Source of the DNA: an uncultured Armatimonadota bacterium
GTDB taxonomy: Bacteria > Armatimonadota > Fimbriimonadia > Fimbriimonadales > Fimbriimonadaceae
Length of the DNA: 64,000 nucleotides
Assembly: GCA_903927345.1 (NCBI GenBank)
Contig: CAIYMO010000055.1
Span: forward strand, 62,001-126,000
Direction of reading: 5' to 3'
Below, in pieces: positions 1 through 64,000 of the stretch. The stretch's first letter is position 1. Each line of letters begins with the position of its first letter. The notes beneath the pieces are model-generated. The model was not told where the DNA came from, ran no database searches, and was given only the letters and a program-made list of their open reading frames with translations. The position numbers and the translations under genes are program-made.

Positions 1-351
1 ACCATCGTGTCCGACGAGCTTGATTCCGTTATCGGGGAATGGGTTGTGGCTGGCGGAGATGATCACTCCGAGTCCAAAATCACCGGTTCTTGCGATGAAG
101 CTGACAGCTGGGGTTGGGGCGACTCCGACAGCAACAACGTCCACTCCTGCAGCATTGAATCCTGCAGCGAGAGCCATTCCGAGCATCGGTCCAGACTTGC
201 GGGTGTCGCGACCAATGACGACTCGACGCGTGCCTCCGGTCTCGACGAGGTAGCGGCCAGCCGCCATCCCGAGATTCAGCGCCATTTCGGCGGTGAGCTT
301 CTGGTTTGCAACTCCGCGGATGCCGTCGGTGCCGAAGAATTTGCGGCTCAT
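1..351 (-). CDS. glmM: Phosphoglucosamine mutase, N-terminal part (cut by window edge)
   Basis: The enzyme converts glucosamine-6-phosphate to glucosamine-1-phosphate in the cytoplasm, on the way to UDP-GlcNAc for peptidoglycan. The first 117 codons are visible. They begin MSRKFFGTDGIRGVAN, the family's N-terminal signature, and include the GRDTR substrate loop and the phosphoserine loop SASHNP near residue 100. The 3' end lies outside the window. The ATG at 351 overlaps the grpE stop in an ATGA junction, so the two genes are very probably translationally coupled. That pairing is less usual than grpE with dnaK/dnaJ. The identity is secure; only the C-terminal domains cannot be checked. Confidence 0.93.
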   Translation of the reverse strand, partial: MSRKFFGTDGIRGVANQKLTAEMALNLGMAAGRYLVETGGTRRVVIGRDTRKSGPMLGMALAAGFNAAGVDVVAVGVAPTPAVSFIARTGDFGLGVIISASHNPFPDNGIKLVGHDG

Positions 352-881
352 GGCTTCACCGAGACGCGAACGGTGGCGGGGCGAACCACCTTTTCCCCCA
401 TTCGATAGCCGGCGGCAACTTCTTCGACCACAGTATCGGCTTCGTACTCGTCCGTTGCAATAGTGCCGATGGCTTCATGAATGTTTGCATCGAACGGTTG
501 ACCAACCGAGACGATTGGCTGGACGCCTTGCTGCTCAAGGATGAATCGCAACTGCTTGTCGATTGCCTTGACTCCGGTGAGGAGCGACTCCATCGACCCG
601 CCGTTCTCGGCGGCGCCCACGGCGCGAGAGAAGTTGTCGAGGGCAGGAAGCAAGGTCATCACCAGCGACTCGGTGGCGTATTGGCGCACCATGGCTTGCT
701 CGGCTTGTTGCCGCTTCTTGTAGTTTTGGAAGTCAGCCATCGTGCGAACCAGCTGATCTTGGATCTGGTCGCGCTCTTCGGTCAATTTGGCGATTGCTTC
801 AGAAATCGCATTAAGATCGCCTTCGACTTGCTGTGCTGACTGTTCTTCGGAAAGGGTCTCTTGAACCTGTGGCTCGTCCAT
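348..881 (-). CDS. grpE: GrpE, nucleotide exchange factor of DnaK
   Basis: GrpE is the cytoplasmic co-chaperone that releases ADP from DnaK. The N-terminal half is a long charged coiled coil containing MADFQNYKKR, the typical 'DxxNYxKR' segment. The C-terminal beta domain contains PFDANIHEAI and ends VVRPATVRVS, close to the family's 'LRPAxVxV' ending. I chose the ATG at 881 (177 aa). An in-frame TTG at 920 would add 13 residues (190 aa) with no better ribosome site. The stop overlaps the glmM start by 4 bases. No dnaK or dnaJ is present in the window, so the chaperone genes must lie elsewhere. Confidence 0.93.
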   Translation of the reverse strand: MDEPQVQETLSEEQSAQQVEGDLNAISEAIAKLTEERDQIQDQLVRTMADFQNYKKRQQAEQAMVRQYATESLVMTLLPALDNFSRAVGAAENGGSMESLLTGVKAIDKQLRFILEQQGVQPIVSVGQPFDANIHEAIGTIATDEYEADTVVEEVAAGYRMGEKVVRPATVRVSVKP

Positions 882-933
882 TTTGGGTTCAAGTTTACCT
901 TGCCCTCGTTGACTTTCCAAAGGCGGATAAGAG

Positions 934-974
934 AACCTTGTTCACCCCATATCAACTATGGGGTGAACAAGGTT
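934..974 (-). terminator. Strong hairpin terminator after the thioredoxin-like gene
   Basis: A perfect 17-bp inverted repeat (934-950 with 958-974) encloses a 7-base loop. It begins 17 bases past the stop of the secreted thioredoxin-like gene. On the minus strand the stem is followed by TCTCTTATCC, a modest U-rich tract. It separates that gene from grpE-glmM and may also block readthrough into them. Confidence 0.7.
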
Positions 975-990
975 GGGAGCGTTGGGTTGG

Positions 991-1500
991 TTAGAGCAGC
1001 TTCTTGACGGTTGCTTCGAAGTCGGCATCGGCGCCTGGGCCGTATCCGGTCTTTACTGCCGCAACCTTTCCGGTTTTGTCCACGAAGATGAACAGAGGAA
1101 TACCAGAGACTCCGATCTTGCCGGCGAGGCCATCGTTATCCTTGGTGAAGGTGTAGGTGTACTTGTGCTCCTTAGGGTAGCCAAGTGCTTGCTTTGCGGA
1201 AGCTGGGCTTTCTCCCATGTTGGCACCGATGACCTTAAGACCCTTCGGTCCGTAGGTCGTGTGGAGCTTTTGCATGAGTGGCGATGCGGCCTTGCATGGT
1301 CCGCACCAAGTTGCCCAGAAATCGAGAATGTAGGGTTTGCCTTTCAGCGATGCGTTGGTGATCTTTTGGCCACCGAAGGTGGTCATGGTAAACGCTGGCA
1401 TTGCTTTACCTTGAAGCGACTCTGGTCCGCCTTTAGCGAAAACCAGGGATGTGGCGACCAGCCCAGCGAGAACGAACCATCGAGAACTTTTCATCTTCAT
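991..1500 (-). CDS. Secreted TlpA/ResA-like thioredoxin-fold protein
   Basis: A 169-aa exported disulfide oxidoreductase-like protein. Residues 1-22 form a signal peptide (basic start, hydrophobic core, cleavage near VFAKG). The redoxin domain follows with FWATWCGPCK, placing the catalytic CxxC at C66 and C69. The cis-proline region GVSGIPLFIFVD is also present. Such proteins usually reduce apocytochromes or other periplasmic thiols, but no cytochrome maturation gene is adjacent, so the partner is unknown. Translation could start at the ATG at 1500 or the one at 1494. The gene diverges from the membrane protein at 1554 across 53 bases. Confidence 0.85.
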   Translation of the reverse strand: MKMKSSRWFVLAGLVATSLVFAKGGPESLQGKAMPAFTMTTFGGQKITNASLKGKPYILDFWATWCGPCKAASPLMQKLHTTYGPKGLKVIGANMGESPASAKQALGYPKEHKYTYTFTKDNDGLAGKIGVSGIPLFIFVDKTGKVAAVKTGYGPGADADFEATVKKLL

Positions 1501-1553
1501 AAGTCTATTCTTTAACGACGTCCAGAGTTCCCGATTGCTTCATAATCGGTGAG

Positions 1554-2918
1554 ATGAAAGGCACTCGGGTAGGCATTTTGGTAGCGCTGCTCCTCTGCGT
1601 GCCCATTTTGCTCCTCCGAGCGACATCGCCCGGTTTGTTGGAGGACTCCGATACAAGGTTCCTCTTGATGAGGCTCGGCGAGTACAACAATCCGTGGCGA
1701 TGGTTCACACACGATTGGCCGCTAGAGAACCACTTTTACCGTCCCATTTCGACCTTAATCTTCGAGTTGGATTGGCGCCTGCATCCGGGCGACGGTCGTG
1801 GCTTTGGGATGACCAATGCCATTCTCTGTTGTCTTAGTGCGCTCGGCGTCTTCTGGCTGGCGGCAGAGCTTACGCAATCACTATGGAAATCGCTTGTTGC
1901 CCAGGCGCTTTTCGTCAGCTGGACCCTAGGCGTTACATTGCCGTTTGTGGACTACGTCCCCTATGCCGTAGTCGCCCTCGTTGTCGTTCGGATCCTGATG
2001 CAGCGGTCACTGCGTCTCGACCAAGTGTTGGTGATGCTTGCCTCGGTCTACGTGTTCTCATTGCTGACTTCGCCCGACAGCAAGTTCTCCGGAGATACGC
2101 TGTACTGGATACCGGGGCGAACGGCGACGACGATGACGGTTTTGTGTCTGGTTTCTTTGGCGGCTTACGTCCGCTTTGAGCGCCTGGGTGCTCCCCGACG
2201 GGCAGAACCCGCGCCAAGTGCTACTGACGTCCCGGCGACCCGCTCGAGTGTCCAGCGCGGATTTGAGCCCAAAACGTCGATTGGTTGGTTCGTGACTTCG
2301 GTTGTTGCTGCAGCATTGGCGATGGGCTCGTACGAGCAGGGCGTCATGTTGCCGTTTGTTATGTTTGGAATTGGGATGCTCTTGCGAACTCAGGGGGTTC
2401 AGGCGCGGTTTTCGCTCCAGACAGCCTTTTGGGTTGTGCTGTTTGCTTACATCGTGATTCGACTGCAGTTTGTCCCGATCAAGCCAAGCGGATATCAGAC
2501 GCAGCAGTTCCGCGATGGCACAGGCGTTTACCTTTCGCTGGCAAACTACATTTTGCCGGGAGTTCTATCGTTCCGAAGCCTTCTTATCTCGCTTTCGAGT
2601 GGTTTGGTGATCTTGCTCACCGGTGGGGTCTGGGGTTCGTTGGTGACTGGGCTTTCGAATTTGGCCTTCTGGGGCGGTGCCCGAGCAGATTGGAAGCCTT
2701 CGGCGATTCTCGTGTTCTGCGCGGCGGTTGCCTATCTGCCGATGGGATTCCTTCACCAATTCGGGCACTATCACTTTTGGCCAGGAGCGTTTATGGCGAT
2801 CCTAGCCGTGACAGTGATGGAGCAGTTCTGGAAGGGGCTGGTTACCGCAGTGTCGCCCCAAGCTTTGCAAGCTCCGCAACGATCGAGTCGCGCACCTGGT
2901 TCGCTTCCTCATCTGTAA
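1554..2918 (+). CDS. Multi-pass membrane protein, GT-C-like (unknown function)
   Basis: A 454-aa integral membrane protein with roughly nine to eleven hydrophobic segments. The first is at residues 7-23. It is followed by an acidic loop (LLEDSDTRFLL) and the aromatic stretch NHFYRP. A charged first outer loop like this is seen in GT-C glycosyltransferases, which supports only a tentative link. A soluble low-complexity segment lies near residues 205-240. The last 77 bases overlap the 3' end of pheT on the other strand, so the tail after about residue 428 (VTAVSPQALQAPQRSSR...) is shaped by pheT coding. It may therefore be a recent extension. I do not recognise a specific family. Confidence 0.6.
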   Translation: MKGTRVGILVALLLCVPILLLRATSPGLLEDSDTRFLLMRLGEYNNPWRWFTHDWPLENHFYRPISTLIFELDWRLHPGDGRGFGMTNAILCCLSALGVFWLAAELTQSLWKSLVAQALFVSWTLGVTLPFVDYVPYAVVALVVVRILMQRSLRLDQVLVMLASVYVFSLLTSPDSKFSGDTLYWIPGRTATTMTVLCLVSLAAYVRFERLGAPRRAEPAPSATDVPATRSSVQRGFEPKTSIGWFVTSVVAAALAMGSYEQGVMLPFVMFGIGMLLRTQGVQARFSLQTAFWVVLFAYIVIRLQFVPIKPSGYQTQQFRDGTGVYLSLANYILPGVLSFRSLLISLSSGLVILLTGGVWGSLVTGLSNLAFWGGARADWKPSAILVFCAAVAYLPMGFLHQFGHYHFWPGAFMAILAVTVMEQFWKGLVTAVSPQALQAPQRSSRAPGSLPHL

Positions 2919-4896
2919 AGTTCTCGCCGTGCTTTCGGAATTGGAGTCCGATGCCGAGTGAGTGCTTGCCTGCGGGGATGCCTTGACCTTCGAAAACGTC
3001 GAAGAGCCAATGTCGCTCGAGTAGATCGCCGCCGCCCAATTTGATCGCCTTTTCGAGGTTATTGAACTCTTGGGACTTATCGATCAGGATCGCGATGTCG
3101 CGCCGAACCGCTGGGTTTCGGCTGATTGATTTGATATTCAGCTTTGGCGTTACGGCGTCCATGAGCTCGTCGAATGCGAGTTCGGCGAGGACGGTGGTGG
3201 GCTCGAGGCCCGTTTCTTGAGCGACGAGCGGATGAATCTGAGCGATCACCCCTACCTGGCGGCCGCCGACGTAAACACCAGAGACGCGGGTGGGATGGAA
3301 CCGTTTGTCATCGGCGGGATCGAACGCTTTGTACTCAGCTTGGTCCGAAATGCCCAAGTTCGTGAGGACATCTGCGATGATTGCTTTGAGGCTGAAGAAG
3401 TCTGCTTGTGGGACCTTGTCGCCTTGGCGCTGGGGTGGGAGTAAGTTGCCTTGGGAAAGGACGGCGGCGTAAAGCGTTTCGCCCAGAGTGCCTTCGTGGG
3501 TGTAGAAGACTTTGCCGATTTCGAAGAGGTGGAGGTCCTTGCCGCCGTTTCTCCTCGCCGCATCCGACAGGCTTGGCAGGAGTGAAGAGCGGAGCACGTT
3601 ATGATCCGGAGAGGCTGGTTGGCGAGGAGCAACGCGGTCGCATGGCTCGTCGAGAGGATGCTCCGAGCGCAAAGAGTGCGAGATGATCTGGGTTAAACCG
3701 CTACGGAGGAGAGATTCGCGGAAACGGTCCTTGAAAAGTTCTTTGCCGCGCGAACCACCGATTGGAGTGCTCCCGAACGGCAGAGCCTCGGGGATCCGAT
3801 CGTAGCCATGCACTCGGCCGAGTTCTTCAACCAAGTCTTCTTCGCGGATGATATCCGGTCGCCAGCTTGGTGGGGTTACGCTGAGTTCGTCGCCGTTGCG
3901 GCTGACACTCATTCCGAGTCGGGAGAGGTAGTTTTCCGCTTGATCGGGAGAGACTTCCATTCCTAGGAGCATGGAGGCACGAGGAACTCGCAGGGTCACA
4001 GGCGCGGGATTGGCAGGTTCGGGATACAGGTCGAGGATGTCGCTGATCTGAATTTCCGGTTGGACAGTTAGAAGGAGTTGCGTGAATCGTCTTGTTGCGG
4101 CGGTTACGCCTTCGGGATCAACCGAGCGCTCGAAGCGGTAAGACGCTTCGGTGTTGAGTCCTAGCTGCTTTCGAGTTTTGCGGACGACTTTGTTGACGAA
4201 GTTTGCGCTTTCGAGCAGAAGGGAAGTTGTGTCATTGGTGACTTCGGTTTCAAGTCCCCCCATGACACCGGGGACGCCGACTGGCTTGGCGGCATCGCAG
4301 ATCATCATCTGGCCGCTGAGTTCGTGCTCGTCTCCGTTGAGGGTGGTCAGCTTCTCGCCGGGCTGAGCATGTCGAACAACGAGCCGACCCTCGGTGAGCT
4401 TTGCACGGTCGAAGGCGTGGAGCGGCTGCCCAAGTTCCAGCATGACGTAGTTGGTCAGGTCAACGAGAAGGGAAATCGGTCGCATTCCGCAGGCGTCCAG
4501 ACGCTTTTGCATCCAAGAGGGGCTCTCGGCTTTTGCATTGACTCCCTCAAAGCATCGGACAGCGAAGCGGCGGCAGTCGGAAGACTCGATGGTGGCGGCA
4601 TTTGCCTGAAGCGCAACGCTGGAGGTTGGAGACACATCCGTAAAGCGGTCTGCGGCGGCGCGGTAGAGGTCCGTTGCTTTGGACTCCAGATCCTTTGCCA
4701 GAACTTCTCGGCTGAGTCCGAAGACGGAGAGGCCATCGCCACGATTCGACATCACCTTGATATCGAGGACAAATTCGTCACCGACTTCTTCGATTCCCTC
4801 GAGCTCAAATCCCGCCATCGTCAGCAAATCGCCGATTTGATGTGCGTCGAGATTGGTCTCGACGAAGTCGCGGAGCATAGAATAAGGGAACTTCAT
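2842..4896 (-). CDS. pheT: Phenylalanine-tRNA ligase beta subunit lacking the B2 domain
   Basis: Beta subunit of the heterotetrameric PheRS, carrying the editing and tRNA-binding modules. It starts MKFPYSMLRDFVE. From about residue 30 it runs GFELEGIEEVGDEFVLDIKV, joining B1 straight to the segment that in E. coli PheT follows the EMAP/OB-fold B2 domain. About 110 residues are thus missing, and the protein is 684 aa rather than about 790. The B3/B4 editing region, the B5 repeat (SVTPPSWRPDI), the pseudo-catalytic core and the C-terminal ferredoxin-like anticodon-binding domain (ISRNPAVRRDIAIL, to the end) are all present. pheS is not adjacent. Confidence 0.93.
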   Translation of the reverse strand: MKFPYSMLRDFVETNLDAHQIGDLLTMAGFELEGIEEVGDEFVLDIKVMSNRGDGLSVFGLSREVLAKDLESKATDLYRAAADRFTDVSPTSSVALQANAATIESSDCRRFAVRCFEGVNAKAESPSWMQKRLDACGMRPISLLVDLTNYVMLELGQPLHAFDRAKLTEGRLVVRHAQPGEKLTTLNGDEHELSGQMMICDAAKPVGVPGVMGGLETEVTNDTTSLLLESANFVNKVVRKTRKQLGLNTEASYRFERSVDPEGVTAATRRFTQLLLTVQPEIQISDILDLYPEPANPAPVTLRVPRASMLLGMEVSPDQAENYLSRLGMSVSRNGDELSVTPPSWRPDIIREEDLVEELGRVHGYDRIPEALPFGSTPIGGSRGKELFKDRFRESLLRSGLTQIISHSLRSEHPLDEPCDRVAPRQPASPDHNVLRSSLLPSLSDAARRNGGKDLHLFEIGKVFYTHEGTLGETLYAAVLSQGNLLPPQRQGDKVPQADFFSLKAIIADVLTNLGISDQAEYKAFDPADDKRFHPTRVSGVYVGGRQVGVIAQIHPLVAQETGLEPTTVLAELAFDELMDAVTPKLNIKSISRNPAVRRDIAILIDKSQEFNNLEKAIKLGGGDLLERHWLFDVFEGQGIPAGKHSLGIGLQFRKHGENFTDEEANQVRDSIVAELAKLGATLR

Positions 4897-4966
4897 CCGA
4901 AGGCGGGAGTTTACCGTTTAAGATTTCTTGACGCGGTGATCGTTCTCAGTCCGGTTCACTCATAAT

Positions 4967-4993
4967 GTCAGTGATATATCAGTCAGTGACTGA
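4967..4993. promoter_or_regulatory. Palindromic operator candidate between pheT and the DinB-like gene
   Basis: Nested symmetry is visible. TCAGTCA-G-TGACTGA occupies 4979-4993, TGATATATCA occupies 4972-4981, and the octamer GTCAGTGA occurs twice, at 4967 and 4982, 15 bases apart. The site ends 15 bases before the DinB-like start and lies about 70 bases upstream of pheT, which is divergent. A related inverted repeat with the same octamer lies at 24695. A dimeric repressor site is the natural reading, but no regulator gene is adjacent. Confidence 0.4.
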
Positions 4994-5008
4994 TCTCACG
5001 AAGAATCC

Positions 5009-5470
5009 ATGAGTAACAACGTTGCTACCATCCTCACCACCGCAGTTCAAGAGTCGGCTTACCTGTTGAACAAGGATCTTGACGCAAGTTCGGAAGAGCT
5101 GTGCGCTCAAAGCCTGAACGACAAGTGCCGCTCCATCCTTTCGATGGTGATTGAGCTGACCGGATTTAACCTTGCGGTCTCTAAACTGCTCAAGGGCGAA
5201 TCGGTTTCCTATGCCGACATGAAGGCTCCAAACGCAGAAGCTGGACTGACCGAAGCACGAGCCAACTTGGCCGCCAGCGTTGCCACGGTTTGTGAAACGA
5301 TCGCTACGATCAGCGAGGATGACTGGATGACTCAGGTGACGGCACCTTGGGGAGCACAGATCACCAAAGCGCACGCGGCTCTCTGGGTTTCGATCCACGC
5401 TATGTACCACGACGGTCAGATCAACCTGATTCAGGTTGCAAACGGCGACACCGACGTCCACTGGATGTAA
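5009..5470 (+). CDS. DinB-like four-helix protein
   Basis: A 153-aa protein of the DinB/DfsB metal-binding four-helix superfamily, which is unrelated to DNA polymerase IV. The C-terminal helix has HAMYHDGQINLIQ, matching the family's H-x3-H-x-GQ metal-ligand pattern. The N-terminal helix begins near residue 8. Members are often thiol-dependent transferases (bacillithiol or mycothiol type) or are uncharacterised, so the reaction here is unknown. A palindromic site lies directly upstream. The gene is monocistronic and converges on kbl across a 10-bp hairpin. Confidence 0.65.
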   Translation: MSNNVATILTTAVQESAYLLNKDLDASSEELCAQSLNDKCRSILSMVIELTGFNLAVSKLLKGESVSYADMKAPNAEAGLTEARANLAASVATVCETIATISEDDWMTQVTAPWGAQITKAHAALWVSIHAMYHDGQINLIQVANGDTDVHWM

Positions 5471-5481
5471 TTCGCCCTTGG

Positions 5482-5507
5482 CGGATAGGTCTTGATTGAC
5501 CTATCCG
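5482..5507. terminator. Hairpin between convergent DinB-like gene and kbl
   Basis: A perfect 10-bp stem (5482-5491 with 5498-5507) with a 6-base loop lies in the 39-base gap between two converging stops. Neither side has a clear U-tract, so its efficiency as an intrinsic terminator is uncertain. The position suits a bidirectional stop. Confidence 0.5.
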
Positions 5508-5509
5508 TC

Positions 5510-6703
5510 TCAGAGCTTTGCTCGAACTCTCTTGAATGCTTCGAGAGCTTCTTCAAGGTCCGCTTGGCTGTGAGCAGCGGATGGCATGGTGCGGATGCGA
5601 GCCTTGCCTCGGGCGACGGTTGGGTAGAGAATTGAGAGGGCGTAGACGCCTTCGTCCCAAAGCATTCGTTCCATTCGCTGAGCGTCCCCTTCGTCCCCGA
5701 CATAGACGGGAGTGATTGGGGTTTCGCTGCCCATCGTGTCGAAGCCTTCGGCGGCGAGGGCATCCTTCCACCACTTGGTGTTAGCCCAAAGCCGTTGCAT
5801 TGGCTCGGGATCGTTCTCCATGATGTCCAGCGCGGCGATGAGCGCGGCGGCGACCATTGGTGGGTGCCCGGTGCTGAAGAGGTATGGTCGGCCACGGTTG
5901 ACCAGCCAGTCTTTGAGGTTTGCTGAACCTGCGATGTAGCCGCCCATAACGCCGAGAGCTTTGCTCAGGGTTCCGAGTTGGATGTCTACTCGACCGTAGA
6001 GGTCGAAGTGCGAGGTCGAGCCTGCGCCATTCTTACCGAGGACTCCGCTGGCGTGGGCGTCGTCGACCATCACGATTGCATCGTATTGTTCGGCAAGTTG
6101 GACAATGTCGGGAAGGGGGGCGATGTCGCCGTCCATCGAGAAGACACCGTCGGTGATGATGAGCTTCTTAGCGAATCCTTTTTCGTTCGCTTTCTTGAGG
6201 CACTCCTCAAGCTGGTTCATGTCTTTGTGCGCGTAAACCCAGCCTTCAGATTTCTTGTATGCCGCAGGCGACAAGCGGACGCCGTCGATGATTGAGGCGT
6301 GGTTGAGTTCGTCGCTGATGACAACGTCTTGGTTGGTGAGGACTGCAGGGATACAACCGCTGTTGGCGGTGAAGCCTCCGGTGAAGACGAGGACTGCTTC
6401 GGTGTGCTTGAAGGCGGCGAGTCGCTCTTCGAGTTCTTGGTGAACCGACATGGTTCCGCCGATCCAGCGGACTGCACCGGCACCGACGCCCCATTTTTCG
6501 ATGGCATCAAGAGCGGCTTGCTTCACTTTGGGGTGGTTCGCCAAGCCGAGATAGTTGTTGGAAGCGAGGTTGATGACCTCTTTTCCGTTCATCTTGACGC
6601 GACCACCCGCCGGGCTCTCCAGGATTTTAGGGATCTTGTAGAGGTTGTCGGTTTTGAGTTGGTCGAGCTGTTGGCCGAGCCACGACTGGAAGCCGGAGTT
6701 CAT
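5510..6703 (-). CDS. kbl: Glycine C-acetyltransferase (2-amino-3-ketobutyrate CoA ligase) family
   Basis: A PLP-dependent alpha-oxoamine synthase, 397 aa. It interconverts 2-amino-3-oxobutanoate plus CoA with glycine plus acetyl-CoA, the second step of threonine breakdown. Visible signatures are NLASNNYLGLANHP, the histidine of DELNHAS, the cofactor aspartate in DDAHASG (D214/D215) and the Schiff-base lysine K248 in GTLSKALG. BioF (8-amino-7-oxononanoate synthase) is the main alternative. The acetyltransferase call is preferred because the GGTMSVHQELE segment is Kbl-like, but it is not certain. No tdh or biotin gene is near. It is last in a minus-strand run after the glycosidase and lipoprotein genes. 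Confidence 0.82.
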   Translation of the reverse strand: MNSGFQSWLGQQLDQLKTDNLYKIPKILESPAGGRVKMNGKEVINLASNNYLGLANHPKVKQAALDAIEKWGVGAGAVRWIGGTMSVHQELEERLAAFKHTEAVLVFTGGFTANSGCIPAVLTNQDVVISDELNHASIIDGVRLSPAAYKKSEGWVYAHKDMNQLEECLKKANEKGFAKKLIITDGVFSMDGDIAPLPDIVQLAEQYDAIVMVDDAHASGVLGKNGAGSTSHFDLYGRVDIQLGTLSKALGVMGGYIAGSANLKDWLVNRGRPYLFSTGHPPMVAAALIAALDIMENDPEPMQRLWANTKWWKDALAAEGFDTMGSETPITPVYVGDEGDAQRMERMLWDEGVYALSILYPTVARGKARIRTMPSAAHSQADLEEALEAFKRVRAKL

Positions 6704-6726
6704 GCCCTAGAGGTTACCGTTTTCGG

Positions 6727-6912
6727 CTATTTGGATTCGGATTCGGCTAGGGTCTTTTCGCCAGCATTCACGTTTGCGGTTGCTTTTGCGGCGGCGTCTT
6801 TTGCTTTATCGACAGACCCTACGGTGGCTTGGGTTGCTTCGTTGGCAGCTTGGTCGTCGGCACCACAACCGAATGCAAGCAGGGCCAGAACAATTAGGAG
6901 TGAGTTCTTCAC
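6727..6912 (-). CDS. Small lipoprotein
   Basis: A 61-aa protein from the GTG at 6912 (VKNSLLIVLALLAFGC). This gives a 15-residue signal and a clean lipobox, LAFGC, with the lipidated Cys at residue 16. An in-frame TTG at 6933 would add seven residues. The mature part is rich in Ala, Lys and Glu (SVDKAKDAAAKATANV) and looks helical, with no recognisable domain. It lies between the glycosidase gene and kbl with short gaps, so it is probably cotranscribed. The function is unknown. Confidence 0.65.
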   Translation of the reverse strand: MKNSLLIVLALLAFGCGADDQAANEATQATVGSVDKAKDAAAKATANVNAGEKTLAESESK

Positions 6913-6941
6913 TCCTAGTTCATTCCATGTCAACGAGGCAT

Positions 6942-7964
6942 TTACTCAAGCTCGGTGAGCCAAGCGCTGAGGTTGGTTCGGAAGTTCTTGAGGGCTTTGC
7001 GTGGCTTGCCGTCGGCGGAACGCAGGCCGAGTGAGCTGAGGTATGCCCGGAATCGGTCGTCTTTGATCTTGTAGTAATACTCGAACACGTCCACCATTTG
7101 ATCGGAGAAGTCGGCTTGGAGGAAGTAGCTGGCAAGCTTGATGTTTGGGCGCTTTTTGATCTCTGCGAACGCGGCGTTGACGAATTCCGCTTGGATCGCT
7201 TCGCTGCTTTTGTTGACTTCGGAGGCAGGGCAGCCGAACTCAGTCATGTAGATCGGTCGATTGCCGGCGAGGTTGTCAATAGTTTTGAAGTGCGCAGGGA
7301 CTTCACTCATGGGGAGGACCGAGAAGGCTTGGTCCATCGGATAGTAGGTTGTCATGAACACTTCCCAAGGTTGTTGGAGTTGCTTGACGAGTTCAGGATG
7401 GCGCCTCGCTCCATCGTACGTGGTGATGACGCCGATGGGGGCGGTGAACCCGGCTCCTCGCAGGAGTGCGCGAGACGTTTTCATCATGTCGTTCCATGCC
7501 GGAAGTTCGTCTTTGTGCTCGTTAAAGTAGACGTCGACCTCATTACCAAGAGCGAGCGACTTGATGTTCTTTGGGAGAACTTGGGCGACCTTGAGAAGTG
7601 CTTCCTCCCAACGCTTTTGGATCTGGGGATTGCCCAGCGGAAGCGTTCCGAGGTCAGCGGGCATCGACTTTGTGCTCGTATTGATTCCAGTGAAGGTGAC
7701 GTGGATATCTGCGCCGATGAACTTTGCCAGCCCGAGTTGGTCTTGCACCATCTTCAGATTGAACGGTTCTTCATGCTCGAGATCTTGCCACTTGATGCTG
7801 ATATTGATCTGTGGAACACCGAGTTTGATTTGCTCGCGGACTGCTCCCAGGAATGCTTCTTCCCCAGCACCGTTTCCGACACCAAGAGCTAATCCGATCG
7901 GACACGTCTTGACGGGCTGTTGATTGAAAAGAATTGCGGCGGCGGCAAGAGCGGTGCTAAACAT
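6942..7964 (-). CDS. Secreted TIM-barrel glycoside hydrolase (clan GH-A type)
   Basis: A 340-aa exported protein with an N-terminal hydrophobic signal (MFSTALAAAAILF). It has the layout of a clan GH-A beta/alpha-barrel. The acid/base position is the NE of LALGNEVDVYF (E142) and the nucleophile is the E of YMTEFGCP (E242), each at the expected end of beta-4 and beta-7. The aromatic segment TTYYPMD near residue 206 fits the substrate cleft. The exact GH family and substrate cannot be fixed by eye. It is first in a likely operon with the lipoprotein and kbl genes, and has a TTGACA promoter candidate about 150 bases upstream. Confidence 0.72.
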   Translation of the reverse strand: MFSTALAAAAILFNQQPVKTCPIGLALGVGNGAGEEAFLGAVREQIKLGVPQINISIKWQDLEHEEPFNLKMVQDQLGLAKFIGADIHVTFTGINTSTKSMPADLGTLPLGNPQIQKRWEEALLKVAQVLPKNIKSLALGNEVDVYFNEHKDELPAWNDMMKTSRALLRGAGFTAPIGVITTYDGARRHPELVKQLQQPWEVFMTTYYPMDQAFSVLPMSEVPAHFKTIDNLAGNRPIYMTEFGCPASEVNKSSEAIQAEFVNAAFAEIKKRPNIKLASYFLQADFSDQMVDVFEYYYKIKDDRFRAYLSSLGLRSADGKPRKALKNFRTNLSAWLTELE

Positions 7965-8117
7965 GATGGTTGCTACTGAGTTTAGGACGTTCTCGTTGCG
8001 GGTTTGGGTCTAACGGTCCTCCAAACGTGTGGAGGGCAGAAGGGACAGGAGAGCGCAGTTCGAATGCTGACTTTGGGTTTGGGCTTGACGCAAATCTGAA
8101 TAACGTGAGCATCAATG

Positions 8118-8146
8118 ATTAGGCAAAATCGTGAGCCGTTTGTCAA
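8118..8146 (-). promoter_or_regulatory. Sigma-70-type promoter candidate for the glycosidase operon
   Basis: On the minus strand, TTGACA (8146-8141), a 17-base spacer and CCTAAT (8123-8118) form a reasonable housekeeping promoter. It would give a 5' leader of about 145 bases before the glycosidase start at 7964. It lies in the 211-base gap after the TPR-like gene. The call is by pattern only. Confidence 0.4.
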
Positions 8147-8175
8147 CCACCATTTAGCTAGCTACTCGGAAGACG

Positions 8176-8646
8176 CTATTCCTTCAACATGCGATCAATT
8201 CCGATTTGGGCAAGGTTGCGGAATTCTTCGCGGATGGCGAGTAAGAGGGATTCGGGGGGTGGGGTGCCGGCGCGGTGGGCGGCTTCGGCGCGTTCGGTGA
8301 GAGCAACGGGGTCGTGACCGACTTGGGCGCGGAGGGTCCCGGTGCGTCTGAACCAGTAGTTGGCGTTACTGAAATCGCCTTCACGCCGATGCATAATGCC
8401 GTGCCAGTAGGCGGCTTCGTGGTCGTTCTCGATGTCGGCGACTGCCGTGTGGGCACGGTCGAGGTCGTCGGCGTAGAGGTGAATTGCGCTGATGAGGCAG
8501 GCGTCACCTTGGACGGCACCAAGGGTGTTCCTGACGGCGTACTCCATTCCGCTGACCGGCTGAGAAGGCTGGACTAGGTGGATGAAGCTCGACGAGAATG
8601 GATGCACCGCAAAGAGCGGTGCAAAGACTTCTTCAACAGATCTCAT
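8176..8646 (-). CDS. Uncharacterised conserved protein with YWHGIMHRREGDF motif
   Basis: A 156-aa cytoplasmic-looking protein, mostly alpha-helical and without a signal peptide. The segment YWHGIMHRREGDFSNANYWF resembles a motif I recall from short hypothetical proteins in Acidobacteria and Planctomycetes. The histidine and aromatic spacing suggests a ligand pocket rather than true TPR repeats. It starts 4 bases after the upstream gene's stop, so it is translationally coupled to it. The function is unknown, and the family memory was not checked by search. Confidence 0.6.
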   Translation of the reverse strand: MRSVEEVFAPLFAVHPFSSSFIHLVQPSQPVSGMEYAVRNTLGAVQGDACLISAIHLYADDLDRAHTAVADIENDHEAAYWHGIMHRREGDFSNANYWFRRTGTLRAQVGHDPVALTERAEAAHRAGTPPPESLLLAIREEFRNLAQIGIDRMLKE

Positions 8647-8650
8647 TGGC

Positions 8651-9445
8651 TTACTTCAGCAGCTTGAGCTCTTCGGGGAGGGCTGGATAGATCGAACTGA
8701 ACTGCACATCCCAGGCGTTTGCTCCGTGGGGACATGTGGTGAGCTTCTTCGGAGCGACCTCGGCTTTCACTTTGCTGGTTTTGATCGACTTGCCTACGAT
8801 GACGGTGACCTTGCCGCCGTAGCTCGTTCCGTTTTTGACGCTGGCAGGAACTTCGACAAGGATTCGCTTCCATGCGCCATTGGCGCCGGGCTCTCCGGCG
8901 TTCAGGGTTTTGAACGCGCCGTCTAGGAAGACCTCGGATGCTTTTGCTCCGCTGACGTCAAACTGCATCGTCCACTTATTGGCATGGCTCGACATGGGCT
9001 TGAGGGACGTGAAGGTGAGTCCGCCCGCCTTAAAGGTGATGGGCTTGCTTGGCCAGATCCAGCGGAACGGAGCCTTCTTTTCGTAGGTAAAGTTGGGAAC
9101 GGTGACCGTCTCGATGGTTGGCTTGTAGAGGGTCATCGTGATGTTCTTGCTCACGGTGCCTTTGGATGCGGAGCCTCGCTTTCCGGTCACGCTGGCGGTG
9201 CCGGGGTCGGAGAATGCGGCGACTGCCTCGGGGACGCCAGCACCTCTGACGGTAAAGGTCATTGGTCCGGTCAGACGGATGTAATTGCCCTTGGGGGCTT
9301 TGCCGGAGAGGGAACAGACCGTTCCGTTGATCGCCGACATTTTGTCAACAAATTCCCAGGCGGCGACTTTGAGAGTCGTGCCTTCGAACGAGGTTGAGAA
9401 GACTCCAGTGCTTCCGAGGAGTGCGATGACCGGCAAGATGGGCAT
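8651..9445 (-). CDS. Secreted protein of unknown function
   Basis: A 264-aa protein beginning MPILPVIALLGSTGVFSTSF, a short signal-peptide-like start. The rest is rich in Thr, Val, Lys and Gly and predicted to be mostly beta (FTVRGAGVPEAVAAF; VTVIVGKSIKTSKVKAEVAP). A CPHGANAWDVQF segment lies near the C-terminus. I recognise no family. It lies 41 bases after nuoG and just before the 156-aa gene, so it may belong to the same transcript as nuoG, although the products share no obvious role. Confidence 0.55.
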   Translation of the reverse strand: MPILPVIALLGSTGVFSTSFEGTTLKVAAWEFVDKMSAINGTVCSLSGKAPKGNYIRLTGPMTFTVRGAGVPEAVAAFSDPGTASVTGKRGSASKGTVSKNITMTLYKPTIETVTVPNFTYEKKAPFRWIWPSKPITFKAGGLTFTSLKPMSSHANKWTMQFDVSGAKASEVFLDGAFKTLNAGEPGANGAWKRILVEVPASVKNGTSYGGKVTVIVGKSIKTSKVKAEVAPKKLTTCPHGANAWDVQFSSIYPALPEELKLLK

Positions 9446-9486
9446 CGCACTAGAATACGCTTAACGCGCCTTCGAAATACACTTTC

Positions 9487-11421
9487 TTAGGCGAACGCAG
9501 GGGCAGAGGCGAGGATTTCGCTCGCTTGGCTGAATGGCATGCGAGGGTTCACTCGGATGCTGAGCTCTTCGAATACTCGCCATGCTGGCTTGGCCTGACC
9601 GACGGGCGGGATGATCGCCTTCATCTGCTGGGTGGTGCCTTCGCAGTTGGTGTAGCTTCCGTCCTGCTCTGCAGGGAGAGTCATTGGGAGGGCAACACTT
9701 GCATAGTAGAAGGTTTCCGTTCGTCGCGAGTCTTGGACGGCGAGGAAGTCTACGTTTTCGAGAGCTCGGATGACTTCTTCGCGTGGGAGACCAACGGAGA
9801 ATAGATCGACTCCGACGACCCAGAGGGCGCTCAACTCGCCGTTCGCGGCTTTCTTGAGCTGCTCAAGAGCAGAGAGTCCGTCGCAGGCAAGGGCGAGCTG
9901 GGCTCCGCGTTCGTTCGCGCCAGTTGGATAAGCGTTGAAATTTCCGTCGAGGGCCTTGAGTACTTCGGCGGCCTCGTGGTTGAGCGAGGTGGTCGTAATG
10001 ACGGTCGCTCCGGCGGCGGCAGTGATTGCGGCTTGGAGTTCTGGTTCGCTGATGCCACACTTAGCGGCGGCGTCGGCTACTGAAACTTGACCTGCGAACG
10101 CCTTAGCAATGGTCGCTTCGGTGCCTGGCTTGTAGACGAGAGTGTGTGCGGCGAATTCGGAAACTTCGTCAGATCGGTCGGTTGCGAGGATGACTTGGGT
10201 GCCTTGGTTGAACCAGCCCTTTCGGACGCGGAGGAAGACGATCGGAAGGTCATCGGCGAGATGGGTACCGAAGACGAGCGTGGTCTTTGCAAGCTCGAGT
10301 GAGGCGATGGAGTTATCGACGGTGGACGCACCCTTCGCTTGGTTTGCAGAGAAGCGGTAGTCGATGTTGTGGCTACCAAGCTGTCCGGTGAAGAAGTTCT
10401 GGGCCGTGATATAGGTCTCGTTGGAGAGCGAGTCTCCGAGGATCATGCCGGTGTTGTCGCCGTGGAAGGCTTCAAGGAGCTTTGCGTAAACCGTAGCGTA
10501 ATCGGCCTTTTGGAGCTCGTCGCCGGTTCGAGCGAACGGGGTTTCCAGTCGCTTTTCGTCGTTGTAGTAGTCGTGACCGAACTTGCCTTTGTCGCAGGTC
10601 CACTCTTCATTGATCGCTTCGTTGGTGCGGGCGTTGATTCGGACGACTTTGCCGGCTCGGTGGTCGAACCAGATGTTACAGCCGTTGCTACAGTTGAGAC
10701 AGACTGCCTCGCTGGTTTGGAGGTCCCAAGGGCGGGCGCGGAATCGGTACTTGCGATTGGTGAGAGCACCGACCGGGCAGATTTCGATTACGTTGCCGCT
10801 GAACTTGGAGGTGAACTTGGTTTCGTTGAAGGTGATTGGGTGAGTCTTGTTGCCTCGGAATCGGAAGGCAAGCTGACTATCGCCGGAGATCTCTTCGGTG
10901 AAACGAATACAGCGGGCGCACTGGATACAGCGTTCAAGGTCGAGAGTGACATAGTCGCTGAGCGGATACGCCTTGACGTTGTGTCGCTTTTGTTCGATGA
11001 AGCGGCTGGTTGCAGGACCGTAAAAGAGAGTGTTGTTCTGGAGTGGGCACTCGCCACCTCGGTCGCAGATTGGGCAGTCGAGGGGGTGGTTGATCAGAAG
11101 GAATTCGAGAACGCCTTTACGGTCCTTCTTGAGTGCGTCGGACTCGGTGTTGATAACCAGACCTTCGCTGACGGGAAGGGTGCACGCAGCTGCAGGCTTG
11201 GGCATCATGCGGATGGTGCCGTCCTGTGGGTTCTTCATTCCCGTCTCGACGAGGCACATGCGGCACATACCGACAGGCTTCAATCGTGGGTGGTAGCAGA
11301 AGATCGGAATTTCGAGGCCGAGCCGCTTGACGGCTTCGACGACCAGTTCGCCTTTAGGAACCGCTAGTTCGATTCCGTTAACGATAATATTTACGGTCTG
11401 GATGTCGGTCGCCGCTGCCAT
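9487..11421 (-). CDS. nuoG: NADH-quinone oxidoreductase subunit G
   Basis: The 644-aa large iron-sulfur subunit of the complex I peripheral arm. Its N-terminal [2Fe-2S] ferredoxin has C42, C53, C56 and C80. The His/Cys cluster HPLDCPICDRGGEC follows (H112, C116, C119, C125), then a [4Fe-4S] motif CIQCARC (165-171) with C215. The molybdopterin-oxidoreductase-like region opens with CLNCSNGC (C241, C244, C248) and continues to the C-terminus, which is somewhat shorter than in many NuoG proteins. No other nuo gene is in the window, so the 14-gene operon is split in this genome. Confidence 0.93.
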   Translation of the reverse strand: MAAATDIQTVNIIVNGIELAVPKGELVVEAVKRLGLEIPIFCYHPRLKPVGMCRMCLVETGMKNPQDGTIRMMPKPAAACTLPVSEGLVINTESDALKKDRKGVLEFLLINHPLDCPICDRGGECPLQNNTLFYGPATSRFIEQKRHNVKAYPLSDYVTLDLERCIQCARCIRFTEEISGDSQLAFRFRGNKTHPITFNETKFTSKFSGNVIEICPVGALTNRKYRFRARPWDLQTSEAVCLNCSNGCNIWFDHRAGKVVRINARTNEAINEEWTCDKGKFGHDYYNDEKRLETPFARTGDELQKADYATVYAKLLEAFHGDNTGMILGDSLSNETYITAQNFFTGQLGSHNIDYRFSANQAKGASTVDNSIASLELAKTTLVFGTHLADDLPIVFLRVRKGWFNQGTQVILATDRSDEVSEFAAHTLVYKPGTEATIAKAFAGQVSVADAAAKCGISEPELQAAITAAAGATVITTTSLNHEAAEVLKALDGNFNAYPTGANERGAQLALACDGLSALEQLKKAANGELSALWVVGVDLFSVGLPREEVIRALENVDFLAVQDSRRTETFYYASVALPMTLPAEQDGSYTNCEGTTQQMKAIIPPVGQAKPAWRVFEELSIRVNPRMPFSQASEILASAPAFA

Positions 11422-11483
11422 GGTGTTTTCTACGGGGGAAATACCCTCCGGGTAACTAGATTCTACCTACGGCGATCTAAGTT

Positions 11484-12110
11484 TTAGTCAGGCAACTGAA
11501 TCGGGCGGTCAAAAGCGAGGCGCACAGTGCTTCCGACGCTGTCGTGTGTGGATTCGATGACGGTTGCGGCACGGCTTTCTCCGCCGGGAAGGTCGACGCG
11601 GACGGTTTGGCCCTCGCGTTGGAAACCTTCGAGTTTCACCTTAGCTCCGCTTGGGGAGACGTTGATGACTTCGCCGCCGATGTTGCCGACGAGGAGTCGC
11701 ATGGGAATGTCGGCTCGGCGATCGTCGTCGCGACGATTTTTGAGCTTTGGCTTAACCGGGGCTTCGATGACGATTCGTCCTTCTTGGCTTTGGCGGGCGA
11801 TCACTTTGGACGTGAAGACAAGAACTCCGCCGTGGGCGACGACTTCGCAGACGCACTCTTCGCCGACAGGAACGGGAACGAAGCTATCGCGCTGCATTGG
11901 AGCGGCAAAGACCCAGGTTTCTTCGTCGTGAGAGATGAGGCGGGATCGGTAGACCGCGCTGCTGGTTTTGAAGCGGACGCGGGCGTTTTCGACAGGAGTG
12001 CGGCGACGTCGGGCGTTGAGGGCAGATTTATGCCCGAAGACCTTGGCGAGCAAAAAGCCCACCAAGAAGACTATTGTCAACATTCCGATTATTGCCAGCA
12101 TTTCCTGCAT
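11484..12110 (-). CDS. Membrane-anchored PilZ-domain protein (YcgR-like)
   Basis: A 208-aa probable c-di-GMP effector. Residues 4-25 form one transmembrane helix (LAIIGMLTIVFLVGFLLAKV). Residues 40-115 form a YcgR-type N-terminal barrel (SRLISHDEETWVFAAP...). The PilZ domain follows, with the RxxxR switch in NRRDDDRRAD and NVSPSGAKV in place of the usual D/NxSxxG. The binding residues look intact, so ligand binding is likely but unproven. The start overlaps the upstream TPR gene by 83 bases; starting at the ATG at 12083 would cut into the helix. It is last in the zinc-ribbon/TPR operon. Confidence 0.75.
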   Translation of the reverse strand: MQEMLAIIGMLTIVFLVGFLLAKVFGHKSALNARRRRTPVENARVRFKTSSAVYRSRLISHDEETWVFAAPMQRDSFVPVPVGEECVCEVVAHGGVLVFTSKVIARQSQEGRIVIEAPVKPKLKNRRDDDRRADIPMRLLVGNIGGEVINVSPSGAKVKLEGFQREGQTVRVDLPGGESRAATVIESTHDSVGSTVRLAFDRPIQLPD

Positions 12111-13584
12111 CCCTGCTCTCTTTTGCGAACTCCGCCTTTGCGCTGTCTAGGGCTTTGAGCATCTCACCGAAGTCAATTCTTGCTTCGGAGAGGGTGTCCT
12201 CATCACCTTTCGCGCAGTATGCACGGAGCTCACTCATCGACTGAATGAGCAAGTTCATAGCCAATAATCGGTTGGCGTGCGACTTCTCATACCGTAGATT
12301 TGCTGGATTGTCTCCTAAAAAGGCAACGCACGCTTTGGCGAGTCGCTCTTGGGAATCGATGAGGTCGGCGACTTCGTCGGATTTCCGGTTCAAAACCGCC
12401 TTCTGGAGCAGGGAACGGATGTCCGGACCTTCGACGGCGGTGGCGGCATCGAAGATCGACGCCCACAGCGCATAGTTGGTCTCGGGGAGCGTAGGAGAGT
12501 CCTTACGGACCTTCTCGATATCGAGCTTTGTTCCATCCTCGGCGCCAAGTAGGGCGCGGCAGAGGGCGCGCAATCCGAATGCTTCACTGGATGGCTCGGC
12601 TTTGATGGCGATTTCGAGGTGCTTGAGAGCTTGATCCGGCGCGGCGGCCCTGAGGCGGAGCTCGGCGAGAATGAGGCGCAGACCGACACTGTTCGGGTTC
12701 GTGACCAGCGCTTCGTTGCAGATCGTCTGGGCTTCGGCTGATCGACCAGCGTCGATGAGAATTCGGGCTGCGAGGGGGGTGAGCGCAGGGTCTCCCAGCG
12801 CTTTGCCACTGGCGACCGTCGCGGCGATTGCCTCGTCAGTGCGGTTGTGGGCGCGTAGGAAGTCGATTAGCTCACGGCGACGCTTTCCATCCAGGGGGGC
12901 TGCGTCTACAGCGTCGCGGAGGAGCATTTCGGCGGTGGTGATTCTTCCGGCGACGACAAGTTGCTTGACCTTTTCGAGGACAGCGGCAAAGTCGTTGAGT
13001 TCGGAGTCATCGTCGCTGGTGTCGGGGACGATCGGCGACTGGCCCTTGGCCGGCTCGATTCCTTGGATCTTAGTGTTCTTCGGAAGCTCCTTGAACGCGG
13101 TGACCGAGAGTCGCTCGGTGAAGGAGAAGCAGAGGGCCTGAATGGAGGCGAGCGATGTTGTTGTGCCAACGACTTGGATCTCGACGTTTTGCTCGTCGGT
13201 CCAGACTTGCTTGCCGCTTTTGAAGAGTGTGGCGACGAGGTGAATCCCGCGTGCTTTCTGATTCCCTTTGCTTTCGCCTGGCTCAATCCAGAGCATATAG
13301 GGCGCACCGAGGAGCTTTGCGGCTTCGAGGGCTTCGGCTCGGATTGGCTTGGAGGTTGGGGCGGGGAGCTTGTTGTCGTTCACCATGCTCCGGAGGAGCG
13401 GATCACTCAGGGAGTACGTGACCGAGGCGACTTGTCCGAGTTTGTCTAGCTCGGTTGCCATTGGGCTGATATAGTCCAGCGTTTGGTCGCCGGTGGCCAT
13501 GGGCTGTGCGATCAGGCAGAGAGGAGCCTGGGCCGAGCCGAAGGCACAACATGCCAGCAATACAATTCCGATGAGGGGACGCAT
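12028..13584 (-). CDS. Secreted TPR-repeat protein
   Basis: A 518-aa exported protein with a signal peptide (MRPLIGIVLLACCAFGSAQA, cleavage near residue 20). Residues 20-160 look like a mixed alpha/beta domain. From about residue 195 the sequence is helical-repeat in character, with TPR-like spacing (AEAQTICNEALVTNPNSVGL; PDQALKHLEIAIKAEPSS). Its start shares one base with the stop of the zinc-ribbon/TPR gene (TAATG), and its 3' end overlaps the PilZ gene. The three were probably made together as an envelope-associated module. No specific function is recognisable. Confidence 0.68.
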   Translation of the reverse strand: MRPLIGIVLLACCAFGSAQAPLCLIAQPMATGDQTLDYISPMATELDKLGQVASVTYSLSDPLLRSMVNDNKLPAPTSKPIRAEALEAAKLLGAPYMLWIEPGESKGNQKARGIHLVATLFKSGKQVWTDEQNVEIQVVGTTTSLASIQALCFSFTERLSVTAFKELPKNTKIQGIEPAKGQSPIVPDTSDDDSELNDFAAVLEKVKQLVVAGRITTAEMLLRDAVDAAPLDGKRRRELIDFLRAHNRTDEAIAATVASGKALGDPALTPLAARILIDAGRSAEAQTICNEALVTNPNSVGLRLILAELRLRAAAPDQALKHLEIAIKAEPSSEAFGLRALCRALLGAEDGTKLDIEKVRKDSPTLPETNYALWASIFDAATAVEGPDIRSLLQKAVLNRKSDEVADLIDSQERLAKACVAFLGDNPANLRYEKSHANRLLAMNLLIQSMSELRAYCAKGDEDTLSEARIDFGEMLKALDSAKAEFAKESRDAGNAGNNRNVDNSLLGGLFARQGLRA

Positions 13585-14810
13585 TAGTTTTTGAGTGCCC
13601 GCAATGCGGCGCGCGAGGAGTTCAATCCTGCCTGATTTGATTCCGCGTTGCCTTTTCCGGACTTGATGTCGCTCTCGTAGGCGGAGATCGCTCGCTCGTA
13701 GGCGGCGATGGCTTCAGCCTTCTTACCAGAAGCGTTGAGGGCTTGGGCTTGGCGCTGGTGAACCTTTCCGCCGCTGCCGGACTTGGCGGCCTTTTCGTAG
13801 GCGCTTGCCGCGTTCTCGGAGTCGCCGCCTTTGAGCATTTCGTTCGCAGTTCGGCGGACGGCTTCGGAGTCGTTGGCGCCTTTGGCGTTGGTGATCTTTA
13901 TATCGATTTGACCGGGATCGTCGGCGCCACGATTGATTGGAGGCTGCGGAGCTGGAGTCTCGTCGGGTGGGGTTTTGGGAGCAGTGTTCGGGGTTGGGAC
14001 GTTGATAGTGCCGCCGTTACCTTCGACAGGTGGAAGTTTGGGTCCGCTGTCGTTGCCGTTATTTCCACCACGTCCGATGGGACCCGGTGTGATCGGAGTG
14101 ACTGTCCAGCCGTTGTCGCGGGTTCTCGGAGCTCCGCTTCGGTTGCTTTGGTCTGCGGTTTGGTCGTCGCCGCCGAGAGGCTTAACACCGTCTTCGGTGA
14201 GCTGATTTCCTGGGGTGCTTGGTGCAGGGTTGACGATCTGGTTATTCGGGTTAATCGGATTGACCTGCCCTGAAGTGTCGTTGGAGACCAAGCTGCCCTG
14301 GGAGGTGTTGCCGGGGGTGCTGGTGACGGTGGTCTCTTTCGAGTTGCTGACAAGTCTGTATGTGATTGCGCCAACGGACGAGACCAACAGGATCGCAGCA
14401 GCTGCCGCCATCATTGCGCCTTTGCGGTCGACCTTTGGTTCAGCGGTGCGCTGGGCGAAGGCGTTGCGAAGCTGGTTGAGCTTGATCTTGTCGATTGTGG
14501 AATCGGGGTTAAGCGCGACGACGGTTTCGAAGCAGTCGAGAGCCTGGGCGTATTCGGATCGTCGCTCGTGGACCATTCCCTTGAGGGCGTGTCCGTCTGG
14601 GTAGGCAGGATTTGCCATGACGGCATGCTCAGCGATTCCCATCGCTTCGTCGGTGTTGCCGTCATTGAAGGCGGTCATGCCTTTGTTGACCAAGTCTTTC
14701 AGTTTCTCTTGCTCTTCGGCAACGAGGTCTTGGGGCAACGCGTAGCCGCACTTTCGGCAGAAGGCGCTGTCGATCGTGTTATTCAGGGCACATTTAGGGC
14801 AGGCAACCAT
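13584..14810 (-). CDS. Zinc-ribbon, TPR and single-pass membrane protein
   Basis: A 408-aa protein. A zinc ribbon lies at the N-terminus (CPKC at 4-7, CRKC at 18-21). A TPR block spans 35-115 (DEAMGIAEHAVMANPAYPDG), and a transmembrane helix near 131-150 is followed by a long low-complexity linker rich in Pro, Asn, Gly and Thr. A second TPR-like block closes the protein (ENAASAYEKAAKSGS; KAEAIAAYERAISAYES). The cytoplasmic zinc ribbon plus outer TPR suggests a scaffold spanning the membrane. It is the first gene of the operon with the secreted TPR and PilZ proteins. Confidence 0.68.
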   Translation of the reverse strand: MVACPKCALNNTIDSAFCRKCGYALPQDLVAEEQEKLKDLVNKGMTAFNDGNTDEAMGIAEHAVMANPAYPDGHALKGMVHERRSEYAQALDCFETVVALNPDSTIDKIKLNQLRNAFAQRTAEPKVDRKGAMMAAAAAILLVSSVGAITYRLVSNSKETTVTSTPGNTSQGSLVSNDTSGQVNPINPNNQIVNPAPSTPGNQLTEDGVKPLGGDDQTADQSNRSGAPRTRDNGWTVTPITPGPIGRGGNNGNDSGPKLPPVEGNGGTINVPTPNTAPKTPPDETPAPQPPINRGADDPGQIDIKITNAKGANDSEAVRRTANEMLKGGDSENAASAYEKAAKSGSGGKVHQRQAQALNASGKKAEAIAAYERAISAYESDIKSGKGNAESNQAGLNSSRAALRALKN

Positions 14811-14850
14811 AGTTCACTCCAAGGGCTAGTACTTCCATTGTACAGCAGGA

Positions 14851-15279
14851 TTATCGGATCGCGCCCCGGTGAATCTCCTGGCGATAAACCTCATTTAATC
14901 CCGCAAATGGATAGACGCGTTGAGCGCGGCGTAGTTTCCGAACGGCTTGTTGGAAAACCCGTTGCGCACCTTGCTTCGTTCGGTTCCAAAGTTGGCCGAT
15001 TTCGTCGAAGGTCAAACCTCGCGAACGGAGGCGGATTACATCGTATTGGCGCTTGGTGAGTTTGGCGGCATGGACGATGTTTCGGAGTTCTGCCGTTCGG
15101 AACGGGTCGCCAACTTGGCGGGCGAGGCGGCTCGCGTTGGCGAGGGCTTTTCGGCGGCTGTAGGCAATACGGCGGTCAAGGCCGGCATCACTGAAGTAAG
15201 GGCGGTCTAGGTCGCCGTAGGAGGCAGGAATGTCGCAAGCAGAAGTGGTTTGTTCGTTGTGGTTGTTCATGAAATCCAT
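14851..15279 (-). CDS. Small HTH regulator, sigma-70 region 4 / LuxR-like
   Basis: A 142-aa protein from the ATG at 15279; a second ATG at 15270 is also possible. The C-terminal half holds a clear helix-turn-helix: LTKRQYDVIRLRSRGLTFDE followed by IGQLWNRTKQGAQRVFQQAV. The spacing matches sigma region 4 and LuxR domains. No region 2 is visible, so it is not a complete sigma factor. A longer reading frame extends upstream to 15681, but it crosses the divergent GH26 gene and has non-native composition, so I rejected it. A TTGACA-type promoter candidate lies about 40 bases upstream. Targets are unknown. Confidence 0.7.
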   Translation of the reverse strand: MDFMNNHNEQTTSACDIPASYGDLDRPYFSDAGLDRRIAYSRRKALANASRLARQVGDPFRTAELRNIVHAAKLTKRQYDVIRLRSRGLTFDEIGQLWNRTKQGAQRVFQQAVRKLRRAQRVYPFAGLNEVYRQEIHRGAIR

Positions 15280-15317
15280 CCCGGTTGGGTAGTGATTAGT
15301 AGTAGACAAGTGTTTAC

Positions 15318-15348
15318 TATATAAGCGACTTTTGAGGTGAATTGTCAA
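15318..15348 (-). promoter_or_regulatory. Promoter candidate for the small HTH regulator
   Basis: On the minus strand TTGACA (15348-15343) is followed by an AT-rich TATATA block (15323-15318) at a spacing of 18-19 bases. This sits in the short gap between the divergent HTH and GH26 genes, so one regulator could act on both. The -10 spacing is slightly long. Confidence 0.35.
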
Positions 15349-15384
15349 CCACTTCTTTTGCAAAAACTTGGTAGGATTGGGCAA

Positions 15385-16293
15385 ATGCTGTGTGCTCTTG
15401 CTGGTTTCGTGGCGATGGTTTCGCCGTTGTGTGATCCTAAGGCGTCTCCTTGTGCAATCCGCCTGAAGCGCCTGCTGGATCAGGTGTATGGTCGCCGGAT
15501 CATCAGCGGGCAGTGCGACGACAAATACCTGCCGTTTATCAAGGAGGCCACAGGAGGGCTTGAGCCCGCGATGATGGGCTACGACTTCAATGGGATCTGT
15601 CCGTCGCAGAAAGGAAACTTTGACGTGGACAAGGCGATTGCCTGGCACAAGCGAAACGGTTTGGTCACATTTCAGTGGCACTGGATCTCTCCCGATGCCG
15701 ATGGAGATTTTTATACGGACAAGTTCAACTTGGCAAAAACATTAGGTGCTCCCGGGTCGCAGTCTTACAAGAACCTAGTGCGCGACATTGATCTTGTCGG
15801 CGCCGCGCTGAAGCGGCTGGATAAGGCCGGAGTTCCGGTGATCTGGCGACCCTTGCACGAGGCAGAAGGGAAATGGTTTTGGTGGGGCAAGTCAGGTGGG
15901 GAAGCCTGTAAGAAGCTTTATCGGCTGATGTTTGAGCGGATCACGAAGGTTCACGACGCGCACAACTTGATCTGGACCTGGACCAGCTATGCCGGGGAGA
16001 AAGAGGATTGGTATCCCGGAGATTCGATGGTTGACCTGGTTGTTTGCGATTACGAGAATCCGTCGTCTTGGTCGAACCTTCAGTCGCGGTTTGGGGACCG
16101 GAAGATGCTGGGGCTTGGTGAGGAAGGGAAGTTGCCCGATCCAGTATCCCTTGGCAAGCGGCCGTGGCTGTACTTCCTCACCTGGGCTTATATGATTGAG
16201 GACGAGAAGAAGGGGAACACGAAGGAGTGGATCCGGCGGGTTTATCGAGATTCCCGAGTACTGACCTTGTCCGATTTGCCGAAGTGGCAGTGA
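15385..16293 (+). CDS. Secreted GH26-like beta-mannanase
   Basis: A 302-aa extracellular glycoside hydrolase family 26 enzyme, probably an endo-1,4-beta-mannosidase. Motifs: WRPLHEAEGKWFWWG with acid/base E159, GLGEEGKLPDP with candidate nucleophile E246, and FQWHWISP in the barrel. I start it at the ATG at 15385, which has AGGA 9 bases upstream and gives a signal-like start (MLCALAGFVAMVSPL). A GTG at 15337 would add 16 non-signal residues. Its stop TGA directly abuts the stop of the DoxX gene on the other strand. The family is confident; the substrate is inferred. Confidence 0.83.
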   Translation: MLCALAGFVAMVSPLCDPKASPCAIRLKRLLDQVYGRRIISGQCDDKYLPFIKEATGGLEPAMMGYDFNGICPSQKGNFDVDKAIAWHKRNGLVTFQWHWISPDADGDFYTDKFNLAKTLGAPGSQSYKNLVRDIDLVGAALKRLDKAGVPVIWRPLHEAEGKWFWWGKSGGEACKKLYRLMFERITKVHDAHNLIWTWTSYAGEKEDWYPGDSMVDLVVCDYENPSSWSNLQSRFGDRKMLGLGEEGKLPDPVSLGKRPWLYFLTWAYMIEDEKKGNTKEWIRRVYRDSRVLTLSDLPKWQ

Positions 16294-16716
16294 TCAGGCT
16301 TTCGGCTCTTCGGGTTGGAAGGTGCAGTGGTCGGCTCGGACCTTGAAGAACGGTGCGAAGTGCTCTTTGTGCTTGTAAGCGATGAAGAGGGATAGAAGTC
16401 CGAGAACCGTTATGATTGGGAGGCCTTTGGGGTCCATGGTGGCGTCGTAGAGTCCGATCACAACGATGATGGGGCCGAGGAGAAGCAGTCCGAGGGGAGC
16501 GAGGCGACCGGAGAGGAGCAGGATTCCGCCGATGACCTCGAGGGCTTTGACGACTTTGATGAATCCGCTTCCTGCCAGCGCACCGAGAAATGCTTTGGCG
16601 TTCTCGCCTTCGACAGGCGGGGTTGGGAGGAAGTTGAGGAATCCGTTGAGCCCGAACACAAGAAACGCCCCTCCAAGCAGGAGTTTGGCAAGGCGAAAGG
16701 GAATTTCTCGGTTCAT
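16294..16716 (-). CDS. DoxX-like membrane protein
   Basis: A 140-aa inner-membrane protein with four hydrophobic segments, matching the DoxX/DoxD-like family layout. The first two carry the FRLAKLLLGGAFLVFGLNGF and KVVKALEVIGGILLLSGRLA patterns. The start at 16716 has AGGAA 4 bases upstream; a longer frame to 16761 lacks a ribosome site. DoxX proteins are often linked to thiol or quinone redox stress, but no partner gene is adjacent. The acyl-CoA dehydrogenase gene lies just upstream on the same strand. Confidence 0.72.
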   Translation of the reverse strand: MNREIPFRLAKLLLGGAFLVFGLNGFLNFLPTPPVEGENAKAFLGALAGSGFIKVVKALEVIGGILLLSGRLAPLGLLLLGPIIVVIGLYDATMDPKGLPIITVLGLLSLFIAYKHKEHFAPFFKVRADHCTFQPEEPKA

Positions 16717-16784
16717 AGGGTTCCTATCGCGGCGCGATTCGAATCGTTTCAGAAATGTCACTGGCCCGGCTTTTGTCGGACGCG

Positions 16785-18377
16785 TCAGTTGAATCGAACC
16801 GGGCCGTTGTTGTGGTGAACCATATTGGCGAGGGCTTCGTAGTCCACTTTCTCGACCTTGGGCAGGGTGAGGGGCTCGTCGGTGAGGAGTTGCCAGGCTT
16901 CGGCGGCCTTGAGGTGGAGGTAGGGAACGGCGGCGTTGTGGAGGGCTTGGCCCTCGTCGCCGAGTTTGGCTGCGCGCAGTCTCGAAGACTGTTCGGCGTA
17001 CGCGAGCAGGATCAGATCGGACGCGGCGCCGACTTGGATTTGTCCATCGAGCTGCATGTGAAGCGCCTTGATCGCAAGGTCGGCGATCCAGGAATCGGCT
17101 TGCAGTGGCGATAGCGATCCAGCTTTGAGCTTGCGCTGGAAGCGGTCGGCGAGGAAGATTCGGTTGATCTCGTTGGTGCCTTCATAGATCTTGCTGACAC
17201 GGGCGTCGCGGTAATGGCGGGCAATAGGAAATTCTTCGGTGAAGCCGTAGCCGCCGTAGATCTGGAGGGCGTCGTCGATGATGAGGGCTTCGGCTTCGGT
17301 GCTGAATACTTTGCACGCCGAGCACTCAATTGCGTATTCCTCGGCGGCTTTTCGATTGCCGTCAATGGTTCCTCCGTAGAGATCGAAGGCCTCGTCGATG
17401 AGGGCTCCGGTGCGATAAATCATGGACTCGGCGACGAAGAAGAGGGCGGCCATTTGACCGAGCTTCTTTTGGATGAGACCGAATTCGGAGAGGGATTTGC
17501 CGAACTGCTTGCGGTCGCGAGAGTAGCCGGCGGCGAGTTCGATTGCGTTCCGTGCCGGACCGATGCTCATGCTGGACAGCTTGAAACGGCCGATATTGAG
17601 GGCGTTGAAGGCGACGTGGTGACCCTTTCCGGCTTCGTAAAGAAGGTTATCCAACGGGATCTCGGCGTCTTCCAGGACGATTCGGGCGGTTGAAGATCCC
17701 TTGAGTCCCATCTTGTGTTCTTCGCGGGCGATGGTGAGACCGGGGGTGTCGCGGGGGACGATGAAGGCGCTGAAATCAGTGCCGTTAATCTTCGCCATGA
17801 CAAGGAACTGGTCGGCCCATTTAGCGTTGCTAATCCACATCTTGGTGCCGTTGAGAACCCACTTGTCGCCCTTTTGGACGGCGGTGGTCGTGGCGCTGAG
17901 AGCGTCGGAGCCGGAGTTTGGCTCGCTAAGGGCGTAGGCACCGATGGATTCGCCACTGGTGAGCGCAGGAAGGAATTTGGCTTTCTGCTCGTCGGATCCG
18001 AAGAGGGAGAGACCGACTTGGCTGATACCGCTGGTGATTCCGTAGGTTACGGACATTGAGCCGTTGAGGCTCATGAATTCAAGGATGCGGGCGGCGAGGT
18101 TTTTGCCGAGCCCGAGTCCGCCGTAGGCTTCGGGGGAGTCGATTCCGCAGAGTCCGAGTTCGCCGGCCTTGGCGATGAGCTTGGGCATGAGCCCCTCTTC
18201 TTGGTGGTCGATCGCCTCGAGGTGAGGCATGATCTCCGCGCGGCAGAACTGCTCGGCGGTGTCAATCATCATCTTCTCGTCGCTGCTGAAGTCTTCGGGA
18301 GTGAAGGAGCGAGCAGGGGTTCCGCAGAGAAAAGAGGCGCCAAGAATAAGGGTTTCGGACATCGTTGTACCAGTCAT
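16785..18377 (-). CDS. Acyl-CoA dehydrogenase family protein with C-terminal extension
   Basis: A 530-aa flavoprotein that would oxidise an acyl-CoA at the alpha-beta bond and pass electrons to ETF. The core carries the FAD-binding YALSEPNSGSDA and KWVLNGTKMWISNA motifs, and IYEGTNEINR with the catalytic-base glutamate position. After about residue 405 there is an additional helical region of roughly 120 residues (LADLAIK-like helices through VHHNNGPVRFN). This matches the larger, very-long-chain-like members rather than the usual 380-aa enzymes. The start could be the ATG at 18377 or the one at 18362. Substrate chain length is unknown. Confidence 0.87.
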   Translation of the reverse strand: MTGTTMSETLILGASFLCGTPARSFTPEDFSSDEKMMIDTAEQFCRAEIMPHLEAIDHQEEGLMPKLIAKAGELGLCGIDSPEAYGGLGLGKNLAARILEFMSLNGSMSVTYGITSGISQVGLSLFGSDEQKAKFLPALTSGESIGAYALSEPNSGSDALSATTTAVQKGDKWVLNGTKMWISNAKWADQFLVMAKINGTDFSAFIVPRDTPGLTIAREEHKMGLKGSSTARIVLEDAEIPLDNLLYEAGKGHHVAFNALNIGRFKLSSMSIGPARNAIELAAGYSRDRKQFGKSLSEFGLIQKKLGQMAALFFVAESMIYRTGALIDEAFDLYGGTIDGNRKAAEEYAIECSACKVFSTEAEALIIDDALQIYGGYGFTEEFPIARHYRDARVSKIYEGTNEINRIFLADRFQRKLKAGSLSPLQADSWIADLAIKALHMQLDGQIQVGAASDLILLAYAEQSSRLRAAKLGDEGQALHNAAVPYLHLKAAEAWQLLTDEPLTLPKVEKVDYEALANMVHHNNGPVRFN

Positions 18378-18433
18378 ATTATGGCGGATTACATCTGGGG
18401 TCGACAGGCTCGAAATCGCTTAGAATAGTTAAC

Positions 18434-18724
18434 GTGGGGCACGAGCAGAGGTGGTGCGTTAACTGCGGCAAGGAGATGTTGCGGCAGGATCGGTGGTGCT
18501 TCCATTGTGGCTGGGGCAGTGAGGAGCCGGTGCGGCAGAGCAAAGACGCCCAGCGCGGATGGCTGTTCTTGACGGCTGCATTGCTCGGTTTTGGCAACGG
18601 AGTCCGGGTTGATTGGCAGCTCGGTTTTTTTCTGTGGACTGGGCTTTACGTCTTGTTTGTGGTCTTGAGCTTGTGCGCGGGCATTGCGTATCTTGTGATT
18701 TCACGCATGCGCAACTTGCACTGA
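18434..18724 (+). CDS. Small zinc-ribbon membrane protein
   Basis: A 96-aa protein from the GTG at 18434. It begins with a CxxC-x9-CxxC zinc ribbon (CVNCGKEMLRQDRWCFHCG) and has two hydrophobic helices near the C-terminus (LFLTAALLGF; LYVLFVVLSLCAGIAYLVI). The reading frame is open further upstream but would run into the divergent acyl-CoA dehydrogenase start. No Shine-Dalgarno is visible, so the start is uncertain. It converges on the HupE gene with a 3-base gap. The function is unknown. Confidence 0.55.
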   Translation: MGHEQRWCVNCGKEMLRQDRWCFHCGWGSEEPVRQSKDAQRGWLFLTAALLGFGNGVRVDWQLGFFLWTGLYVLFVVLSLCAGIAYLVISRMRNLH

Positions 18725-18727
18725 AGC

Positions 18728-19720
18728 TTAAGCCGTAAAGACGCGCTGGAAGAACCAGACGAGTGCGACGAGTGCGAAGCCTGTGCTGGCGAATTGGGTG
18801 ACTCGGACCTGGAGTTTTGGCTTTCGGGCGAGCGTTGCAAGAGCGGCAAAGCCGATGAATGCGATGCTGAGTTGGGCGAGCTCAAGCCCAAGGTTAAAGC
18901 TGAGGAGCGCGGACCAGACGTTGGTTTTGTCGAAGCCCTTTTCGATGAGACCACCCGCGAATCCGAATCCATGGATGAGTCCAAAGCCGAATGCGATGTA
19001 GACAGTATCGGTCCTCGGCGCATCGGTGTCGGCAGATTGAGGTAGCCGGGTTTGGCGGAATGCTTGGAACGCGACGATAGCGATGCTTAGTGCGATAATC
19101 GGTTCGACAAGGCGCGGGGGAAGGGTGAACCCTTTGAGGGCGACCAGAGCTAGCGTGCAACAGTGCGCGATTGTGAAGGCAGTGATGACCTTTGCGACCT
19201 GGCGCAGTTGACGGGCGACGAGGACGAGGGAAAGGACGAATAAGATGTGGTCGAGGCCGTTGAGGAGGTGTTCGATTCCGAGGCGGAAGAAGCCGCCGAG
19301 CGATTCACCTTGGGTGTCTGGTTTGTAGCTCTTCTGAGTCGAGAGTAACCCGTTTTGGAAGGCAAGGAGCACGGTGGTCATGTCTTTTCGCTCGGGTCGT
19401 AACGGGGCGCTGAGAGTGAATTCTCCTTCGACTTCCACCTCAAGGCGAGCCTGCCAGTAGGTGAGGTCGTCAGACTTTTCCGTTGACGAGACTTGTTCGG
19501 CGATGGTGACCGGGCGGCCGTTTTGGAGGATGTGGAGGCGTTTTCGGACTTCAACGTCTGGGTTGATCGCGAGCGAATCGGATTTGTGGATGCCCAGGGA
19601 GACGAATGCCTTGTTACCGGTTTGGATGATGCGGATGATGTCGACTGTTAGGTCGTGGGCGCAGGCAAAGACGGAGCACATCAGGATTCCGATTGCTAGC
19701 AACGCCTTCATAGGTCTCAT
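18728..19720 (-). CDS. HupE/UreJ-family transporter
   Basis: A 330-aa inner-membrane protein. A signal-like start precedes an extracytoplasmic beta domain to about residue 140, then six to seven helices of the HupE/UreJ_2 family. Motifs: GIEHLLNGLDHILFVLSLV, FTIAHCCTLAL and FGLIHGFGFAG. The conserved His and Asp in these helices are the presumed metal ligands. Family members are thought to import nickel or cobalt for hydrogenase or urease, but neither enzyme is encoded here, so the substrate is open. The start could be the ATG at 19720 or the next Met, four codons in. Confidence 0.8.
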   Translation of the reverse strand: MRPMKALLAIGILMCSVFACAHDLTVDIIRIIQTGNKAFVSLGIHKSDSLAINPDVEVRKRLHILQNGRPVTIAEQVSSTEKSDDLTYWQARLEVEVEGEFTLSAPLRPERKDMTTVLLAFQNGLLSTQKSYKPDTQGESLGGFFRLGIEHLLNGLDHILFVLSLVLVARQLRQVAKVITAFTIAHCCTLALVALKGFTLPPRLVEPIIALSIAIVAFQAFRQTRLPQSADTDAPRTDTVYIAFGFGLIHGFGFAGGLIEKGFDKTNVWSALLSFNLGLELAQLSIAFIGFAALATLARKPKLQVRVTQFASTGFALVALVWFFQRVFTA

Positions 19721-19818
19721 TTTGTCTTGGTTCTGTTTGGAAAAGATTAGCCCGGCGAGATTGAACCGGGGCTCCTGGGCAATATTCTGAGAATGGTAAC
19801 CTTAAGGGGTACCTCCGA

Positions 19819-19894
19819 GGGCCTGTAGCTCAGGGGTTAGAGCGGACGGCTCATAACCGTTTGGTCGCGGGTTCGATCCCCGCCGGGCCCACCA
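19819..19894 (+). tRNA. tRNA with CAT anticodon, probably tRNA-Ile2 (lysidine type)
   Basis: A full 76-nt cloverleaf with encoded CCA. The acceptor is 7 bp (GGGCCTG with CGGGCCC), the D-arm GCTC/GAGC and the anticodon stem GACGG/CCGTT with loop CTCATAA. The T-arm is GCGGG/CCCGC. The anticodon CAT alone would read as Met. The acceptor pairs C4-G69 and C5-G68 and the TTGGTCGC variable region resemble E. coli tRNA-Ile2 rather than elongator tRNA-Met. This points to an AUA-reading tRNA-Ile needing TilS lysidine modification. Initiator Met is excluded by the fully paired first base pair. Confidence 0.85.
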
Positions 19895-19914
19895 AGTTCT
19901 GGCTTATCGCCTTC

Positions 19915-20901
19915 TTATCGCATGCCTTCTGCCGTGATAGCGTCTGGGGCTTTGGGTGATCCGTTGTCGACGTAGCGGATTCCACCGAGTCGGTTGAACG
20001 GTAGCCAGACGAATTCTGCTCGTCCGATGATGCTGTCTCGGTTGATGAGACCCCATGCGCGGCCGTCAAAGCTGTTGTTTCGGTTATCTCCGATGAAGAG
20101 GAACTGACCGGCGGGAATTGGCTGAGCCGGGAGGTTTCGCACTTCTGCCGATTCGGATTCAGCTGCATCGCGGATGATGAACGGCTCGGCGACCCAGTAG
20201 GGTTGTCGACCACTGTTCGAGCGCGAAGCGGGGAACTGTGCGTTGGCGTCGCTTTCGGTGTAGTTGAGAGGAATGAGCTTGCCCTTGAAGTTGACGAGCT
20301 TCCAGCTTTGCTTTTGGTATTCCGCGGTTTCTGCTTGGGAGAAGAGTCGGAATTCGGCTTGGCTGACTTGCTCGGAGAAGTGCCAGTAGGGCTCCCAGAG
20401 GATTTTGCCGTTGATGTAAACAACGCCGTTTCGCATCTCAACGATGTCTCCGGGGAGACCGATGAGTCGCTTGACGAAGTCCACCTTTGGATCGTTTGTT
20501 CCTGGGCGAAGCTGTTCTGGTGAGCACGCATAGGCGGGCGGGTGGAAGACGACGATGTCGCCTCGCTTTGGCTCGCTATAGCGATAAATTGCTTTATTCA
20601 GACCGATGAAGTCGCCTACTTTGAGGGTTGGGTTCAGCGATCCGGTCGGAATTTGGAAGGTCTGGAAGAAGTAGGGGCGGATCACCATGAAGATGAACAC
20701 GGCCGCATAGATGAGCGAATCGAAGAGATCGCTGAGACCTGATAAAAACTTAACCCCAAAGCCCTGTTTGTGCTTTGGGGTTCTTGATGAAACGAAGTGC
20801 GAGACGATTCTAACCGCCGTCAACGTAACTGAGAAGATGAGAATTTGGCTGAGCGGAGTCCGCGCAACCATATCCACATATTCAAGTGTTGACGAAGGCA
20901 T
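19915..20901 (-). CDS. lepB: Signal peptidase I
   Basis: A 328-aa membrane serine protease that removes signal peptides. Two N-terminal membrane helices span about 17-36 and 61-80. The catalytic serine S88 sits in QIPTGSLNPTL, a variant of the usual IPSxSM motif. The lysine general base is K144 in FVKRLIGLPGD, and box E reads GDNRNNSFDGRAWG. A large insert of about 80 residues lies between the lysine box and box E. It starts 3 bases after rplS, so the two are cotranscribed. An intrinsic-terminator-like hairpin lies inside its 5' coding part. Confidence 0.92.
   Translation of the reverse strand: MPSSTLEYVDMVARTPLSQILIFSVTLTAVRIVSHFVSSRTPKHKQGFGVKFLSGLSDLFDSLIYAAVFIFMVIRPYFFQTFQIPTGSLNPTLKVGDFIGLNKAIYRYSEPKRGDIVVFHPPAYACSPEQLRPGTNDPKVDFVKRLIGLPGDIVEMRNGVVYINGKILWEPYWHFSEQVSQAEFRLFSQAETAEYQKQSWKLVNFKGKLIPLNYTESDANAQFPASRSNSGRQPYWVAEPFIIRDAAESESAEVRNLPAQPIPAGQFLFIGDNRNNSFDGRAWGLINRDSIIGRAEFVWLPFNRLGGIRYVDNGSPKAPDAITAEGMR
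20743..20782 (-). terminator. Terminator-like hairpin inside the lepB coding region
   Basis: A perfect 11-bp stem (20752-20762 with 20772-20782) with a 9-base loop is followed, in the sense direction of lepB, by AAGTTTTTATC. It falls about 120-150 bases into lepB, just past the rplS-lepB junction. The structure is clear. Whether it attenuates lepB transcription is inference. Confidence 0.45.
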
Positions 20902-20904
20902 GAA

Positions 20905-21255
20905 TTAGCGTCGCTCTTTGATTCGAGCTTCCTTACCGACCTTGCCTCGGAGGTAATAAAGCTTTGCTCGGCGGACCTTACCGCGTCGAGTGACTTCAAA
21001 TCGTGCCACGTTTGGCGAGTGGATTGGGAAGGTTCTTTCGACGCCTACGCCGCTGGTGATCTTGCGGAGCGTAATGGTCTTGGCAATGCCACCGTGCTTG
21101 ACGGCGATGCAGGTGCCTTCAAAAAGCTGAATTCGCTCTTTGTTTCCTTCGCGGACCTTTACGTGCACCTTGACGGTGTCACCAGGCCAGATCTCTGGAA
21201 CGTCGGTCTTGATGTTGGCCGCGACCACGCTCTCCAAAATTGCTTGTTTCGACAT
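20905..21255 (-). CDS. rplS: 50S ribosomal protein L19
   Basis: The 116-aa L19 protein, located at the 30S-50S interface. Typical stretches are visible: [50 protein letters not shown] and [16 protein letters not shown]. Its length is normal for the family. In many bacteria rplS follows rpsP-rimM-trmD; here it leads lepB, and trmD lies 13 kb away. The 5' leader contains a small GCCTCT/AGAGGC stem (21284-21300), and no strong Shine-Dalgarno is seen before the ATG. Confidence 0.95.
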
Positions 21256-21438
21256 GTTTTGTTTTACTTCTGTATCCGTTTTTGCCTCTGCGAGAGAGGC
21301 GTTGTCGAGTTCAGTGAACCAGACAGTGTTAACGTCAAGAGGCGCGACAGAAGTTCCACGCTTAGACGGAATTTATATTATGGCACATCAGTTTGATTTG
21401 CGGCTGAAAAGTGAATCGGATGGGCTAATCTCAGGATC

Positions 21439-23067
21439 ATGATTTTCCGCTCTTGTCAGAGGGCATTTGTTGCTCTGCTATTAATGTCCGCCTTGGGCGC
21501 AACGGCGGTCGCCGGCAACCCAGTCCTGGATGCTGTTCAATTGTTGGGGCAATCTGGGCTAAAAGCGAGTGACTCTGTTGCTAAGAGCCTTCTCAAGTTT
21601 AAGCCAACGAAGTCTCGAAAGGGAATTGGGGCGGCGGTTGCCGAACTTGCCAGTACAGCGGACGAGAAGAAGACTTACCAGGAGACTGCTTTGGTGGTTG
21701 TGGAGGGTCTTGAGAAGAGCTTTGTTGGCACGGAGCTTGAGTCGGACGCTTCAGCGAATCTGGCGCTGGGTTTGGTTGGTTTATACACGACGGCAAAGAA
21801 AGCCGAACTCTCCGACGAAGCGTTTTTGGTTGCCCTCAATAGTTTGCGGAAGCAACTTGACACTCCCGCAATCCGGGATGCTTCGGATGAGGATAAAGAG
21901 CTTGCGGGCGAAAAGGTGCTTGCGCTTTACGCCATTGCAGGTTCGCTGGTCGAAGCCGTTTCGGAGCCTCAACAAAAGGAACAGTTTCGTCAGGTCGCGG
22001 GATTACTCTTCACTCTGGTCACCGGAGCCACGGTCGATTCTGTGGTCTATTCTGCCAAGGGATTCGAAATCAAGGGCGCCAAGCCAGCTACTTCAGCGGT
22101 GGTAACTCCATCCAAGGAGCTGAAATCAAGCTCGGGCACGGCGCCAGAATTTGTGAGTGGGCTTCCGGCTGGTTGGGTCCAGAAGGATGTCTGGATGGTT
22201 AAGACGGTTTCGGATGGCACTCGCCACACGTCTGGGCTTGCTCGACTGTTACCCGCCGTTCAGCCGGGGCCGAGCGTTGGTCAGATTTTGAGCGATGTTT
22301 GGGCGAAGCATGTGCCCGCAGAGTTCGCGGGCAAGAACGGCGGGATGATCTACCGGCGTTACATCGGCGATGGGGTTCCGGCTTTCTTCATCGTTGGCGC
22401 GGGGAGGGAAAAGGGGCGTGAGGCGGATTCAGTCTTTACTGTGATGCTGGTGGATTGTAAGAGCCACTGGCAGCCGATTGTGATGGCTCAGACTTATGAG
22501 GAAACCGGCGACTTTCGGGTCGGGGTTGAGATGTCATCCCGTTTCGCATTGAATAGCAGTGGGGCATATCTCGAAGAGTATCTGGCGACCGTTAGGTGTG
22601 CCGATACACGAGGCAAGCCGTTATTCGATAAGTCTGCGATGGTTGGTGAGTTTGGCTACGGATCGTACGCGAGCATGGACTATGTTAATGTCTATTCGGG
22701 AGCGAGTTCGACGAGTTATACGACCTACGGAGGAACTCTGAACTTGAAGGCCGACGGAACCTTTGACTTCAGTTACGGCGGAGCTTCAAGCAGCTATGGG
22801 AGCGCGGCGCAGTTTGGCGGACAAAAGGGAAGCGGGACCTGGACGATATCGGGAGATATCTTGACGCTTAACTACTTGAAGTTTGAGCAATTCAGAAACG
22901 GTGTTGTTGACTCTTACAAACTCAAGGAGAAGAAGTACCGGGTCGGAGGCTCGACGAGCTTTGGCGACGGTGTGAAGATCCTGATTCTAAAAGATCGCTT
23001 GGATCTCCCGATGTCGTTTGGGAACTTGGCGGATAAGTCGGATTGGTACACCACCAAGAAGAAGTAA
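21439..23067 (+). CDS. Secreted protein of unknown function with C-terminal beta domain
   Basis: A 542-aa exported protein with a signal peptide (ALLLMSALGATAVAG, residues 12-26). Residues 30-215 are helical and rich in Ala, Lys and Leu. A linker of Ser/Thr/Pro follows. Residues 230-390 form a mixed domain (GLPAGWVQKDVWMVKTVSDG...). The last 150 residues are a Gly/Ser/Tyr-rich beta domain with a repeated feature (GTLNLKADGTFDFSYGG; GSGTWTISGDILTLNY), reminiscent of lipocalin-like ligand-free barrels. It ends one base before the convergent nitrilase-family gene. I cannot assign a family. Confidence 0.6.
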   Translation: MIFRSCQRAFVALLLMSALGATAVAGNPVLDAVQLLGQSGLKASDSVAKSLLKFKPTKSRKGIGAAVAELASTADEKKTYQETALVVVEGLEKSFVGTELESDASANLALGLVGLYTTAKKAELSDEAFLVALNSLRKQLDTPAIRDASDEDKELAGEKVLALYAIAGSLVEAVSEPQQKEQFRQVAGLLFTLVTGATVDSVVYSAKGFEIKGAKPATSAVVTPSKELKSSSGTAPEFVSGLPAGWVQKDVWMVKTVSDGTRHTSGLARLLPAVQPGPSVGQILSDVWAKHVPAEFAGKNGGMIYRRYIGDGVPAFFIVGAGREKGREADSVFTVMLVDCKSHWQPIVMAQTYEETGDFRVGVEMSSRFALNSSGAYLEEYLATVRCADTRGKPLFDKSAMVGEFGYGSYASMDYVNVYSGASSTSYTTYGGTLNLKADGTFDFSYGGASSSYGSAAQFGGQKGSGTWTISGDILTLNYLKFEQFRNGVVDSYKLKEKKYRVGGSTSFGDGVKILILKDRLDLPMSFGNLADKSDWYTTKKK

Positions 23068-23068
23068 C

Positions 23069-23854
23069 TCAATCAGCGTAGATTGCGACGGCCTCGACGG
23101 TGGTCGGTTCGCTTAGCTTGTGTTTGGTGATCGAAGGCTCATCGAATACGGCTTGAACGAGGAGCTCGCCTTTGCGGGAGACGATTTTGCTTCCTCCGAG
23201 GTTTCCGGTTGGGGTGCCGAAGCCCCATTCGGCGGTGTTGACGACGATGAAGTCGGCGTCGAAGTGGCGGGCGGCTTCTTCGGCGAGGGAATTGCCTTTG
23301 GAGTGCGGCCCCATGTCCATGACACCGATAACGAACACTGCATCTAGCTTGGTGTTTAGTCCTTCGAGGATTCGGTAGCAGTGGCTGCTTGTGTAACTTC
23401 CTACGACTCCGGCGAATTCGGAGCAGATGAGAATCGCACAGGTTTTGCCGTTGAGCTGAAAGGAGGATCGAGATTCAGGTTCAGCAGGTAGGAATATGTC
23501 GTTTCGAATTTCATCGTCGGTGAAGACGATCTTGGGCTGAACGGTTATGAGCTCTCCCTCGATGTTAACAACAATCGCGGCGTTCCAGGGCTTGTATTGT
23601 TCGGGAGATCCGAAGAATGGGGCGCCGAAGATTGCGGCGGTTTTGGATGCGCGGCACGCAGCTTGTATCTGGAGAAAAGCTTCGTCGAGTTTGGATCGGG
23701 AGATGTCTCCTCCCATAACGTAGTTGTAGCCAGTAAGGGCGCACTCGGGGAAGACGGCGAGGTCGGCGTTTGCCTCGGTGATCGCGTCGACGATGTGGCG
23801 GCAGTTCCCGGCGATGGTGAGCGACATCGGGATCTGGCACATTGCGATCGTCAT
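23069..23854 (-). CDS. Carbon-nitrogen hydrolase (nitrilase superfamily)
   Basis: A 261-aa cytoplasmic amidase-type enzyme from the ATG at 23854, which has AGGGG 4-5 bases upstream. The Glu-Lys-Cys triad is visible: E37 in FPECALTGYN, K108 in VQPKIVFTDDE and C144 in ILICSEFAG. The substrate cannot be inferred. Candidates within the superfamily include aliphatic amides and carbamoyl compounds. A longer frame to 23992 would cross the terminator of the next gene upstream and was rejected. It is probably monocistronic. Confidence 0.83.
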   Translation of the reverse strand: MTIAMCQIPMSLTIAGNCRHIVDAITEANADLAVFPECALTGYNYVMGGDISRSKLDEAFLQIQAACRASKTAAIFGAPFFGSPEQYKPWNAAIVVNIEGELITVQPKIVFTDDEIRNDIFLPAEPESRSSFQLNGKTCAILICSEFAGVVGSYTSSHCYRILEGLNTKLDAVFVIGVMDMGPHSKGNSLAEEAARHFDADFIVVNTAEWGFGTPTGNLGGSKIVSRKGELLVQAVFDEPSITKHKLSEPTTVEAVAIYAD

Positions 23855-23870
23855 CGTGCCCCTAGTATGA

Positions 23871-23930
23871 CAAAAAATAGCCTGGCGGTCGGGGTCTGAA
23901 GGAAAGTTCAGATACCCCTTGACCAGGCTA
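23871..23930 (-). terminator. Intrinsic terminator of the first PEP-CTERM gene
   Basis: A long imperfect stem (23878-23899 with 23908-23930, containing TAGCCTGG/CCAGGCTA and GGGGTCTGA/TCAGATACCCC) is followed on the minus strand by TATTTTTTG. It is placed between the PEP-CTERM stop at 23952 and the nitrilase-family start at 23854, so it insulates the two. Confidence 0.8.
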
Positions 23931-23951
23931 CTCTTGCGAGCTACCAGGTGG

Positions 23952-24590
23952 TTATGCCTGTGCGCGCTTCTGCTTTCGCTTTCGGGAAACAAGTCCGATA
24001 GCGCCGCAGAGGATTCCGGCCATCGAGACTGGCTCTGGAACTGGCTGTGAGGTGCCGTGGATGTGAGCGGTCACCGATGCGAGCTGGCCTGGTGCGATGG
24101 AAACGTCATTGACGGCCATCGTGAACGTGCCCATCTCGGTTGCGTTCGCATAGTTGAAGGTCTGGGCGGTGTTGTCGAAGTCGATAAAGACTCCGCCGTT
24201 TCCGCTGGTGACCGTTCCGGTAATGATGTCGTTGAACGTCGTCACTGCGCCGCCCGTGATGGTCGAAGGCGAAGTGAAGGTTACTTGAATCTGGAACGTG
24301 TTGCCGTTGTAGACGTGGTCAACGCTGTTTAGGGCGAATGAGCCGAGGTTGTTGAAGTTGGCGCCTGGGCTAGGATTGCCACCGAGATCAAGCTGGTTGC
24401 TGATCGTTGTGTTATCGAATGTCGAATTCGAGTAGCTGAGGCCCAGCAGGGTGTCGTTAGGTGCAAATGCTCCACCGTTGAACGCGCCGAGGGTTGATCC
24501 GGTGAGGTGAACTTCACCAGCAGCGGCAACTCCGGCGAGGAGAGCGAGCCCCATCACCATTGTTGAACGAAATGAAATGTATGTAGTCAT
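23952..24590 (-). CDS. PEP-CTERM surface protein 1
   Basis: A 212-aa secreted protein with an N-terminal signal peptide (MVMGLALLAGVAAAG). The low-Cys beta-rich body is full of Thr, Asn and Gly. A C-terminal sorting tag starts near residue 184: VPEPVSMAGILCGAIGLVSR followed by a basic tail. PEP-CTERM tags are recognised by an exosortase/archaeosortase-type enzyme. No exosortase gene is in the window. The body has no recognisable domain. It has its own strong terminator, and a GTCAGTGA palindrome lies about 100 bases upstream. Confidence 0.82.
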   Translation of the reverse strand: MTTYISFRSTMVMGLALLAGVAAAGEVHLTGSTLGAFNGGAFAPNDTLLGLSYSNSTFDNTTISNQLDLGGNPSPGANFNNLGSFALNSVDHVYNGNTFQIQVTFTSPSTITGGAVTTFNDIITGTVTSGNGGVFIDFDNTAQTFNYANATEMGTFTMAVNDVSIAPGQLASVTAHIHGTSQPVPEPVSMAGILCGAIGLVSRKRKQKRAQA

Positions 24591-24694
24591 TGTTTTCCAA
24601 TCCCATTCGACCCAAAGTGGACCGAACTGAGACCAGTATCAAGCGGAGGCGGGGAATCAAGAAAGTCGCTTCTTACGCTGACTGGAGTTCGTTT

Positions 24695-24714
24695 GTCAGT
24701 GAGATGACTGACAC
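24695..24714. promoter_or_regulatory. Inverted repeat TGTCAGT-N6-ACTGACA
   Basis: Seven-base arms (24695-24701 with 24708-24714) with a 6-base spacer lie 13 bases before the small membrane gene at 24728 and about 105 bases upstream of the divergent PEP-CTERM gene. It contains GTCAGTGA, the octamer found twice before the DinB-like gene at 5009. A shared dimeric regulator is possible. Confidence 0.4.
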
Positions 24715-24727
24715 ATGAGAGACCGAC

Positions 24728-24976
24728 TTGTTCAACTTCTTACAAGGGCCGCATAGTGGAACCGTGGAACGTGGTTACGGAATTAGTGAAGTCGAAACTC
24801 GAACTGGGCTTATCCGAATCGCAGTTATCGCAACGGTGCTGGTGATTGCAGGAACCCTTTCGACCTTGTGGATAGCAAGTTGTCAACGTGGCAAAGAAAA
24901 GCGCCGAGTTGATGACAAGCTTGACAATGCATTGGCGGAATCGATGGACTGCAGCGATCCCACCGGAACCTACTAA
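24728..24976 (+). CDS. Small single-pass membrane protein
   Basis: An 82-aa protein from a TTG at 24728, with GAGAG about 6 bases upstream; a GTG at 24764 would give 70 aa. One transmembrane helix spans about residues 29-50 (IRIAVIATVLVIAGTLSTLW). It is followed by a short basic and acidic tail. It precedes the BON lipoprotein by 12 bases and is probably cotranscribed. No family is recognised, and the start is uncertain. Confidence 0.5.
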   Translation: MFNFLQGPHSGTVERGYGISEVETRTGLIRIAVIATVLVIAGTLSTLWIASCQRGKEKRRVDDKLDNALAESMDCSDPTGTY

Positions 24977-24988
24977 GTTGGAACAACA

Positions 24989-25384
24989 ATGAACAAGACG
25001 ATTCTCATTTTGACAAGCTGCCTTTTGGGTCTCACCCTTGGGTGCTCGAAGACGGCAGAGGGCATGAAGAAGGACAACGAGTCGGCTCGGCAGGATGTTG
25101 CCAGCGGCGCGAGCAACATGGTTGATGATGCGAGCAACGCATCGGCAAACATGGGGGTTGCAGCGATGCTGACCCCAAAGATTAAGCTTGCGATCACTGC
25201 AGATAAGACGTTGAACGCAGACGGGAATTTGATCAACGTGGATTCGACCTCGGAGCTGATTACTCTGCAAGGGCACGTCACATCGGAGAAGATGAAAGCT
25301 CTGGCGGGCGAGATTGCCCAGAAGGTGATGACGGAGAACGAAGCGAAGCAAACCTTGATGAACCAGCTTGTCGTCCAGATGTAA
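24989..25384 (+). CDS. BON-domain lipoprotein
   Basis: A 131-aa lipoprotein with lipobox LTLGC (Cys19). After a Ser/Asn/Asp-rich linker (residues 20-58), one BON domain spans about 59-130, with the pattern KIKLAITADKTLNADGNLIN then ITLQGHVTSEKMKALAGEIA. BON domains bind phospholipid surfaces and appear in periplasmic stress proteins such as OsmY. It probably sits in the envelope and shares a transcript with the preceding small membrane gene. An 11-bp hairpin with following T residues terminates it. Confidence 0.75.
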   Translation: MNKTILILTSCLLGLTLGCSKTAEGMKKDNESARQDVASGASNMVDDASNASANMGVAAMLTPKIKLAITADKTLNADGNLINVDSTSELITLQGHVTSEKMKALAGEIAQKVMTENEAKQTLMNQLVVQM

Positions 25385-25400
25385 GCCCAGTTCGAATATG

Positions 25401-25431
25401 ATCCAGTTGCGTTTTTTCGTAACTGGATTTT
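25401..25431 (+). terminator. Intrinsic terminator after the BON lipoprotein
   Basis: The stem ATCCAGTTGCG/CGTAACTGGAT (25401-25411 with 25418-25428, one G-U pair) has a T-rich loop and is followed by TTT. It lies 16 bases past the stop. Confidence 0.7.
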
Positions 25432-25554
25432 CTGTAAGTCATCGCGGTCTGTCGCCTAATCGCCGACACCAAAAAGCCGACTTGCGGAGTGGCAAACGAG
25501 GGGTCATTCTAAAGGTGAGGAGCCTCGAAGGGGGCTCTCCAGCCGGAGCCAGAA

Positions 25555-25887
25555 ATGACACCATCCAAAGAGATTACAGCCCTCATCAACACTTGCGCGA
25601 GTTGCGAATCTGCATGCATCGCCAATGCCACAGAGAGCGCAGCTGCAAGCGGGCAAGAACGCGTTTCCAAGCGTTCGACCGAGTGCGCGGGAGAGTGTCG
25701 TGAGCTTCGTCAGCAACTGGCGAAGAACCCTAAGGCGAGCACGGGGCGATTCCAAGCGGCGTGTGAGGCTTGCGTTGCTGAGTGCGAGCGCGGTGGGCTG
25801 ATATCGCCTATGCGAAAAAAGTGTATTGATACGTGCAAGTCGGCCATCAAGGCCTGCGAAGCGGCGACTAAGATCAGCTTAATGTGA
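25555..25887 (+). CDS. Cys-rich four-helix copper-binding protein (Csp-like)
   Basis: A 110-aa protein with 11 cysteines on helix faces: CASCESAC (14-21), CAGEC (44-48), CEACVAEC (70-77), C90, C94 and C101. This spacing matches the Csp copper-storage / DUF326-like four-helix bundle family, where Cys thiolates line the bundle core and hold Cu(I). It has no signal peptide, so it is cytosolic. The ribosome site GGAG sits 6 bases upstream. It is followed by a Met/His-rich gene that also suggests copper handling. Copper binding is inferred from the family. Confidence 0.78.
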   Translation: MTPSKEITALINTCASCESACIANATESAAASGQERVSKRSTECAGECRELRQQLAKNPKASTGRFQAACEACVAECERGGLISPMRKKCIDTCKSAIKACEAATKISLM

Positions 25888-25905
25888 TCTTCCCAAACTG
25901 AAAAG

Positions 25906-26337
25906 ATGAAAAATTACGGAATTGCAGTCCTAACTGCTTTAACCCTTGGCGGTGCCTATATGGCAGTTGCCCAAGACAAAACAACCTCAAGCTATTTCCC
26001 TGATTCGCTTGTTCAGGAAAAGGCAGGTCCAACGATGGAGATGTGTCGGCAGATGATGTCGGACATGGGCGGGAAGTCCGATACTGAGTCGGCGATGGAT
26101 CGCAAGCTAGATCGGCTGGTCACCACGATGAACGAAACGACTGGCGATGCGAAGGCCGGAGCTACAGCGGCAGTGGTGACATAACTGGTTGCTCAGCGCT
26201 TGTCGATGCGCGGGATGCACGATCGCATGGATGCGAAGGTACGGATGCATATGATGCAACACGGCAGAGGAGGGAAGATGAATTGCCCAATGATGATGGG
26301 GTCGATGCCTACGGACGCAAAATCGCCGGGCAACTAG
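25906..26337 (+). pseudogene. Met/His-rich secreted protein interrupted by an in-frame TAA
   Basis: A signal peptide starts MKNYGIAVLTALTLGG. The frame then runs through MEMCRQMMSDMGG and KLDRLVTTMNETTGDAK to AAVVT, where TAA (26182-26184, codon 93) stops it. The same frame continues without another stop for 50 codons: LVAQRLSMRGMHDRMDAK, then MHMMQHGRGGKMNCPMMM, ending at TAG 26335-26337. The two halves join as AAVVT-(x)-LVAQR, where homologs as I recall them have Glu, so a GAA-to-TAA change is the simple explanation. The lost tail is the metal-binding-looking part. The 92-aa product may still be made. It follows the Csp-like gene by 18 bases. Confidence 0.75.
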
Positions 26338-26357
26338 TCCGACCTTGAGACAACAAC

Positions 26358-26395
26358 TCGCCCGCTCTATCTCTTTTTGGGAGACGAGCGGGCGA
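26358..26395. terminator. Hairpin terminator between convergent genes
   Basis: The stem TCGCCCGCTC/GAGCGGGCGA (26358-26367 with 26386-26395) is followed on the plus strand by TTTGTT. It lies between the Met/His-rich gene and the small minus-strand membrane gene, so it can serve both. Confidence 0.7.
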
Positions 26396-26399
26396 TTTG

Positions 26400-26549
26400 T
26401 TAGAAGGAGCTTCGGCGACGACCGACGACGTCGAGGATGAGCAGGATTAGGGATGCCAAAAGCAACAGGTGGAGGAATCCTCCAATAGTGTTGGAGCTGA
26501 CGGCACCAATGAGCCAGAGAATCAGCAGGACAACGATGAGAGTTCTCAT
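26400..26549 (-). CDS. 49-aa membrane protein of the lmo0937 type
   Basis: A short gene reading MRTLIVVLLILWLIGAVSSN, then TIGGFLHLLLLASLILLILD, ending VVGRRRSSF. Two hydrophobic helices are separated by a SSNTIGGF turn and capped by an Arg-rich tail. This layout matches the widespread lmo0937-family small membrane proteins of unknown function. It is convergent with the copper-related pair across a shared hairpin. Coding is supported by the family match and conservative composition rather than by length. Confidence 0.7.
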   Translation of the reverse strand: MRTLIVVLLILWLIGAVSSNTIGGFLHLLLLASLILLILDVVGRRRSSF

Positions 26550-26667
26550 CGTTCCAGTCTGGTTGCCGTTCCCGTGATCCGGTAGTCCCGTTGTTTGCCG
26601 ACGATGATTTACTGGACGGCTAAGAGGCGACTGGTTTGGCTCTTAGAGGCACCAGTAGTCTGGATAG

Positions 26668-27699
26668 GTGAAAACTTTTAGCTGTTCAAAGCATGCATTG
26701 TTGGTGACGTTGATGACCTCGGGGCTAGCTTCGGCAGGACACGCTGGAATAAGGGCCAGGGTTGACGGAATGAACGTCGACTTTCCAGATGCTCAGCCAG
26801 TGATGGTGAACAACCGCGTGATGGTGCCTCTTCGAGGCGTGTTCGAAAAGATGAACGCGAGCGTCGAATATGACCAAGTCTCGCACACCGTCACCGCGCA
26901 ACATGGTGGAGACAACATTCGGCTTACGCTTGGATCTAAGGTTGCGGCAATCAATGGATCGGACCTTGCAATTGAGGTCGCTCCTTACACTCGAAACGGC
27001 AGCACGATGGTGCCCCTACGGTTCATCGGAGAAGCGATGAAGGCTGACATCGAATGGGTTGACGCGACACAGAGTGTCGACATCGTCACTGCTTCAAAGC
27101 TTGCGCCCCCCATGGACATGCCCGGCTTTAACACGATGCGGATGGTTTCGGGAACAGTTGTTCCGTTCCGACTTGACCAGGTGTTGAGCTCGAAGACCTC
27201 AAAGGTTGGCGATCCGTTCAAGGCGACGCTGGATACCAACGGTCAGACCGACTACCAAAGCCTTCCTTCGGGAACTCAGATTGAGGGGCATGTTGACGTA
27301 GTCAAGCCTTTGGCAGACAACACTCCAGGCGTTCTTGGACTAACTTTTGACTGGATCCGCTTGCCGGACGGCCAATCCTATCGTCTGTACGGAACGATGA
27401 CCGGATTAGAAAACATCGATTACGATCCGGCTACAGGACGAATGATCGCTCGCCCAACCTCGAAGAACGACGACTTGAAGCTGGTTGGCTATGGTGCCGC
27501 TGGAGGAGTTCTGATCTCACTGGTGACGAAGGGCAATATCGTGAACAATGCGCTTCTCGGTGGAGCGCTCGGTTACTTACTCGGCCAAGCAAAGCCGAAC
27601 GAGAAGATGGCAACCGACGTGGTGACTGCTCCACAAATGAAGTTCGGGGTCAAGTTGAACCGAGACTTTATGTTCCGCGTGAAATCAAACGTTAACTAG
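26668..27699 (+). CDS. Secreted protein with copper-amine-oxidase-N-like domain
   Basis: A 343-aa protein starting at GTG 26668 with a signal peptide (ALLVTLMTSGLASAGHA). Residues 30-140 form the copper-amine-oxidase N1-like (stalk) domain: MVNNRVMVPLRGVFEKMNA and RNGSTMVPLRFIGEAMKADI are its repeated 'VPLRxxxExxxA' halves. Residues 160-260 form a beta domain (SSKTSKVGDPFKATLDTNGQ) that recalls conjugation-type TrbI folds only loosely. A Gly-rich hydrophobic stretch lies near residues 275-300. No amine oxidase catalytic domain follows. The stop overlaps the DUF1289 gene's stop by 3 bases. The domain commonly decorates cell-surface proteins. Confidence 0.75.
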   Translation: MKTFSCSKHALLVTLMTSGLASAGHAGIRARVDGMNVDFPDAQPVMVNNRVMVPLRGVFEKMNASVEYDQVSHTVTAQHGGDNIRLTLGSKVAAINGSDLAIEVAPYTRNGSTMVPLRFIGEAMKADIEWVDATQSVDIVTASKLAPPMDMPGFNTMRMVSGTVVPFRLDQVLSSKTSKVGDPFKATLDTNGQTDYQSLPSGTQIEGHVDVVKPLADNTPGVLGLTFDWIRLPDGQSYRLYGTMTGLENIDYDPATGRMIARPTSKNDDLKLVGYGAAGGVLISLVTKGNIVNNALLGGALGYLLGQAKPNEKMATDVVTAPQMKFGVKLNRDFMFRVKSNVN

Positions 27700-27902
27700 G
27701 TTGATCGAGATTGCCCTCTTCGGAGGGCTTTTTCGCGCCCGGCTAGGGCGCTGAGAAGGGTCCACTTCTCTTCATCGGACATCTTGAGCCAGGCTCCGAC
27801 TTCTCGTCCAGTGCGGAGGCAACCTGAGCAGTGGAGCGACTCGTCGATTCCGCAGTGCCGGACACAGGGGGACGGGCAGGGAAGGGGTGGCTGCTCATCC
27901 AT
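27696..27902 (-). CDS. DUF1289-family small Cys protein
   Basis: A 68-aa protein from the ATG at 27902. It has the DUF1289 pattern: PSPCVRHCGIDESLHCSGC (four Cys) then RTGREVGAWLKMSDEEKW. The family is small, probably binds zinc or an iron-sulfur site through these cysteines, and has no known role. A longer frame to 27962 adds 20 residues without support. Its stop and that of the upstream convergent gene share the CTAG at 27696-27699. Confidence 0.75.
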   Translation of the reverse strand: MDEQPPLPCPSPCVRHCGIDESLHCSGCLRTGREVGAWLKMSDEEKWTLLSALAGREKALRRGQSRST

Positions 27903-28037
27903 CGTTACTATTATGATTCTGTGTGCCTCCAAGTTCAAAGAAGCACTTTTTTTTGGTTTCATTCAGTGAAATGTATTATTCAATGGGCGGCTGTCCTCTC
28001 TTATTGCAGGTCCCAACGACCAGGAGAATTCAGACAG

Positions 28038-29060
28038 ATGAGATTCGCACTCAAAACCGCAGCCCTTGTGGCAACCATGATCCCCGTCTTTGCCGCCGCG
28101 CAAACCTATACCCCTCAAGAGATTTCGCAGGGCGGACTCGTTACTGACATCGCGAGTGGAGTTGCCGGTGGCTACTCGGCAGCCCCTCAGCACGCGACAT
28201 TGTGGTCGCTGTTCGGGGCTACCGATGTTCACCCCGCAGGCTTCAATTTCTCACAGATCCTCGGTCGAGGACCTGGCGGAATCAGCGTCGGTTATGGCGG
28301 AACTTCTGCGGTTGCCCAATCTCCACTGGTCTGGAGAGGCGCTGGGGCCACAGCGCTTACGGTTCCTTTTGCGTCCATCGTGGGTCGAGCAACCGCAACT
28401 GACGGTGTGCAAATCGTTGGGACCGCGACCGAAGGGGACACCGAGCGAACCTTTGGCGCTGTGCACGCAATGCTCTGGGATGCAGCGACAGGAGCGGCAA
28501 CTGATCTTGGTAAGAACTTGACCATCAACGGCGTTGGCGGAGGTGTTCAGGTTGGATATAAGGTTGGATCGAAGGGAACCACCGCCGGTATGTGGCGTGG
28601 CTCGTCGACCTCGTTTGTCGATCTCCACCCCCGCTTTGCTGATGTCTCCCTGGCGACTGATTCTGATGGAGCCATCCAGATTGGATACATTGGGGTGAGC
28701 GTTCGTGTTCGAAACGAGGCCAAGCCTCGCGACATCCGATTCTCCAGCGCAGGATTCTGGACCGGATCGGCTGGCTCGTTCACCTATCTCTCGTCAATCT
28801 ATCGCCACTCGTTTGCACTTGCCATCAAGGGCGGCACGATTGTTGGTTACGGCAACACGACCGACGCAATTGGAACGCCAAAGGAGAGCCGAGCGGTTGC
28901 ATGGGTTGGTCCTGAGTTCCTGCCGGTCGACCTCCACGGCATGCTACCGGTCGATATGCGAACCAGCGTCGCTAATGGAATTGACGAGAATGGCAATATC
29001 TGCGGATACGGCGTGACCTTCAGTGGTCAGCTAAAGTCGTTCATTTGGGTTCGAAGCTAA
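28038..29060 (+). CDS. Secreted HAF-repeat-like beta protein
   Basis: A 340-aa exported protein. The ATG at 28038 begins a signal peptide (MRFALKTAALVATMIPVFAA, cut near AAAQT), with AGGAG 11 bases upstream. The body is built from repeats in which a Trp or hydrophobic residue precedes Gly and a 'VGYG / VQIVGTA / VQVGYKVGS' turn. This is similar to the 'extracellular repeat, HAF family' propeller-like proteins. No enzymatic motif is seen. The longer frame to 27831 would cover the DUF1289 gene and is rejected. A strong hairpin follows it. Confidence 0.65.
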   Translation: MRFALKTAALVATMIPVFAAAQTYTPQEISQGGLVTDIASGVAGGYSAAPQHATLWSLFGATDVHPAGFNFSQILGRGPGGISVGYGGTSAVAQSPLVWRGAGATALTVPFASIVGRATATDGVQIVGTATEGDTERTFGAVHAMLWDAATGAATDLGKNLTINGVGGGVQVGYKVGSKGTTAGMWRGSSTSFVDLHPRFADVSLATDSDGAIQIGYIGVSVRVRNEAKPRDIRFSSAGFWTGSAGSFTYLSSIYRHSFALAIKGGTIVGYGNTTDAIGTPKESRAVAWVGPEFLPVDLHGMLPVDMRTSVANGIDENGNICGYGVTFSGQLKSFIWVRS

Positions 29061-29074
29061 AGACTCAGTCCCTG

Positions 29075-29118
29075 TGCAAAGAGCGCCTAAACGGCATGCT
29101 GTTTGGGCGCTCTTTGCA
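29075..29118 (+). terminator. Long hairpin after the HAF-like gene
   Basis: An 18-bp stem (29075-29092 with 29101-29118) with a single G-U pair and an 8-base loop (GGCATGCT) lies 15 bases past the stop. The right arm ends CTTTGCA with no real U-tract, so strength as an intrinsic terminator is uncertain, but the fold is very stable. Confidence 0.6.
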
Positions 29119-29133
29119 TGGTAACGTGGGCTA

Positions 29134-29994
29134 ATGGTTCTCTGCTGTCTTCTTATGTCTCAGGCTCTTGGCGATGCTGTCATTCGAGGGCGGACTGAGG
29201 ATTCTGAGATTGTGATTACGACTACGTCGCGTCTCGCTGGGGCGATTCACTCGCTGAAGTGGAGAGGTAAAGAGTTTATTGACTCGACAGATCACGGTCG
29301 GCAATTACAGTCTGCCGCAAACTTTGATCAGGGGACACCCATTAGTGCTGAAACCTACAATCCAACGGAGGCTGGGTCTCGGCGGGATGGCGCAGGACCA
29401 ATCTCTTCGTCACGATTGCTGTCACTCACGGCGAAAGAAAACCAACTCTCAACCAATAGTTTGATGGCCTTCTGGCTGGCGCCGGGTGAATACTCGGGTT
29501 CGAACTTGGCGAAGAACTCTACAGTGTTGTCCCAGTGGTCGCTGTACAAAGAGGTGACCATTGGAGCGCTCGGAATGCCGCAGGTGATCGAATACCGCGT
29601 GACTTTCGGCGGGGCCCCGAACGAACGAAACAACGAGGCAGTGTTTGAATCGCTGACGGGATACATGCCCGCTGAGTTCTCGAGTTTCCATCGGTTTGAT
29701 TCGAAGACAGGCAATTTGTTACCGTTGAGCGATGGACCCGGTGAGCAGTCTGATCCGGTTGTATTGTCCACCCCGGATGGTGCTTTCGCGATGGGCATCT
29801 ATTCGCCCGAGAAGGCTCGAAAAGGGTACGGCCGTTGGCGATTTACGCAAGAGAAAGTGGTGAAGTGGAACTGTGTTTTCCGAGTTAGCGAGCCTCACGT
29901 GGGTGGGTGGTTCTCGTACCTACACTATGTTTTGGTCGGGACTCGGGACCAGGTTGCGAATTCTCTCAAAGTCATAACTTTGAGGGAATTCTAA
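29134..29994 (+). CDS. Secreted beta-sandwich protein, unknown
   Basis: A 286-aa protein with a short hydrophobic start (MVLCCLLMSQALGDA) that could be a signal peptide. The rest is predicted beta-rich (VIRGRTEDSEIVITTTSRLA; SLKWRGKEFIDSTDHGRQLQ). The segment WRGKEFIDSTDHGRQLQSA resembles aldose-epimerase-like or galactose-mutarotase-like beta-supersandwich proteins, which bind sugars, but I see no catalytic His pair. The C-terminus reads GGWFSYLHYVLVGTRDQVA. It lies 15 bases after the hairpin of the upstream gene. Confidence 0.55.
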   Translation: MVLCCLLMSQALGDAVIRGRTEDSEIVITTTSRLAGAIHSLKWRGKEFIDSTDHGRQLQSAANFDQGTPISAETYNPTEAGSRRDGAGPISSSRLLSLTAKENQLSTNSLMAFWLAPGEYSGSNLAKNSTVLSQWSLYKEVTIGALGMPQVIEYRVTFGGAPNERNNEAVFESLTGYMPAEFSSFHRFDSKTGNLLPLSDGPGEQSDPVVLSTPDGAFAMGIYSPEKARKGYGRWRFTQEKVVKWNCVFRVSEPHVGGWFSYLHYVLVGTRDQVANSLKVITLREF

Positions 29995-30092
29995 GGGATT
30001 GGCACATGAAACCTTACAATGGATGTGAGATTTGAACCTAAGCCCGTAGTATTACTAGCCTGTTATTCCTCCGGGGGTGTCATGTTGTATGT

Positions 30093-30791
30093 ATGCATTT
30101 GCGATTTTCGCTTTCATTGGCGCTTGCCACCCTCACGGTCTCTTCAGCTTTCGCTGACCTGACCTCCGAGTTCTCGGTCTCAAACGGTAACCCTAACGGC
30201 TCTTGGAGCTACGGAACCAAGACCAGCCCAACCGGCGTTTTCACCGCCTTCACCAACTCCGGCGCCGGAATCATTTCTGGCCCGACCACCGTTGACTTCT
30301 GGGGAAGCAGCCCGGTCTTCAATGTTCCTTCCGCCTTCAAGCTCACCGCTGGAACGCTGAACGGATACAACGGCGGAAACGGTGGAATCTCCATCGGAGA
30401 CATCAGCCTTCACCCAGGTGCGACCAACCAGATCGCGGTCATTCGCTACACCGTCGCAACCACCGGACTCTACGACATCTCGGCAACTTGGGGTGCAGGA
30501 GACGGTACTTCTAACCGAGGAAATGTTGATACGCAGTTGTTCCTCAACAGCTCATCGCTCTTCTCGGTTGCAAACACAGGTATCGGCCAGTCGTTCAACG
30601 GCACCGCCGTTGCACTGAATGCAGGTGACTTCCTTGACATTCAAGTCGGAAAGGGCTTGGACGAGCACTTCTACGACTCAACTCCGGTGAACCTCGCCGT
30701 TACCCAAGCGGTTCCAGAGCCAGCTTCGATGGCTGCTCTTGGCCTCGGAATCCTCGGTTTCGCTCGACGCCGCAAGGCTTCGCGAAGCTAA
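30093..30791 (+). CDS. PEP-CTERM surface protein 2
   Basis: A 232-aa secreted protein with a signal peptide (RFSLSLALATLTVSSAFA). The body is a beta-rich, Gly/Asn/Thr-rich domain (WSYGTKTSPTGVFTAFTNSG; YTVATTGLYDISATWGAGDG) typical of PEP-CTERM proteins. The tag starts near residue 207: VPEPASMAALGLGILGFARRR plus a short basic tail. The YDISATWG segment recalls carbohydrate-binding-module-like sandwiches, without a firm match. It ends before a strong bidirectional terminator. Confidence 0.82.
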   Translation: MHLRFSLSLALATLTVSSAFADLTSEFSVSNGNPNGSWSYGTKTSPTGVFTAFTNSGAGIISGPTTVDFWGSSPVFNVPSAFKLTAGTLNGYNGGNGGISIGDISLHPGATNQIAVIRYTVATTGLYDISATWGAGDGTSNRGNVDTQLFLNSSSLFSVANTGIGQSFNGTAVALNAGDFLDIQVGKGLDEHFYDSTPVNLAVTQAVPEPASMAALGLGILGFARRRKASRS

Positions 30792-30803
30792 GCTTCGAAC
30801 GAT

Positions 30804-30846
30804 AAAGAAAAAGCCCCTGCTCTACTAGAGCGGGGGCTTTTTCTTT
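30804..30846. terminator. Intrinsic terminator after PEP-CTERM gene 2
   Basis: A 20-bp stem (30804-30823 with 30827-30846, one G-U pair) with a 3-base loop and A-rich/T-rich flanks lies 12 bases past the stop. It serves the plus-strand gene. A second hairpin nearby serves the opposite direction. Confidence 0.85.
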
Positions 30847-30857
30847 TACCTTGATTG

Positions 30858-30888
30858 CTGGACTTTGCCCCGAAGGTGCAAAGTCCAG
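30858..30888 (-). terminator. Hairpin after the glycine cleavage operon
   Basis: An 11-bp stem CTGGACTTTGC/GCAAAGTCCAG (30858-30868 with 30878-30888) lies 11 bases past the gcvPB stop on the minus strand. It has no U-run, so it may act as a transcript-end stabiliser together with the neighbouring bidirectional terminator. Confidence 0.5.
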
Positions 30889-30899
30889 CTGCACCTAAA

Positions 30900-32417
30900 C
30901 TACTGAATCGCCTGGCGGAGCCGGGTGTATTCCTTGTTCTCGGCACCGGGGATCCAGCGGACGTCGAGTTGTTTGACGGCAAGAGTCTCATCCAGTCGGC
31001 CGACGATCTTGGTCGACGGTGCGTTGTGAAGGAGGTCTGGATCGGTTTCTGCCTCGTGGCAGATCGCGATCAAGGCGTCGCAGAACTCGTCCAGGGTTTC
31101 CTTGGCTTCGGTCTCAGTTGGCTCGATCATGAAGCACTCAGGAACGATGAGAGGGAAGTAGTTGGTGGCAGGGTGGAATCCGTAGTCGATGAGTCGCTTT
31201 GAGATATCCAGAGCGCGAACGCCCTTTTCCTTCTTGTACTTCTCGGCCGTGAGGATGCACTCGTGCATACACGGTCGGTCGTGGGCAGGAGGAAGGACTT
31301 CTTTGAGCCGAGCACGTACGTAGTTCGCGTTAAGCACTGCGTACTTGGAGATCCGGTGCATGTTCTCCTTGCCGTACGCCATGAGGTAAGTGTAGGCGCG
31401 GACTTCCATGAGGAACTGACCATAAAAGCCAGCGACTCGGCCGATTGACTTTGGTCGGTCTTCGTCAGCGATGATCGTGCCGTTTTCGGTTCGGATAACG
31501 GGCTTTGGAAGGAATGGCTCAAGGTGCTTTTGCAGACCGATTGCGCCGCAGCCAGGACCGCCACCGCCGTGTGGCGTGCTGAAGGTCTTGTGGAGGTTGA
31601 GGTGCATACAGTCGAAACCGTGATCGCCAGGACGGGTGGTTCCGACCATCGCGTTCATGTTGGCTCCGTCGCAGAAGACCTGTCCGCCGGCATCGTGGAT
31701 CATCTTACAGATCTTTTCGATGTTGGGTTCAAACAGACCCAGAGTCGAAGGGTTCGTCAGCATCAGGGCGGCAACTTGATCACCGATCTCGCTCAGAGTT
31801 TGTTCGAGTACGGCGAGGTTAGTGTTGCCTTCGGCGTCGGTTGGGATGGACTTAACGTCGTAACCACAACGAGCGGCAGACGCGGGGTTGGTACCGTGGG
31901 CCGAGTCGGGAACAAGGACGATCTTGCGCTTCTGACCTTCGCCGCGCGACTCGAAGTAGGCGCGAACGAGCATGAGACAGGTCATCTCGCCATGCGCTCC
32001 TGCGAGAGGCTGGAGCGTGATGTAGTCGAAGCCAGTAACTTGGCAGAGTATGCTCTGGACTCCGTGGAGAATTTCGAGCGCGCCGGGAATGGTTTCGACG
32101 GGTTGAAGCGGGTGAAGATTGGCGAACCCAGTCATCCGAGCGGTCATCTCGTTGATCTTCGGGTTGTACTTCATCGTGCAGCTACCCAGGGGGTAGAAGC
32201 CGGTTTCGATGCCGTAGTTGATGTGCGAAAGGTTAGTGAAGTGCCGGAGCATGTCGAGCTCGGCGACTTCGGGCAGGTGAAGGTCTTCGCGGGTTTCGCC
32301 GAGGATGCTGCTGAGGTCAACCGAGGGCGTATCGCACTTGGGGAGGTTGCAGCCAACGCGACCAGCGCGGGACTTTTCGAAGATGAGTTTTGGCTCGGGA
32401 ACGGTGGTTTGTCGCAT
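30900..32417 (-). CDS. gcvPB: Glycine dehydrogenase (decarboxylating) subunit 2
   Basis: The C-terminal half of the split P protein, 505 aa. With GcvPA it decarboxylates glycine and passes the aminomethyl group to the lipoyl arm of GcvH. The PLP lysine sits in NLHKTFSTPHGGGGPG. ETGFYPLGSCTMKYNP near residue 70 and QPLAGAHGEMTCLMLVRAY are further family signatures. Its start overlaps the gcvPA stop by one base (TAATG), so it is coupled. gcvT is absent from the window. Confidence 0.95.
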   Translation of the reverse strand: MRQTTVPEPKLIFEKSRAGRVGCNLPKCDTPSVDLSSILGETREDLHLPEVAELDMLRHFTNLSHINYGIETGFYPLGSCTMKYNPKINEMTARMTGFANLHPLQPVETIPGALEILHGVQSILCQVTGFDYITLQPLAGAHGEMTCLMLVRAYFESRGEGQKRKIVLVPDSAHGTNPASAARCGYDVKSIPTDAEGNTNLAVLEQTLSEIGDQVAALMLTNPSTLGLFEPNIEKICKMIHDAGGQVFCDGANMNAMVGTTRPGDHGFDCMHLNLHKTFSTPHGGGGPGCGAIGLQKHLEPFLPKPVIRTENGTIIADEDRPKSIGRVAGFYGQFLMEVRAYTYLMAYGKENMHRISKYAVLNANYVRARLKEVLPPAHDRPCMHECILTAEKYKKEKGVRALDISKRLIDYGFHPATNYFPLIVPECFMIEPTETEAKETLDEFCDALIAICHEAETDPDLLHNAPSTKIVGRLDETLAVKQLDVRWIPGAENKEYTRLRQAIQ

Positions 32418-33745
32418 TAGGCCAGCACCTCTTTGAGGGCGGAGACGTAGGTGTCGATCTGATCTTTGGTACGAAGCTCGGTGGTGCAGATCAGGAGCGT
32501 GTTGGGCGGTCCTTCGTAATATTTGCCCAGCGGAAGTCCGGCGAGGATTCCCTTATCAAGCATCGCTCCGCAAACCCACTCGGCGTCCTTTGGAAGTGTG
32601 ACCACGAACTCACAGAAGACCTTGTTGGTCATCGCTCCGACTCCGATCTTGTCAAGTTCGGAGATCATGTACTGCGCGTTTCGGACGCTTGATTCAGCAA
32701 CGGATCGCATTCCGTTTTTGCCGAGAGCGATCATGTAGACCGTGTTGGCAAGTGCCATCAAAGCTTCGTTGGTACAGATGTTTGAGGTGGCTTTCTCGCG
32801 GCGAATGTCTTGCTCTCGGGTTCGGAGAGTCATGACGTAGCCGGGCTTGTCGCCGTGCACTTCTTTGGTCTTTCCGACGATTCGGCCAGGAATGTAGCGG
32901 ATGAGCTCCTTCTTACATGCAAAGAGTCCGACTCCGGGACCGCCGAGGCCCATTGGAACGCCCATTGGCTGGCCTTCGCCAACGACAATGTCTGCTCCGA
33001 AATGCCCGGGAGGCTTGAGAAGCGCGCACGCCACGGGATCAGAAACCACGATCATTGTGGAGCCGTTCTTGTCACAGGCTTCTCGAACGGCCGCGAGATC
33101 CTCGATTGATCCGAAGAAATTGGGATATTGAACGATGTAGCAAGCAGCTTCGGGTTCAGTGAACGCCTCGGTGAGCCCGTGTTGGGAAGGCTGAGTCACT
33201 ACCTCGATGTCCATAGACCAGCAGTAGGTGTCCAGAACTTGTCGATAATGCGGGTGGACCGCTTCGCTAACGACAACCTTTTGTCGCTTGTTGAGGCTGG
33301 TTGACATGATGGCGGCTTCGGCCATACTTGTCGCACCGTCGTACATCGAAGCGTTTGCAATGTCGCAGCCGTAGAGCTCGGCGATCATCGTTTGGAATTC
33401 GTAGATGGCCTGGAGGTAACCCTGCGAAGCTTCAGGCTGGTACGGGGTGTACGCAGTGAGGAACTCGCCACGGGAGATCACCGCACCGACCGACGCCGGA
33501 ATATAACGGTCATAGATTCCCGCACCCAGGAAGCAAGTCACCTTGCTGAGATCAACGTTTTTGGACGCCAGATCGAGCAGGTGAGCGTACAGCTTTGGCT
33601 CATCGAGCGCAGATGGGATATCCAGCGAACCAGGCTTTAGCTGTAGGTTCGCTGGAATCTCGCAGAACAGGTCGTCAATCGAATTGACGCCGATGACGGC
33701 GAGCATTTCGGCGACATCGGCTTCGGTGTGCGGGATATATGGCAT
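32417..33745 (-). CDS. gcvPA: Glycine dehydrogenase (decarboxylating) subunit 1
   Basis: The N-terminal half of the split P protein, 442 aa. It begins MPYIPHTEADVAEMLAVIG. Signatures include CFLGAGIYDRYIPASV, AYTPYQPEASQGYLQAIYEF and GVGLFACKKELIRYIPGRIV. This half lacks the PLP lysine and forms the heterodimer with GcvPB. The gene follows gcvH by 6 bases, giving the order gcvH-gcvPA-gcvPB on the minus strand. No glycine riboswitch is visible, since only 21 bases separate gcvH from the gene upstream. Confidence 0.95.
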   Translation of the reverse strand: MPYIPHTEADVAEMLAVIGVNSIDDLFCEIPANLQLKPGSLDIPSALDEPKLYAHLLDLASKNVDLSKVTCFLGAGIYDRYIPASVGAVISRGEFLTAYTPYQPEASQGYLQAIYEFQTMIAELYGCDIANASMYDGATSMAEAAIMSTSLNKRQKVVVSEAVHPHYRQVLDTYCWSMDIEVVTQPSQHGLTEAFTEPEAACYIVQYPNFFGSIEDLAAVREACDKNGSTMIVVSDPVACALLKPPGHFGADIVVGEGQPMGVPMGLGGPGVGLFACKKELIRYIPGRIVGKTKEVHGDKPGYVMTLRTREQDIRREKATSNICTNEALMALANTVYMIALGKNGMRSVAESSVRNAQYMISELDKIGVGAMTNKVFCEFVVTLPKDAEWVCGAMLDKGILAGLPLGKYYEGPPNTLLICTTELRTKDQIDTYVSALKEVLA

Positions 33746-33751
33746 TGGGGT

Positions 33752-34129
33752 TTAGTGAGCGACGGCTCCGTATCCAACGGCGTCCAGCAGGGTGCCTGGA
33801 ACTTCGCCCGAGAGCCTAATCTTGATCATGAATCCCTGACCGTATGGGTCGGAGTTCACGAGCTCAGAGGCAGCCGCGAGTTCACCGTTGATTTCGATGA
33901 CTTCGCCGGCCACTGGGGCGTACAGATCGGAAACCGTCTTGACGCTTTCTACGCTGCCGAAGGTCTCGCCGATAGCAAGGGTTTTGCCGACGGATGGGAG
34001 ATCAACGTACACGACATCGCCCAGTTCTGACTGTGCGTGGTCGGTGATTCCGATCGTGGCGACGTCGCCTTCGATGCGGACCCATTCGTGCGATTCGGTG
34101 TATTTGAGATCTGCCGGGATGTTCGACAT
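33752..34129 (-). CDS. gcvH: Glycine cleavage system H protein
   Basis: The 125-aa lipoyl carrier that shuttles the aminomethyl group between P, T and L proteins. The lipoylated lysine is K64 in ESVKTVSDLYAPVAGEV. ESHEWV near the N-terminus and the NSDPYGQGFMIKI C-terminal part are diagnostic. The length is normal. It heads the gcv operon with no clear Shine-Dalgarno before the ATG at 34129. An lplA/lipM-type lipoyl transfer gene sits about 1.3 kb away on the other strand. Confidence 0.95.
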   Translation of the reverse strand: MSNIPADLKYTESHEWVRIEGDVATIGITDHAQSELGDVVYVDLPSVGKTLAIGETFGSVESVKTVSDLYAPVAGEVIEINGELAAASELVNSDPYGQGFMIKIRLSGEVPGTLLDAVGYGAVAH

Positions 34130-34150
34130 AAGTGGTATGAGAATACCGAA

Positions 34151-34645
34151 TCAGGGTCTAGAATCCGGGAGCGGAAAGGTTTTTTCCAACGATTGATTTG
34201 TAGTGAGTTCGCACCACTCGGCGATCAGATTCTCTGCGGTCTTCACGCACATCGCTAGCTTTTGCTCCCAGCCAGAGGGGAGGTTCAGACTCGCTTCTTC
34301 GGTTGCTCGGAGTATCTCGTCTTTGAGCGGATACTCGTCGGGGTCAGGCATCCTGCGAAGGTTGTCCAGGTGGCCAACTACGATTTCGGTCAGATAGGCT
34401 TGCTCGGGGAACTGGGGGTGCCGGTGGTCGTTAGGGCTCTTTTCTTCAAAGCTTTGGATAGTTCTGCCCGCCTCGATTAGGCCGAAGAAGGCTGAGTTAA
34501 ATCCGAAGATGGACTCGACAGCAAGGTGGGTGAGATCGTGTTCAACAAAGAAGTTGTGCGTCTTGTCCCAGGTCGCGGACCCATCAGCCCGCGTGTAAGC
34601 GATGAGACACTCGGAGCCAGATTTTGTGAATTTGAGGTTCAACAT
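34151..34645 (-). CDS. Conserved protein of unknown function
   Basis: A 164-aa cytoplasmic-looking protein, without signal or membrane segments. The centre has FFVEHDLTHLAVESIFGFN, with His and acidic residues that could bind a metal. The rest is helical (ATEEASLNLPSGWEQKLAMC). It lies between gcvH (21 bases downstream) and divergent trmD (23 bases away), so it may be the first gene of the gcv transcript. I recognise no family. Confidence 0.55.
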   Translation of the reverse strand: MLNLKFTKSGSECLIAYTRADGSATWDKTHNFFVEHDLTHLAVESIFGFNSAFFGLIEAGRTIQSFEEKSPNDHRHPQFPEQAYLTEIVVGHLDNLRRMPDPDEYPLKDEILRATEEASLNLPSGWEQKLAMCVKTAENLIAEWCELTTNQSLEKTFPLPDSRP

Positions 34646-34668
34646 GGTTGGACTGGTACGCTTTTGGT

Positions 34669-35436
34669 GTGCCGCGAATCGACTTTGTCACCCTCTTTCC
34701 CGATGTGGTTCGGGGCGCCTTGGAACACTCGATTCTAGGTAGAGCTGCGTCTGCCGGCTTGGTGCAGTTTAGCGCGGTTTCACCGAGGGAGTATTGCTAC
34801 GACCCTCACAAGAAGGTCGACGATACGCCGTATGGCGGGCATCCGGGCATGCTCATCAAGGTGGAGCCAGTTGCGTGGGCGATCAGAGAACTGGTTCCGT
34901 CGAAGCCGAAGGAGTCTCGTGCGGCCCACTACTATATTCAAGTGAGTGAAGCCGGTGAAGTTCGACGGGACAATTGGGGTGGCTGGGAGCGACCCGAGAC
35001 CACTGCCATCGTGTTTACTGAGCCGAGCGGAATTCCATTTAAGCAAGAAAATGCTAAAGAACTTGCACAATACGAGCAGGTTGTGTTCGTGTGTGGACAC
35101 TACGAGGGCATCGACCACCGAGCTGAGCAGGCGTTTGCGACACATGTTTTTTCCATTGGCGATTACGTTCTGACGAACGGTGAGCTTCCCGCTTTGGTGA
35201 TGGCGGATGCGATCACTCGGCTCCTCCCTGGCGTTCTTGGGGCGTCCGAATCCCTCGAAGAAGACTCCTTCTCGGGGCAGGGTCTGAGCGCTCCGAATTA
35301 TACGAAGCCACCTTCTTGGCGCGGTATGGAGGTCCCCGAAGTTTTGCGGAGCGGCGATCACAAGAAGATTGAGGAGTGGCGAAGAGTCGAGGGAGAGAAG
35401 CGCACCCGCGAGCGTCGTCCGGACCTGTTGCCGTGA
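34669..35436 (+). CDS. trmD: tRNA (guanine-37-N1)-methyltransferase
   Basis: A 255-aa SPOUT-fold enzyme that methylates G37 of tRNAs reading CNN and CGG-type codons, preventing frameshifts. It begins at GTG with PRIDFVTLFPDVVRGALEHS, the family N-terminus. CGHYEGIDHRAEQAF and SIGDYVLTNGELPALVMADA form the deep trefoil-knot AdoMet site. The C-terminal domain ends in the basic EEWRRVEGEKRTRERRPDLL. An in-frame TTG at 34648 would add seven residues and is unlikely. It overlaps the lipM-like gene by 4 bases (GTGA), so the two are coupled. Confidence 0.93.
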   Translation: MPRIDFVTLFPDVVRGALEHSILGRAASAGLVQFSAVSPREYCYDPHKKVDDTPYGGHPGMLIKVEPVAWAIRELVPSKPKESRAAHYYIQVSEAGEVRRDNWGGWERPETTAIVFTEPSGIPFKQENAKELAQYEQVVFVCGHYEGIDHRAEQAFATHVFSIGDYVLTNGELPALVMADAITRLLPGVLGASESLEEDSFSGQGLSAPNYTKPPSWRGMEVPEVLRSGDHKKIEEWRRVEGEKRTRERRPDLLP

Positions 35437-36059
35437 GGGTATTCATCGATCCGGATAAAGATGCTGCCAGTCAAATGGCTCGGGATCATGAGCTCTTTGA
35501 GGCGGCACGATGTGGCGAGAGTAGCGCCCGGGTTTATCAGTGGGATAGGACGTGGGTGACTTTAGGGCGTTTTCAGAATCCATCAGAGACCCTTGTTAAT
35601 CCTGATGACCTGAACTGGACGGTTCGAGAAACGGGTGGTGCCGCGGTACTCCACGGGCATGACCTTACGTTGGGTGTCGCGGTGCCTGTCTTGGGAGCGG
35701 CAGGAGTTCGTGAGGTTTACCGGAAACTGGTGATGCCGATTGTGCTGGCATTGCAGGACTTGGGCCTCGACGCAGTTCTTGGCGAGGAAGCGGGATTCGC
35801 CGACCGTAGGGAAGGGGCTTACTGCTTCCTTGGGAAATCGCAGAATGACGTTGTCTCTGCCCGGACTGGGCAAAAGCTCTGTGGGTGTGCATTACGAGTC
35901 ACTCGGGAGGCGGCTTTGTTGCAGGCGTCAATTCCGATTCACGAGCCGAGTGTTCGAGCCGAACTCGTGATCCAAGATTCTGGAGCCGACCTTTGGACGG
36001 AGTTGGATGCGACCCAGCTTGCTCGTTTCCTTACTGTTCGCCTGGAAGAGTTGACATAA
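35433..36059 (+). CDS. lipM: Lipoyl/octanoyl transferase of the BPL_LplA_LipB family, LipM-like
   Basis: A 208-aa cofactor transferase. RETGGAAVLHGHDLTLGVAV is the family core. A cysteine follows in GAYCFLGKSQNDVV, aligned by eye with the catalytic Cys of LipM octanoyltransferases, and then GQKLCGCALRVTREAALLQA, the usual 'KxxGxAQxR..xxLQ' stretch. The choice between LipM and a lipoate ligase is inferred from that Cys. It would attach octanoate to GcvH or similar carriers. The start GTG overlaps trmD. A strong terminator follows the stop. Confidence 0.72.
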   Translation: MRVFIDPDKDAASQMARDHELFEAARCGESSARVYQWDRTWVTLGRFQNPSETLVNPDDLNWTVRETGGAAVLHGHDLTLGVAVPVLGAAGVREVYRKLVMPIVLALQDLGLDAVLGEEAGFADRREGAYCFLGKSQNDVVSARTGQKLCGCALRVTREAALLQASIPIHEPSVRAELVIQDSGADLWTELDATQLARFLTVRLEELT

Positions 36060-36061
36060 AA

Positions 36062-36088
36062 AAATCCCCGACCGGTGGTCGGGGATTT
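36062..36088. terminator. Bidirectional terminator between lipM-like and sigma factor genes
   Basis: A perfect 12-bp stem AAATCCCCGACC/GGTCGGGGATTT (36062-36073 with 36077-36088), 3-base loop, A-rich on one side and T-rich on the other. It suits both converging genes. Confidence 0.85.
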
Positions 36089-36106
36089 CGATTCTTGATC
36101 GTCGCC

Positions 36107-37270
<1,164 letters not shown>

Positions 37271-37360
37271 TTATCTGTTAGTTACTCCGTGTTTGACCTT
37301 TTTGGTATGCTCCGGCTCTTCGAACCTTGCACGGCAGGTCTACTGTCTTTCGGGACACTA

Positions 37361-37389
37361 GGTGTATCACGAAGACGATATTTTGTCAA
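37361..37389 (-). promoter_or_regulatory. Promoter candidate upstream of the sigma factor gene
   Basis: On the minus strand TTGACA (37389-37384), a 17-base spacer and TGA-TACACC (extended -10, hexamer 37366-37361) form a housekeeping-like promoter. A second TTGACA lies at 37412-37407. The 5' leader would be about 85 bases. It sits in the 272-base gap between the desulfurase stop and the sigma gene, in which no other feature is seen except a short GC-rich hairpin at 37491-37506. Confidence 0.4.
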
Positions 37390-37542
37390 GCGAAACGCAT
37401 GCCAGTTGTCAAGCTTCTGGCAAAACCTTTCGAGTTTACCGGGAATCTGCGACTGCGACACACGATTTCGGGGGACAGCAAAGAACTTAGACGCCCATGG
37501 GGGCGTAAAAGGTTTCCGCTTCAAGTCAGTTCTACGATCAAT

Positions 37543-38649
37543 CTAGCGAAGCTCACGCAACTTTGTGACAATTCGCCGAATCTCTGTCGCAAGCTGGTAA
37601 GTGGATTCTTCCGTATTGTAGTGTGAAAAACTAACTCGAATCGTTCCCCGGATATATTCATCGGGAACCCCAAATGCCTTCAATACTGGTGAAGGTTCTG
37701 TGTTTTTGCTACTGCAGGCGGCTCCGGCTGAGCAGCAGAATCCGGCCTGGTCGAGTTCAATGAGCAGAGTCTCTCCTTCGATTCCGGCGAAGGAGAGGGA
37801 GATGATGTACGGGGAGCGACGGTCGCCTCCGTTGATTCGATACTCACCAAGTGGCGGCTCCTTCGGATAGGAAAAGTCACCTTCGAACGAGCAGCAAAAG
37901 ATTTCGTTCAGTCTCTCGACGTGATCGTGTCGCTGATGGGTCTCATGAATGGCAATTTCTGCTGCCTTACCCATCCCCACAATCGCCGGCACATTCAGAG
38001 TCCCCGATCGCTCGCCCCGCTCTTGGCCGCCACCAGTTATGAAGGGAGGGATTGAACCGGGGAACCGTTGGTAGAGGAAGCCGATGCCTTTAGGGCCAAA
38101 GAACTTATGGGCTGAGCCAGTGACGTACTCAAGATCGCCAACATGAAAATCAATTTTTCCGAGTGCTTGCGTCGCATCAACCAGATACGCTCCCGGGACG
38201 CGGGTCCGCTCATCGAAAATTGTTCCTGTCTCGTTATTGACCAGCATTTGCGCTCGAAGAAGTGGCTGTCTTGGGGGAGCGTCAATGGAAGACACCGATT
38301 GAGGAACTTCTGCAGGCGGGTAGAAGAACGGAATGCCCAGCTTCTCTGCAGTGTCACGAATCGAGCTGTGCTCAACGATACTAACCCCAAACTGATCCGC
38401 AAGGGCATTGAGAACCCAGTTGTTCGCCTCTGTCGCTCCGCTGGTAAAGGTGATTTGCGAAGGGTCTTCGGCTCCGATCAGCTGAGCGACTTGAGCCCGA
38501 GCTTTCTCTACGGCATCCATTGCCTTCGCGCCGTAATGATGTAGAGAGTGTGCGTTCCCGGGGAACTCGGTGAACCATGGCAACATCGCCTCAACTACCC
38601 TGGGGTCAACGGGGGTTGTGGCGGCGTTATCGAAGTATCGTTCGTGCAC
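37543..38649 (-). CDS. Cysteine desulfurase (NifS/IscS family)
   Basis: A 368-aa PLP enzyme that takes sulfur from cysteine to make a persulfide for Fe-S clusters or tRNA thiolation. It begins MHERYFDNAATTPVDPRVVE. The PLP lysine is K182 in GSAHKFFGPKGIG. The active-site Cys is in GAACSSKNTEPSPVL; this loop is of the long, group I type. Whether it serves Fe-S assembly or another pathway is unclear, since no iscU or sufU is adjacent. It reads toward the sigma factor gene. Confidence 0.88.
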   Translation of the reverse strand: MHERYFDNAATTPVDPRVVEAMLPWFTEFPGNAHSLHHYGAKAMDAVEKARAQVAQLIGAEDPSQITFTSGATEANNWVLNALADQFGVSIVEHSSIRDTAEKLGIPFFYPPAEVPQSVSSIDAPPRQPLLRAQMLVNNETGTIFDERTRVPGAYLVDATQALGKIDFHVGDLEYVTGSAHKFFGPKGIGFLYQRFPGSIPPFITGGGQERGERSGTLNVPAIVGMGKAAEIAIHETHQRHDHVERLNEIFCCSFEGDFSYPKEPPLGEYRINGGDRRSPYIISLSFAGIEGETLLIELDQAGFCCSAGAACSSKNTEPSPVLKAFGVPDEYIRGTIRVSFSHYNTEESTYQLATEIRRIVTKLRELR

Positions 38650-38690
38650 GCGCCGAGTTTACTGGAACCTTCAGCAAGTAATCTGACTTC

Positions 38691-39164
38691 ATGAAACCGG
38701 TGCCCGTGGCTCAAGTCGGCCAGGCTGTTGATGGCGTTATCGCTGCGCTGGAATCCTTCGCGGGTCAGCCAGCGAAGGGTGGTGCTTGGACGGCCGTGCA
38801 GACCCTTGATCACCTCATTCAGGTTCATCGGGGTGTGGTGTTGGGACTTAGAGCGAAGGAACCGCTGCCGAGGCGCGCGCCCTTCTTCCTTGTCCGCAGA
38901 ACTATGGTGGGATTCGTCCTTCGAAACGCGATTCCGGTTCCGGCGAAGGGAGCTCAGCTGAGCTGCCCAGCCGAAGCTGACTTCGCCTCGATGGCGGGTG
39001 ATCTGCAGAAATTGCAGACGAAGTTGGAATTGCGAGCTTCGGAGGGCATTCCTCCGGACCAGCTGGTGATGAACCATCCCGTTGCAGGTCCGCTTAACTT
39101 TGATGAGACGATGGCAATCGTCCACGCCCACTTGGTCTATCACATCAAGCGGGCGGGGAAGTAG
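38691..39164 (+). CDS. DinB-like protein 2
   Basis: A 157-aa DinB superfamily member. WTAVQTLDHLIQVHRG places the first His pair in helix 2, and HAHLVYHIKRAGK carries the C-terminal His ligands. The central part is a basic loop (RRAPFFLVRRTMVGFVLRN). It is distantly related to the DinB-like gene at 5009 and has a different neighbourhood. The stop is followed at once by the convergent secreted gene. The function is unknown. Confidence 0.65.
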   Translation: MKPVPVAQVGQAVDGVIAALESFAGQPAKGGAWTAVQTLDHLIQVHRGVVLGLRAKEPLPRRAPFFLVRRTMVGFVLRNAIPVPAKGAQLSCPAEADFASMAGDLQKLQTKLELRASEGIPPDQLVMNHPVAGPLNFDETMAIVHAHLVYHIKRAGK

Positions 39165-39168
39165 CTGC

Positions 39169-39747
39169 CTACTCCTTGATCGGTGTAAGTTCGGTGTTAA
39201 AGGTCGTTCCCTTCAGATTCACTTTGCTCTTGGCATTCGTGATATAGCCCAGTTTATTACTGTAGACCTGTACAATTTCGCTCTTTTGGTCGGGGGAATC
39301 GATCTTTGTTGTCAAGGTGACCGTGTCGCCATCGACCTTTATGGTGCTGGTTCGGGTGGTAGATTTTCCGCCGTTTTTCACAACCTGCGAAGGGCCGGTT
39401 GGGAGCATCAGGCAAGCGAGGAATTGCTCGACGAAGATGAGTTCGCCGCCAGCGATGGCGGTTGGCCACAGGCGCTCATCAACGATCAAGTTAAGGCGGT
39501 ACCGCTTGGATTCGGTCTGACTACCCATTTTGAGGTCGCTTTGGTAGATGAGATCCAGGTCCCAATCCTTGGGCCGTTTGGTGTTTGGGAGAATTGCGAA
39601 CTGCCCGCCGATCTTTACGTCAGGCTTGCCGTCAATGGACATTGTGACGTCGTAACCGATCGGCTTTTGGGCCTCGAGGCGGTACTTCGGGAAGTCTTCG
39701 ACTGGCTGAATAGCGGAGGTGAGCAGAACTGCTGCGGCAAAAACCAT
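39169..39747 (-). CDS. Secreted lipoprotein-carrier-like protein of unknown function
   Basis: A 192-aa exported protein. A hydrophobic start (MVFAAAVLLTSAIQP) acts as the signal. The mature body is beta-rich, with repeated basic-acidic alternation (YDVTMSIDGKPDVKIGGQFA; STTRTSTIKVDGDTVTLTTK; YSNKLGYITNAKSKVNLKGT). The alternating strands suggest a half-barrel such as the LolA or lipocalin fold, a structural guess only. It reads away from sucD and ends 4 bases from the DinB-like 2 stop. Confidence 0.5.
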   Translation of the reverse strand: MVFAAAVLLTSAIQPVEDFPKYRLEAQKPIGYDVTMSIDGKPDVKIGGQFAILPNTKRPKDWDLDLIYQSDLKMGSQTESKRYRLNLIVDERLWPTAIAGGELIFVEQFLACLMLPTGPSQVVKNGGKSTTRTSTIKVDGDTVTLTTKIDSPDQKSEIVQVYSNKLGYITNAKSKVNLKGTTFNTELTPIKE

Positions 39748-39779
39748 GTCCCAAAGTGTGCGGCTTGTCTGGGTTCAAA

Positions 39780-39819
39780 ATAAAGCAAAACAGCCCCAAT
39801 CTTGGTAGATTGGGGCTGT
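39780..39819 (-). terminator. Intrinsic terminator of sucD
   Basis: A 13-bp stem ACAGCCCCAATCT/AGATTGGGGCTGT (39790-39802 with 39807-39819) with a TGGT loop is followed on the minus strand by TTTTGCTTTATTTTG. Confidence 0.8.
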
Positions 39820-39855
39820 CCCATTATGGTTCTTTTGGTTGGTTATTCGGAGGAA

Positions 39856-40731
39856 TTAGCCGCCCATTGCTTGCTTGAGTAGCGCAGGAACGTCGCTGGT
39901 GCGATCCGCAACCAGAGCGCCGCAGTCAAGAAGTGCGTCGACCTTCGATTGTGGGGTTCCGGTCTTTCCACTGATGATTGCACCAGCGTGCCCCATTCGC
40001 TTTCCTGGAGGTGCAGTTCGTCCGGAAATGAATCCGACGACTGGCTTCTTCATGTTGGCCTTGATCCACTCACAAGCCATTTCTTCGTCTGAACCACCGA
40101 TCTCTCCAACGAAAACAACCGCTTCGGTCTTAGGATCGTTGTGGAACATCTCCATGACTTCGATGAATCGCGTACCAGGCAGCGGGTCGCCGCCGATACC
40201 GACACACGTGGTTTGACCGAAACCGGCTCGGGTCATTTCCCAAACGATTTCGTATGTAAGCGTTCCGGAGCGGCTTACCATTCCGACGTTACCAGGAGTG
40301 AAAATGTGGCCGGGCATGATTCCCATCTTGCACTCGCCGGGAGTGATGATTCCCGCGCAGTTGCCGCCGAGAAGTCGGGTGACACCGTTTGCCTTAAGTC
40401 GATTGGTCACCTTCGTCATGTCCGCAATGGGGATTCCTTCGGTGATGAGGGTAACGAATGGCATTCCTGCCGCTTCGCACTCGAGAACTGAGTCAGCAGC
40501 GAAGGGAGGTGGAACGAAAATGATGGAAGCGTCGGCGCCCGTTGCCTCAACGGCTTCTTGGACAGTGTTGAACACCGGCTTGCCGAGGAATTCCTGACCG
40601 CCTTTGCCGGGGGTGACGCCGCCGACGATGTTTGTTCCGTAGTTGATCATCTGTTCGGTATGGAACCCACCTTCTTTACCGGTGATTCCGCAGACGATGA
40701 CCTTCGTGTTCTTATCGACAAGGACTGACAT
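39856..40731 (-). CDS. sucD: Succinate-CoA ligase, alpha subunit
   Basis: The 291-aa alpha subunit, which makes succinate and ATP (or GTP) from succinyl-CoA in the TCA cycle. It starts [20 protein letters not shown], giving the CoA-binding Rossmann part. GGVTPGKGG, the phosphohistidine in GHAGAII and [10 protein letters not shown] near the C-terminus are diagnostic. The start is placed at the ATG at 40731; a long upstream extension to 41025 would cross the divergent acetyltransferase gene. sucC, the beta subunit, is not adjacent on either side, which is unusual. Confidence 0.93.
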
Positions 40732-40776
40732 TTCTGCCGGGGAGTTTACCAGCCTCAAGTATTCTGATTCCTGCGA

Positions 40777-41421
40777 ATGAACGGACCCGACCCGACCGAG
40801 CTTCACCCTGTGCCGGGTTTTGAGCAGGTTTGCTTCATCAAAAACGCGATTTCGAACCCAAACGTGATCGTTGGTGACTACACCTATTACGACGATCCTG
40901 ACGGTGCGTCGGACTTCGAGAAGAACATTCTTTATCACTTTCCGTTCGTCGGCGATAAGTTGATTATTGGGAAGTTTTGCGCTCTTGCCAGGGGGGTGAA
41001 GTTCATCATGAACGGCGCGAACCACATCATGAGTGGCACCTCTACCTATCCGTTTTATATCTTCGGTGATGGTTGGGAGCCCGCGCTTTCAGAGCGTGCA
41101 GTCTTTCCGAACAAGGGAGATACCGTCATCGGCAACGATGTCTGGATTGGCTACGAGGCTTTGATCATGCCAGGAGTCACGATTGGCGATGGCGCTATCA
41201 TCGCGTCACGGGCCGTTGTCACCGGAAACGTCCCGCCTTACGCGATCTATGGGGGAAATCCTGCAAAGCTGATTCGGGAACGGTTCTCGGCATCTCAAAT
41301 CAAATGGCTTCAAGCGATTGCCTGGTGGGATTGGCCCATGGAAAAGCTCACGCCGCTCCTTCCGATTCTGGTCGCTGGCGAAGTAGAGGAGTTCCTTGCC
41401 CTCGCACTGGCAGAAAACTGA
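40777..41421 (+). CDS. Vat/CatB-like xenobiotic O-acetyltransferase
   Basis: A 214-aa left-handed beta-helix acetyltransferase of the XAT family. It matches streptogramin-A acetyltransferases (Vat) closely by eye: [32 protein letters not shown] with catalytic His83, STYPF and [20 protein letters not shown]. The hexapeptide repeats follow, then [14 protein letters not shown]. Vat enzymes inactivate streptogramin A; related members acetylate other acceptors, so resistance is a possibility, not a finding. It sits 44 bases before arsR and may not belong to that operon. Confidence 0.83.
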
Positions 41422-41425
41422 AAAC

Positions 41426-41478
41426 ATTTCGCATTTCGTCGAAATAATGGCGTAGAATCATTTCGATGGAAGTCGAAA
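41426..41478. promoter_or_regulatory. ArsR operator with ATTTCG boxes around a -10 box
   Basis: ATTTCG at 41426-41431, 41433-41438 and 41460-41465 alternates with CGAAAT at 41440-41445 and CGAAA at 41474-41478. The palindrome ATTTCG-T-CGAAAT (41433-41445) is perfect. The -10-like TAGAAT (41453-41458) lies between the boxes, and the arsR ATG follows 7 bases later. This suits autorepression by ArsR and a leaderless transcript. Confidence 0.6.
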
Positions 41479-41810
41479 CGAACCGATTAGCGTTCCGAGC
41501 CTTAGCTGATCCCACTCGGCTCCACATCGTGGAGTTTCTCGCGTCAATGTGTTGTGGCCGAGCTTCCGTGGATGACGAAGGCGGCGTAGAAGGTCCAACC
41601 GCTGGCGAAATCTGCTGCCACATAACGGGCGAAGAAAAGATCAGTTCGACGATTTCACACCACCTTCATGAGCTTGAGGGAGCTGGACTTATCCAGATCG
41701 AACGCCGGGGGAAGCGGATGCTCTGCACCCTGAAATCTGACGCGCTACTCTCGCTCGCAATCTATTTGCAAACCCTTGCCAAATCCAACGACCAGACCAA
41801 CTGCTGCTAA
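41466..41810 (+). CDS. arsR: ArsR-family arsenic-responsive repressor
   Basis: A 114-aa winged-helix repressor that releases DNA when arsenite binds. It starts MEVETNRLAFRALADPTRLH, the ArsR helix 1-2. The recognition helix lies in ISSTISHHLHELEGAGLIQI and the wing in ERRGKRMLCTLK. Cysteine clusters that could hold arsenite are CC at 29-30, the EICC motif and the C-terminal NCC. The start is 7 bases after TAGAAT, so the mRNA may be leaderless. An operator of ATTTCG boxes overlaps the start. Confidence 0.85.
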   Translation: MEVETNRLAFRALADPTRLHIVEFLASMCCGRASVDDEGGVEGPTAGEICCHITGEEKISSTISHHLHELEGAGLIQIERRGKRMLCTLKSDALLSLAIYLQTLAKSNDQTNCC

Positions 41811-41814
41811 AACC

Positions 41815-42711
41815 ATGAACGAAAACACTAGACTCATCGACCGAGAAGACGTACGCGAAATCGTTCGCGAGAAGTATGGCGCTGCCGCCCTCACCGTTCT
41901 CAACGGTCAAGGTGCTGCTTGCTGTGGTGGAAACACCGGGGGCGGTAACGATAGCTGTTGTGGAGGTGATGTGATCACCGGAAACCTGTACAGCGAATCG
42001 GAAGCTGGCGATATTCCTGAGGCGGCGCTGCTGGCTTCGCTTGGTTGCGGAAACCCAACTGCTCTTGCATCGCTGAGTGAGGGAGAGACGGTCCTTGATC
42101 TGGGCTCTGGTGGCGGAATCGATGTTCTTCTTTCTGCCCGGCGAGTTGGTTCAACCGGCTTCGCATTTGGGCTCGATATGACCGACGAAATGCTCGCACT
42201 TGCGGAGCGAAATAAGGCGGAGAGCGGCATTAGCAATGTTTCGTTCCTCAAGGGACACATTGAGGCGATTCCGCTCCCCAATAACTCGGTTGACGTAATC
42301 ATCTCCAACTGCGTGATCAACTTGTCAAGCGACAAGGATGCGGTGATCCGAGAGGCGTTCCGAGTCTTGAAACCCGGTGGACGATTTGCCGTTTCGGATG
42401 TCGTCGTCGAGGGCGAGATTCCTTCGGCTGTCCGAGCCGATATGGAGGCTTATGTTGGTTGCGTGGCGGGTGCGATGGAGTACAGCGAATATCTCGGAAA
42501 GCTTGCCGCCGCCGGGTTTGAGAATGGGTCGATTGAGCCGACTCGTCGTTACACCTTTGCCGACCTTGAAGCCACGACGTGCACTTCGCCAGAAGTCAGT
42601 GCGCTCTCTGCCGAAGAGAAGTCGAACCTTGATGGCAGGATTATGGGTGCCTTTATCCGGGCGACGAAGCCGAAAGAGGGTGCTTGCTGCGGAACGGAGT
42701 GCTGCAACTGA
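41815..42711 (+). CDS. arsM: Arsenite S-adenosylmethionine methyltransferase
   Basis: A 298-aa enzyme that methylates As(III) to mono-, di- and trimethylarsenicals, some volatile. It begins MNENTRLIDREDVREIVREK; its Cys-rich N-terminal stretch (AACCGG; SCCGGD) is typical. The AdoMet motif is VLDLGSGGGIDVLL. The conserved arsenic-binding cysteines appear as SNCVINLS and YVGCVAGAM. It follows arsR by 4 bases and lacks a Shine-Dalgarno, so it relies on coupling. Its stop overlaps the arsC start. Confidence 0.9.
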   Translation: MNENTRLIDREDVREIVREKYGAAALTVLNGQGAACCGGNTGGGNDSCCGGDVITGNLYSESEAGDIPEAALLASLGCGNPTALASLSEGETVLDLGSGGGIDVLLSARRVGSTGFAFGLDMTDEMLALAERNKAESGISNVSFLKGHIEAIPLPNNSVDVIISNCVINLSSDKDAVIREAFRVLKPGGRFAVSDVVVEGEIPSAVRADMEAYVGCVAGAMEYSEYLGKLAAAGFENGSIEPTRRYTFADLEATTCTSPEVSALSAEEKSNLDGRIMGAFIRATKPKEGACCGTECCN

Positions 42712-43112
42712 AAACGGTTATCTTCCTTTGTGTTCACAACGCGGGACGATCTCAGATGGCAGAAGCGTTTGTGAACTACGAAGCTAAGGCGCGTAGGTTG
42801 GAGATTCGAGGGGAATCCGCGGGAACAGTCGGTGGAAAGCAGCTGAATCCGACAGCCGTGGAGGCTATGGCGGAGTTGGGGATTAGCATGGAGGGGCAGC
42901 ATCCGAAGCTGATGACCCAAGACATGGTGGATGGTGCGGACAAGATCATCTCGATGGGATGTGGCGTCGATGCCGCAGCCTGCCCCGCCAAGTTCATTCT
43001 TACCGAGGATTGGGGTCTGGATGATCCGGCGGGGCAGGGAATTGAGACGGTGCGCGTGATCCGGGACCAGATTCGAGGACACGTGGTGAAGCTGTTGGAG
43101 GAGATGGCTTGA
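42708..43112 (+). CDS. arsC: Arsenate reductase, thioredoxin-coupled (low-MW phosphatase type)
   Basis: A 134-aa enzyme that reduces As(V) to As(III). The P-loop CVHNAGR (CX5R) has C8, and C85 and C92 in MGCGVDAAACP form the Cys relay. The C-terminal DP pair is in DWGLDDPAG. Numbering assumes initiation at CTG 42708, which overlaps the arsM stop and has CGGAG 8 bases upstream, giving an N-terminus (KTVIFLCVHN) like other ArsC proteins. GTG 42699 and TTG 42684 are alternatives. A non-canonical CTG start is therefore plausible but not proved. Confidence 0.86.
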   Translation: MKTVIFLCVHNAGRSQMAEAFVNYEAKARRLEIRGESAGTVGGKQLNPTAVEAMAELGISMEGQHPKLMTQDMVDGADKIISMGCGVDAAACPAKFILTEDWGLDDPAGQGIETVRVIRDQIRGHVVKLLEEMA

Positions 43113-43738
43113 ACAAGAAGCTACTCGCAGAGTTTTTGGGGACGTTTGGGATTGTCTTCGCTCCACTAATGGCATCTGCGGCGAAGACTGATCTCGCGAT
43201 TGCGGCCTGGGTTTCTGGGTTAGCAGTAATGGCGATGATCTACGTCTTTGGACCAATCTCAGGTGCGCAGTTTAACCCGGCGGTCACGATTGCTTTGGCG
43301 GTCTCTAAAAAGCAAGAACGGTCGGTTGTCGTGCCGTACATCGTTGCTCAAATCCTTGGCGGACTTGCGGCAGGTCTTCTCGGTTTGCTCCTGTTCGGTG
43401 GAGCGTTTGGGACTCATGTGCCTTCTGCGCCCGACGCATTTGTGCGGAACATTGGAACGGAGATCGTGCTTTCGACAATTCTGATGGCGGTCATCTTTGC
43501 GGTGATACGTAAGGAGAATCCGCTCGCTCCGGTTGTCATCGGTCTGACGGTTGTCCTTCTGGTGATGATGGGTGGAAACATCACGGGTGGGTCGATGAAC
43601 CCGGCCCGATCACTTGGCCCCGATATCGTTGGTGGCGCTCAGACTTTGGGAAGCATTTGGGTTTATCTCATCGGTCCCCCAGTCGGCATGTTGCTCGCGG
43701 TAATGCTCGAACGCGTGTTCTTCACGAGTTCGGACTAA
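43109..43738 (+). CDS. Aquaporin-like channel, probable arsenite exit route (AqpS-like)
   Basis: A 209-aa MIP-family membrane channel. Six hydrophobic segments and two half-helices carry the NPA motifs QFNPAVT and SMNPARSLGP. It starts with TTG in an ATGGCTTGA overlap with arsC, after a strong GGAGGAG site. In Sinorhizobium meliloti, AqpS in an ars operon lets arsenite flow out once ArsC has made it inside. The operon position here supports that role. A plain water or glycerol channel cannot be excluded. Confidence 0.8.
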   Translation: MNKKLLAEFLGTFGIVFAPLMASAAKTDLAIAAWVSGLAVMAMIYVFGPISGAQFNPAVTIALAVSKKQERSVVVPYIVAQILGGLAAGLLGLLLFGGAFGTHVPSAPDAFVRNIGTEIVLSTILMAVIFAVIRKENPLAPVVIGLTVVLLVMMGGNITGGSMNPARSLGPDIVGGAQTLGSIWVYLIGPPVGMLLAVMLERVFFTSSD

Positions 43739-43747
43739 ACTGGCGGG

Positions 43748-44104
43748 ATGAGGACGTCGATCGTCGTTGCGGCTTGCGGTGGACTCGCGTGCACGTTCAG
43801 CTTAGCGATGCTGACCTGGAATTGGGACGCTCAAGGTGGGTGCCTTCTGTTCCCGATTGGGCTGGGATACTTGGCATTCTGGTTTGTGCCACTGATGAGC
43901 TACGCCTTCCCGAAGCCGCAGGAGTCAAAGACCATCTCTCCCGATGAGTGGGTGTTTCGGAAGCGCTCGAGCTGGGCCGTCTTTCTAGGGGGAGTGTTGT
44001 TGACCTGCTGGGCTCTGAGTTTGCCGTCTCCCATCAAGCGCAAAGAAGATCTCCGCTGTTATCAACATGTCCTGCCTTACCAATCTCAACCCGGTTGCAA
44101 GTAA
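43748..44104 (+). CDS. Small membrane protein of unknown function
   Basis: A 118-aa protein with three hydrophobic helices (ACGGLACTFSLAMLTWNW; LLFPIGLGYLAFWFVPLM; WAVFLGGVLLTCWALS) and a Cys at the C-terminal end. It lies 9 bases after the aquaporin gene and may share the ars transcript, but nothing in its sequence links it to arsenic. The function is unknown. Confidence 0.5.
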   Translation: MRTSIVVAACGGLACTFSLAMLTWNWDAQGGCLLFPIGLGYLAFWFVPLMSYAFPKPQESKTISPDEWVFRKRSSWAVFLGGVLLTCWALSLPSPIKRKEDLRCYQHVLPYQSQPGCK

Positions 44105-44206
44105 CCGCTAAATTAGATTTGGGAGACGTTGGACACTAGATACCACCTCAGTCCCCTACTTAAGTGCGTCCAGCTCCAACTACTTTGTATAAAAGTTCGA
44201 CTGTTC

Positions 44207-44722
44207 TTAGATCAGAGGTCGACCGTCAGCATCTCTCTCGCTTCCTGTGAAGATGCTTATGGCATTGATAAGTGCCCAAATCCCTGTGATGATGCCCCCG
44301 TACCCGCAAGTCAACAAGCAGATTAGGAGCATGGTGATTCCAAGCCCATTTTTCCCTAGATAAAACTGGTGAATACCGATCCCACCGAGGAACAATGCAA
44401 GCAACCCGGCAACCATTCGTGATTTGTTTGGATATGCGTGACCATACGGACCTGTCGGCATTGTGTTATTCACAACTACTTGAACGTTTCCGTTCCCTGA
44501 TTGCCTGGCGGGCTGTATCGGAGGCGTTTGGAAGGGTAAAGGAGGGGCGTTCTGAAACAGCGGTTGGACCAACATGAACGTATTTGCCGGGGCATGCTGA
44601 CCTGACACGGCGTCAATAAGAATGGTGTGGGTTGTTACTCGACCGTCGATAACCCACTGCTGGAGGACTGTCATATCAACTGGACCGTAAACCTGTCCAT
44701 TATGACCAACAACTGAATACAT
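44207..44722 (-). CDS. GYF-like plus TM2-domain membrane protein
   Basis: A 171-aa protein from the ATG at 44722. Residues 1-55 resemble a bacterial GYF_2 domain (SVVGHNGQVYGPVDMTVLQQ; WVIDGRVTTHTIL). A Pro/Gln-rich linker follows. The C-terminal TM2 domain has two helices (MVAGLLALFLGGIGIHQFYL; GIITGIWALINAISIF) and the HQFYLGKNGLG turn. TM2 proteins are widespread and of unknown function. It faces away from the ars operon and reads alone. Confidence 0.72.
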   Translation of the reverse strand: MYSVVGHNGQVYGPVDMTVLQQWVIDGRVTTHTILIDAVSGQHAPANTFMLVQPLFQNAPPLPFQTPPIQPARQSGNGNVQVVVNNTMPTGPYGHAYPNKSRMVAGLLALFLGGIGIHQFYLGKNGLGITMLLICLLTCGYGGIITGIWALINAISIFTGSERDADGRPLI

Positions 44723-44844
44723 AGTGAGAGCATAACATGATTCAAGTCCGATCGGCAATCCACATAAACCGAACTTTTGTGAATAACATATAGTTCGTTT
44801 GTAAGACACAACAGCCTTAAAGATCGCGCTCTAATCGGTAGCCT

Positions 44845-45291
44845 GTGAATCTTGCTCCCGGTAAGCTCAATGTGAATCTCATGGCGACGCAGTGGAAAGT
44901 TCGAGCGACCGAGGTGACTCCTCAGCGGACGGCGGTGATTGTGATCGCGATCCTTCTTGGCGTGGTGGGTGGGTTTGCGCTCCGGATTCCGCTGCTTGCG
45001 ATCATGGCACTCGGCTTCTTTTCGCCCATCTTATTTGAATACTTTGCTGGGAAGAAGTGTGAGGTGTCTGATGTGGGAGCGACCGCCGGATTTAGCACGA
45101 TCACTTGGGACAGAGTGAAAAGCGTGAAAGTTGAAGAAAACGCGGTACAACTGTCCCCGTTTGAGTCAGAATCAAGGCTCGATGCGACGCGCGGAGTCCG
45201 ATTGGTCTTCGATGCGAACGTCGACCGAGAAGGGGTGATGGAAATCATCCGCTCTCATTTAGGCAAAGATGTTCGATTTTTGGGAGGATGA
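44845..45291 (+). CDS. Membrane-anchored PH-like (YcxB-like) protein, first gene of the unknown membrane operon
   Basis: A 148-aa protein starting at GTG 44845. Two hydrophobic helices span about residues 27-66 (AVIVIAILLGVVGGFALRIP; LAIMALGFFSPILFEYF). They are followed by a soluble part in which TITWDRVKSVKVEENAVQL and a charged, strand-rich stretch resemble the bacterial PH / YcxB-like fold. The match is by eye and moderate. Its last 23 bases overlap the next gene, suggesting coupling. It probably starts the conserved membrane cassette. Confidence 0.55.
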   Translation: MNLAPGKLNVNLMATQWKVRATEVTPQRTAVIVIAILLGVVGGFALRIPLLAIMALGFFSPILFEYFAGKKCEVSDVGATAGFSTITWDRVKSVKVEENAVQLSPFESESRLDATRGVRLVFDANVDREGVMEIIRSHLGKDVRFLGG

Positions 45292-45592
45292 GCTCAGCGA
45301 AGAGCAAACCGAAGAACTTCTGCAGAAAGCTGCAGGAGAGATCAGGAAGCGCAAGTTGGAAGCTCCTGCCATCCTGTTTTTCGAAATGCACAAGCCAATC
45401 TCCAACGTCATGGCCCACCTGACTCTGGTCAGCGCGCCGATGTTGGTGCCATTTTTAGGCTTTGATTTCGTGAATCAATATAGTAATTTGTTGAGAAAGC
45501 GGGATAATGTCGAACGTCTGATCTGTATCCTGGAAGAAATTCCGGGCGATGAGCCGCAGTTATTGGAGACTTCATGCCAGAAAAACAAATAG
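45269..45592 (+). CDS. Short conserved protein of the unknown membrane operon
   Basis: A 107-aa protein. The N-terminal helix is acidic (WEDELSEEQTEELLQKAAGE). A conserved centre reads APAILFFEMHKPISNVMAHL, then LTLVSAPMLVPFLGFDFV and a C-terminal helix (SNLLRKRDNVERLICILEE). One amphipathic or hydrophobic segment could touch the membrane. I recall similar short proteins from Chloroflexota and related genomes but not a name. It overlaps both neighbours (23 and 19 bases). Confidence 0.55.
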   Translation: MFDFWEDELSEEQTEELLQKAAGEIRKRKLEAPAILFFEMHKPISNVMAHLTLVSAPMLVPFLGFDFVNQYSNLLRKRDNVERLICILEEIPGDEPQLLETSCQKNK

Positions 45593-46581
45593 GAGCTTGG
45601 TCTTTGGACAGCCAAATGCTAGGCGCGAACTATTGGGACGTAGGGTGGTTTGGGCTGCTCTTCACCCTTATGATTATCGTTTTCATCGTTTTCAACGTGA
45701 AAAGAGCCGGTAAGGGTGACAACCTGTTTATCCGACGCATCTCAGGTTTGAACGCGATCGATGAGGCCGTTGGGCGTGCCACCGAGATGGGAAGACCGGT
45801 CCTGATGGTTCCCGGACTTTCGGATCCCGTTAACGCGACCGCTGTCCAGGCGATCAACATTTGCGCTCACGTTGCAAAGACGGCTGCGAAGTTCAGTAAC
45901 CCGATCATCATGTGCGCCTATTCGGCATCGATGTTCACACTGGCGCAAGAAGTCATCCGAGATACCTATCAGTCCGAAGGGTATCCCGAGCGATTCGATC
46001 CAGACTCCGTTCGATTTATCTCTGACCGACAATTCGCATTCGCGGCGGGTGTCTCGGGAATCATCCACCGAGAACAGACGGCTGCTGCGTTCTTCCTTGG
46101 TGAGTTCTATGCTGAGTCGCTGATCTTTGCCGAGACGGCAAACTCGATCGGTGCGATTCAGGTTGCATCTTCCACGGAAGCTACTCAAACCCCATTCTTC
46201 ATCGCGGCTTGCGACTACGTTCTTATTGGTGACGAGTTCTATGCGGCGTCCGCTTATCTGACCCGTGACCCGATCATGGTCGGTTCGCTGGTCGGTCAAG
46301 ACTGGTCCAAGATGGTCGCGATCGCGTTCATTGCACTGGGCTGCTTGAACGCATCGGTCACTCAATACAACCTGGCCAAGGAAACGGCAGAGGTTGTCGA
46401 GATTTATAAAGACGATCAGGAAGGGCTGACTAAGCAGATTGAGGTCATGACTGAAGAGCACAAGAAGGACTTTTCAATCTCCCGGCTCATCAAGGCGGAG
46501 AAGCCACCTAAGGACCTGAAGATTGTGCGAAAGCCCGCTCCAGCAGAGCCTGGCGCACCGGCACCGGAGGCAACTAAGTGA
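45574..46581 (+). CDS. Membrane protein, resembles the DUF6754 family
   Basis: A 335-aa protein with an N-terminal transmembrane helix (GWFGLLFTLMIIVFIVFNVK, about 24-43). It is followed by a soluble region: LNAIDEAVGRATEMGRPVLM; AINICAHVAKTAAKFSNPII; FAAGVSGIIHREQTAAAFFL; ATQTPFFIAACDYVLIGDEF. A hydrophobic helix lies near residue 250 and a basic, Pro-rich tail ends it. I recall this layout as DUF6754, unverified. It overlaps the preceding gene by 19 bases and the next start by 4 (GTGA). Confidence 0.6.
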   Translation: MPEKQIGAWSLDSQMLGANYWDVGWFGLLFTLMIIVFIVFNVKRAGKGDNLFIRRISGLNAIDEAVGRATEMGRPVLMVPGLSDPVNATAVQAINICAHVAKTAAKFSNPIIMCAYSASMFTLAQEVIRDTYQSEGYPERFDPDSVRFISDRQFAFAAGVSGIIHREQTAAAFFLGEFYAESLIFAETANSIGAIQVASSTEATQTPFFIAACDYVLIGDEFYAASAYLTRDPIMVGSLVGQDWSKMVAIAFIALGCLNASVTQYNLAKETAEVVEIYKDDQEGLTKQIEVMTEEHKKDFSISRLIKAEKPPKDLKIVRKPAPAEPGAPAPEATK

Positions 46582-47477
46582 ACGATACATTTTGGGCAAG
46601 AAACCCGCAAGGCGATTTGAAGATGTTCATCGCCGGGGGACTGATCCTCGGGATCGTTCTCTTCCTTGCGGTGATGAATACTCCGATTCAAGCACGGCGG
46701 CCACTTGTTTGGCTGGTGACGTTCTTGTCGGGCGGCTTTATGGTGGCGTACACCTACTGGCCTAAGCCGATCAACTTTGACGCCAAGACTGAACTTCCTC
46801 GAAACGGGGTCGAATCTGTTGGTTCATTCCTTCAGCAGTCGTTTGGAACTGTCTCTAGCTTCGTCCAGATTATTGCGGCGTTCCTGCTTGGACTGGGAAT
46901 CTTTAGCCTGCTCAAGATTCACTTGACCAACATTGCACGAAAGAAGAAAGACTGGGTCTTCAGTGTGGTTCTTCTTGTCTCGATGTTCAGCATGATCATC
47001 TTCGGATACTGGGACTTCAGCATTCGCCAAGGGAACAAGGCGATCGACTTTGACGATCCTCAGTTCTGGCAGATGCCGAACATGGTTCGCGACTTCCTGT
47101 TCGACGGCCTTCTTCAGCAGATGGACGCAGCAATGTTCTCGATCATTGCGTTCTTTATCCTTTCCGCGGCCTACCGAGCGTTTCGTGCTCGATCGGTCGA
47201 GGCGACAATCCTGCTCGGAACTGCGCTCCTCGTGATCCTCTCGCTCATGGGAGTTGTTGCGGGAATGTGGGATGACGCGGTGGTCGCAATGGCTGGAACT
47301 GACAAGTCAGCGAAGGCTGATTTCCTTCTCAACTTTAAGATCACAGAGGTCGCGGGGTGGATCAAAAACACCTTCCAGACTCCGGCGATCACGGGCATCA
47401 AGTTTGGTATCGGTCTTGGAACCATTTCCATGGCTCTCCGAATCTGGCTCGGTCTGGAAAAGGGAGGTAAAGCATGA
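46578..47477 (+). CDS. Multi-pass membrane protein of the unknown membrane operon
   Basis: A 299-aa protein with about seven membrane helices (FIAGGLILGIVLFLAVMN; LVWLVTFLSGGFMVAYTYW; IIAAFLLGLGIFSLLKI; VFSVVLLVSMFSMIIFGYW; AMFSIIAFFILSAAYRAF; ILLGTALLVILSLMGVVAGM; FGIGLGTISMALRIWLGL). A loop of Asp-rich, aromatic character (WDFSIRQGNKAIDFDDPQFW) may be functionally important. It starts within a GTGA overlap and ends in an ATGA overlap. I recognise no family. Confidence 0.6.
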   Translation: MNDTFWARNPQGDLKMFIAGGLILGIVLFLAVMNTPIQARRPLVWLVTFLSGGFMVAYTYWPKPINFDAKTELPRNGVESVGSFLQQSFGTVSSFVQIIAAFLLGLGIFSLLKIHLTNIARKKKDWVFSVVLLVSMFSMIIFGYWDFSIRQGNKAIDFDDPQFWQMPNMVRDFLFDGLLQQMDAAMFSIIAFFILSAAYRAFRARSVEATILLGTALLVILSLMGVVAGMWDDAVVAMAGTDKSAKADFLLNFKITEVAGWIKNTFQTPAITGIKFGIGLGTISMALRIWLGLEKGGKA

Positions 47478-48415
47478 AAAAAGGTGGAATTCCAAAGTTC
47501 GTTATCTACGCGTTGCTGATTGCATGCTGTTCGATTCCTCTCTTCTTTAAGATCCCGATTCCGAACAAGCCAAGCGAACCTTCGGTTGACTTCTACAAGA
47601 CTCTATCGGCACTCAAGGAAGGCGATGTTGTTCTTGTCGGTAGCGACTGGACTGGTTCCACTCGCGGCGAGAGCAAAGGACACATGAAAGCGATCCTTCG
47701 CACCTTGATGCGAAAGAAAGTCAAGTTCGTCATCTGGAGTACTGCGGATCCACAGGCTCCACGAGCTGCCCTTGACGTCATCGCAGAGGTTAATGCTGAG
47801 CGAGTCGCGAACAAGGAAGAGAAGTATCAACGCTGGACTCAGTGGGTCAGCGCTGGCTACTATCCAAACTCGGACGTTGCGATCAACTCGGTCGCCCAGG
47901 ACATCAAGACGGCCTTCGGCGCACGTCGTGAGAACGACACCACCGGCGTTCAGCAACCGCTGTTCAAGAGCCCGGTGATGGAGAAGATCAAGAGCGTGAC
48001 CGACTTCGATCTCGTGATTGACGTCACTGCTTCCAAGACGACTGACTTCCACGTTCAGTTTATTAGTGCCAAGAACGTTCCGCTCATGTTCGCCGTCACC
48101 GGCGTCATGGGGCCAGAAACCCAGGTGTTCTACAACTCCAAGCAGATCAAAGGCTTCCTCTCAGGACTCAAAGGAGTCTTCGATATGGAGCAGATGATGG
48201 AGAAGGGAGTCAACGTCAAGGACGCAAACGGCGTTGCCGCTGTTTCTTCCGATCGAGTGCCGGGCGAGATTGCTCCGTTGCCGGGAGTGAGCGTTGGTCA
48301 AGGAACCAAGTACTATCCCACGCTCCACGTTGCTTTGTTGTTGATGATCGTGATGATCGGTATCGGAAACTATGAAATGCTTGCCGCTCGCAAGCGACAA
48401 GGAGGAAAGGCATGA
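47474..48415 (+). CDS. Membrane-anchored protein with a large soluble domain, unknown membrane operon
   Basis: A 313-aa protein with an N-terminal transmembrane helix (about 8-27) and a second near the C-terminus (ALLLMIVMIGIGNYEML). Between them a soluble domain of about 250 residues, probably outside, has a mixed alpha/beta look: KEGDVVLVGSDWTGSTRGES; LRTLMRKKVKFVIWSTADP; VTDFDLVIDVTASKTTDF; VPLMFAVTGVMGPETQVFY. The strand-loop pattern suggests a Rossmann-like or SIS-like core. No catalytic signature is clear. Both ends are ATGA overlaps. Confidence 0.6.
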   Translation: MKKGGIPKFVIYALLIACCSIPLFFKIPIPNKPSEPSVDFYKTLSALKEGDVVLVGSDWTGSTRGESKGHMKAILRTLMRKKVKFVIWSTADPQAPRAALDVIAEVNAERVANKEEKYQRWTQWVSAGYYPNSDVAINSVAQDIKTAFGARRENDTTGVQQPLFKSPVMEKIKSVTDFDLVIDVTASKTTDFHVQFISAKNVPLMFAVTGVMGPETQVFYNSKQIKGFLSGLKGVFDMEQMMEKGVNVKDANGVAAVSSDRVPGEIAPLPGVSVGQGTKYYPTLHVALLLMIVMIGIGNYEMLAARKRQGGKA

Positions 48416-49155
48416 AGCCAGAACAGATCGAAACTTACAGGACAGTCGCCGCTGCGGCGGGAGTGCTCGCAACTCTGGGTCTCTTCAGCGTCCTCTACAA
48501 AGAGAACAAGTTCTACCGACTTTTTGAGCATATTTTCCTTGGCCTCGCAGCCGGTTGGTCTGCGGTTGCAGTCTGGACCGAATCGCTTCGAGAAATCTGG
48601 TGGGACAAGCTGACGGGCGTTGTTGAGACGACCGGCGTTGTTACTGAGCCAGGTCGATGGGCTTACATCCTCCTGATTCCGATTGGCGCCATGGGCTACA
48701 TGGTCTTCAGCAAGAAGCACAACTGGATGGCTAAGATCCCTATGGGCGTCTTGCTAGGAATCTGGTCGGGTCAGCAGATCCAGTCTTACTGGACTGTCTA
48801 TGGTCCTCAGATGAAGCAGGGAATGCTCCCGATTGTTCCGACCGCCTTTGATCAGGTGATCGCACGATCGGATCGAACGCCTGAACTGGCCGCAGTGACC
48901 ATCACTTGGTCGCAGGCAATCTCGAACTTCTTGTTCGTGTTCACGCTTCTTTCGGTTCTGAGCTACTTCCTGTTCAGCTTCGAAGTGAAGAACAAGGCGC
49001 TGAAGCAAGTGAACGTTGCGGGTCGATACCTGTTGATGATCGGTTTTGGTGCAATCTTCGGAAGCACTGTTATGATGCGATTCTCGCTGGTTATTGACCG
49101 CATGTACTTCATCTGGGACGAGTTCCTGATGAAGCGCGTTCTGCATATTGGCTAG
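48412..49155 (+). CDS. Multi-pass membrane protein, last gene of the unknown membrane operon
   Basis: A 247-aa protein with six or so hydrophobic helices (AAAGVLATLGLFSVLYKEN; IFLGLAAGWSAVAVWTES; AYILLIPIGAMGYMVFSKK; IPMGVLLGIWSGQQIQSYW; NFLFVFTLLSVLSYFLFSF; LLMIGFGAIFGSTVMMRFS). It carries charged loops and ends VIDRMYFIWDEFLMKRVLHI. It overlaps the previous gene by ATGA. recO begins 2 bases after its stop, so recO is translated from the same transcript. The function is unknown. Confidence 0.6.
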   Translation: MKPEQIETYRTVAAAAGVLATLGLFSVLYKENKFYRLFEHIFLGLAAGWSAVAVWTESLREIWWDKLTGVVETTGVVTEPGRWAYILLIPIGAMGYMVFSKKHNWMAKIPMGVLLGIWSGQQIQSYWTVYGPQMKQGMLPIVPTAFDQVIARSDRTPELAAVTITWSQAISNFLFVFTLLSVLSYFLFSFEVKNKALKQVNVAGRYLLMIGFGAIFGSTVMMRFSLVIDRMYFIWDEFLMKRVLHIG

Positions 49156-49157
49156 TA

Positions 49158-49904
49158 ATGGAACATACCGTTGAGGCCATTGTGCTGAGACGACGAGACG
49201 CCGGTGAATCTGACCGGCGTCTCGTTTGCTTTACAAGGGAGCTCGGAAAGATTGATTTGGTCGCCAAGGGAGCGCGGAAGCCGACTTCTCGACTCCGATC
49301 CGTGAGCGAACCTCTGAGCGTTGCCCGGGTGACCTTCGCCGACGGACGCCACCAAAAATTTATACAACAGGCGCAGCCAGTCTCTGCGTATCGCGGACTC
49401 CGCACAGACTACGAAAGACTAACCCTCGCTCTCGCCTGGGCAGAAGTTGTCTCCTACGTAGCGCCGTATGAAGATCCCATCGAGGAAGTCTTTACGCTCT
49501 GCGTTCAGGCGCTGGAGGCAATTGAGAGCCATCCGAAGCCGAAGGTGGCACTTGCGTGGGCAGAGGTTGCCCTTCTGAATGAAACGGGATTCTTGCCGAG
49601 CTTTGGCTCGTGCGTCATCACCGGTTGCGATGTAAAGGAAGCTGACGCGATGGTCTCTCCTCGAGCAGGCGGCTACGTTTGCCGCGACGAGGCCGGAGAG
49701 TACGCAGATCGGTTTATCGTTCGAGCGGAAGTGCTGTACGGCTTGAACGCTCTCCAGGGTCTGGATGCACCTCCCCCGGGGCTGAGATTCGTTGACGAAA
49801 CACTCAATGCTTTGCAGCCGTTTTGGCTAAATATTTGCGAAGCACCGCTCCATGCACGCTCACATCTGATGGAGTCTTTGGCATTCGGAACGGGCGGAGC
49901 CTGA
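49158..49904 (+). CDS. recO: DNA repair protein RecO
   Basis: A 248-aa mediator that loads RecA on gapped DNA with RecR/RecF. It begins MEHTVEAIVLRRRDAGESDR then LVCFTRELGKIDLVAKGARK, the RecO OB-fold. The zinc finger is altered: CVITGC appears, and a later Cys in YVCRDEAGE may complete it. Its length is typical. It lies directly after the unknown membrane operon. The name rests on the OB-fold N-terminus, since RecO C-termini vary. Confidence 0.87.
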   Translation: MEHTVEAIVLRRRDAGESDRRLVCFTRELGKIDLVAKGARKPTSRLRSVSEPLSVARVTFADGRHQKFIQQAQPVSAYRGLRTDYERLTLALAWAEVVSYVAPYEDPIEEVFTLCVQALEAIESHPKPKVALAWAEVALLNETGFLPSFGSCVITGCDVKEADAMVSPRAGGYVCRDEAGEYADRFIVRAEVLYGLNALQGLDAPPPGLRFVDETLNALQPFWLNICEAPLHARSHLMESLAFGTGGA

Positions 49905-49915
49905 GTTCAAGTAAA

Positions 49916-51547
49916 ATGCCAGTTAAGATGCGAGCATTCGGTCTCTTGGTCATTGGCGCAATTTCGATCGTTCTAGTCGGTTGCGGTTCCGGTTCGGGTT
50001 CTGGTGGAGGCGGAGGGTTTAGCTCACGCGGCACCGAGGGTAAAGCTGGGGTGTTCCGATACCCATTGCCAACCAACCCAACTTCTCTGGATCCAGGCAA
50101 AGTACAGGACGGCGATACCATCGACGTCTGCCAGCAAGTGTTCGAAGGTTTGGTCAAGTGGGGCGAGGACAATACCGTACAGCCTAACCTCGCCGAGCGA
50201 TGGGATATCCAAGACGGCGGAAAGACGTATGTATTCCACCTCAAGAAGGGCGTCAAGTTCCACAACGGTCGCGAGCTGAAGGCTGCAGACGTCAAGTGGT
50301 GCTGGGAGCGCGTGGGAACGCGAGCCTATGGTTCCAGCACGGCAGAGACTTACATGGCTGACATCGTCGGCGTGAAGGAGAAGCTGGCAGGAAAGTCACC
50401 CGAGATCACTGGCGCTAAAGTTATCGACGATTACACTTTCCAGGTCACCATCGACAAGCCTCGCCCATACTTCCTCGGAAAGCTGACCTATGCCTGCGCG
50501 TATGTTTACGCAAAAGAGGCTCTTCCTGACGGAATGAAGGATATGGCGACCGTCGAGCAGATGGTTGGCACCGGCCCTTACAAGTTCGAAAAGTTCACAC
50601 CAGAAGAGATCGTCATTCTTGCCGCAAACAAGGATTATCACGGTGGCGCGCCTGCCTTGGAGAAGATTGAGCGACCAGTCATCAAGGATGCACAGAGCCG
50701 CCTCAACAAGTTCAAGACCGGGGAAATCGACCTCGTTGCTTTGGAGCGAGCAGACCTTCCAGCCATCGACAAGGATGCGACTCTCAAGGCACAGCTCAAG
50801 TTCTTTGATCGACCTTCGATGTACTACGTTGGTCTTAACACCGACGTGGTTCCTGCCCTTAAGGACCGACGAGTTCGACAGGCAATCGGAATGGCGATTG
50901 ACCGAGACAAGATCGTCAACGACATCTTGGGCGGGATCAACCGACGCGCCGATTCGATTCTTCCTCCAAGCGTCCTCGGATTCCGAGAGAACACGAACTA
51001 CTTGAAGTTTGATATCGCAAAAGCGAAGGCACTTCTCGCTGAAGCTGGCTTCCCAGATGGAAAGGGCTTCCCGGCTGTTCAGTTCAGCTACCGCGATGGC
51101 CGACCTGACGTTGAGCTCGTTGCTCAGGCTGTCCAGCAGCAACTCAAGCAGAATCTCGGAATCGAGTTCCAGTCGCGCAAGGTTGAGTGGGGCGCTTATC
51201 TGAAAGAACACAACAGCCGAAAGCTGCCTGCGTTCCACATGCGATGGGCGGCCGACTACCTGGATGCTGAGAACTTCCTCTCACAGCTTTTGGCTAGCTA
51301 TGGCAACGAGAACAAAGTGAACTACAAGAACGCTGAGTTCGACAAGCTCTGTTCTGAAGCAGACGGAATTCTTGATGAAGCAAAGCGCAAGGAGCTTTAC
51401 GGAAAGGCAGAGGATATCGTCCTCCAAGACGCTCCGTTCATTCCGATCTACTTCCAGAAGGATGCTGAGCTGATCAGCGCTCGCGTCAGCGGGCTGCGTG
51501 AGTCAGCGTTTGGCCACCTTCCCCACACGAAGACGGCAGTCAAGTAA
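49916..51547 (+). CDS. Peptide-type ABC transporter substrate-binding lipoprotein (SBP_bac_5)
   Basis: A 543-aa extracytoplasmic binding protein of the OppA/DppA class. The ATG at 49916 gives a lipoprotein signal with lipobox LVGC (about residue 23-26), followed by a Gly/Ser spacer. Family signatures are FRYPLPTNPTSLDPGKVQDG, WGEDNTVQPNLAERWDIQDG with KKGVKFHNGRELKAADVKW, and the later RQAIGMAIDRDKI. The ligand, such as oligopeptide, nickel or sugar, is unknown. No permease or ATPase of the Opp type is adjacent. It overlaps the AraC-type gene by one base. Confidence 0.88.
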   Translation: MPVKMRAFGLLVIGAISIVLVGCGSGSGSGGGGGFSSRGTEGKAGVFRYPLPTNPTSLDPGKVQDGDTIDVCQQVFEGLVKWGEDNTVQPNLAERWDIQDGGKTYVFHLKKGVKFHNGRELKAADVKWCWERVGTRAYGSSTAETYMADIVGVKEKLAGKSPEITGAKVIDDYTFQVTIDKPRPYFLGKLTYACAYVYAKEALPDGMKDMATVEQMVGTGPYKFEKFTPEEIVILAANKDYHGGAPALEKIERPVIKDAQSRLNKFKTGEIDLVALERADLPAIDKDATLKAQLKFFDRPSMYYVGLNTDVVPALKDRRVRQAIGMAIDRDKIVNDILGGINRRADSILPPSVLGFRENTNYLKFDIAKAKALLAEAGFPDGKGFPAVQFSYRDGRPDVELVAQAVQQQLKQNLGIEFQSRKVEWGAYLKEHNSRKLPAFHMRWAADYLDAENFLSQLLASYGNENKVNYKNAEFDKLCSEADGILDEAKRKELYGKAEDIVLQDAPFIPIYFQKDAELISARVSGLRESAFGHLPHTKTAVK

Positions 51548-52725
51548 TGCTGGACGTCGACAGCGGCGCAGTATACGAAATCGCGAAGTACCCACGTTCG
51601 GGGGTACTTCGCGATCTGCATTTACGCCCTCTTGCCGCCGAGCTCAGCAGGGATCCCGGTTGGGAATCAGGCGGTAAGCCAGGCACGGTTGCCGTTGCTG
51701 TTCCTTCGGGGGCAAAGACCGCGAGCCTCGTTGGAATTTTTGCGCTTGGTGCGGACCGAAAGGGTTCGGTCGGTGCGTCAATCGTCGTGCTGGGTTCAGC
51801 AGGTGAGTTGCGACGAGAGAACCTGGTGGCGGGACGTCACTATCGAGACGCATCGGGAACGGAACTCCTAGAGTTTGAGCTCGCTCCAGATTGTCGACTG
51901 GCGACGGTGGGCTGCGCGCTTCTTGGTGGGACTCGGGTTCGTTTAGACGTTATCGAGCTTCAGCTTCCTGCTGGCGCAGAGCGCTTGGTGTTCCAAGCCT
52001 CTAGTGATTCGGCTAATTTCGTTGTCTTCGACATTGTCTTTGAAGTCGCTGCGGTGGCGGGTCGGTGTCCGTTCCATACCGGTTCGGGCGGCGTCTCTCT
52101 TGCAGAGCTCGGGGGCATTGTTCGCATGAGAGATCGGGTGCGATTCGGACAGGCGATGGACCAGCTGATCGCCGCCTTGGATAAGTCGCCCGATCTCGAA
52201 GAAGCCCGAAGCGAGGCCCTGACCTTTTTGGCAATCGTGACGGCGGGAATGCTTGAGGCCGGGGGAGACCGGTCACTGCACCGCGTCCAACTTGAGGCGG
52301 CACGCCGGTTTGATCAGGTGACCTCAACCGCGGATCTGAAGCAGTCGGCAAAGGAGATGGTCGACAAGGTCGTTGGATCGTGGCTTTACAGTGAAGAGAT
52401 ACAGCCCCAGATTATCGACCGGGCGCTAAGCCTGGTGGATCGCAACTATGCGAAAGAGATCACGGACGACTACGTCGCCGGCAAGGTTGGGATGAGCACG
52501 TCCCACTTCCGATATCTGTTCAAGCAGTCGGTTGGTCAGCCGTTCCATAAGTATCTCGTCGCGACTCGCCTGGAGAAGGCACGGATGATGCTTGAGCAAG
52601 GGCAAGGATCGGTTTCTGAGATTGGTGTGTCGGTAGGGTTCTCCAGCTTGGCGACATTCTCACGCGCGTTTGCTCAACGATTTGGCATGTCGCCGAGCGA
52701 TTTCAAGAAGGTGCGGGGACTGTGA
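51547..52725 (+). CDS. AraC-family transcriptional regulator
   Basis: A 392-aa regulator. The C-terminal AraC/XylS double HTH spans about 290-392: LSLVDRNYAKEITDDYVAGK, VGMSTSHFRYLFKQSVGQPF and EIGVSVGFSSLATFSRAFAQ. The first 280 residues are not a cupin that I recognise; they are beta-rich up to about 190 and helical afterwards. The ATG shares one base with the stop of the binding-protein gene, and its stop overlaps the ATPase start. This suggests that it senses or controls transport of the same compound. Confidence 0.83.
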   Translation: MLDVDSGAVYEIAKYPRSGVLRDLHLRPLAAELSRDPGWESGGKPGTVAVAVPSGAKTASLVGIFALGADRKGSVGASIVVLGSAGELRRENLVAGRHYRDASGTELLEFELAPDCRLATVGCALLGGTRVRLDVIELQLPAGAERLVFQASSDSANFVVFDIVFEVAAVAGRCPFHTGSGGVSLAELGGIVRMRDRVRFGQAMDQLIAALDKSPDLEEARSEALTFLAIVTAGMLEAGGDRSLHRVQLEAARRFDQVTSTADLKQSAKEMVDKVVGSWLYSEEIQPQIIDRALSLVDRNYAKEITDDYVAGKVGMSTSHFRYLFKQSVGQPFHKYLVATRLEKARMMLEQGQGSVSEIGVSVGFSSLATFSRAFAQRFGMSPSDFKKVRGL

Positions 52726-53450
52726 TCGACGTTTCTGGCCTGAGTCAGACCTTTGGCAAGAAGCAGGTTCTGAAGGAAATCTCGTTCTCGGTTGGCAAAG
52801 GCGAAGTCCTTGCTGTCATGGGAAGTAGCGGCGGTGGCAAAACTACGCTGCTGAGATGCATTGCGGGGCTGATTCAATCGACTTCGGGGTCGGTTCAGGT
52901 TGATGGGATTGAGGTTCGGAAGGATCCGGAAGCGGCTCGGCGGCGAATGGGAATGGTTTTCCAGGGTGCCGCGCTGTTCGACTACCTAAACGTTGAACAA
53001 AACGTCCTCTTCGGGGTGGGACGCCATCTCAAGCTGAACAGTAAGGACGAGCGGGCGTTGCTAAAGGATTCTTTGGCGCGCGTCGGGCTTTCGGGGAACG
53101 AACACTTGTTCCCAAGCGAGCTGAGCGGGGGGATGCGCAAGAGGGTAGGCATGGCACGGGCAATCGCGCTGTCTCCATCGATCATGCTGTACGACGAGCC
53201 CACCACTGGACTCGATCCGATCACAACTTATCAGATCGATGAGCTGATCTCTCAGCTTCGCCGAGAACTGGGTGTGACAAGCCTTCTCGTAAGCCACGAT
53301 TTAATGAGTGTTCGCCGGGTTAGCGATCGTGTTGCCTTCCTTCATCAGGGTGAGTTAGTGTTCCTTGGGACTCCCGATCAATTCCTCGAATCTGAGCATC
53401 CCGCGATCCAAGAACTGGTGACAAAGACCCAGGCCGCGACCCTTCACTAA
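52722..53450 (+). CDS. ABC transporter ATPase, MlaF-like
   Basis: A 242-aa ATP-binding subunit. Walker A is GSSGGGKTT (34-42), the signature is LSGGMRKR and Walker B/D-loop is LYDEPTTGLDP. The MRKR signature variant with the preceding FPSEL and the GMVFQGAALFDYLNVEQNV Q-loop is typical of the Mla/Ttg2 (lipid-asymmetry) ATPase group. No permease (mlaE) or MCE-domain gene is adjacent. It starts at GTG in a GTGA overlap with the AraC-type gene. Function with an unlinked permease is inferred. Confidence 0.85.
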   Translation: MIDVSGLSQTFGKKQVLKEISFSVGKGEVLAVMGSSGGGKTTLLRCIAGLIQSTSGSVQVDGIEVRKDPEAARRRMGMVFQGAALFDYLNVEQNVLFGVGRHLKLNSKDERALLKDSLARVGLSGNEHLFPSELSGGMRKRVGMARAIALSPSIMLYDEPTTGLDPITTYQIDELISQLRRELGVTSLLVSHDLMSVRRVSDRVAFLHQGELVFLGTPDQFLESEHPAIQELVTKTQAATLH

Positions 53451-53513
53451 ACATTTTCGCGGCACCTTCGTTTTGCCAAACATTGCCCGGTTTGAAACGG
53501 GAGAGAGAACACT

Positions 53514-53972
53514 ATGAAGAAGTCGCTGAAAACCATTCTCGTCGCCGCCCTGTTCGCAGGAGCTACGGTCACCGCTTACGCTCAAGCGGCTGGAACCACT
53601 GGGACCCAGACTCCTCCTCCAACCAAGGGCGGTGCTAAGCAAGGCAAACAAGGTCGTACTGCAAAGGCAGATCCAATGCTCATGCTCAAGCGAGACACCG
53701 AAGTACTTGAGAAGCTGAGCCTCACCGACGAGCAGAAGAGCGGAGTCAAGAAGCTCAAGTCCGAAACTGAAGCGAAGCTCAAAGAACTGATGAAGGGCAA
53801 GACCAAGGGAGATGACCGAGCCGCGATGCGCACGAAGGTCAAGGAAGCGGTCGAAGCCTACAAGAAAGGACTTGAGGGCATCCTTACTCCAGTCCAGTAC
53901 GCCGACTACGAGAAGGGAATGAAGGCCCTCACAAAGAAGGCAAAAGACAAGAAAGACGGCGGCTCCAACTAA
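53514..53972 (+). CDS. Secreted Lys-rich Spy-like protein 1
   Basis: A 152-aa exported protein. Signal peptide MKKSLKTILVAALFAGATVT with cut near AYAQA. A Gly/Thr/Lys-rich linker follows, then a helical region with LEKLSLTDEQKSGVKKLKSE and VQYADYEKGMKALTKKAKDK, the spacing seen in Spy/CpxP-like chaperones (LTxxQ). The ribosome site GGGAGAGAG is strong. An intrinsic terminator follows the stop. It is paralogous by eye to the next gene. Confidence 0.65.
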   Translation: MKKSLKTILVAALFAGATVTAYAQAAGTTGTQTPPPTKGGAKQGKQGRTAKADPMLMLKRDTEVLEKLSLTDEQKSGVKKLKSETEAKLKELMKGKTKGDDRAAMRTKVKEAVEAYKKGLEGILTPVQYADYEKGMKALTKKAKDKKDGGSN

Positions 53973-53995
53973 GTCGCTCTGGCTAACTCACTCTG

Positions 53996-54031
53996 AACAC
54001 CCCTGAGATGAATCTTTTCAGGGGTGTTTTT
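53996..54031 (+). terminator. Intrinsic terminator after Spy-like gene 1
   Basis: The stem AACACCCCTGA/TCAGGGGTGTT (53996-54006 with 54018-54028) is followed by TTT. Confidence 0.85.
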
Positions 54032-54162
54032 GCGTCTGATGCTAGGGTTAGTCACAAAGACCCAAAGAATCGAAGTTAGGCGCGCCCTACTGAACTAAGA
54101 ACCGTTGGTAGCGTTAAAACGTACATCGATCCATTTCCAATAGGGGAGATAGAAGGAAACTA

Positions 54163-54708
54163 ATGAAAAAGATGATCCGAAATTTTGTCGCTGTTGCCGT
54201 AATGTCGGCTCTGACTGTATCAGTCTTCGCCCAAGGCGCAGGTCCTGGCGGCGGTAAGGGGCAAGCTGGCGGTCGACCTGGTCAAGGCGGTCCTGGTGCT
54301 GGCGGCGGAATGCGACGCGGTCCTGGAATGATGATGGGCATGGACAGCGAGATCCTCGCTAAGCTCAAGCTCAGCAAGCCTCAGATGGACGCGGTTAAGA
54401 AGGTCAAAGAAGAGACCAAGAAGAAGATGGATGCTCTTCGAGCTTCGATGCCAAAGCCAAAGGAAGGCGAGCGACCGAAGATGGATCCAGGCATGCGCGA
54501 TAAGTTCAAGAGTCTGATGGACGGCTACCAGGCTGGCATGAAGAAGGCAATGGGCGACAAGAAGTTTGCCGAGTATGAAAAGGCTCTCAAAGAGATGCGT
54601 GCGAAAAGCGGCTTCGGCGGCGGGCGCCCAGGCGCTGGTGGTCCAGGAGCTGGTGGCCCAGGCGCAGCTACTGGAAAAGGCGCTGGTAAGGGACGCGGCG
54701 GAAACTAA
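54163..54708 (+). CDS. Secreted Gly/Met-rich Spy-like protein 2
   Basis: A 181-aa exported protein with a signal peptide (MKKMIRNFVAVAVMSALTVS, cut near VFAQG). A Gly/Pro/Arg linker (PGGGKGQAGGRPGQGG) precedes a Met-rich part (RRGPGMMMGMDSEI). The helical core LAKLKLSKPQMDAVKKVKEE and KKFAEYEKALKEMRAKS align with the neighbour's core. It ends in a second Gly/Ala-rich tail. The Met content might bind copper, but this is not shown. A clear ribosome site and its own terminator are present. Confidence 0.65.
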   Translation: MKKMIRNFVAVAVMSALTVSVFAQGAGPGGGKGQAGGRPGQGGPGAGGGMRRGPGMMMGMDSEILAKLKLSKPQMDAVKKVKEETKKKMDALRASMPKPKEGERPKMDPGMRDKFKSLMDGYQAGMKKAMGDKKFAEYEKALKEMRAKSGFGGGRPGAGGPGAGGPGAATGKGAGKGRGGN

Positions 54709-54724
54709 GGTTCCGGGTCTAGAT

Positions 54725-54763
54725 AAAACGGTAGCTTGTCGAAAGGCAAGCTACCGTTTTGTT
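54725..54763 (+). terminator. Intrinsic terminator after Spy-like gene 2
   Basis: A 14-bp stem AAAACGGTAGCTTG/CAAGCTACCGTTTT (54725-54738 with 54747-54760) is followed by GTTGTTTG. It also lies 20 bases before the stop of the minus-strand gene, so it may serve both. Confidence 0.8.
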
Positions 54764-54779
54764 GTTTGTCAGCGCTTGT

Positions 54780-55358
54780 TTAAAAGCTGATGCCGACCGG
54801 GGTTTCGGGCATGTGCTGGTATGCGGAGTATCGGCGAATCCACTGTCCTTGGATTTCGGCATCTCCCACGGTGCCCTCTGCACAGTCATAAAACACCGAC
54901 TTAGAGCATTCGTATTCGAGCGAGCCTTCACCTGGACTGGTCATGCGGACGAAGAAGCGCAGGTCGTGGTGGCTATCAAACTGGGTTTCGTTGCTGACGT
55001 AGTTGCCGTTGGAGTCGATCCCGTACCGGGCAATAATCCTCGCTCGGTTGAGCAGGCGTGGGATGCCGAGATTCTTCTTCTTGTCCTCCATGATTCCGTA
55101 AACGAATCCACCGAGGGTGATGCAGACTCCGACGACGATACCGGCCATCGCAATTCCGACAAGAATCCGCGTGGTGAGGCTCTGGGTTTGGAGGAAGACT
55201 GGATTACTCGCATCGCCCGTCATCAGGAGCCTTCCCGCTTCGAGGAAGTAGATCCCGACTCCAGACAGGGCACTGAAACAGAGCCCGCCGACGATGATGA
55301 ACCCCAGCTGTTTCTGCTTGTGGTTGTCGATCTCTTCAGTTGTAAACCAGCGCATCAT
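54780..55358 (-). CDS. Two-helix membrane protein of unknown function
   Basis: A 192-aa protein from the ATG at 55358, with GGAG 4 bases upstream; a second ATG follows at 55355. Two transmembrane helices (FIIVGGLCFSALSGVGIYF; ILVGIAMAGIVVGVCITLGG) are separated by a 30-residue loop. The C-terminal half is soluble and charged, with HH, Cys and Trp residues (YECSKSVFYDCAEG). It is last on a minus-strand run after trpB and leuB. I recognise no family. Confidence 0.55.
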   Translation of the reverse strand: MMRWFTTEEIDNHKQKQLGFIIVGGLCFSALSGVGIYFLEAGRLLMTGDASNPVFLQTQSLTTRILVGIAMAGIVVGVCITLGGFVYGIMEDKKKNLGIPRLLNRARIIARYGIDSNGNYVSNETQFDSHHDLRFFVRMTSPGEGSLEYECSKSVFYDCAEGTVGDAEIQGQWIRRYSAYQHMPETPVGISF

Positions 55359-55436
55359 GTCTCTCCGCTTAAATCTTACGGACAAATGGAGTTAATGATG
55401 TTTGGGTTTTGTTTGGAGAGGACGAAACGGTTGGGA

Positions 55437-56618
55437 TCAGAGCTTTAGAAGGCCGGCGACCGTAACCATGTCTTTGTCTCCTCGGCCCGACATATTGACG
55501 ATGACGCGCTCGCCTGGCTTGAACAATCCAGGGATCTTGAGGGCGGCAAATGCGTGAGCCGTTTCCAGAGCACAGATCAAACCTTCACGGTGGGCCACCC
55601 ATTGGAGGGCATCCAAAGCTTCTTCGTCGGTGACGGCAACGTACTCGGCACGACCGAGGTCTTTCAGGTACGAGTGCTCCGCGCCGACGCCGGGGTAGTC
55701 CAGTCCAGCCGACACCGAGTGTGTGCCGATGACCTGTCCATCGTCGTCTTGCATCAAGTAGCTGTAGGAGCCGTGGAGAACACCCGGAGAACCGGCGGTG
55801 AGCGGTGCTGCGTGAGCTCCTGAAGTCAGTCCGCGACCTCCCGCTTCGACCCCAACCATTCGTGTCGAGTCGTCGCCGTAGAATCCGGCGAAGAAGCCGA
55901 TGGCGTTGCTTCCTCCACCAACGCAAGCAATGACGGCATCTGGGGTGAGAGCGTAGCGCTCGAAGTATTGAGCTCGTGCTTCGTCACCAATTACGCGCTG
56001 GAACTCACGCACCATGTAGGGGTAAGGGTGGGGACCCGCAGCGGTGCCGATGATGTAGTGGGTGGAGTCTACGTTGGTGACCCAATCGCGCATTGCCTCA
56101 TTGAGGGCGTCTTTGAGGGTCTTGGTGCCGCTGGAGACCGGGTTGACCTTTGCTCCGAGGAGCTTCATGCGGAAGACGTTGAGCATCTGGCGCTCGATAT
56201 CTTCCTCGCCCATGTACACCTCGCATTCGAGGCCGAGAAGTGCGCAGACGGTTGCGGTGGCTACGCCGTGTTGTCCGGCACCAGTTTCGGCGATGATCCG
56301 CTTCTTGCCCATTCGGACTGCGAGAAGCGCTTGGCCGAGCGCGTTATTAATCTTGTGTGCGCCGGTGTGATTGAGATCTTCACGCTTGATCGTAACATGA
56401 AGACCTGTATCCTCCGAGAGTCGCTTGGCTTCGGTCAACGGGTTCGGTCGGCCAACGTACTCGCGGAGGAGGTCGTTAAATTCGGTGCGGAACGCAGTGT
56501 CCTGCCACGCCTTCTCGAAATCAGCATCAAGCTGTTCGAGGGCAGGCATCAATGTCTCAGGCACAAATCGCCCGCCAAACGCGCCAAAGCGGCCACGAGC
56601 GTCAGGTTTGGTTTCCAC
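55437..56618 (-). CDS. trpB: Tryptophan synthase beta subunit
   Basis: The 393-aa PLP enzyme that condenses indole and serine to tryptophan. It begins with [20 protein letters not shown]; the PLP lysine K89 lies in [12 protein letters not shown]. Also visible are [20 protein letters not shown], the phosphate-binding [10 protein letters not shown] and the serine-site [11 protein letters not shown]. It is a normal-length TrpB1 type. trpA is not adjacent. It lies 80 bases downstream of leuB on the same strand, an unusual Trp-Leu pairing. Confidence 0.95.
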
Positions 56619-56698
56619 AAACCTAGTCTACAGTCTCAGAAGCAAACTCTTCAGCAGGCGAATTGACTAACCCGCGAAAAACCTCCCAAGACTGCAGG

Positions 56699-57766
56699 CT
56701 AGACCGCCGCCGCAATCGCGTCGCCAAGCTTCGACGTGCTAACCAGCTGGCACCCAGGCTCAAAAATGTCAGCGGTGCGGAGGCCGCTCTCAAGAACCTT
56801 GTTGCAAGCGTCTTCGATCCGCTTGGCGCCTTCCAGGTCGCCGAAGGTGTATTGCAACATCATTGCGGCACTGAGAATGGTCGCGACGGGGTTTGCCCGT
56901 CCTTGCCCAGCGATGTCGGGAGCGGAGCCGTGGACAGGCTCATAAAGTCCGAACGGCTTGTCGCCTTTGGCATCGCTGAGAGAAGCCGACGGAAGCAGAC
57001 CGAGAGATCCGGTGATCATTGACGCTTCATCGGACAAAATGTCGCCAAACATGTTTTCGGTCAGGATGACATCGAACTGACGTGGATCGCGGATGAGCTG
57101 CATCGCACAGTTGTCGACCAACATATGCGTGACTTTGACGTCAGGATTCTTCGCGGCGAGTTCGGTGACGACTTCGCGCCAGAGTCGCGACGTCTCAAGG
57201 ACGTTAGCTTTATCAACGCTGACGACTTCGTGTCGTCGTGCTCGGGCGACGTCGAAGGCATTGAGAGTAATGCGCTCGATTTCGGCTCGGGAGTAGGTGC
57301 AGGTGTCAACGGCGATTGTTCCGTTTTCTCGTCTCTCCCGAGGAGTTCCGAAGTAGATTCCTCCGGTCAACTCTCGGACGACGCAGAGGTCGATCATGCC
57401 GTGGTCACCTTTGAGGGGGGAGGCGGTAAGCAACGCCTTCATTGTCTTCGCGGGTCGGACGTTTGCATAAAGGTTTAGTTCAGAGCGAAGAGCAAGCAGC
57501 GCGCCGACTTCAGGTCGAAGCGTGGTGGGCTGGATATTGTCCCACTTAGGGCCGCCGACTGCGCCCATCAGAGCCGCATCCGCTTCTCGGCAAAGGTCAA
57601 GAGTGCTTGCGGGGAGGGGGTGACCGGTCTGGTCATAGGCAATTCCGCCAATCAGAGCTTCTTCGAACTCGAAGTCAGAGGAAACGGCTCGGACGACCTT
57701 AACCGCCTCGGCTACGACCTCCGGTCCAATCCCATCACCCGGCAAAACCGCAACTTTGAACGCCAT
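56699..57766 (-). CDS. leuB: 3-isopropylmalate dehydrogenase
   Basis: A 355-aa NAD-dependent enzyme that oxidises and decarboxylates 3-isopropylmalate in leucine synthesis. [20 protein letters not shown] is the N-terminal signature. [11 protein letters not shown] and the metal-binding [20 protein letters not shown] with [15 protein letters not shown] are diagnostic. The ATG at 57766 comes 19 bases after an intrinsic terminator and has no Shine-Dalgarno. leuC and leuD are not adjacent. Confidence 0.95.
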
Positions 57767-57785
57767 TGTAATTGTAATTATGAAC

Positions 57786-57817
57786 AAAAAAGGCGGCTCC
57801 GGTTTCCCGGAGCCGCC
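57786..57817 (-). terminator. Intrinsic terminator between the DUF4382-like gene and leuB
   Basis: A perfect 11-bp stem GGCGGCTCCGG/CCGGAGCCGCC (57792-57802 with 57807-57817), 4-base loop, is followed on the minus strand by TTTTTTG. The leuB ATG is 19 bases further on, leaving no room for a separate promoter after the T-run. Confidence 0.85.
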
Positions 57818-57836
57818 ATTTCCACTTAGGCTGAGC

Positions 57837-59252
57837 TTAGTTGTTTCCGCCGCTCGCCTTCAGTTCGGCTTTACCGGGGCTGAAGAGGCCATCTTTGTAG
57901 ATTCCTTCGACTTTAACGACCTTGCTTCCCGTTGCGAGCGCTTCGAAGAAGGCTGCCTTGGTCATTGAGTTACCGTTGGTGTTCTTGTACCTTGTGGCAG
58001 TGCTCACTTTAACGGGCACCAACCCAGACTCAGGTGCATCGAAGCCTTCGTGCTCGCTAATTTGGATGGAGAAAGTTCCTGCCTCAGCATCAGGTACCGA
58101 GCTCGTTCCCTTAGCCTCATCTCCGCCGAGCTCAGACTCGTTTTCGATGTGAACACTCTTTGCGGTGATCGTGTTGGTTGACGACGAGTAAACGCCTTCG
58201 ACTTCAACCACTGCGTTTGCTCCGGCTGCGGTGAGCGCAGCGTAGAACTGAGCAGACGTTAGGGTTGATCCGTGGTTGCCTCGGAATCGAGTTGTGGTGC
58301 TGTTCGTTACGACCGAAACCTTTTCGCCTTGTGGAGCAAATCCTCGGGTGTACTTCGGTGCGACGTCGAACGAGTTGGAGAGCTCAACAATATTAGAAGC
58401 CGCTCCGATAGCCTTCGCCTCGTCTTCAAACTCACTTTCGAGCTTGATGACTCGAGCGCTGACCGTCTTGGTGACTGGGTTATAGTCGCCATACACTTCG
58501 GCCTTAAGGCCGTTTGCGAGTGCCGACGCTCCGTCTCCAACAATGGAGGTATTCGCATCGGTTGCTACCGTCAGGGTTCCGCCGGTGCGGAGACCGAGAA
58601 GGAAGGTTTGGGTTGGGGAAGTACCCGAAAGGTCTCGGACGAGGCCCTTGAACTCGAATCGCTCGTGTCGGGCTGAATCATCCAAACCGGTGCCTGGGTG
58701 AACTGCGAGGACAGGAGTGACCACGCCGCCGACGAAGGTCCAGTTGCGAAGGTCAAAGTCGATTGCGACTCGGGTTGCGCGTGGAACAACTAGGGCAGGG
58801 GAAAGATTGATTTCCAGCTTGGATCGACCTGCGGTGCTGTCGTCCATCGAGGCAGGGAAGTTGCCGGTTGAGCTGGTGCCAGAAGGCGAAGCAACGAGGG
58901 TAACTGACTTATCAAGAACAAATTCGATCTTGTTGTAGGTGCCATCGGCGAGAACGCCAGGAGCGAGCAAGAGGAACTTGGAAGCGCCGTCGTTGAGCTG
59001 CCGAAGGTTAATCGTGGTTCCGTCCACGCTATCAAAAAGCGTTGTGGATGCGCCGGCAGAATTCTTGATCTGCGCTTTGTAAACCTTCACCCACACGCCG
59101 CTGTATCCGGTGTGGAGGTCATCAGTGACGAAGAGCTGGAAGTTGCCTGTCCCACCGGATGATGAGGAAGCCCCTCCGCAACCCAGAGCGCCAAGGAGCA
59201 CGCTCATGGCGAGTGTTATTGCGAGGCAAAGTTGGATTATTCGAGTTTTCAT
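57837..59252 (-). CDS. Lipoprotein with DUF4382-like and DUF5666-like regions
   Basis: A 471-aa exported lipoprotein. The ATG at 59252 has GAGGGGA just upstream, and the lipobox is LGALGC. Residues 35-185 resemble DUF4382 ([32 protein letters not shown]). Later parts carry beta repeats of DUF5666 type ([10 protein letters not shown]...; [40 protein letters not shown]). The function is unknown. Similar proteins are often paired with envelope stress systems. Confidence 0.7.
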
Positions 59253-59465
59253 TGGTCCCCTCAGGGTTAGTATGGGCTCTGATTGTTGTTCCACAATCCG
59301 GGCACTCTTTAATGAGAGTCTTGTGTGGTGTGTTAATACCTCGTGTAGGTCAAAAGTCCTGAACCTGGTCTTTTAACGGGGCTCATGACTCGGGCTAAAT
59401 CCAGATCCTTCACTGTGATCAGAGCCTTGGCGGGAACGATGCGAGGAGCAATTTCGTGAAAGGAA

Positions 59466-59471
59466 TATAAT
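59466..59471 (+). promoter_or_regulatory. Perfect -10 box, probable leaderless promoter
   Basis: TATAAT ends 7 bases before the ATG at 59478, so transcription would start at or beside the start codon. No good -35 hexamer is seen at 16-18 bases; upstream activation or a weaker element is possible. The surrounding 225-base gap (59253-59477) shows nothing else. Confidence 0.5.
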
Positions 59472-59477
59472 GACAAC

Positions 59478-61310
59478 ATGCTGACCGCCGCAGTGTTTGC
59501 CGCGTCTGCGGTTGTGACCAGCTTGAGTGGTGCACCGCGTCCGTTGTGGCCAGGATTCGGGGTTCGAGTTAACTTCGAGACTCCCAGCAAACCAGAGTTG
59601 GATTTGCTCGCCAAGGGTCGGATTCAATACGTCCGATCTGAACTCGCATGGGATCTCATCGAGAAGCAGGACGGCGTCTATGATTTTTCCTCGGTGGACG
59701 GACTCCTCGCAAAGCTCAAAACTAAAGCGATTCGGCCGATCTTCCACTTATCTGCTCAAAAGAAGTTTTTAGCCGTAGCGGCGAAGCCCTCTTCTGACGC
59801 AGGGGCGGCCTACATTCGTTGGGCCGGAGAAGTAGCTAACCACTTTAAGGGCGAAGAAGTTATCTTTGAAATCGACGCCCAGCCAGGAGCGATTGCTGCA
59901 TCAGCAACCGATTCAAATCTACTCGCTGAATCTGCAAAAGCAATGCGATTCATGGATGCGCAAACTCGACTGGTCGTTTCGGGTGTGGTTGGAGCCGACA
60001 CCGCTTTCTGGAGCCGAACTCTCACGGAAGAAGTCATCGCACTCGTCGATGGCGTAGCCTACTCACCAGCGCGAACCGGTGGGCCAGAGAATACAGTTTC
60101 CGAGGTAACGCAGATCAAGGAGTTCATTCGCCGTCGGGCTCCAGAAGGCAGAAAGTCGCTCCCTGTCATCTGTGATGCGTGGGGCTGCAGCACGGCGAAG
60201 GGCTTGAACACCGAGGGCAGGCAAGCGATGTATGTTTCGCGTCTCTGGTTGCTCAACTCCGCGCTCGGGGTTCCGATCACGATTTACGACTCCTGGCAAG
60301 ACAACGGTCCAAACGCTGAGCGTCCCTCTGACCGGCTAGGATTGGTGCGCGAAAATCTGGATATCAAGCCTGCTTTCATTGCCGCAAAGGAGGCCCAGGA
60401 GAAGTTTAAGGGATGTACTTCTTTCACTCGGTTGCGTCAATCAGACCCCCTCTCTTGGGTAATCGTCGGAGCAGGCAATGGTCGCATGGTCCAGGCCAAA
60501 TGGCACCAAAGAGAGGCAGGCATCACGTTTAAACAAATGCCCTTGAAAGACAAGTGGCATAAGGACTTGTATGCTCGCCTGAACTCTTCGGGGGGCGAGG
60601 AGCGCACTGTCGGAGCGGCTCCAAACGCGCTGGCACCCAAGCTGGTCACGCCCGCTTTGGAGGGATTTGATTTCGCTTTTGCCCCACCTCTGGACGACGA
60701 TGGATGGTGTGTTGTCATCGACAAAGCAACTCCGAACCCAGCGAAATTGGAGTTCAAGTACGTTCGGTCTTCCGGTGTCAGTGTGACCTGCTATGCCAAG
60801 GTCTCCAATCCCCGGTCGGTCGAGGCATTGGCAATGAGTGAGCCCAAAGCGACAATTAGTATTGGAACCACTGGCGCAGTTGCAGGCTCATTCCGGGTGG
60901 AGTCGGTATCGATTGAACCAGAGAAATGGGAACTGAAGAAGGAAGGGAATCTGACCGGAGAACTGACTTTGGGTCAGCGGGGGTTGTTGCTGAACTACGG
61001 CGGTGCCGGAAAGGCTGCGATTAGTCCCTTGCAACAGTTGGCAATTCCCGAGGGAGCTAAGGCCTTGGTTGTTTGGATTAAGCAGGACGGTAGCGGCAAC
61101 AAATTCCGGTCGGAGTATCGCGACGCAGCCGGCGAAGTTGTCTCAGTCGAATTGGGTGCGTTTGAAGGTGCTCCAGACCGAGATGGATGGAGGGCGATCA
61201 AAATCCCGCTGAATGGCAATGCCGCAGAATGGGTTTCCTTGCTACTGGTCGAGGCTGAAAAAGAACGCGGCGGAGCGATTGAGATCGGCCCCGCCGCATA
61301 TATGTTCTAG
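59478..61310 (+). CDS. Degenerate secreted TIM-barrel glycosidase-like protein
   Basis: A 610-aa exported protein (hydrophobic start MLTAAVFAASAVVTSLSG). The barrel carries GH-A features: YVRSELAWDLIEKQDGVYDF is the usual 'R...WxxIE...G.YdF' opening. But at beta-4 the expected WNE-P reads EIDAQPG, with Gln135 in place of the acid/base Glu. At beta-7 the expected TE reads VICDAWGCS, with Asp233 in place of the nucleophile. It is probably catalytically dead or altered. The C-terminal 250 residues are beta-rich and may bind sugar. It may be leaderless. The stop overlaps the lipoprotein gene's stop (CTAG). Confidence 0.65.
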   Translation: MLTAAVFAASAVVTSLSGAPRPLWPGFGVRVNFETPSKPELDLLAKGRIQYVRSELAWDLIEKQDGVYDFSSVDGLLAKLKTKAIRPIFHLSAQKKFLAVAAKPSSDAGAAYIRWAGEVANHFKGEEVIFEIDAQPGAIAASATDSNLLAESAKAMRFMDAQTRLVVSGVVGADTAFWSRTLTEEVIALVDGVAYSPARTGGPENTVSEVTQIKEFIRRRAPEGRKSLPVICDAWGCSTAKGLNTEGRQAMYVSRLWLLNSALGVPITIYDSWQDNGPNAERPSDRLGLVRENLDIKPAFIAAKEAQEKFKGCTSFTRLRQSDPLSWVIVGAGNGRMVQAKWHQREAGITFKQMPLKDKWHKDLYARLNSSGGEERTVGAAPNALAPKLVTPALEGFDFAFAPPLDDDGWCVVIDKATPNPAKLEFKYVRSSGVSVTCYAKVSNPRSVEALAMSEPKATISIGTTGAVAGSFRVESVSIEPEKWELKKEGNLTGELTLGQRGLLLNYGGAGKAAISPLQQLAIPEGAKALVVWIKQDGSGNKFRSEYRDAAGEVVSVELGAFEGAPDRDGWRAIKIPLNGNAAEWVSLLLVEAEKERGGAIEIGPAAYMF

Positions 61311-61480
61311 CTGCCGGCTTTCTTCATTCCGTCTTTACCGCCGACTTCTCCGGTAGCCGGTCCGGCTCCCTTCAGGTCGTTGGCGATGGAATCACTCGGC
61401 TTCATGCTGGCATCGTCTGAGCTGCATCCGGTGAGTACGAACCCACCGGTGATCAAAGAGAGAATAACGAGTACACGCAT
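61307..61480 (-). CDS. Tiny lipoprotein after the prepilin gene
   Basis: A 57-aa lipoprotein from the ATG at 61480 (MRVLVILSLITGGFVLTGCS), with lipobox VLTGC. The mature part is Asp/Lys/Gly-rich (SSDDASMKPSDSIANDLK). The ATG shares one base with the prepilin stop (TAATG), so it is coupled. The role is unknown; perhaps an envelope partner of the pilin-like protein. Confidence 0.7.
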   Translation of the reverse strand: MRVLVILSLITGGFVLTGCSSDDASMKPSDSIANDLKGAGPATGEVGGKDGMKKAGS

Positions 61481-62430
61481 TACTCGAGGTCCCACATGAA
61501 GTCATCTTTGTTGGTGACTCGACCCTTGAAGGTTCCAGTTCCGTACGCAGAGCAGCCCTTTGTCAAGCTCTTGATTGGGCGTGACTTGGTGCTTGTGTCA
61601 GCCATGACGATGACGACGTGGCCATCCTTCAAGCCTGGTGAGATGCTGCTGATGTCCATCTGGTTGTAGTACGGCCACATTCCGCCATAGACCAACCAAG
61701 AGTTGGGGTTGTTCGCCCAGCCGCTCGCGTAGCTCTGAAGAGTGCCATCGGCGTAGTAGGTGGACATTGGAGCCAAGAGGGCACCGTTGGCGTCCAGCCA
61801 GCATGGAGTCTCGATAACCCAGTTTCCGCCGCCGGTCGGTCCCGAAGCGTTTCGATCCCAGATCGAAGTTCCGAACATGATGGTGTTCGATGGGTTGCCG
61901 ATTTGGCTTCCGTTCACCGAAGCAGAGCCAACATAGTTGGTGCTGGAAACATATCGCCAAGGTGAGAAGAATGCGTAGTTGTAACCAGCATTGCTTCGGA
62001 CCATGAGGGCGTACATTCGCTGCTCAGGAGTCAAGTTGTTGAGGTTTGCGCCAGGCATGTACTGGACCTGGTCGTTGATGCGCTGTTGCTCGCTCTGCCA
62101 AGGATCCATAGGATCAATGTGCATTGGGGTGTTCTTCACATATGGGTGAAGCTGCTGACCTGGAACGGAATCTGGAGGTCCGAAGCCCCAACCTGGGATT
62201 CCGATTCCGCCTGAGTTTGAGAGCATATAGCTGTCGTCGTAGTCGGCGAGGTACATCGCGGTCGATGTTCCGAGTTGCTTGAAGTGAGCGATTGACTTTG
62301 CCTTCTTCGCCGCACCCTTTGCCTGAGCAAAGACAGGGAAGAGGATCGCGGCAAGAATCGCGATAATGGCGATGACGACCAGAAGCTCAATGAGCGTAAA
62401 GGCCGATTTGTTTCGATGCACGAGTTTCAT
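61480..62430 (-). CDS. Type II secretion/type IV prepilin-like protein (DUF1559 type)
   Basis: A 316-aa pseudopilin-type surface protein. The type III signal reads MKLVHRNKSAFTLIELLVVI, followed by AIIAILAAILFPVFAQA. Cleavage by a prepilin peptidase is expected before FTLIE. The conserved aromatic stretch and the large C-terminal Trp/Gly/Asn/Ser-rich domain (GIGIPGWGFGPPDSVPGQQL; GGMWPYYNQMDISSISPG) match DUF1559/H-X9-DG-type proteins, which are expanded in Armatimonadota and Planctomycetota. The GGGAGG site lies 10 bases upstream. It is followed by a tiny lipoprotein gene. Confidence 0.85.
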   Translation of the reverse strand: MKLVHRNKSAFTLIELLVVIAIIAILAAILFPVFAQAKGAAKKAKSIAHFKQLGTSTAMYLADYDDSYMLSNSGGIGIPGWGFGPPDSVPGQQLHPYVKNTPMHIDPMDPWQSEQQRINDQVQYMPGANLNNLTPEQRMYALMVRSNAGYNYAFFSPWRYVSSTNYVGSASVNGSQIGNPSNTIMFGTSIWDRNASGPTGGGNWVIETPCWLDANGALLAPMSTYYADGTLQSYASGWANNPNSWLVYGGMWPYYNQMDISSISPGLKDGHVVIVMADTSTKSRPIKSLTKGCSAYGTGTFKGRVTNKDDFMWDLE

Positions 62431-62593
62431 GATAAGTTCAACCTCCCGAACAGGTGCCCTGGACGGGTTCGCTCGGGCAACATCGCCTGAGTTAAGGGAT
62501 TGTAAATGATTCAGTGAAAAAACACAATCAAATTTTTCGGGTCTTTTTACCTACCGGCGGAGTTGGGTTGAAAATCGGTACAACTTAAAGTGG

Positions 62594-63481
62594 ATGTCGA
62601 ATACTGCCGCACCGGAACTCCGAGGACTTAACGCGTTTCGGGCGTTTCTGGAGATGATCAAGTTTGAGCACTCTGTATTCGCGTTACCCTACGCCCTGAT
62701 TGGAATGATGTGGGCGACGCCCGGATTTCCGGGTTGGAGAACCTTTAGCTTGATCCTCGTGGCGATGGTGAGCTGCCGTACTGCAGCGATGACCTACAAC
62801 CGGATCGCCGATCGGGATATTGATGCGAAAAATGAGCGCACGGCTCGGCGAGCAATACCGGCGGGGATCCTAAGTTTGCGAACCACCAACCTATATCTTT
62901 ACGGTTCGATTATCTTGTTCTTCGCCGCTGCAGCACTGCTGAACACAACGACACTTATTCTTTCGCCACTCGCGATTTTCATCACGGTTTTCTATTCAAG
63001 AACAAAGCGGTTCACGTGGCTCTGTCACTTCTGGCTGGGCATGTCGTTGGGGATCGCTCCTGCGGCGTCTTGGATCGCGGTGACTGGCGCACTCGCGGTA
63101 GTGCCACTCCTGCTGTTTGGAGCCGTTACTTTTTGGACGGCAGGATTTGACATCATCTATGCTCTTCAGGACGAGGAGTTTGATCGGGCGAATGGTCTTA
63201 ACTCAGTCCCGGCTCGATTTGGAAAAGTCAAAGCTCTTCAGATATCTCGAGCTTCGCACTGTGTGAGCCTGCTGTTGCTCGGCGCCGCGCTGGGAGTTTA
63301 TGGGGTCGGGATCTTCGGAATTGCGGCGGGGCTGTTCGCGGCAGGGATGCTCATTTACGAGCAGAGTTTGGTGAAATCGAACGACCTCTCCAAAGTCAAC
63401 ATGGCGTTTTTCACCCTGAACGGATGCATCTCGGTAGGAGCGTTTCTTCTCCTACTCGTAGATCAGTTGGTAAAGCGATGA
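62594..63481 (+). CDS. UbiA-family prenyltransferase (4-hydroxybenzoate or MqnP type)
   Basis: A 295-aa membrane enzyme with eight to nine helices that transfers a polyprenyl chain to an aromatic ring, for quinone synthesis. The two Asp-rich motifs are NRIADRDIDAKNERTARR (69-86) and DIIYALQDEEFDRANGLNS. This pattern is the 4-hydroxybenzoate octaprenyltransferase type; in bacteria using the futalosine route a homologous UbiA-like enzyme, MqnP, is expected. Which applies is not decidable here. It overlaps the next start by ATGA. Confidence 0.85.
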   Translation: MSNTAAPELRGLNAFRAFLEMIKFEHSVFALPYALIGMMWATPGFPGWRTFSLILVAMVSCRTAAMTYNRIADRDIDAKNERTARRAIPAGILSLRTTNLYLYGSIILFFAAAALLNTTTLILSPLAIFITVFYSRTKRFTWLCHFWLGMSLGIAPAASWIAVTGALAVVPLLLFGAVTFWTAGFDIIYALQDEEFDRANGLNSVPARFGKVKALQISRASHCVSLLLLGAALGVYGVGIFGIAAGLFAAGMLIYEQSLVKSNDLSKVNMAFFTLNGCISVGAFLLLLVDQLVKR

Positions 63482-64000
63482 ATAAGAACTTACTCGGACG
63501 AACAAACCTCGAATTCCCTTCAAAGTGGCTTGCCCTAGCGGCTCCCGAGGGCGGGTTTGTCGACGAGTCTCCCGCGGACTTTGTCCGAACGGCCAGAGAT
63601 TCGGGACTGCCGATTGATTTTTCGTCGCAACCTGCGCTGTGGGGTGGGTGCATGCGTGGAGCCGACGAGGTGGTCCTGATTCAGCAGGGAACTTATCAGA
63701 TTGAGCGGGCAACAAGCGAGGACCATGCGACGGATTTGATGCAGGCTCATTTGATCGAAACATTGTCCGCAGTCGGTCGAGATTGCCTCGACTTTTACTT
63801 CCTGCGCATTCGACGGGCGCTAGAGGAGTACCAGATCAACGGTGCCTTAGCGGCGCTTGAGGCGGCTCGGAACGAGGGCCATTTGAAGTTTTTGGGGCTC
63901 CATGCGACGGGTCATCCGTTGGCAGCGCTGGGACTTTGGCAATTTCACGATGCGTTTGAAGCCGTTTTGCTACCAGACGACGAGGAAGCCTGGACAACTC
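63478..64000 (+). CDS. Degenerate aldo/keto reductase-like protein (truncated by window edge)
   Basis: An open frame from the ATG at 63478, overlapping the prenyltransferase stop (ATGA), to the window end (174 residues visible). It begins MNKNLLGRTNLEFPSKWLAL. The segments LIETLSAVGRDCLDFYFLRI and ALAALEAARNEGHLKFLGLH mirror the AKR 'SLxxLGxDyIDLYxLH' and 'ALexLxxeGKIRaIGvS' elements. In my alignment the catalytic Asp-Tyr-Lys-His tetrad reads Ser, Trp, Gln, Arg, so it may be an inactive relative. It is probably coupled to the quinone prenyltransferase gene. Moderate confidence. Confidence 0.5.
   Translation, partial: MNKNLLGRTNLEFPSKWLALAAPEGGFVDESPADFVRTARDSGLPIDFSSQPALWGGCMRGADEVVLIQQGTYQIERATSEDHATDLMQAHLIETLSAVGRDCLDFYFLRIRRALEEYQINGALAALEAARNEGHLKFLGLHATGHPLAALGLWQFHDAFEAVLLPDDEEAWTT

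Follow-up and report, generated by a model that had tools for sequence, protein, structure and literature searches.

DUF6754 (PF20539) is the described family closest to the membrane genes reported here; one of their products, protein C, is a clear member, and the Pfam entry gives neither a function nor any partner genes. A second product, protein M, matches the GlmL/MutL family (PF13941, TIGR01319, NF040745) over its full length and contains its ATP-binding motifs. Members of that family are accessories of B12-dependent mutases, and GlmL-type proteins are thought to keep these mutases active, whereas M accompanies a membrane operon, no mutase having recurred beside it in the loci read, and has a length of ~600-630 aa, compared with ~450-460 positions in the family models. 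Looser likenesses were found between the first part of protein X and the N-terminal barrel-sandwich domain of RnfC/NqrA as well as biotin/lipoyl domains, but the match is weak and the operon showed no other subunit of Rnf or Nqr. Similarly, the soluble domains of proteins E and C share a general alpha/beta fold with the CODH epsilon subunit, Sir2 and the RCK domain of MthK, but the identity is ~8-13 percent for the top matches, the GxGxxG motif is lacking, and membrane helices lie on each side. DUF6754, PF20539 and PF13941 were not mentioned in the non-subscription literature searched, so that an earlier description elsewhere is possible. The first-pass annotation of the DNA had suggested an undescribed system, and indeed none of the genes proved clearly homologous to parts of a described complex, no known enzyme or defense family was matched by the set, and no described complex was seen to resemble the eight-gene system. 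DUF6754 and PF13941 are themselves already catalogued, and the placing of the system outside those known is provisional, as it depends on the function. To our knowledge, it is rare for a near-core gene set shared by many phyla to lack any assigned function.

Composition of the Six-Gene Run

The window analyzed in this study is the whole stretch of 64,000 nucleotides from an uncultured Armatimonadota bacterium, and the genes of interest, A to F, form a run at 44845-49155 (Table 1). Consecutive genes overlap by 23, 19, 4, 4 and 4 bases, and recO, identified from its matches to Pfam RecO_N/RecO_C and TIGR00613, starts 2 bases past the end of F. The first-pass annotation had described six overlapping genes with recO 2 bases on, and every one of these open reading frames was confirmed in its place on the + strand. 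Its mention of a DUF6754-like protein was also borne out, as C matches PF20539 with an E value of 6e-93 and 311 bits versus a gathering cut-off of 27. The description of A as a PH-like anchor stands on weaker ground: A of the window itself had no bPH match, and 7 of 43 relatives matched bPH_6, with a best E value of 9e-4.

Table 1. Genes of the six-gene run in the window.
Gene	Position	Strand	Length (aa)	Features
A	44845-45291	+	148	Membrane hairpin and probable bacterial PH-like domain
B	45269-45592	+	107	Short, with conserved PAILFLEMHKPLS core; no known family
C	45574-46581	+	335	DUF6754; Rossmann-like domain flanked by two membrane helices; predicted cytoplasmic
D	46578-47477	+	299	Multi-pass membrane protein; conserved FRARS-EA motif; no known family
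E	47474-48415	+	313	Rossmann-like domain flanked by two membrane helices; predicted extracytoplasmic; no known family
F	48412-49155	+	247	Multi-pass membrane protein; conserved AEHxFVG and YFFFS motifs; no known family

Pfam, NCBIfam, PADLOC and PHROGs held no family that A, B, D, E or F matched over the cut-off. When dozens of relatives of A, D, E and F were searched singly, the matches were weak or stray at most (stray weak matches for D, none for F). Profile searches of the PDB with A-F and X returned FnIII for the relatives of C and otherwise nothing convincing, and M found no chain among the PDB profiles. The possibility that D and F are ancient duplicates of one another was unsupported by profile comparison.

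Immediately upstream of the run, at 41466-43738, is a likely arsenic-resistance cluster, as read from the translations, comprising an ArsR-like regulator, an ArsM-like methyltransferase, an ArsC-like phosphatase and an aquaporin-like channel. Between this cluster and A, on the - strand at 44207-44809, lies an open reading frame of 200 aa that resembles a GYF_2 and TM2 membrane protein; it is divergent from A and ~35 bases apart from it.

Conservation and Distribution of the Operon

The order A-B-C-D-E-F on one strand was present in most of 40 wider regions from diverse Armatimonadota families, among which recO adjoined the run only in the taxonomic order to which the window belongs. The first-pass annotation had proposed that gene order conserved without recO would mark the run as a unit, and such conservation was found strongly across distant genomes; since the same order recurs in these, a chance association of A-F is excluded. 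In Fermentibacteria, Aegiribacteria, Phycisphaerales and others the genes occur as an A-B-M-X-C-D-E-F operon, and this eight-gene operon is common to many little-studied bacterial phyla. When 84,980 species genomes were scanned for C, at least 570 coding matches were obtained. The best 80 of these came from records titled Armatimonadota, WOR-3/Stahlbacteria, Eisenbacteria, Latescibacterota, Zixibacteria, Edwardsbacteria, Coatesbacteria, Fermentibacteria, Aegiribacteria, Gemmatimonadota, Planctomycetes, Methylomirabilis and others, the phylum labels being those of the record titles, of which many belong to MAGs and single ones may be wrong. Among these best 80 C loci, D was found in 78, E in 78, F in 74, B in 75 and A in 68.

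A tight coupling of the genes was not a general feature of the operon. In a survey of 121 loci, window included, the median spacing was +6 for C-D, -1 for D-E and -4 for E-F (D followed C in 129 cases and F followed E in 124), and the gap between B and C could hold other genes. Since many relatives have loose overlaps or none, the overlaps are no evidence for the stoichiometric complex that the first-pass annotation had read from a fixed coupling.

DUF6754 was detected in 252 of 291 Armatimonadota genomes, including 181 of the 194 good ones, and in 113 of 120 WOR-3 genomes, which carry up to seven DUF6754 genes each; it was absent from all 14 of the well-known control genomes. A set kept in ~93 percent of good Armatimonadota genomes is, then, one that the well-known controls yet lack. 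This near-universal presence in Armatimonadota argues against a role in defense; PADLOC models gave no match for A-F, M or X, a negative that by itself excludes nothing. A mobile or viral origin was also considered and rejected, with no relatives of C found on plasmids or viral contigs.

Two Further Members of the Set

Between B and C, a further group of Armatimonadota families and several other phyla have two genes, which encode M (~600 aa) and X (~375 aa). In the window's own genome both are single genes on other contigs (G000:C34 for M, G000:C33 for X), so that their membership could not be found by reading the window locus alone. M proteins of the operons in other lineages match PF13941 (MutL/GlmL) with E values of about 1e-121 or better, and the M of the window's genome matches it across its full length (E about 1e-131, 438.7 bits versus a cut-off of 27) and keeps the ATP-site motifs DCGSTTTK, DIGGATTDV and GSGG. 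Judged by these sequence features, M is likely a GlmL-like ATPase with an actin/Hsp70 fold. The NCBIfam models were matched under their cut-offs (NF040745 at 228/475 bits, NF040744 at 217/600 and TIGR01319 at 174/204), and GlmL and the Or-4 accessory proteins are the nearest named families. No B12-dependent mutase was seen to recur beside M in the loci read, the neighbors of which were partly annotated. The set would give GlmL-type ATPases a partner outside the B12-dependent mutases.

X is soluble. Its first part gave a weak barrel-sandwich match (E about 1e-3 to 1e-5), the remainder gave no match, and the invariant columns of the alignment included no lysine that could serve as the attachment site of a biotin/lipoyl carrier. 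In several Armatimonadota (L185:3094-3774, L195, L201, L202 and L205), X adjoins a response regulator of one cluster, as does the X of the window's genome, where the regulator is of the OmpR/PhoB type. In the otherwise complete genome of Armatimonadetes bacterium Uphvl-Ar1 (CP021423), X is spread over two frames with stops (G291:C1:23441-24558), which reflects either decay or an assembly error.

The presence of X follows that of C closely. Across the 194 good Armatimonadota genomes, 180 had both, one had C without X, three had X without C and ten had neither (Fisher p 2e-13, a statistic uncorrected for kinship), and the three with X alone are fragmented MAGs. M had the same pattern of presence and absence as X within the Armatimonadota. 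B went with C in every genome tested, being missing from each of 16 C-negative genomes and detected in each of 18 C-positive ones, and X was present in all 15 genomes reached via the wider loci, even where it was not beside C. C was missing from at least four separate clades (family f1, genus g43; family f6; family f13, genera g77, g79 and g80; family f41, genus g140), and since the absences fall in separate clades they were counted as separate losses. C, B, M and X were lost together.

Evidence for inheritance as a block was also obtained from duplicated copies, for which 122 complete C-D-E-F sets were assembled from 111 loci, ten of these with two or three sets. The matching of copies agreed for C, D, E and F in 22 of 45 locus pairs, the remaining pairs containing ties; opposing signs were seen in four of the 45, all involving L129 or L142, the copies of which resemble recent duplicates. 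This fits duplicated C-D-E-F copies having been inherited largely as sets. We consider it very probable that A-F, M and X make up one conserved system. The six-gene unit of the first-pass annotation is a real and deeply conserved one that proved to be larger than described, with two members encoded elsewhere in the genome, and the co-inheritance suggests a physical complex of the proteins.

Predicted Folds of C and E

AlphaFold2 models were obtained for E (pLDDT 95.2, pTM 0.91) and C (pLDDT 87.5, pTM 0.76) from inputs of 70 and 67 sequences, respectively. The two models have a common layout of one membrane helix, a Rossmann-like domain and one long membrane helix. In comparisons with VIA-align the best Z was 10.8 for C, to Sir2 and RCK domains, and 8.5 for E, to the CODH epsilon subunit, modest scores that point to generic Rossmann folds. 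On reading the alignments, no GxGxxG dinucleotide motif was seen after the first strand of either protein; the consensus has PGL...D for C and SxDYxPxTxxE for E. Polar residues are invariant at many positions of C, with C213, D214, E181 and E187 among them. An FnIII domain precedes the first helix in relatives of C, and its position and the flank charges agree with a topology in which the C domain is probably cytoplasmic and the E domain outside. An origin of C and E by ancient duplication was considered, and their homology was unsupported (hhalign E 0.04).

Proposed Mechanism and Alternatives

In the mechanism that we propose, A-F would be the membrane part of an eight-protein system, with M and X as the other two members. 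C, D, E and F would form an inner-membrane core in which the Rossmann-like domain of C would lie on the cytoplasmic side and the similarly laid out domain of E outside, the two being connected through the membrane by the multi-pass proteins D and F. ATP would be bound and hydrolyzed by M, which would drive or gate the core via X and B, and A would tether the core to the membrane or envelope, so that a small ligand or a conformational signal would be moved or sensed across the membrane. The analysis establishes the conservation of the unit, its co-inheritance with M, X and B, the block inheritance of duplicated C-D-E-F sets, the predicted folds and the ATPase motifs of M; the contacts, topology, use of ATP and role in transport or transduction are what we infer. 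Counted against the mechanism are the generic nature of the Rossmann matches of C and E, their lack of a GxGxxG motif and of supported homology to each other, the absence of a family for D and F, the lack of linkage of M and X to A-F in the window's genome and the lineage-specific character of the gene neighbors beyond the eight. On balance, an inner-membrane complex of C-D-E-F with accessory A and B, energized or gated by M through X and moving or sensing something, is a tentative reading to which we give somewhat less than an even chance. A fuller claim is possible and held with more doubt. In it, the eight proteins would be an undescribed ATP-driven machine of the inner membrane, driven by a GlmL-type ATPase of the actin fold and bearing a Rossmann-like domain on each face, which would belong to the core of Armatimonadota and WOR-3 and be shared with about a dozen other phyla. 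Cultured Armatimonadota would open the function of the set to direct testing.

An enzymatic reading and an envelope-scaffold reading are serious rivals to this mechanism. The set may encode a membrane-bound enzyme or redox complex, in which the Rossmann-like domains of C and/or E would bind a cofactor or nucleotide and carry out chemistry at the membrane, and M and X would keep the activity going. The nearest named families of M, GlmL and the Or-4 accessory proteins, speak for such a role, as do the invariant polar residues of C named above, the cofactor-binding nature of the folds closest to C and E and the weak likeness of X to RnfC/NqrA barrel-sandwich domains. However, M does not reach the cut-offs of GlmL and TIGR01319, neither a mutase nor any other catalytic gene was seen to recur in the conserved set, and the dinucleotide motif is absent from C and E, so we regard this explanation as unlikely. 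A little less likely is that A-F are an envelope scaffold or signaling platform that anchors or passes signals between the cytoplasm and the envelope, with M acting as an actin-fold switch and not as a motor. The PH-like appearance of A would suit a platform of this kind, as would the three WOR-3 loci in which C-D-E-F stands ahead of DUF4388 and ExbB-ExbD-ExbD-TonB genes and the OmpR/PhoB-type response regulator that adjoins X in several Armatimonadota, but those neighbors are lineage-specific. Dependence on TonB and dependence on an outer membrane were both examined as explanations in their own right and rejected, and the same data weigh against the scaffold: TonB does not track the system (TonB_C in 8 of 16 carriers and 6 of 13 non-carriers, and none in the window's genome), and loss of the system is independent of loss of the outer membrane, Omp85 being present in all of the C-negative genomes tested.

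The coverage of fold predictions (C and E) and of Pfam, in which A, B, D, E, F and X lack a clear model, leaves some room for remote kinship with a known transporter or complex, of which the genes would be a far-diverged branch too dissimilar to be recognized by sequence profiles or from the folds of C and E. We think this improbable, given that the PDB profile searches with A-F and X yielded FnIII and nothing else convincing, and we know of no complex that the gene set matches. Finally, the run adjoins housekeeping genes such as recO in the window's own taxonomic order, as it might if A-F were simply housekeeping membrane proteins, unrelated to one another and sharing no machine, whose genes are kept in one transcription unit. 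That the unit is kept across many phyla, is lost together with the unlinked M and X and has duplicates inherited as sets makes this explanation very improbable indeed.

Gene Neighbors and Variant Loci

Recurrent neighbors beyond the eight genes were recO, a GlmU-like gene and a PRPP-synthetase-like gene (the latter two named by reading of the sequence), GcvP and a TonB-receptor-like gene, each of them lineage-specific. L066 and L068 hold a variant in which C is accompanied by a larger D of 543-571 aa and no E or F is recognizable. At three WOR-3 loci (L145, L156 and L162; e.g., L145:9364-14495), the genes after C-D-E-F encode a DUF4388 protein, several proteins of no known family and then ExbB-ExbD-ExbD-TonB, and this arrangement is perhaps a specialized copy tied to envelope energy. 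Seven loci (L133, L138, L140, L153, L162, L166 and L176) have a gene of ~920 aa near the operon on the same strand, which was TonB-receptor-like in both of the members that were scanned.
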